The translations under genes were made by a program, and so were the position numbers. A stretch of DNA of 16,786 bases from Candidatus Cloacimonadota bacterium (GTDB lineage: Bacteria; Cloacimonadota; Cloacimonadia; Cloacimonadales; TCS61). This document shows positions 1 to 16,786 of this stretch, one piece after another. Under the pieces are notes generated by a model that was given only the letters and a program-made list of their open reading frames with translations, had not been told where the DNA came from and did no database searches. The stretch lies in assembly GCA_030596265.1 (NCBI GenBank), contig JAUVKM010000015.1, positions 1 through 16,786 on the forward strand, given 5' to 3'. Position 1 is the stretch's first letter. The number at the start of each line of letters is the position of its first letter.

Positions 1-384
1 ATCTGCTAATTGCGTTTTAGCAATAGCAATATTAAGTAATGATACACCTTTCCCCTTCATATTAGAACTTGATTCAGCCAGTTTTAATGCACTATTGTAT
101 TCAAGTAATGCATCATGATATTTTCCTGAATACTCATATGCCACACCCAATTGATTTAAATATTCAACTTTGGCTTCAGAAGATTTAGCATATTCAAGGG
201 CAGATTTCGCATATTCAATACTTTTTTCTGGAGAAATATTCAAATGCTCTGCAGAAAGTTGAATATAAATTTCACCTTTATCTACATTGGGTTCATTTAG
301 CTCAATGTTCAAACTATCGACAACAGTTGCATAAGCAAAAAAATGGATTAATGTAAATATCAATATTATAAATATTTTCTTCAT
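1..384 (-). CDS. Secreted TPR-repeat protein, N-terminal part (runs off the window)
   Basis: This is the first 128 codons of a minus-strand gene, cut by the window edge. It starts with a signal peptide (MKKIFIILIFTLIHFFAYA, about residues 1-19), so the protein is exported. The mature part is helical and contains tetratricopeptide-like repeats; the clearest covers about residues 71-105 (LGVAYEYSGKYHDALLEYNS), and another may begin at the cut. The start codon is supported by a GAGGTG Shine-Dalgarno sequence about 10 bases upstream. It lies 68 bases downstream of uvrC on the same strand, so it could be co-transcribed or have its own promoter. Exported TPR proteins of this type are often sensor kinases or regulators, but the C terminus is not visible, so the function is open. 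Confidence 0.75.
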   Translation of the reverse strand, partial: MKKIFIILIFTLIHFFAYATVVDSLNIELNEPNVDKGEIYIQLSAEHLNISPEKSIEYAKSALEYAKSSEAKVEYLNQLGVAYEYSGKYHDALLEYNSALKLAESSSNMKGKGVSLLNIAIAKTQLAD

Positions 385-452
385 TTATATCACACACCTC
401 ATATAATTATTATCTGAAAAATCTTGAGTTGATAGAAGTGTCAAATAAATTA

Positions 453-2261
453 TTATTTTTTAGATAAATATTCAAGTATCATCCTGGCATATTTTTTTCC
501 AATACCCTTAACACTTATCAATTCTATTATTGACGCATTTCTAATATTATCCACTGACTCAAATTTCTTTAGTAAAGCAAATTTTGTCAGATCTCCTACT
601 CCAATAATATTATCAAGTTCACTTTTCAAAGTACGTTTTTTTCTTCTTTTTCTATGGAACGTTATCGCAAATCTGTGAGCTTCATCACGAATTTTAATAA
701 GGACACGAAGCGCTGAAGAGTTGCGTGGTAGAATGATCGAACTTTTACTGCCAGGCAAAAATACTTCCTCTATACGTTTAGCTAAAGATATCATTTCAAT
801 TTCTTCTACCTTCATTTTTTTTAGAATGTTATATGATTTGTTTAATTGACCTTTTCCACCATCAATTACGATCAAATCTGGTTTTTCGTTTTCTTCGATC
901 TTAATAAGATAACGTTTCATTGTCTCTTCCATCGAAGCAAAATCATCCTGCCCTTTCACTGTTTTCATGATGAAATGTCTGTAGTTTTTTTTCTTTGGTT
1001 TACCGTTTTCAAAAAACACTAATGATGAAACCGTATCGGTGCCTTGTATCGTAGAAATATCAATACAGATCATTTTCCTGGGAAGCTTATTCAGATTGAG
1101 TTTATCCTTTAGTTCCTTTATCGGAAAAATAGTTCGATTGCTTTTTCTAAGATATTTTAATTTTTCCTCTTCCACAAAATTAAAAGCATTTTCTCGTGCA
1201 ATAGTGATTAGCGCTTTATTATCACCTTTCTTGGGAGTTATTAATTTATTATTTAACCATTTGTTAAGAGTTTCAAGATCTTCAGGTTCTGTTTGCAGAA
1301 ATATTCGAAACGGAAGCTCTTTTAACTTAGAAGAATAATACTGCTTCAAAAATGCTTCCATGATCTGTGCTAAAGTTGTTCCTTCAGTATTATTTAATGA
1401 ATATATCTCTTTATTTAATAATTTACCGGAAAGTATCTTCAGTACAGCAACCGCAGCCTTGTTACCTTCCTGATAAACACCAATAATATCCCTGTTTTTT
1501 TCATCTGTAAAAAACATATTCTTAGATCTATTCAATTTTTGAATATTTCCAATTTTGTCTCTAAATTTTGCCGCTTGCTCAAAATTGAGTTTAGCAGAGT
1601 ATTCTTTCATTCGCAACGTAAGATCACTAATAACATCCTGATTTCTACCTTTTATAAATTGGATTAACGCTGTTACATTTTTCTTATACTCTTCCCTGCT
1701 AATATACCCAACACACGGAGCAGAGCATTTTCCTAATTGGAAATTTATACATGGTCGTTTGAATGCTGATTCTCCTTCCGGAATATTTCTTGTACATGTT
1801 CTTATTGGGAAGATCCATTCCAGAATACGCATTGTTTTTCTAAGAGCTTTTGTATCGGTATAAGGTCCAAAGTATTTTGAGCCGTCTTTCTTAAGTTCTC
1901 TTGTGACAAAAACTTGAGGAAAAGGTTCCTTAATTGTAACTTTAATAAATGGTTTACTTCTATCATCTTTGAGCTGAATATTATATTTAGGTCTATGCTT
2001 TTTAATTAAATTTGCTTCCAGTTCTAAGGCTTGATTTTCTGTTTTTGTAAGAATATATTCCAGATCTGCAATTTTATTAACCATTTCTATGGTTTTGGGA
2101 TCTGAGAGAGTTCCCGTAAAATATGATCGTACCCGATTCCGAAGTACTTTTGCCTTACCAATATAGATAATATTTCCTGATGTATTCTTCATGATGTAAA
2201 CACCGGGAGAAACCGGTATCAACTTTAATTTTAGTTTTACTTTATTAGGAATTTCTTGCAT
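453..2261 (-). CDS. uvrC: UvrC, excinuclease ABC subunit C
   Basis: UvrC makes the two incisions around a DNA lesion during UvrABC nucleotide excision repair in the cytoplasm. At 602 residues it has the normal length. Domains in order: a GIY-YIG nuclease (GVY at 20-22, YIG at 33-35, about 16-95) for the 3' incision; a cysteine cluster C156, C171, C179, C183 matching the iron-sulfur ligands known in the family; a UVR motif (about 207-243) that contacts UvrB; an RNase H-like nuclease for the 5' incision with D401 (IDIS), D467 (VIDGGKGQL) and H529 (RDEAHRFA); and C-terminal helix-hairpin-helix motifs (about 549-600, IIGVGD and VKGIGKKYA). No key residue seems missing. It is divergent from the glycosyltransferase operon and read toward the TPR gene. 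No SOS-like or TTAACT-type operator is visible in its leader. Confidence 0.97.
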   Translation of the reverse strand: MQEIPNKVKLKLKLIPVSPGVYIMKNTSGNIIYIGKAKVLRNRVRSYFTGTLSDPKTIEMVNKIADLEYILTKTENQALELEANLIKKHRPKYNIQLKDDRSKPFIKVTIKEPFPQVFVTRELKKDGSKYFGPYTDTKALRKTMRILEWIFPIRTCTRNIPEGESAFKRPCINFQLGKCSAPCVGYISREEYKKNVTALIQFIKGRNQDVISDLTLRMKEYSAKLNFEQAAKFRDKIGNIQKLNRSKNMFFTDEKNRDIIGVYQEGNKAAVAVLKILSGKLLNKEIYSLNNTEGTTLAQIMEAFLKQYYSSKLKELPFRIFLQTEPEDLETLNKWLNNKLITPKKGDNKALITIARENAFNFVEEEKLKYLRKSNRTIFPIKELKDKLNLNKLPRKMICIDISTIQGTDTVSSLVFFENGKPKKKNYRHFIMKTVKGQDDFASMEETMKRYLIKIEENEKPDLIVIDGGKGQLNKSYNILKKMKVEEIEMISLAKRIEEVFLPGSKSSIILPRNSSALRVLIKIRDEAHRFAITFHRKRRKKRTLKSELDNIIGVGDLTKFALLKKFESVDNIRNASIIELISVKGIGKKYARMILEYLSKK

Positions 2262-2433
2262 AATTTTTGCCCTATTTCTTTAATCTATTCAATATTTTTA
2301 TGACTAAGATCTAACCATGAAAACGAGTACACATCCAATTTCAAATATTAAAACTCTAACAATTCCAAATCCATAATTAAAAAAGATAGAAACGAAATTT
2401 CAAATATGATGTAAACAAAAAACTGATTTTAAT

Positions 2434-2461
2434 TTGACAATAAATAAAATCACATTATTCA
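2434..2461 (+). promoter_or_regulatory. Candidate promoter of the glycosyltransferase operon
   Basis: A perfect -35 TTGACA (2434-2439) is followed after 16 bases by TATTCA (2456-2461), a weak -10. It sits about 50 bases before the ATG at 2489, in the only sizeable gap upstream of three packed genes. The -35 is clear; the -10 assignment is inference. Confidence 0.35.
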
Positions 2462-2488
2462 GGTTTTTTGTTAAACAAAGGGTTAGCT

Positions 2489-3661
2489 ATGGAAAAAAAT
2501 AGTAAAGCGTTTGGAATTATTACCAGAAGTTTATTGAAGTTAGAACCAATTAATACTTTTCTTGAAAATGCCAAAGAACACGGTCATACAGTGAAGCATT
2601 TAATAATTTCTTATGAAGATGAAATTGATCCTTCTGTATTACGTACATTACAACAGGAGTGCCATGTAACCACAGTTAAAAGAGGTAATGCACCAATACT
2701 AGATTCGTTTCTACTGAAACTTGGTTTAACAAAAGACGAGATAAAAACAATCTTAGGAACTCCATACAATAAACGATATGGTATGGTAGCTTACGGAACT
2801 TCTAGAAATTATGTGCTTATTGCTGCATTAATGCTTGGAATAGATTACCTAATGTTTTTTGATACTGATATTTACCCAAAAATATTAACTGAGTTTCATG
2901 ATGAGAAGTACGATTTCATTGATATCGATTTTGTAAGCTCACATTTGAAATATTTAAGAGAGAAAGATGTCATTTTGACTACAAGTGATTACTCTGGATA
3001 TTACATTATCCCTAAAATGAATTTTCCCTATTTGATGGAGCTTCTTCGTGGTCTTCAAAAGGAAGACAGGTTTTATTACATTTCCAGTGTAGATACTCCG
3101 GTTACCAGAGATACACATTCCACAAATATTTTCGATACACAAAAAGCTCTTGGTGGAAATATGGCACTTGACCTTTCCAAAATTGATATTATCCCACCTT
3201 TTTTCTCAACAACTTTAATTCTTGATGATGAATGTTTCTTGGGTCGTGGAGAAGACACTTTATTTGGACCGGAAGTTCATGGCTTAGGAAGATGTGTGGA
3301 TATTGACCTTCTGATATTTCATAATTGTTTTGGAGATTTCCCTAATAAACCAGAAATAACCAAGCAGAAAAATTTAGACCGTTTCTATTATGCTTGCATG
3401 GGTTGGGTGATTAGAAATCCTTTTTTAAATTGGATAAAAAATAAATATGCACTTTCAGCAGAAGACATTAATATAGAAAAAAGATATGAATCTCTTGTGA
3501 TAGGCAGTGGATCTGCTGCTGAATATTTTAGCGACGAAAGGTTTTTAAAACTACCTGAAGCCTTCCAACTTTCATATCAGAAATTAGATGACGATATTAA
3601 ACATTATGAAAATTTAATGCTTGCTTGGAAGAAATTAAGACAATTATTGACTAAGGAGTAA
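2489..3661 (+). CDS. GT-A-like glycosyltransferase
   Basis: A 390-residue putative glycosyltransferase, probably cytoplasmic, transferring a nucleotide-activated sugar. The evidence is a DTD motif at residues 125-127 (LMFFDTDIYP) after an alternating hydrophobic N-terminal region, the arrangement expected for a metal-binding DXD in a GT-A fold. A later HGLGRCVDID...FHN stretch supplies histidines that could complete the metal or acceptor site. I do not recognise the exact family, so donor and acceptor are unknown. The frame is open back to a TTG at 2468, but I chose ATG 2489 because AAAGGG lies about 7 bases before it. The next gene starts 2 bases after the stop, so it is the first gene of a three-gene operon. 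Confidence 0.72.
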   Translation: MEKNSKAFGIITRSLLKLEPINTFLENAKEHGHTVKHLIISYEDEIDPSVLRTLQQECHVTTVKRGNAPILDSFLLKLGLTKDEIKTILGTPYNKRYGMVAYGTSRNYVLIAALMLGIDYLMFFDTDIYPKILTEFHDEKYDFIDIDFVSSHLKYLREKDVILTTSDYSGYYIIPKMNFPYLMELLRGLQKEDRFYYISSVDTPVTRDTHSTNIFDTQKALGGNMALDLSKIDIIPPFFSTTLILDDECFLGRGEDTLFGPEVHGLGRCVDIDLLIFHNCFGDFPNKPEITKQKNLDRFYYACMGWVIRNPFLNWIKNKYALSAEDINIEKRYESLVIGSGSAAEYFSDERFLKLPEAFQLSYQKLDDDIKHYENLMLAWKKLRQLLTKE

Positions 3662-3663
3662 AA

Positions 3664-5412
3664 ATGCGAACTTATATGGTAATTCCAACCTACTGGACAG
3701 GACCTAATAACGAATGGAAAAAAGGAGATAAGGTCTTTGATCATCCCACGCCTATAAGTGAAGAAGGTACCCTAGCGCGAACCCTTGAATCATTTCATAT
3801 TCTTGAAGATAATGAATTCACTTTAGTTATCATTGCTATTGCCACAAATAGAAAATATGAAAAACCGATGAGACAAAAGCTCGAAAAAATTCTACTTAAA
3901 GCAGATATTCCAGTAGATACGATCCTGTTTACTGAATCAAACCTTACAAGTATAAAAAAGGAACTTTATAAAGATTATTCCGGTGAAGACATTTTAAGTT
4001 TAGATAATTATGCTCACATAAGAAACATGTGTATTTTTGTTCCATATATTCTGGATGCTGAGATTGCACTATTAATCGATGATGACGAAGTTTTTGAAGA
4101 TCCTAAATTCGTAACAAAAGCAAAAGAATTTATTGGTAAAAGGTTTTATGGAAACACAATCGATGGAGTTGCCGGTTATTATTTAAATGAAGATAATGAG
4201 TATTATGATAAAGTAAATATTGTTCCGTGGATGACCTATTGGGATCGCTTTGGTGGGAAACGGGAAGCTTTTGATAAGATTATTGGAAGTGAGCCGCGCT
4301 TAAAGAAAACACCGTTTGCTTTTGGCGGAGCAATGGTAATACATCGAAACCTGATGCGAATTGTTCCTTTCGATCCGAAAGTTACTCGGGGAGAAGATAC
4401 AGATTATGTTATTAATGCCCGGATATTCGGCTTTAATTTTTATCTGGATAATACATTGGCTATCAAACATTTACCTCCATCTAAAAAACATCCAGTTTGG
4501 AAAAGATTCAGAGAAGACATCTATAGATTTCTTTATGATAAATCTAAATTTGATACACAAACCTATAAAACTAATCTTCATGAAATTAAACCGGAAGATT
4601 TTGATCCTTACCCCGGTTCATTCATGAAACCTGACCTGGGAGATAAAATCTTCAAGACAAATATAATCTTAGCTTTAAATTACCTTGCAGATGGTGACGT
4701 GGAAGCCTGTAAGGGAACTATTGAGAATATCTACCTCGCAAAATATGATGCGATTCCACACTATAATACTTTTGAAACATACCTTAGTTTCCAGAAAGAA
4801 TGGAGAGCAACATTAGAGCAGACAAAATCTTTTGGCAATTCTCTAAAAGATATTATTAAGAAAGGACAGATAATCAAATTTGATAAATATCAGATCGAAA
4901 AAAGAAAATTATTAGAAAAAACAAGTATTCATCAAAATCTGCATCTGCGTAAAATTGAGATGTTCAAAAATTTTACCAAAAAGGAACTAAGAAGTATCTT
5001 CTTCATTTCGGAAATCATAAATCTGATAAGGGGTGAATATGTTTTTAAAGCAGGCGATTTAGATACAAATGTTTATATAGTTCTTCAAGGAACGTTGGAT
5101 GTTATTAAGGAAAGAAAGAACTCTGATCATGATATTTTAGTTTCTAAAATTAAAGAAGGTGATCATTTTAATGAGACCTCAATATTTTTTGGAGCTAAAC
5201 ATAAAGTTTCTGTTATTGCAACTTCAGATGTAGACCTCCTAAAAGTTAATAATAAAGAATTTCTAAAGCTGCTGAAAGATAACTGTGAACTTTCTGCCAA
5301 ACTTTTATGGATCGTATCAAGTAAACTTAGTGAACGTCTGATGCACACAACTACGAAATTCTCTGAGACCAAAGATCAGGCTTCTGATGTTTCTGACCAC
5401 ATGGAAAGTTAA
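3664..5412 (+). CDS. Family-2-like glycosyltransferase fused to a cyclic-nucleotide-binding-like domain
   Basis: A 582-residue two-part protein. Residues 1 to about 300 form a GT-A glycosyltransferase: it opens MRTYMVIPTYW, has the metal-binding acidic run D139-D141 (LLIDDDEVFED), and an acceptor-site motif RGEDTDYV at 242-249, typical of family 2. Residues about 300-430 look like a linker. Residues about 432-560 resemble a CRP-type cyclic-nucleotide-binding domain (MFKNFTKKELRSIF, then GEYVFKAGD and VLQGTLDVI). In the phosphate-binding cassette E504 is kept (GDHFNETSIFFG), but the position of the conserved Arg appears to be K514, so cAMP or cGMP binding is uncertain. A plausible reading is a sugar transferase whose activity or location is tuned by this domain. 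The stop overlaps the next start as TAATG, which suggests coupled translation. Confidence 0.78.
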   Translation: MRTYMVIPTYWTGPNNEWKKGDKVFDHPTPISEEGTLARTLESFHILEDNEFTLVIIAIATNRKYEKPMRQKLEKILLKADIPVDTILFTESNLTSIKKELYKDYSGEDILSLDNYAHIRNMCIFVPYILDAEIALLIDDDEVFEDPKFVTKAKEFIGKRFYGNTIDGVAGYYLNEDNEYYDKVNIVPWMTYWDRFGGKREAFDKIIGSEPRLKKTPFAFGGAMVIHRNLMRIVPFDPKVTRGEDTDYVINARIFGFNFYLDNTLAIKHLPPSKKHPVWKRFREDIYRFLYDKSKFDTQTYKTNLHEIKPEDFDPYPGSFMKPDLGDKIFKTNIILALNYLADGDVEACKGTIENIYLAKYDAIPHYNTFETYLSFQKEWRATLEQTKSFGNSLKDIIKKGQIIKFDKYQIEKRKLLEKTSIHQNLHLRKIEMFKNFTKKELRSIFFISEIINLIRGEYVFKAGDLDTNVYIVLQGTLDVIKERKNSDHDILVSKIKEGDHFNETSIFFGAKHKVSVIATSDVDLLKVNNKEFLKLLKDNCELSAKLLWIVSSKLSERLMHTTTKFSETKDQASDVSDHMES

Positions 5413-6653
5413 TGAAAGTTTTATTGATAAACCATTTTCCATTGCAGGGTTCAGGAAGCGGAATTTACACTTTGAATATTGCACAGGAATTAATAAAAGA
5501 AGGTCACAAAGTATTTGTTGTCGATATTGATTGTGAGATAGATAATAACAATTACTCATTCCAGAGAAGAACAATCATGTGTGCAAAAAGCCTCGATCTT
5601 GACCTTGATCTTGATTCCAACCTTGACCTTGACCTTGATCTCAATCATAATCTCGACCTTGATTTCAATTTCCCCTGCTTTACAACGCATCCCCGCAGTC
5701 TAAATACATTCTATAATATTTCCGATGAACAAGTTGAAGAATATGTTCTTACATTTATTAAAGTTACAAAAGAAGTTGTCGCAGAGTTCAATCCTGATAT
5801 TATTCATGCCCAGCATTTATGGATAACACCATATGCCGCTCTAACAAGTGGTATCCCCTATATCGTTACTGTTCACGGTACAGACCTAATGGGATTTAAA
5901 AAAGATAAACGCTATCACAAGTATGCTTTGGAAGGTGCTAATAATGCTGCAAAGATCATCACGATTTCTCGTCAAGTTCACAATGATACTCTTGAGTTAT
6001 ATAAAGTGCCTGAGAACAAATTAAAATTGAATCCAAATGGTTTTGACGACGATATGTTCCGACCTAAAAGCATAACTAATAAAGAATTATTCACGCAATT
6101 TGGAATAAATATTGAACCTGAAAAATTAGTAAGTTTTGTTGGGAAGTTCACAGATTTCAAGGGAATAGATATTCTTATAAAGGCAGCCCGTATAGTTACT
6201 GATGAAATTCCGAAAGTGGTTTTTGCCTTAGCCGGAGATGGACAGTTAATGAATGAGATGAAACAATTGAAAGCAGAATTAAAATTAAATAATATTTATT
6301 TTCTGGGACATCAAACCCAAGAAGATGTTGCTTCTTTGTATTCTGCCGCCGATATTTCTGTTGTCCCTTCCCGCATCGAGCCTTTTGGTCTTGTTGCTAT
6401 TGAGGCACTGGGTTGCGGAACTCCTGTAGTTGCCACTAATGCCGGTGGTCTTCCTGATTTTGTGAATAACGATGTTGGCCAGCTTATTGAGATGGAAAAT
6501 ATAGAAGTACTTGCAAAGGCAATAATCGAGGAATTGAAAAATAACACAAAACTCACTAAGGGAAAATATGCACGAGAATATGCTGTTGAAAATTACTCAT
6601 GGAAGAAAACTCTTCAAAATGTAATTGAGATTTATAAAGATGCAATTAGATAA
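5412..6653 (+). CDS. GT-B glycosyltransferase, family 4 (with an LD-repeat insertion)
   Basis: A 413-residue retaining glycosyltransferase of the GT4 type, probably extending a surface glycan from a nucleotide sugar. The N-terminal Rossmann domain has a glycine-rich loop (GSGSGIYT, 13-20), NPDIIHAQH and VTVHGTD. The C-terminal domain has FVGKFTDFKGID, LAGDG and the EX7E donor-binding motif E323...E331 (EPFGLVAIEALG). Between the halves of the N-terminal domain, residues 61-86 are an insertion of alternating Leu and Asp/Asn, encoded by a hexanucleotide repeat; family members usually have a short loop there. It is the third gene of the operon, overlapping the previous stop by one base. Its own TAA forms the first bases of the REP-like repeat that follows. 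Confidence 0.92.
   Translation: MKVLLINHFPLQGSGSGIYTLNIAQELIKEGHKVFVVDIDCEIDNNNYSFQRRTIMCAKSLDLDLDLDSNLDLDLDLNHNLDLDFNFPCFTTHPRSLNTFYNISDEQVEEYVLTFIKVTKEVVAEFNPDIIHAQHLWITPYAALTSGIPYIVTVHGTDLMGFKKDKRYHKYALEGANNAAKIITISRQVHNDTLELYKVPENKLKLNPNGFDDDMFRPKSITNKELFTQFGINIEPEKLVSFVGKFTDFKGIDILIKAARIVTDEIPKVVFALAGDGQLMNEMKQLKAELKLNNIYFLGHQTQEDVASLYSAADISVVPSRIEPFGLVAIEALGCGTPVVATNAGGLPDFVNNDVGQLIEMENIEVLAKAIIEELKNNTKLTKGKYAREYAVENYSWKKTLQNVIEIYKDAIR
5592..5669 (+). repeat. In-frame hexanucleotide tandem repeat (consensus CTTGAY) in the GT4 gene
   Basis: Thirteen 6-base units run in register with the reading frame. Eight or nine are CTT or CTC followed by GAC or GAT (Leu-Asp). The rest are related variants giving Ser-Asn, Leu-Asn, His-Asn or Phe-Asn, so every second residue is Asp or Asn. 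Because the unit is two codons long, gain or loss of units would lengthen or shorten the protein without a frameshift. The degeneracy between units suggests some age rather than recent slippage alone. Confidence 0.9.
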
Positions 6654-6746
6654 CCTTCGCAATGGTTGAAGACCTTGCGAATGGTTATAATGAGAAAATA
6701 AATCCAATGATTGTGGATGTCTATTACCACCCGCAAGATTTCAAAT
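6651..6746 (+). repeat. Left REP-like palindromic repeat next to the RayT transposase
   Basis: It starts with TAACCTTCGCAATGGT (6651-6666), whose first three bases are the stop codon of the GT4 gene, then ACCTTGCGAATGGTT (6672-6686). A 31-base segment at 6672-6702 is identical to 7410-7440 on the other side of the transposase, and similarity continues at about three bases in four up to near 6746. The units are imperfect palindromes (ACC...GGT arms), as in REP/BIME elements. The segment may also fold at the 3' end of the glycosyltransferase transcript. Confidence 0.8.
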
Positions 6747-6769
6747 GGTAACAAATAAGAGAGGATTAT

Positions 6770-7339
6770 ATGCTTTATGAAGAAGGTGGATTTTATCACC
6801 TTTACAATCGTGGGTGCAATAAAGAATTGATTTTCAAAGAAAAATCCGATTATGAGAATCTCATTCAAAAAATTATCAAATCTGATTTTAATAATTTTCT
6901 CAACATTATTTCCTATTGTTTAATGCCGAATCATTATCATTTTCTACTTCATCAAAAAACAGAAAAATCTATCTCAGATTGGATTCGTCATATTTTTAAT
7001 GGATATACACAATACTTCAATCACAAATATTCCCGTTCAGGCACTCTTTTTGAAGGAAGAGTGAAATCCAAAATAATCACTGATGAAAAGTATCTTGTAA
7101 GACTATCGCTTTATATTCATCATAATCCAGTAGCAGCAAATTTAGTTTCAAAACCTGAAGATTGGGAATTCTCGAATTATCGCGACTGGATTGGTTTAAT
7201 AAATTCGAAATTATATGATTATAAATTCATTCGTGATAATTTTGATTCAAATAATGATTATTTTGAAATAATGAAGGATTACATGAATAATAAAATCAGT
7301 ATGACTGATCTGGATGATTATCAAATTGATGATGATTGA
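6770..7339 (+). CDS. REP-associated tyrosine transposase (RayT, IS200/IS605-like Y1 family)
   Basis: A 189-residue single-domain HUH nuclease. Proteins of this family cut and join single-stranded DNA at REP palindromes through a tyrosine. The HUH motif is H55-x-H57 in LMPNHYHFLL, and the nucleophile is probably Y115 in YIHHNPVAANLV, matching the family's YIHxNPVRAGLV block. The N-terminal FYHLYNRG and the GTLFEGR segment are also typical. The start is set by GAGAGG 5 bases upstream of ATG 6770. Length and motifs look complete, so it may be active. It is bracketed by related palindromic repeats at 6651-6746 and 7348-7485, the expected substrates. No other transposon gene or clear target duplication is present. 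Confidence 0.92.
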   Translation: MLYEEGGFYHLYNRGCNKELIFKEKSDYENLIQKIIKSDFNNFLNIISYCLMPNHYHFLLHQKTEKSISDWIRHIFNGYTQYFNHKYSRSGTLFEGRVKSKIITDEKYLVRLSLYIHHNPVAANLVSKPEDWEFSNYRDWIGLINSKLYDYKFIRDNFDSNNDYFEIMKDYMNNKISMTDLDDYQIDDD

Positions 7340-7347
7340 AAATATAA

Positions 7348-7485
7348 TAACCTTCGCAATGGTCTTTAGACCTTGCGAATGGTTGGCAAAGACTAAGAAT
7401 GACAAAGTAACCTTGCGAATGGTTATAATGAGAAAATAAACCCAACCATTGCGGAGGTCTACGACCATCCGCAAGGTTTCAAGTT
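7348..7485 (+). repeat. Right REP-like palindromic repeat cluster (two units)
   Basis: The first unit repeats TAACCTTCGCAATGGT (7348-7363) and ACCTTGCGAATGGTT (7370-7384). The second (7408-7485) has ACCTTGCGAATGGTT again and the 31-base block shared exactly with the left side. It can fold into a branched structure: CCTTGCG near 7411 pairs with CGCAAGG near 7471, AATGGTT (7418-7424) with AACCATT (7444-7450), and GCGGA-GGTC with GACC-A-TCCGC (7451-7472) around a TAC loop. The left copy has lost much of the last hairpin. Confidence 0.8.
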
Positions 7486-7508
7486 ACTTTCTCAAGGTTT
7501 CTTTTCAT

Positions 7509-7537
7509 TTGACATCAGAACTTTCCAAATTAGTTTG
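7509..7537 (+). promoter_or_regulatory. Candidate promoter of the tmRNA gene
   Basis: A perfect TTGACA at 7509-7514 is followed after 16 bases by TAGTTT (7531-7536). It would start transcription roughly 25 bases before the mature tmRNA 5' end, leaving a short leader for RNase P to remove. The -10 is weak. Confidence 0.35.
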
Positions 7538-7568
7538 TCCATAGAAATAGATCATTAGATAAACATAT

Positions 7569-7919
7569 GGGGGTGCCCTGGTTTCGACAGGGATAAAGGG
7601 GATTGCTGATGCATGCCGAGAAGATTACCTACTCGTTAATCACGGTGATAAACTAATTAAACGCAAACGATAACTTTGCATTAGCTGCTTAGTTCAGCTA
7701 CGATCCTGTTAAGCTTGGCTGTTAGGCTTGCAGTAGATCGCCATAATTAATAGCTATAAACGGCAGATGTCTATGATGTCGTTCGAAAACTTATAGGCTG
7801 GCTTTCCAGTTTGGTTTGACTGTTTCCCATCGGGAAAGTAAGATTAAAAATAGCTAAGCATGTAGATTCGGCTTTTGACTTATCTTTGGACGCGGGTTCG
7901 ATTCCCGCCACCTCCACCA
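7569..7919 (+). ncRNA. ssrA: tmRNA (one-piece), tag peptide ANDNFALAA
   Basis: tmRNA rescues stalled ribosomes and adds a degradation tag. The 5' end GGGGGTG (7569-7575) pairs with CACCTCC (7909-7915) to form the tRNA-like acceptor stem, followed by A and an encoded CCA (7917-7919). The T arm reads GGGTTCGATTCCC, and the 5' end has the usual TGCCCTGGTTTCGACAGGG block. The open reading frame is GCA at 7663 through TAG at 7690-7692 and encodes ANDNFALAA, one residue shorter than the E. coli tag ANDENYALAA and with the same ALAA protease-recognition end. It is one-piece, 351 bases. It lies just downstream of the RayT repeat cluster; no integrase or duplicated 3' end is seen beside it. Confidence 0.97.
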
Positions 7920-8045
7920 TTTGGGACTTCTCTTATCTTAGTTCCACTCAACTCATTGAAATCTAATACTTTTGTAGCGGTTAACGAAATTTCATGTTCA
8001 AAATGCTTTGTCCGTAAATAAATAGAAAATTTCGAGGAGAAGAAC

Positions 8046-8594
8046 ATGGATTATAATCCAAGTCTAGAAACTAAACGGCTGATCTTGAGAAAGATTTCCG
8101 AAGCAGATAAAATTGACTTATTTGAACTACTTACAAATTCTCAGATTGATAAGAAAATGGTTTGGAATCATTTAGATGATATGAACGAAATTACTGAGTA
8201 TTTAAATGAAATTATAGGTTCCTACCATAATAAGCAACCGAGTTGCTTTGGAATTGAACTCAAGGAAAGCGGTAAGTTGATTGGTATTATAAATCTGTTT
8301 AACTACGATGATGAATTTAAATGTGTTGAAGTTCATTATATGCTGCTTCCAAGTCATCACAGGCAAGGAATAATGACGGAAACTTTACTTAAGGTAATTG
8401 CCTTCATTTTCAACGAAACCGATATCAATAGAATTGAAGCTTTCTGCTTGAAAATGAATAGAGCAGCGGGCAAGGTTCTGGATAATGCAGGTATGCACTT
8501 AGAGGGCGTGTTGCGGGAAAAGATTTTTATTAATGATGAATTTATAGATTTGAAATTGTATTCCATTCTAAAAAGTGATATTCAATACGGTTAG
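8046..8594 (+). CDS. GNAT acetyltransferase, RimJ/RimL type
   Basis: A 182-residue acetyl-CoA-dependent N-acetyltransferase. The N terminus ETKRLILRKISEAD matches the RimJ/RimL opening. The acetyl-CoA loop is HHRQGIMTE at about 104-112, and the C-terminal NRAAGKVLDNAGM and LEGVLRE segment (138-158) is characteristic. Such enzymes acetylate protein N termini or small amines; the substrate cannot be told from sequence. GAGGAG lies 8 bases upstream of ATG 8046. It is a single-gene unit downstream of the tmRNA gene and convergent with the outer-membrane pair. Confidence 0.92.
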   Translation: MDYNPSLETKRLILRKISEADKIDLFELLTNSQIDKKMVWNHLDDMNEITEYLNEIIGSYHNKQPSCFGIELKESGKLIGIINLFNYDDEFKCVEVHYMLLPSHHRQGIMTETLLKVIAFIFNETDINRIEAFCLKMNRAAGKVLDNAGMHLEGVLREKIFINDEFIDLKLYSILKSDIQYG

Positions 8595-8752
8595 AAATTG
8601 GAGATTCCATGTAGCTTTAATAATAGCTCTTAAATATACCGATGTTTGGTGTCTATGATTATATAATATCCTAACAAGCAAAAGTAATTTTAATAGCTTA
8701 ACTGTATGTGCTTTTTCGTTGAGCTTTACCTTACTTAAATCATATTACCTAC

Positions 8753-8798
8753 ACACCTCGTGGGTCATGTCATCGCTCACGCTCAGACCCACTCGTGT
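8753..8798. repeat. GC-rich inverted repeat in the convergent intergenic region
   Basis: GTGGGTC (8760-8766) pairs perfectly with GACCCAC (8786-8792). A second outer helix pairs ACAC (8753-8756) with GTGT (8795-8798) across a small internal loop of CTC and TC. The 19-base apical loop contains CGCTCACGCTC. It stands out as GC-rich in AT-rich surroundings between two convergent genes. It could end transcription from either side, though no clean T-tract follows, or be a remnant of a dispersed repeat. Confidence 0.55.
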
Positions 8799-8866
8799 AA
8801 ACCTATTGCATTTATATGCTTCTATATTAGTGTATGCTTGGTATTAAGTTTAAATCATAAAATTAT

Positions 8867-10840
8867 TTAGATATCAAATGAAATCTGAATAAAATATGCT
8901 AAATCAAAAGACGCTCCAATCGGATGATAAATGTAATTTTCATCGAATAAATTTTGTATAATCAAACTTCCGGTAATTTTTTTATTCAAGAACTTTTTTT
9001 GTATTTTAATGTTTGTAGTTTTAATTGCTTCTAATGATGCCGTGTAAAATATTTCCTGTGAAGAAATATCATATGATTCACCTTCAATCTGATTGTAATT
9101 GCTCCATTCTGTTTTTGAGAAATAATTGAATATCATTCCGATTTCAAGATCATTAAAAAGAGAAAGATTACATTGATATGAAAATTTATTCTGAGGAATT
9201 TTTTCCCAGTTCGAAATGAAAAGATCATCACCTTTTACAGCTTTTTGATATGAGAAGAAAAAATTGTGATTAAAGTTTTGATTAATATTTTGCTTTAATC
9301 TCAAACTGATTCCAATTATCTTTCCATTAATACCTGAAATTACTTCTGTTGGAGAATCAAAGGAAAATGTCTCATCATTAAATGTGTATGATTGCTTTTC
9401 AAGATTTAAATTTTGAAAAGATCTGAATTTTCCATTTAAAGTTATATCAAAATATTTATTGTAATTACTCTTGAAAATCAAATCGTAAGTCAATTTGGAT
9501 TCACTTTGTATAGAATTTTCGAAAATGTAATCAAAGCCATTACTTTCCAACAAATTGTATCCATTTTTTGACCAATATAATAGATTTGGATTTTCTTCCG
9601 GTAAATTACTTATGTAGGAAATCGAAGATAGAATTTTATTATGATTATCAATTGTAAATATTTGGGACAATGAGGTTTTGGGAACATACTTTTTTTTATT
9701 TGTGACAATTTTTAAGCTTGCATCAATTTCAAATTTATCGTTAATAAAATATCTTGAATTGCAATAGAATTTAAATAAGAAAAAATGATCTTTATGGAGT
9801 TGATAATCTGTGTTAAGTTTATCATACTCCGCAACAACACCAATTCTATCAATTATATTTTGTTGTTCCAATTCAAAAGTTGATGTTACGATGTGCAAAT
9901 TCCAATCAAAATCGAAATCGTAAATATTTGGATATTTCTTTAATTGATTAAATGAATATTGAATAGAGGATTTTAATTTTCGCTTTGAGCCAATTATTGT
10001 TTCATTTTTGTATCCAATATTAGAAAATGTACTATAAGTTGGAATCTCTCTTCCCAAACTTTCAAGAAAAAAGGGATATTTATCAGAATAAGAAAAATGC
10101 GCATTTAATTCATGCTGGATAGTTTCTGCTCTTTTTATTATCGTTAATGATGGAGAAATTCTTTTTATCCCTGCCCATGTTTCACCATCAGTAATTGAAT
10201 ATTCATTTCTTTTTCTGAGTTTAGAATCAGAAAAGCAATGAGAATGTCCGATAAATGAAGTTATAATTTGAAAGTCTTTTACATTGAATTTATTTCGAAT
10301 GGACAAAATTGGACCTGTTTTATCAACATTTGGAGAAGAATGGTTTTCGACAGTATTGTATGGACCACCATCACCTGTCTCGCTGCCGATAACAGCATAA
10401 CCTGAATATTTATTTTTACTTTCGACACTTCTATCAGTATGAAAATGAATCATCCCACTTTCTACAAATTCCGAATTAAATAATCCCGGAACATTAAATA
10501 TTTCTACATACAAAATATCAAAAAGTGTTATTGGGAGCATATTCAAATTGTTTACATCAAATAGATTCCTGTAATATCGAACATCATCGATCTTGATTAT
10601 CCAATTTTGATTTTGATACGAAGATAATCCGTTTATACTTGCTTTCCAGGTAAATCCTTCATGAGATATAACTCTGCTGTCATCAATTAAAAGTAAGACT
10701 TCTGAAATTCTGACAATCCCGGAATTTTCTATATCATTCTTTGTAATAATCTGAGAAAAAACGATATCCGAATTAATCAAGCCGGAAATTGAAACCATCC
10801 AATAAGAAAAGAGGAATAAAAAAAAGTGTTTGATAATCAT
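8867..10840 (-). CDS. TonB-dependent-receptor-like outer-membrane protein
   Basis: A 657-residue protein with a signal peptide (about residues 1-30) and a plug-like domain at about 32-140: ITKNDIENSGIVRISEVLLL, then WIIKIDDVRYYR, NLNMLPITLFDILYVEI and a GMIHFHT end. This follows the usual plug order (SEVL, V-I-D-G, LP-x-x-x-ID-x-IEVI). The remaining ~500 residues are alternating aromatic/polar strands ending in FIQISFDI, as expected for an outer-membrane barrel. I cannot identify a clear TonB box, carboxypeptidase-like N-terminal domain or substrate. Its ATG overlaps the TGA of the upstream small barrel gene (ATGA, 10837-10840), so the two are translationally coupled and probably work together. 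It is strongly divergent from classical receptors in motif strength. Confidence 0.7.
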   Translation of the reverse strand: MIIKHFFLFLFSYWMVSISGLINSDIVFSQIITKNDIENSGIVRISEVLLLIDDSRVISHEGFTWKASINGLSSYQNQNWIIKIDDVRYYRNLFDVNNLNMLPITLFDILYVEIFNVPGLFNSEFVESGMIHFHTDRSVESKNKYSGYAVIGSETGDGGPYNTVENHSSPNVDKTGPILSIRNKFNVKDFQIITSFIGHSHCFSDSKLRKRNEYSITDGETWAGIKRISPSLTIIKRAETIQHELNAHFSYSDKYPFFLESLGREIPTYSTFSNIGYKNETIIGSKRKLKSSIQYSFNQLKKYPNIYDFDFDWNLHIVTSTFELEQQNIIDRIGVVAEYDKLNTDYQLHKDHFFLFKFYCNSRYFINDKFEIDASLKIVTNKKKYVPKTSLSQIFTIDNHNKILSSISYISNLPEENPNLLYWSKNGYNLLESNGFDYIFENSIQSESKLTYDLIFKSNYNKYFDITLNGKFRSFQNLNLEKQSYTFNDETFSFDSPTEVISGINGKIIGISLRLKQNINQNFNHNFFFSYQKAVKGDDLFISNWEKIPQNKFSYQCNLSLFNDLEIGMIFNYFSKTEWSNYNQIEGESYDISSQEIFYTASLEAIKTTNIKIQKKFLNKKITGSLIIQNLFDENYIYHPIGASFDLAYFIQISFDI

Positions 10841-11430
10841 TGAAGAAACCTTTTGATGAAAGCAGGAGTATTAATTGAATAGCTAATTCCTATAAAATAA
10901 AATGAGTGATGAATTTTATGAAAAGTGTACATTGTTGAATATTTTATTCCAGCGATAAATTTATAATTTCCAAGAAAATTGTATTTTACTTGAGAATTAA
11001 CATTTAATGAAATTTCACTTTCTGAAGAATTTTCTGAAGTGTAAATTATTTTCATTATATGATTAACAAAAGAAACAGAATTATACAACTCCACTTTTTT
11101 GAATATCGGAATGCTTTTACCCCAACCGAGAGAGATTGAAATATCTTCCAAATCTTTAGCTTTATTCTTTTTTGCTTTGTATTCTGTATATTGAAATCCG
11201 AGTTCAAAAGAACCATAATAGTATGGAACTATTGCAAATGAATTAATCGAAATACCTTTATCCCAATATTCATGATATCTGTTTTCGGTAACTTCAGAAC
11301 CAGCTTCAAATCCAAATTCTATTGTTGAGAATACTTCATTCGTTTTTGCAAAAAGTAAAACGGAACAGAAACTGAAAATATAAAAAAGCATAAAAGTCTT
11401 ATTCAAAATCATCCTCACTTCAACATTCAT
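10837..11430 (-). CDS. Small outer-membrane beta-barrel protein (unknown function)
   Basis: A 197-residue exported protein. After a hydrophobic signal peptide (NKTFMLFYIFSFCSVLLFA) the chain alternates polar and aromatic residues in short strands (FAIVPYYYGSFELGFQY, KVELYNSVSF, YFIGISYSI), typical of an 8- to 10-stranded barrel. No family is recognised. It is the first gene of a two-gene unit with the receptor-like protein. The start is uncertain: ATG 11430 has no good Shine-Dalgarno sequence, and ATG 11412 gives a cleaner signal peptide but its GTGAGG is directly adjacent. Confidence 0.6.
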   Translation of the reverse strand: MNVEVRMILNKTFMLFYIFSFCSVLLFAKTNEVFSTIEFGFEAGSEVTENRYHEYWDKGISINSFAIVPYYYGSFELGFQYTEYKAKKNKAKDLEDISISLGWGKSIPIFKKVELYNSVSFVNHIMKIIYTSENSSESEISLNVNSQVKYNFLGNYKFIAGIKYSTMYTFHKIHHSFYFIGISYSINTPAFIKRFLQ

Positions 11431-11442
11431 ACATACTTTTTT

Positions 11443-11568
11443 TTAAAATGTTAAATCTTTGGTTGTTGGATCTCGAGAGTAGTAGTAAAATTTTTCATCA
11501 GTTTTTCTTAGCTCCTTTCTATATTTGTACAAATCACTTATAAAACACAAAAATATATTCTTAAAAAA
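11443..11568 (-). pseudogene. Possible 3' remnant of a protein-coding gene
   Basis: A 41-codon stop-to-stop frame ends at TAA 11443-11445, 12 bases before the barrel gene start. Its product looks protein-like (it contains SDLYKYRKELRKTDEKF and ends SRDPTTKDLTF), but it has no ATG and no ribosome-binding site, and an in-frame TAG at 11569-11571 precedes it. It could be the tail of a decayed gene or chance; AT-rich DNA readily gives K, Y and F. Confidence 0.25.
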
Positions 11569-11584
11569 CTAGAAGAGGAAAAAT

Positions 11585-11665
11585 ATGTCAAATCTTTTTA
11601 ATGCTTAGTAATTCAACTATGAAGCCGGACTAACCACCAAAGAGTTCGGTTAAAACTTCGCTCGG
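11585..11665. other. Non-genic stretch 11431-11814: GC-richer island with broken coding-like pieces
   Basis: This 384-base gap between divergent genes has no intact gene. On the plus strand a Shine-Dalgarno-like AGAGGA precedes ATG 11585, giving MSNLFNA then two stops, with FNYEAGLTTKEFG continuing in the same frame. On the minus strand 11630-11665 reads PSEVLTELFGG and a stop. The segment near 11621-11665 is less AT-rich than its surroundings. A TTGACA on the minus strand (complement of 11586-11591) could drive the barrel pair. A TTGACG at 11736 is the best -35 candidate for the 11815 gene. I read the island as debris of an older insertion. Confidence 0.3.
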
Positions 11666-11814
11666 GTAGACAAATTATAAAATCAAAACAAATATAAATA
11701 ATACTTTTACTACACAATCAAATATATAATTATCCTTGACGAATACGAACTTGAGACTTTTAGGATTCTCAGTGAGATGGCATTGTTGTTTAGAGTAGAG
11801 TAGTTGGAGTTTTT

Positions 11815-13434
11815 ATGAGAAAAGATGACTTATTTGTTCCTGATTGGATAGCTTTTCATAAAGAAGAAATTTTTAATTCAAAATGGATAACAGTATATGA
11901 AAAAGAAGTAAGTGAGAATATAGAAGAAAAAAGTATATATTGTGCTCTAATTAAGAAAGATTTAGTTAATGAGAAATTAGAATCATCAGGATGGGATTTG
12001 ACCAAACCAGGATATCCAGCTTCAGAGACTGAATATTATGAGAATGAAAAAAGAATTTACGGATATGAGAGTTATGCACATGGAGCTGATATTCAACCAT
12101 TCATCTTTATGAGAGATATAAGAGAAGAAAATCTTTACTATCCTGAACTTTGTGAGGAATTCAGGTTAAGGTTTAATCTATATCAAGCTGACGATAAAAA
12201 TTACTACAGATATGATGAATACGGACAAAAAGATTGTGTTGCTAAATATTCTACTAATAAGATACAAATCAAATATAAGTATTTATGGGAATTTATCGGT
12301 GTTAAGCAAGTTTGTTTTGTAATTTTTTCAGAAGTATTAAGATTTTATTCAGAAAACTATGGGCTTACCAATGAAAACTATGATTTAATTGAAAAAGGAA
12401 ATACATATATTATTGATCGATATCTTCCTATTTACAGTGGTGATATTAGAAATGTTGTTTTCAGAGGAAAAAGCTATTTATTCCCAATTGACCAGGATAA
12501 CATTCCCACATTATTCGAAGCACCTAAATACATTACTTTTTTGATTGATAGAGACAAAATGGATAAAGATATTGAATTTACTTGTGACCCAAAAAAGTTA
12601 GCTAATTATTTTGGGGCTAATCCAAATGCTCCACATTATTTAACTCCTGTTTTTTTCTCAAAAGATGTATTGAAGAAATACTATGATGACCATGATAAAT
12701 TTAAAATAGATGATAGTATTATTAGATGTGATTATTGGCATTTAAAAATGGATAACGATTGTAGGAATTATGTTAATGTATTTCTTGGAGATTTAGGAAC
12801 ATGCCTCCCATACCACGAACAACAATATTGGAAAAGCTATAATATCTATTTAGAAAATGGAAAAATAAGTCCGACAAGATTTAAAAGGTCGTTTTTAGGT
12901 GAATTTACTGATAGTAATAATCCTGCTGTATTATTAAGACAAAAAACTGAAAGGCTATTAATTAAATGGGAAAAAGAAAGTAACTGGAATCTTATACTAC
13001 CATTAGAAAAAAAAGATAAATATAATTTTACAGGATTAAGAATTCCATTAAATGAAAATCAAAAGGAGTTTGATGAAATAATTTCCTTAACAGCTAAGAT
13101 ATTTGTTGATTCTTTAAATTTAAAAGGATTAAAAAAGAATATCTCAGAAGATAAATTATCTACTATTGATGAGAAACATTTAGGACAATCCATGTTTTTA
13201 TTTGAAACATATCTTCAAGAACAATCCTTCGATTTAACTGAAGAATTCTGTAAGCTCTTAAGAGATATACAATTGATAAGATCCACTGGAATAGCTCATC
13301 GAAAAGGATCCAGATACGAGAAAGCTATAAAGAGAGTAGGGATAGATGAAAGTAATTTCATAAATTCTATTTCATTAATATTCAATAAATTAATTTATTA
13401 CTTAGATGAATTATCGAAACATTTTCAACTCTAA
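11815..13434 (+). CDS. Uncharacterised protein with a C-terminal HEPN-like RX5H motif
   Basis: A 539-residue soluble protein with no signal peptide or membrane segment. I do not recognise a named family. Visible features: an N-terminal DWIAFHKEEIFNSKW region, a basic segment around 150-180 (KIQIKYKYLWEFIGVKQ), a well-formed LPYHEQQYWKSYNI block at 331-344, and PLNENQKEFDEIISLTAKI at 411-429. The C-terminal ~110 residues are helical and contain R489-x5-H495 (LIRSTGIAHRKG), the spacing used by HEPN RNases as catalytic residues. It could be a HEPN ribonuclease with a large sensor domain, possibly in defence, but this is inference. It is a lone gene; GGAG lies 7 bases before ATG 11815. It is very AT-rich. 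Confidence 0.6.
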   Translation: MRKDDLFVPDWIAFHKEEIFNSKWITVYEKEVSENIEEKSIYCALIKKDLVNEKLESSGWDLTKPGYPASETEYYENEKRIYGYESYAHGADIQPFIFMRDIREENLYYPELCEEFRLRFNLYQADDKNYYRYDEYGQKDCVAKYSTNKIQIKYKYLWEFIGVKQVCFVIFSEVLRFYSENYGLTNENYDLIEKGNTYIIDRYLPIYSGDIRNVVFRGKSYLFPIDQDNIPTLFEAPKYITFLIDRDKMDKDIEFTCDPKKLANYFGANPNAPHYLTPVFFSKDVLKKYYDDHDKFKIDDSIIRCDYWHLKMDNDCRNYVNVFLGDLGTCLPYHEQQYWKSYNIYLENGKISPTRFKRSFLGEFTDSNNPAVLLRQKTERLLIKWEKESNWNLILPLEKKDKYNFTGLRIPLNENQKEFDEIISLTAKIFVDSLNLKGLKKNISEDKLSTIDEKHLGQSMFLFETYLQEQSFDLTEEFCKLLRDIQLIRSTGIAHRKGSRYEKAIKRVGIDESNFINSISLIFNKLIYYLDELSKHFQL

Positions 13435-13447
13435 ATTATAATTTAGA
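13430..13447. repeat. Perfect 18-base palindrome across the stop codon of the HEPN-like gene
   Basis: TCTAAATTATAATTTAGA is a perfect dyad that includes the TAA at 13432-13434. It could form a weak hairpin at the end of the transcript or bind a dimeric protein. Almost pure AT, so chance is possible. Confidence 0.4.
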
Positions 13448-13613
13448 ATTAATTTAAGCAATCTTCGTTTTATAATAAGTTTTTAATACGTTTATTCTTC
13501 AATTCACTCAAATCAACTTTTCATTCGTTTTTCACAGTGCAGTCTTGAGTGTCACTTTTTACAAACCAATATTATTACAATAATAAATTATTCACATAAA
13601 AATCATCTTCATC

Positions 13614-13641
13614 TTGACATAATAAACATATCTAATCATTT
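13614..13641 (+). promoter_or_regulatory. Candidate promoter of selD
   Basis: TTGACA at 13614-13619 lies 45 bases before the selD ATG. The -10 is unclear: TCATTT (13636-13641) is at 16-base spacing, while the better-looking TCTAAT (13631-13636) is too close. Confidence 0.3.
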
Positions 13642-13663
13642 GAACCTAATTATTGGAGAATAG

Positions 13664-14716
13664 ATGAACAAAAAAGAAGATATAATTAAATTAACTAAAT
13701 ATGTTAAGGCGGCTGGCTGAGCTGGTAAGGTGAGTCCGGCGGACTTAGATATTATATTAAACGGGTTAAATTTCCCAACTTCAGATAGAACTTTAGTTGA
13801 TAGATCCGACAATGATGATTCGGGTGTTTATAAGATCACGGATGATATTGCCATAGTGCAAACTGTTGATTTTATCACACCTGTTGTTGATGATCCATAC
13901 ATATATGGACAGATAGCAGCAGCTAATAGTCTGAGCGATATCTACGCAATGGGAGCTAAGGTTGATACAGCCCTTAATATTGTTGCTTATGATAATTGTC
14001 ACTTAACTAAAGAAATATTACATGAAATTCTGCGTGGTGGAATAGATAAGGTGAGAGAAGCAGGTGGTGTTGTTCTCGGTGGACACACTATCGAAGATAT
14101 CGAGATGAAATATGGACTTTCCGTAACGGGCACTGTTCACCCTGATAAAATATTAAGAAATAATACAATAAAACCAGGCGATAAAATAATCCTTACAAAA
14201 CCTTTGGGAATGGGAGTTATAACAACTTCGATCAAAGCAGACGAAGCTCCTCAAAGTGCTATAGATAAAGCTGTTTTTCATATGAGCTACTTGAATAAGA
14301 CAGCATCAGAATTGGCAGTTGAAATCGGCGTAAATGCCATAACTGATGTAACCGGTTTTGGACTTCTGGGACATCTATTTGAAATGATAAATAAAGATAC
14401 ATCTGTGGAACTTGATTTTAATTCTGTTCCCTTTATTGAAGAAGCTTTTGAGTTAGCTGAAATCGGTTTATTCCCCGGTGGTTCTTTCCGTAATGAGCGA
14501 TATTATAAGCCACATATTAAACGCATTAATGATTCTATTGCTGAACATAAATTAATGCTGATGTATGATGCTCAAACCTCCGGTGGTCTGTTAATTTCTG
14601 TTCCAAAAGAAAGAGCGAATTTACTCTTGGATAAATTAAGATCAGCTGGAATTGAATGGGTCGCTATTATTGCTGAAGTTAATGATTCTCCGAAAAATAA
14701 TATAGTAGTAGGTTAG
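13664..14716 (+). CDS. selD: Selenophosphate synthetase, itself a selenoprotein (UGA = Sec19)
   Basis: SelD makes selenophosphate from selenide and ATP, the selenium donor for selenocysteine and selenouridine. The gene starts at ATG 13664 (GGAG 5 bases upstream) and codon 19 (13718-13720) is UGA. Around it the protein reads LTKYVKAAG-Sec-AGKVSP, matching the family's catalytic block in which E. coli has Cys17 and Lys20; here these are Sec19 and Lys22. Reading through gives 350 residues, the normal length. Later motifs are also typical: DDSGVY near 51-56, QTVDFITPVVDDPY, GQIAAANSLSDIYAMG, VLGGHTIED and DVTGFGLLGH. A start at GTG 13730 would remove the active-site residue and is rejected. The organism must therefore carry selA, selB and selC elsewhere. 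No other selenium gene lies in this window. Confidence 0.95.
13718..13747 (+). promoter_or_regulatory. Bacterial SECIS element with recoded UGA in selD
   Basis: Ten bases after the UGA, TGAGTCC (13731-13737) pairs with GGACTTA (13741-13747), seven pairs including one G-U, around a GGC loop. The loop begins with G and lies 17 bases after the UGA, within the usual range for bacterial SECIS hairpins bound by SelB. The fold is read by eye. Confidence 0.75.
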
Positions 14717-14761
14717 AACTTTTTTTAAGAAATAATACCATAAAGACATCAATTCTCTTTT

Positions 14762-14777
14762 TTAACTTGACAGTTAA
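14762..14777. promoter_or_regulatory. Operator 1, TTAACT-N4-AGTTAA, over the -35 of the repressor promoter
   Basis: A perfect 6+6 dyad with spacer TGAC. It contains the whole TTGACA at 14767-14772, so bound repressor would block RNA polymerase. An identical half-site pair with the same 4-base spacing follows at 14793-14808. Confidence 0.72.
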
Positions 14778-14795
14778 TTTATAATATTTTACTTA
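14767..14795 (+). promoter_or_regulatory. Promoter of the XRE/S24 repressor
   Basis: TTGACA (14767-14772), 17 bases, then TACTTA (14790-14795). A perfect TATAAT at 14780-14785 is an alternative -10, but its -35 would be poor. In either case the two dyads flank or overlap the promoter. Confidence 0.4.
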
Positions 14796-14808
14796 ACTAT
14801 GTAGTTAA
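14793..14808. promoter_or_regulatory. Operator 2, TTAACT-N4-AGTTAA, near the transcription start
   Basis: The dyad TTAACTATGTAGTTAA extends to seven paired bases per arm. Its centre is 31 bases from that of operator 1, about three helical turns, so two repressor dimers could bind the same face and cooperate. It lies 20 bases before the repressor ATG. Confidence 0.72.
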
Positions 14809-14827
14809 ATAGAAATTGGAGGACGAT

Positions 14828-15475
14828 ATGCTATTTGGAAAAAGAATGAAAGAAGTTCTGCAAAAACTTGAACTTACACAAGTTGGTCTGGCTGAGAAGA
14901 TCGGCATTTCTAATGTTGTGATAAACCGGTATATAAAAGGTAAAACCAGCCCTAATTACGACTTTTTAAATAAACTTGCTACAACTTTTAATATAAATAT
15001 TACTTGGCTAATCACTGGTGAAGGTCCCATGTTCCCCACTCGGAATATCAAAACTGTAGGAAATCGAGAGTATTTTTATTTACCAATACTCGATGGCGTA
15101 AGCTGCGGCTCTCCTCAAGAAATAGATTCAGCAGAACCTCTCGATCATATTATGATGGATACAGCCTCACTCTCGGGAGATTTCAATTCCTACTTTGCTT
15201 TTTATGCCAGCGGAGATAGTATGGAGCCTTATATTTCAAATGGTGATGTTGTAATCGTGAAGCAATGTGATAACTGGGTTGCCGCTGATGAAAGAATTTG
15301 TGTTATTCGTGTGGAGGGAGAAGTAACGCTTAAAAAGGTCAAATCTTTTGCAGAAGGTAGAGAGATATTACTTCAGCCGTATAATAAAGATTATGCGCCA
15401 ATCCTGCTTGATAGATACACTTTAAAGGATTCTCTACTTATTGGAATTGCTGTTATGTCCGTTAGAAATTTGTAA
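14828..15475 (+). CDS. XRE-family transcriptional repressor with S24 (LexA/CI-type) self-cleavage domain
   Basis: A 215-residue cytoplasmic repressor. Residues about 3-62 are an XRE helix-turn-helix (LTQVGLAEKIGISNVVINRYIKG) ending in the common WLITGEG. The C-terminal S24 domain has a cleavage-site-like GVSCGSP (Cys93-Gly94, the Cys-Gly type also seen in UmuD), catalytic S131 (ASGDSMEP) and K169 (EVTLKKVK), 38 residues apart as in this family. It is probably inactivated by RecA-stimulated self-cleavage on DNA damage; this is known for the family, not shown here. Start ATG 14828 follows GGAGG at 5 bases; the in-frame TTG 14816 overlaps that signal and is less likely. Twin operators in its promoter suggest autoregulation. 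No phage genes are adjacent. The HTH is not LexA's winged helix. Confidence 0.9.
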   Translation: MLFGKRMKEVLQKLELTQVGLAEKIGISNVVINRYIKGKTSPNYDFLNKLATTFNINITWLITGEGPMFPTRNIKTVGNREYFYLPILDGVSCGSPQEIDSAEPLDHIMMDTASLSGDFNSYFAFYASGDSMEPYISNGDVVIVKQCDNWVAADERICVIRVEGEVTLKKVKSFAEGREILLQPYNKDYAPILLDRYTLKDSLLIGIAVMSVRNL

Positions 15476-15850
15476 AATTCTTAATTTTTCAAGCAAAATC
15501 CAACCAACAAGCGAACCAAAAATATAATAGATGAAATCACTAGGAACAAACGTTGTTCCAAAGATTGTTCTTCCAATAAATGTACTTCTTATTATTTCCA
15601 AAAATACTGGATGCCACAGTTGTAAAGATTCGAGAATACATGTAATAACAAACACACTAAATGCTATCTTCCAAGGTTTGCTTTTGATAAGAATAAGGGA
15701 TATTATGAGACACCAAAAAACTTCATACAGAAGTCCACCAAGCGAGTTATTAACCCATTTTGCTGCGGGACCTGCATAAAATTTACTGGCAAATCCCAAT
15801 AATGTTATCAGTAAAATTGTTAATGATGTAATTATTCTAAATTTTTTCAT
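15434..15850 (-). CDS. DUF2809-like membrane protein
   Basis: A 138-residue integral membrane protein of unknown function. About four hydrophobic segments are visible (about 7-24, 42-57, 61-80, 105-123). Features I associate with DUF2809 are present: AGPAAKWVNNSLGGLLYEVF near the first loop, then ESLQLWHP and RSTFIGRTIFGTTFVPSDFIYYIFG. It is convergent with the repressor gene and the two overlap by 42 bases at their 3' ends, so their expression may interfere. No clear ribosome-binding site precedes ATG 15850. Confidence 0.7.
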   Translation of the reverse strand: MKKFRIITSLTILLITLLGFASKFYAGPAAKWVNNSLGGLLYEVFWCLIISLILIKSKPWKIAFSVFVITCILESLQLWHPVFLEIIRSTFIGRTIFGTTFVPSDFIYYIFGSLVGWILLEKLRILQISNGHNSNSNK

Positions 15851-15910
15851 ATCACAAATATATACTAATCTTAAAATTAAATAATTGGAAAATTTAAAAA
15901 ATTTGTATTA

Positions 15911-16078
15911 TTAATGAAAAAATGATTTCTTATGTTTATTAGGACTTTTCTTATCTTCTATATAAGCTCCTTCCTGTTTATGTTCTTCTTGTATTTTGAG
16001 AGCTTCCTTAATATCATCCGTAAGCTTGATGATCTTTCCTTTCCCTGTTTTAATTGTATATCGTTCTTTTCTGCTCAT
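15911..16078 (-). CDS. Small highly charged hypothetical protein (55 residues)
   Basis: An intact small gene: AGGGAG lies about 7 bases before its ATG, and it encodes a soluble 55-residue product rich in Lys and Glu (MSRKERYTIKTGKGKIIKLT at the start, then DDIKEALKIQEEHKQEG, with a basic KKSPNKHKKSFFH end). The N-terminal part could form a short beta hairpin and a helix, but no family is recognised. It is divergent from the lipoprotein gene and read toward the DUF2809 gene 60 bases away. The hydrophobic frame on the opposite strand (15932-16123) is its shadow. Confidence 0.6.
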   Translation of the reverse strand: MSRKERYTIKTGKGKIIKLTDDIKEALKIQEEHKQEGAYIEDKKSPNKHKKSFFH

Positions 16079-16271
16079 ATTACACTCCCTTATGTAGGAT
16101 TATTTATATCTATAAATTATTAATCATTTCTTTAGTGAATATGTCAATTTAAAAAAATTTGAAAATAAATTACAAAGAACCATGTAAATCATAATTTGTT
16201 ATTTAATAGATTAAAAATGTTATTTATTAAATTTATCTTGTTTTAAAAAAAACGCTTAAAAAGCTTTATAC

Positions 16272-16299
16272 TTGACAAATATTTTGATTAATCTAATTA
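16272..16299 (+). promoter_or_regulatory. Candidate promoter of the lipoprotein operon
   Basis: TTGACA (16272-16277), 16 bases, then TAATTA (16294-16299), about 45 bases before the lipoprotein ATG. The upstream 150 bases are extremely AT-rich with A-tracts, which could act as an UP element. Confidence 0.35.
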
Positions 16300-16343
16300 A
16301 GTTTACTGTTGTTTTTAAAAAAAATTCAAAAAAGGGAGAAGAT

Positions 16344-16592
16344 ATGAAAAATTTAGTCAAAATTTTTGTAGTAGTAATGGTTCTTTCTATCCTTCTTTCT
16401 GCATGTGCACCTCCACCTCCACCGGTAACAAAGGTTCAGTTGGACACAGCAGAAGAAGAAGCGATCCAGGAAGAAGAGAAAGCAGACAACTTGAATAACG
16501 AAATGAAAGCTCTTGAAGCAGAGTTAGCTGAGCAGGAAGCTGAGCTTAAGAGCCTGCAAGAGTATCAAAAAGAACTGGAAGCAGGGAAATAG
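16344..16592 (+). CDS. Small coiled-coil lipoprotein
   Basis: An 82-residue lipoprotein precursor. The signal peptide ends in the lipobox L18-S19-A20-C21, so Cys21 would be lipidated; the following residue is Ala, which does not signal inner-membrane retention by the E. coli rule. A five-proline run (23-27) comes next, then a strongly acidic heptad-like helix from about 33 to the end (EEEAIQEEEKADNLNNEMKA), probably a coiled coil. This resembles the general plan of Lpp-like spacers but no homology is claimed. Start ATG 16344 follows GGGAG by about 7 bases; the frame is open further upstream but has no signal there. It is the first gene of an operon. Confidence 0.8.
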   Translation: MKNLVKIFVVVMVLSILLSACAPPPPPVTKVQLDTAEEEAIQEEEKADNLNNEMKALEAELAEQEAELKSLQEYQKELEAGK

Positions 16593-16601
16593 GAGTAAAC
16601 T

Positions 16602-16786
16602 ATGAAAAGAATTATACTTTTAACATTAATCGCATTGTTAGTATTACCCGTATTAGTCCAGGCTAGAGTTACTTATCTTTCTGAAGAAGAGTACAAAGAT
16701 CTTAAGAAAAAAGAGAGATTAGTTTATTGGGAAAATCTTGAAAATGATCTCGCTGAATTACAGCAAAGAAAAGCAGATGCAATTGC
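16602..16786 (+). CDS. Exported coiled-coil protein, N-terminal part (runs off the window)
   Basis: The first 61 codons of a gene 9 bases after the lipoprotein; its AGGAG ribosome-binding site overlaps that stop codon. A signal peptide (MKRIILLTLIALLVLPVLVQA, cleavage after about 21) is followed by a charged helical region (YLSEEEYKDLKKKERLVYWE, then a Leu-Gln-Arg-Lys helix). Helix in both proteins and tight coupling suggest that they associate in the periplasm. What follows cannot be seen. Confidence 0.75.
   Translation, partial: MKRIILLTLIALLVLPVLVQARVTYLSEEEYKDLKKKERLVYWENLENDLAELQQRKADAI

Follow-up and report, generated by a model that had tools for sequence, protein, structure and literature searches.

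The selD gene in the 16,786-nt stretch of Cloacimonadota DNA analyzed here (the window) is most probably an ordinary selenide, water dikinase gene whose catalytic residue is selenocysteine (Sec), inserted at an in-frame UGA (13718-13720) under the direction of a SECIS hairpin. We put the probability of this reading at about 97%. We observed directly that the UGA is present and conserved, that the hairpin is present and under selection, and that the protein is conserved upstream of the UGA; genes for Sec synthesis and insertion were likewise observed in related genomes. From these, we infer that Sec is inserted at residue 19.

Reading frame, UGA codon and surroundings of selD

In the NCBIfam profile search, the frame 13664-14716 was assigned to selD by TIGR00476 (362.4 bits; cut-off 125), and it also passed NF002098 (303.5 versus a cut-off of 299). 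The Pfam domains AIRS (PF00586) and AIRS_C (PF02769) were both found over cut-off. The frame runs from ATG 13664 to the TAG at 14714-14716 and is open throughout apart from the UGA at codon 19. According to the initial annotation, this UGA stands in LTKYVKAAG-x-AGK at the catalytic Cys/Sec position. Direct reading and alignment agreed with this claim. Residue 19 of the product aligned with the Cys of 2yye, the best-matching solved SelD, and it lies in AAG-U-AGK, followed by the conserved Lys. This Lys, which comes after the catalytic Cys/Sec of SelD, has a functional role.

Table 1. Features of the selD locus (positions in the window)
Feature	Position	Strand	Details
Shine-Dalgarno-like GGAGA 5' of the true start	13655..13659	+	Read from the sequence
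selD, selenide, water dikinase (selenophosphate synthetase)	13664..14716	+	TIGR00476, PF00586, PF02769 and translation; 350 residues, Sec at 19
UGA codon 19, read as selenocysteine	13718..13720	+	Context LTKYVKAAG-U-AGK; catalytic Cys/Sec position
Shortened 328-residue ORF of ordinary callers, GTG start	13730..14716	+	Longest plain ORF
Bacterial SECIS hairpin (predicted)	13731..13747	+	7 bp, 13731-13737 / 13741-13747; loop GGC 13738-13740

We aligned Sec- and Cys-type SelD loci, as had been proposed with the initial annotation. The set comprised 79 distinct loci from the best 80 of 89 relatives, and 80 loci with the window added. The catalytic codon was TGA in 69 of the 80, window included, and TGT or TGC in the other 11. 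In the close group, i.e. the window and 12 loci (L001-L011 and L013) named Cloacimonadota, Cloacimonetes, Tenebribacter or Delongbacteria, TGA was found in 13 of 13 rows. Close relatives with a plain stop and a different start, which would speak against Sec, were therefore not encountered: all 12 had UGA at the same codon.

It had also been claimed that an ordinary caller would start selD 66 bases too late. Indeed, the mechanical ORF begins at GTG 13730, which is 66 bases 3' of ATG 13664, and leaves out codons that are conserved as protein. In the Cloacimonadota/Delongbacteria group, codons 1-18 had 82% protein identity to the window, and 58 of the 165 codons with a kept residue were silently different. 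Comparatively, from codon 23 on the identity was 78%, and 1245 of 3037 such codons were silently different. As the protein is kept while silent sites differ, much as downstream, codons 1-18 must be evolving as translated coding sequence. The GGAGA motif precedes the selD start in eight of the 12 relatives (L001-L007 and L013) and was not seen in L008-L011.

Further upstream, a tmRNA gene lies at 7569-7919. About 5.7 kb (7922-13607) separate it from the stretch before selD. The matching gap is about 110 bases in L001 (9835-9944), about 1.1 kb in L002 and 6.1 kb in L005, and the place beside ssrA looks like a variable insertion place. A blastn comparison of 7781-8045 with the window found no repeat longer than 16 bases. 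A minus-strand block of two genes (8850-11434; 657 and 197 residues) had no Pfam match. It was 97% identical to L013:2495-5079, whereas selD and its downstream flank were only 84-91% identical; this contrast may point to a mobile block or to an exchange in recent times. Upstream of selD, neither NCBIfam nor Pfam gave a match (E <= 0.001) for a 539-residue ORF (11815-13434). A scan of viral contigs found no relative.

The hairpin downstream of the UGA

The loop of the predicted SECIS begins 17 nt after the UGA. A published model of the bacterial SECIS gives a loop of 3-9 nt, a stem of 4-16 bp, a G at loop position 1 or 2, a spacing of 16-37 nt and a minimum free energy of <= -7.5 kcal/mol (PMC13188914). 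The selD hairpin lies within the four geometric ranges, with a 3-nt loop, a 7-bp stem, G as the first loop base and the 17-nt spacing. Its energy varied with the length folded: -6.4 kcal/mol for the 17-nt hairpin alone and -8.5 kcal/mol when the 40 nt 3' of the UGA were folded. Compared with dinucleotide-shuffled sequences, the 45-nt stretch 13716-13760 had z = -0.37, and 66 of 200 shuffles folded as well; its minimum-energy fold was another one, and the 7-bp hairpin was the centroid only. The 61-nt stretch 13700-13760 had z = -2.03 (10 of 200 shuffles as good), with the hairpin as neither the minimum-energy nor the centroid fold. By folding energy alone the hairpin is unremarkable, and longer or other stretches can favour a different fold. 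When the 40 nt after the UGA were folded in each close row, nine of the 13, window included, had it within their minimum-energy fold, and a different fold was obtained in L002, L006, L007 and L010.

We also compared the hairpin with 200 synonymous recodings of the same peptide, drawn from the gene's own codon usage. None of them matched it (-6.4 versus -0.3 +/- 0.8 kcal/mol). This recoding test gave P <= 0.05 in 49 of the 69 UGA loci and in 4 of the 11 Cys loci. In a scan of 345 overlapping six-codon segments of selD, codons 24-29 ranked first, with the fewest silent changes relative to expectation (2, versus 26.9 predicted by the remainder of selD). The segment that makes up the hairpin itself, codons 23-28, ranked second (11 silent changes versus 30.9 expected).

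In the close group (13 rows), standard pairs filled 97.8% of the pair cells, and none of the seven pairs changed on both sides, so these rows alone give no covariation. A wider set of 44 rows (39 distinct) consisted of the 13 close rows and 31 others, mostly Campylobacterota and including two Bacillota (L067 and L078) that were picked for a hairpin at the same place. In this set, four of the seven pairs changed on both sides (25 cells). The covariation score was 0.411 versus 0.250 after shuffling; none of 500 shuffles scored as high, and the slid maximum was 0.238. The numbers of pairs changed on both sides and of pair types were not exceptional, since 74 and 115 of 500 shuffles, respectively, did as well. 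Covariation appears only with the Campylobacterota and the two Bacillota rows added. Of the 69 UGA rows, 25 stood outside the set. In 21 of these the best hairpin lay 32-40 nt from the UGA; in the other four it lay at 16-17 nt (L056, L064) or at 20 nt (L053, L066).

As the UGA is present in 13 of 13 rows, the silent changes are fewest, relative to expectation, at this place and the wider set covaries, the hairpin is more than a product of chance. In the initial annotation, a hairpin of 7 bp closed by a GGC loop had been proposed in SECIS position; geometry, recoding, silent-site conservation and the wider-set covariation support it. An Rfam search of the window at gathering cut-offs returned the tmRNA only. 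A permissive search of 13600-14000 returned four matches (E 0.56 to 5), none of which belonged to a SECIS family.

Across the 69 UGA-type SelD loci, the best SECIS-like hairpins mostly occurred at two distances from the UGA. The loop lay at 16-17 nt in Cloacimonadota, Campylobacterota and some Bacillota, and at about 32-33 nt in, among others, Clostridia, Halanaerobiales, Chloroflexi, Planctomycetota and Verrucomicrobia.

Selenocysteine machinery and other UGA-containing genes in relatives

Twelve related draft genomes (G001-G012) were reached via related selD loci and were compared with 14 control genomes. Genes over cut-off were found for selC (Rfam) in 9, for selB in 9 and for selA in 11 of the 12 genomes; the same cut-offs gave 5, 2 and 1 in the controls. 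All three were over cut-off in seven genomes (G001-G006 and G011). Among the remaining five, G012 had selC, selB and a selA fragment at a contig edge; G010 had selC, selA and a partial selB; G009 had selB and selA, with selC over cut-off absent; and G007 and G008 had selA and partial selB matches. ARAGORN read the anticodon UCA (TCA) in all nine tRNA-Sec genes over cut-off, and it read the best selC matches of the other three genomes as Ser or Leu tRNAs. In seven genomes, selC and selB were about 155 bases apart on one contig. The initial annotation had inferred a full Sec decoding system from the gene; a relative lacking selA, selB and selC altogether, which would speak against it, was not encountered among the 12. 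By way of these relatives, the source genome presumably possesses the Sec machinery as well.

In the proposed mechanism, translation would start at ATG 13664, a SelB/Sec-tRNA-Sec complex held by the hairpin would insert Sec at the UGA, and translation would then continue to the terminal TAG. The predicted SelD product would make selenophosphate, which SelA would use for Sec-tRNA-Sec. SelD would thus help to make its own active residue, because SelA turns its selenophosphate into Sec-tRNA-Sec. YbbB (selenouridine synthase) was over cut-off in 9 of the 12 genomes, and in these relatives SelD probably also supplies tRNA 2-selenouridine.

Several other families had in-frame TGA codons in the related genomes. 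Fdh-alpha had one in 2 of 17 matches, at CARL-U-HS; the G002 match was over cut-off, and that of G012 was a contig-end piece below cut-off. FlpD, which we take to correspond to FrhD, had an in-frame TGA in 17 of 26 matches, in six genomes. Among the 12 FlpD loci that were read, nine had TGA exactly where the other three have Cys, in G-(U/C)-HPGDCHY. The peroxiredoxin family (AhpC-TSA) had an in-frame TGA in 7 of 50 matches; six of the seven passed the cut-off and were spread over five genomes, and the two loci that were read showed PGDFTFV-U. FdhA, FrhD and peroxiredoxin are on a published list of bacterial selenoproteins (PMC1794560). No convincing UGA case came from TusA or thioredoxin. None of the 18 TusA matches had an internal stop; three low-scoring thioredoxin matches had in-frame stops (TAG in G008, and TGA plus TAG in G002 and G003) and perhaps run past the gene end. 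GrdA and GrdB had no match in the 12 genomes or in the controls, so their absence is not shown. Fe-S_biosyn (HesB-like) was matched in none of the 12 genomes and in 9 of the 14 controls.

G006, the genome of locus L006, had selA, selB, selC and ybbB all over cut-off, and no UGA-containing match in the eight other families searched (GrdA, GrdB, Fdh-alpha, FlpD, AhpC-TSA, Fe-S_biosyn, thioredoxin and TusA). It is conceivable, but rather unlikely, that in some Cloacimonadota (e.g. G006 and perhaps G003) a Sec-containing SelD is the sole or nearly the sole selenoprotein. The apparatus would then serve its own feeder enzyme, and tRNA selenouridine would be its real output. A SelD-only state is on record in several YbbB-containing bacteria (PMC1794560) and in Helicobacter mustelae (PMC4607533).

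Alternative readings, known systems and database annotation

We listed the best 120 of 7998 scored protein relatives. The Sec position is missing from 116 of these: 22 start at the residue matching GTG 13730 and 94 further downstream. Together with the mechanical ORF that begins at GTG 13730, these entries would fit a UGA that is a genuine stop, with translation starting at GTG 13730 or downstream and giving a SelD without the N-terminal catalytic loop. However, codons 1-18 are conserved as protein, the GGAGA stands before 13664, and the UGA is kept in all 13 close rows though it is one change away from a Cys codon. In addition, GTG 13730 runs into the SECIS stem at its 5' edge, and visual inspection showed no good ribosome-binding site for it. 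We consider a genuine stop highly improbable. It is less probable still that selD is a pseudogene in decay, interrupted by a random nonsense mutation. Such a gene could contain one in-frame stop, as selD does, but the same UGA recurs in 69 of the 80 loci, across several phyla, and the remaining 11 have a Cys codon; apart from the UGA, the frame is open and conserved.

The other four of the best 120 entries (P0003, P0007, P0051 and P0072) show Trp at the Sec position, as would be expected if UGA encoded tryptophan through a code-4-like reassignment. These four proteins were probably predicted under genetic code 4. A count over 13 genes of the window gave 44 TGG codons for Trp, and two of the genes end in TGA; the missing internal TGA in other window genes proves nothing, because these ORFs follow the standard code by construction. 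At the same place, homologues from beyond the close group carry either UGA or a Cys codon, and tRNA-Sec(UCA), SelA and SelB are present in relatives. On the TGG usage, the TGA stops, the UGA/Cys homologues and the Sec machinery of relatives, we rejected the tryptophan reading, which has hardly any likelihood left. Moreover, a SelD with Trp would be without the catalytic Sec/Cys. Sec at UGA codon 19 remains our preferred reading.

It is well established that SelB, acting at a SECIS, can place Sec at the catalytic position of SelD. FdhA and SelD have been described as the most widespread bacterial selenoproteins (PMC1794560), SelD has been ranked second among them (PMC13188914), and Sec is encoded by 19% of the SelD genes in a prokaryote reference set, always at this position (PMC4561486). 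Sec-type SelD has thus long been known and is widespread in bacteria; the new elements here are the Cloacimonadota example, from a phylum that has received little study, and the annotation correction. The gene resembles other Sec-containing SelD/SPS2 genes in its family model, its N-terminal catalytic Sec, the SECIS just after the UGA and an annotation cut at the UGA. It differs only in the phylum and the exact hairpin sequence, and we saw no difference in mechanism. For the SelD SECIS of Campylobacterota, a short hairpin a few nucleotides after the UGA, an invariant loop G and pair covariation have been reported (Cravedi et al. 2015, PMC4607533). In our alignment it is in the same register as that of Cloacimonadota, with the loop at 16-17 nt, whereas the stems are often GGGTC(C/T) in Campylobacterota and mostly (A/G)AGTCC in Cloacimonadota.

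Cys-type SelD (e.g. Sulfuricurvum L015 and Aliarcobacter vitoriensis L032), which made up 11 of the 80 loci, shares the family and the residue position and has a Cys codon for UGA. Of the four that passed the recoding test, three, from Arcobacter, Aliarcobacter and Poseidonibacter (L019, L032 and L035), have a hairpin at the distance seen in their UGA-type relatives. It is a probable remnant after a Sec-to-Cys change; remnants of this kind have been reported in other families (PMC1794560).

Sec coding in Cloacimonetes is already in print via tRNA-Sec (PMC5330540, citing Mukai et al. 2016). That published passage shares with our case the Sec coding in the phylum and concerns the tRNA, not selD. 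Our literature search, made under the Cloacimonadota/Cloacimonetes name (not WWE1) and covering few subscription papers, found no discussion of selD in Cloacimonadota.

Selenoprotein genes have been reported to be usually misannotated (PMC4561486). The annotation error corrected here dominates the database rows for selD. Scoring of selenium use in Cloacimonadota from protein catalogues would encounter an apparently inactive SelD, because the entries start past the catalytic residue or show Trp. No general idea about recoding is changed by our results. They do link the Sec trait, together with several known selenoprotein families, to relatives within the phylum. A lineage-wide SelD-only case, if true, would make the sole-selenoprotein reading testable.
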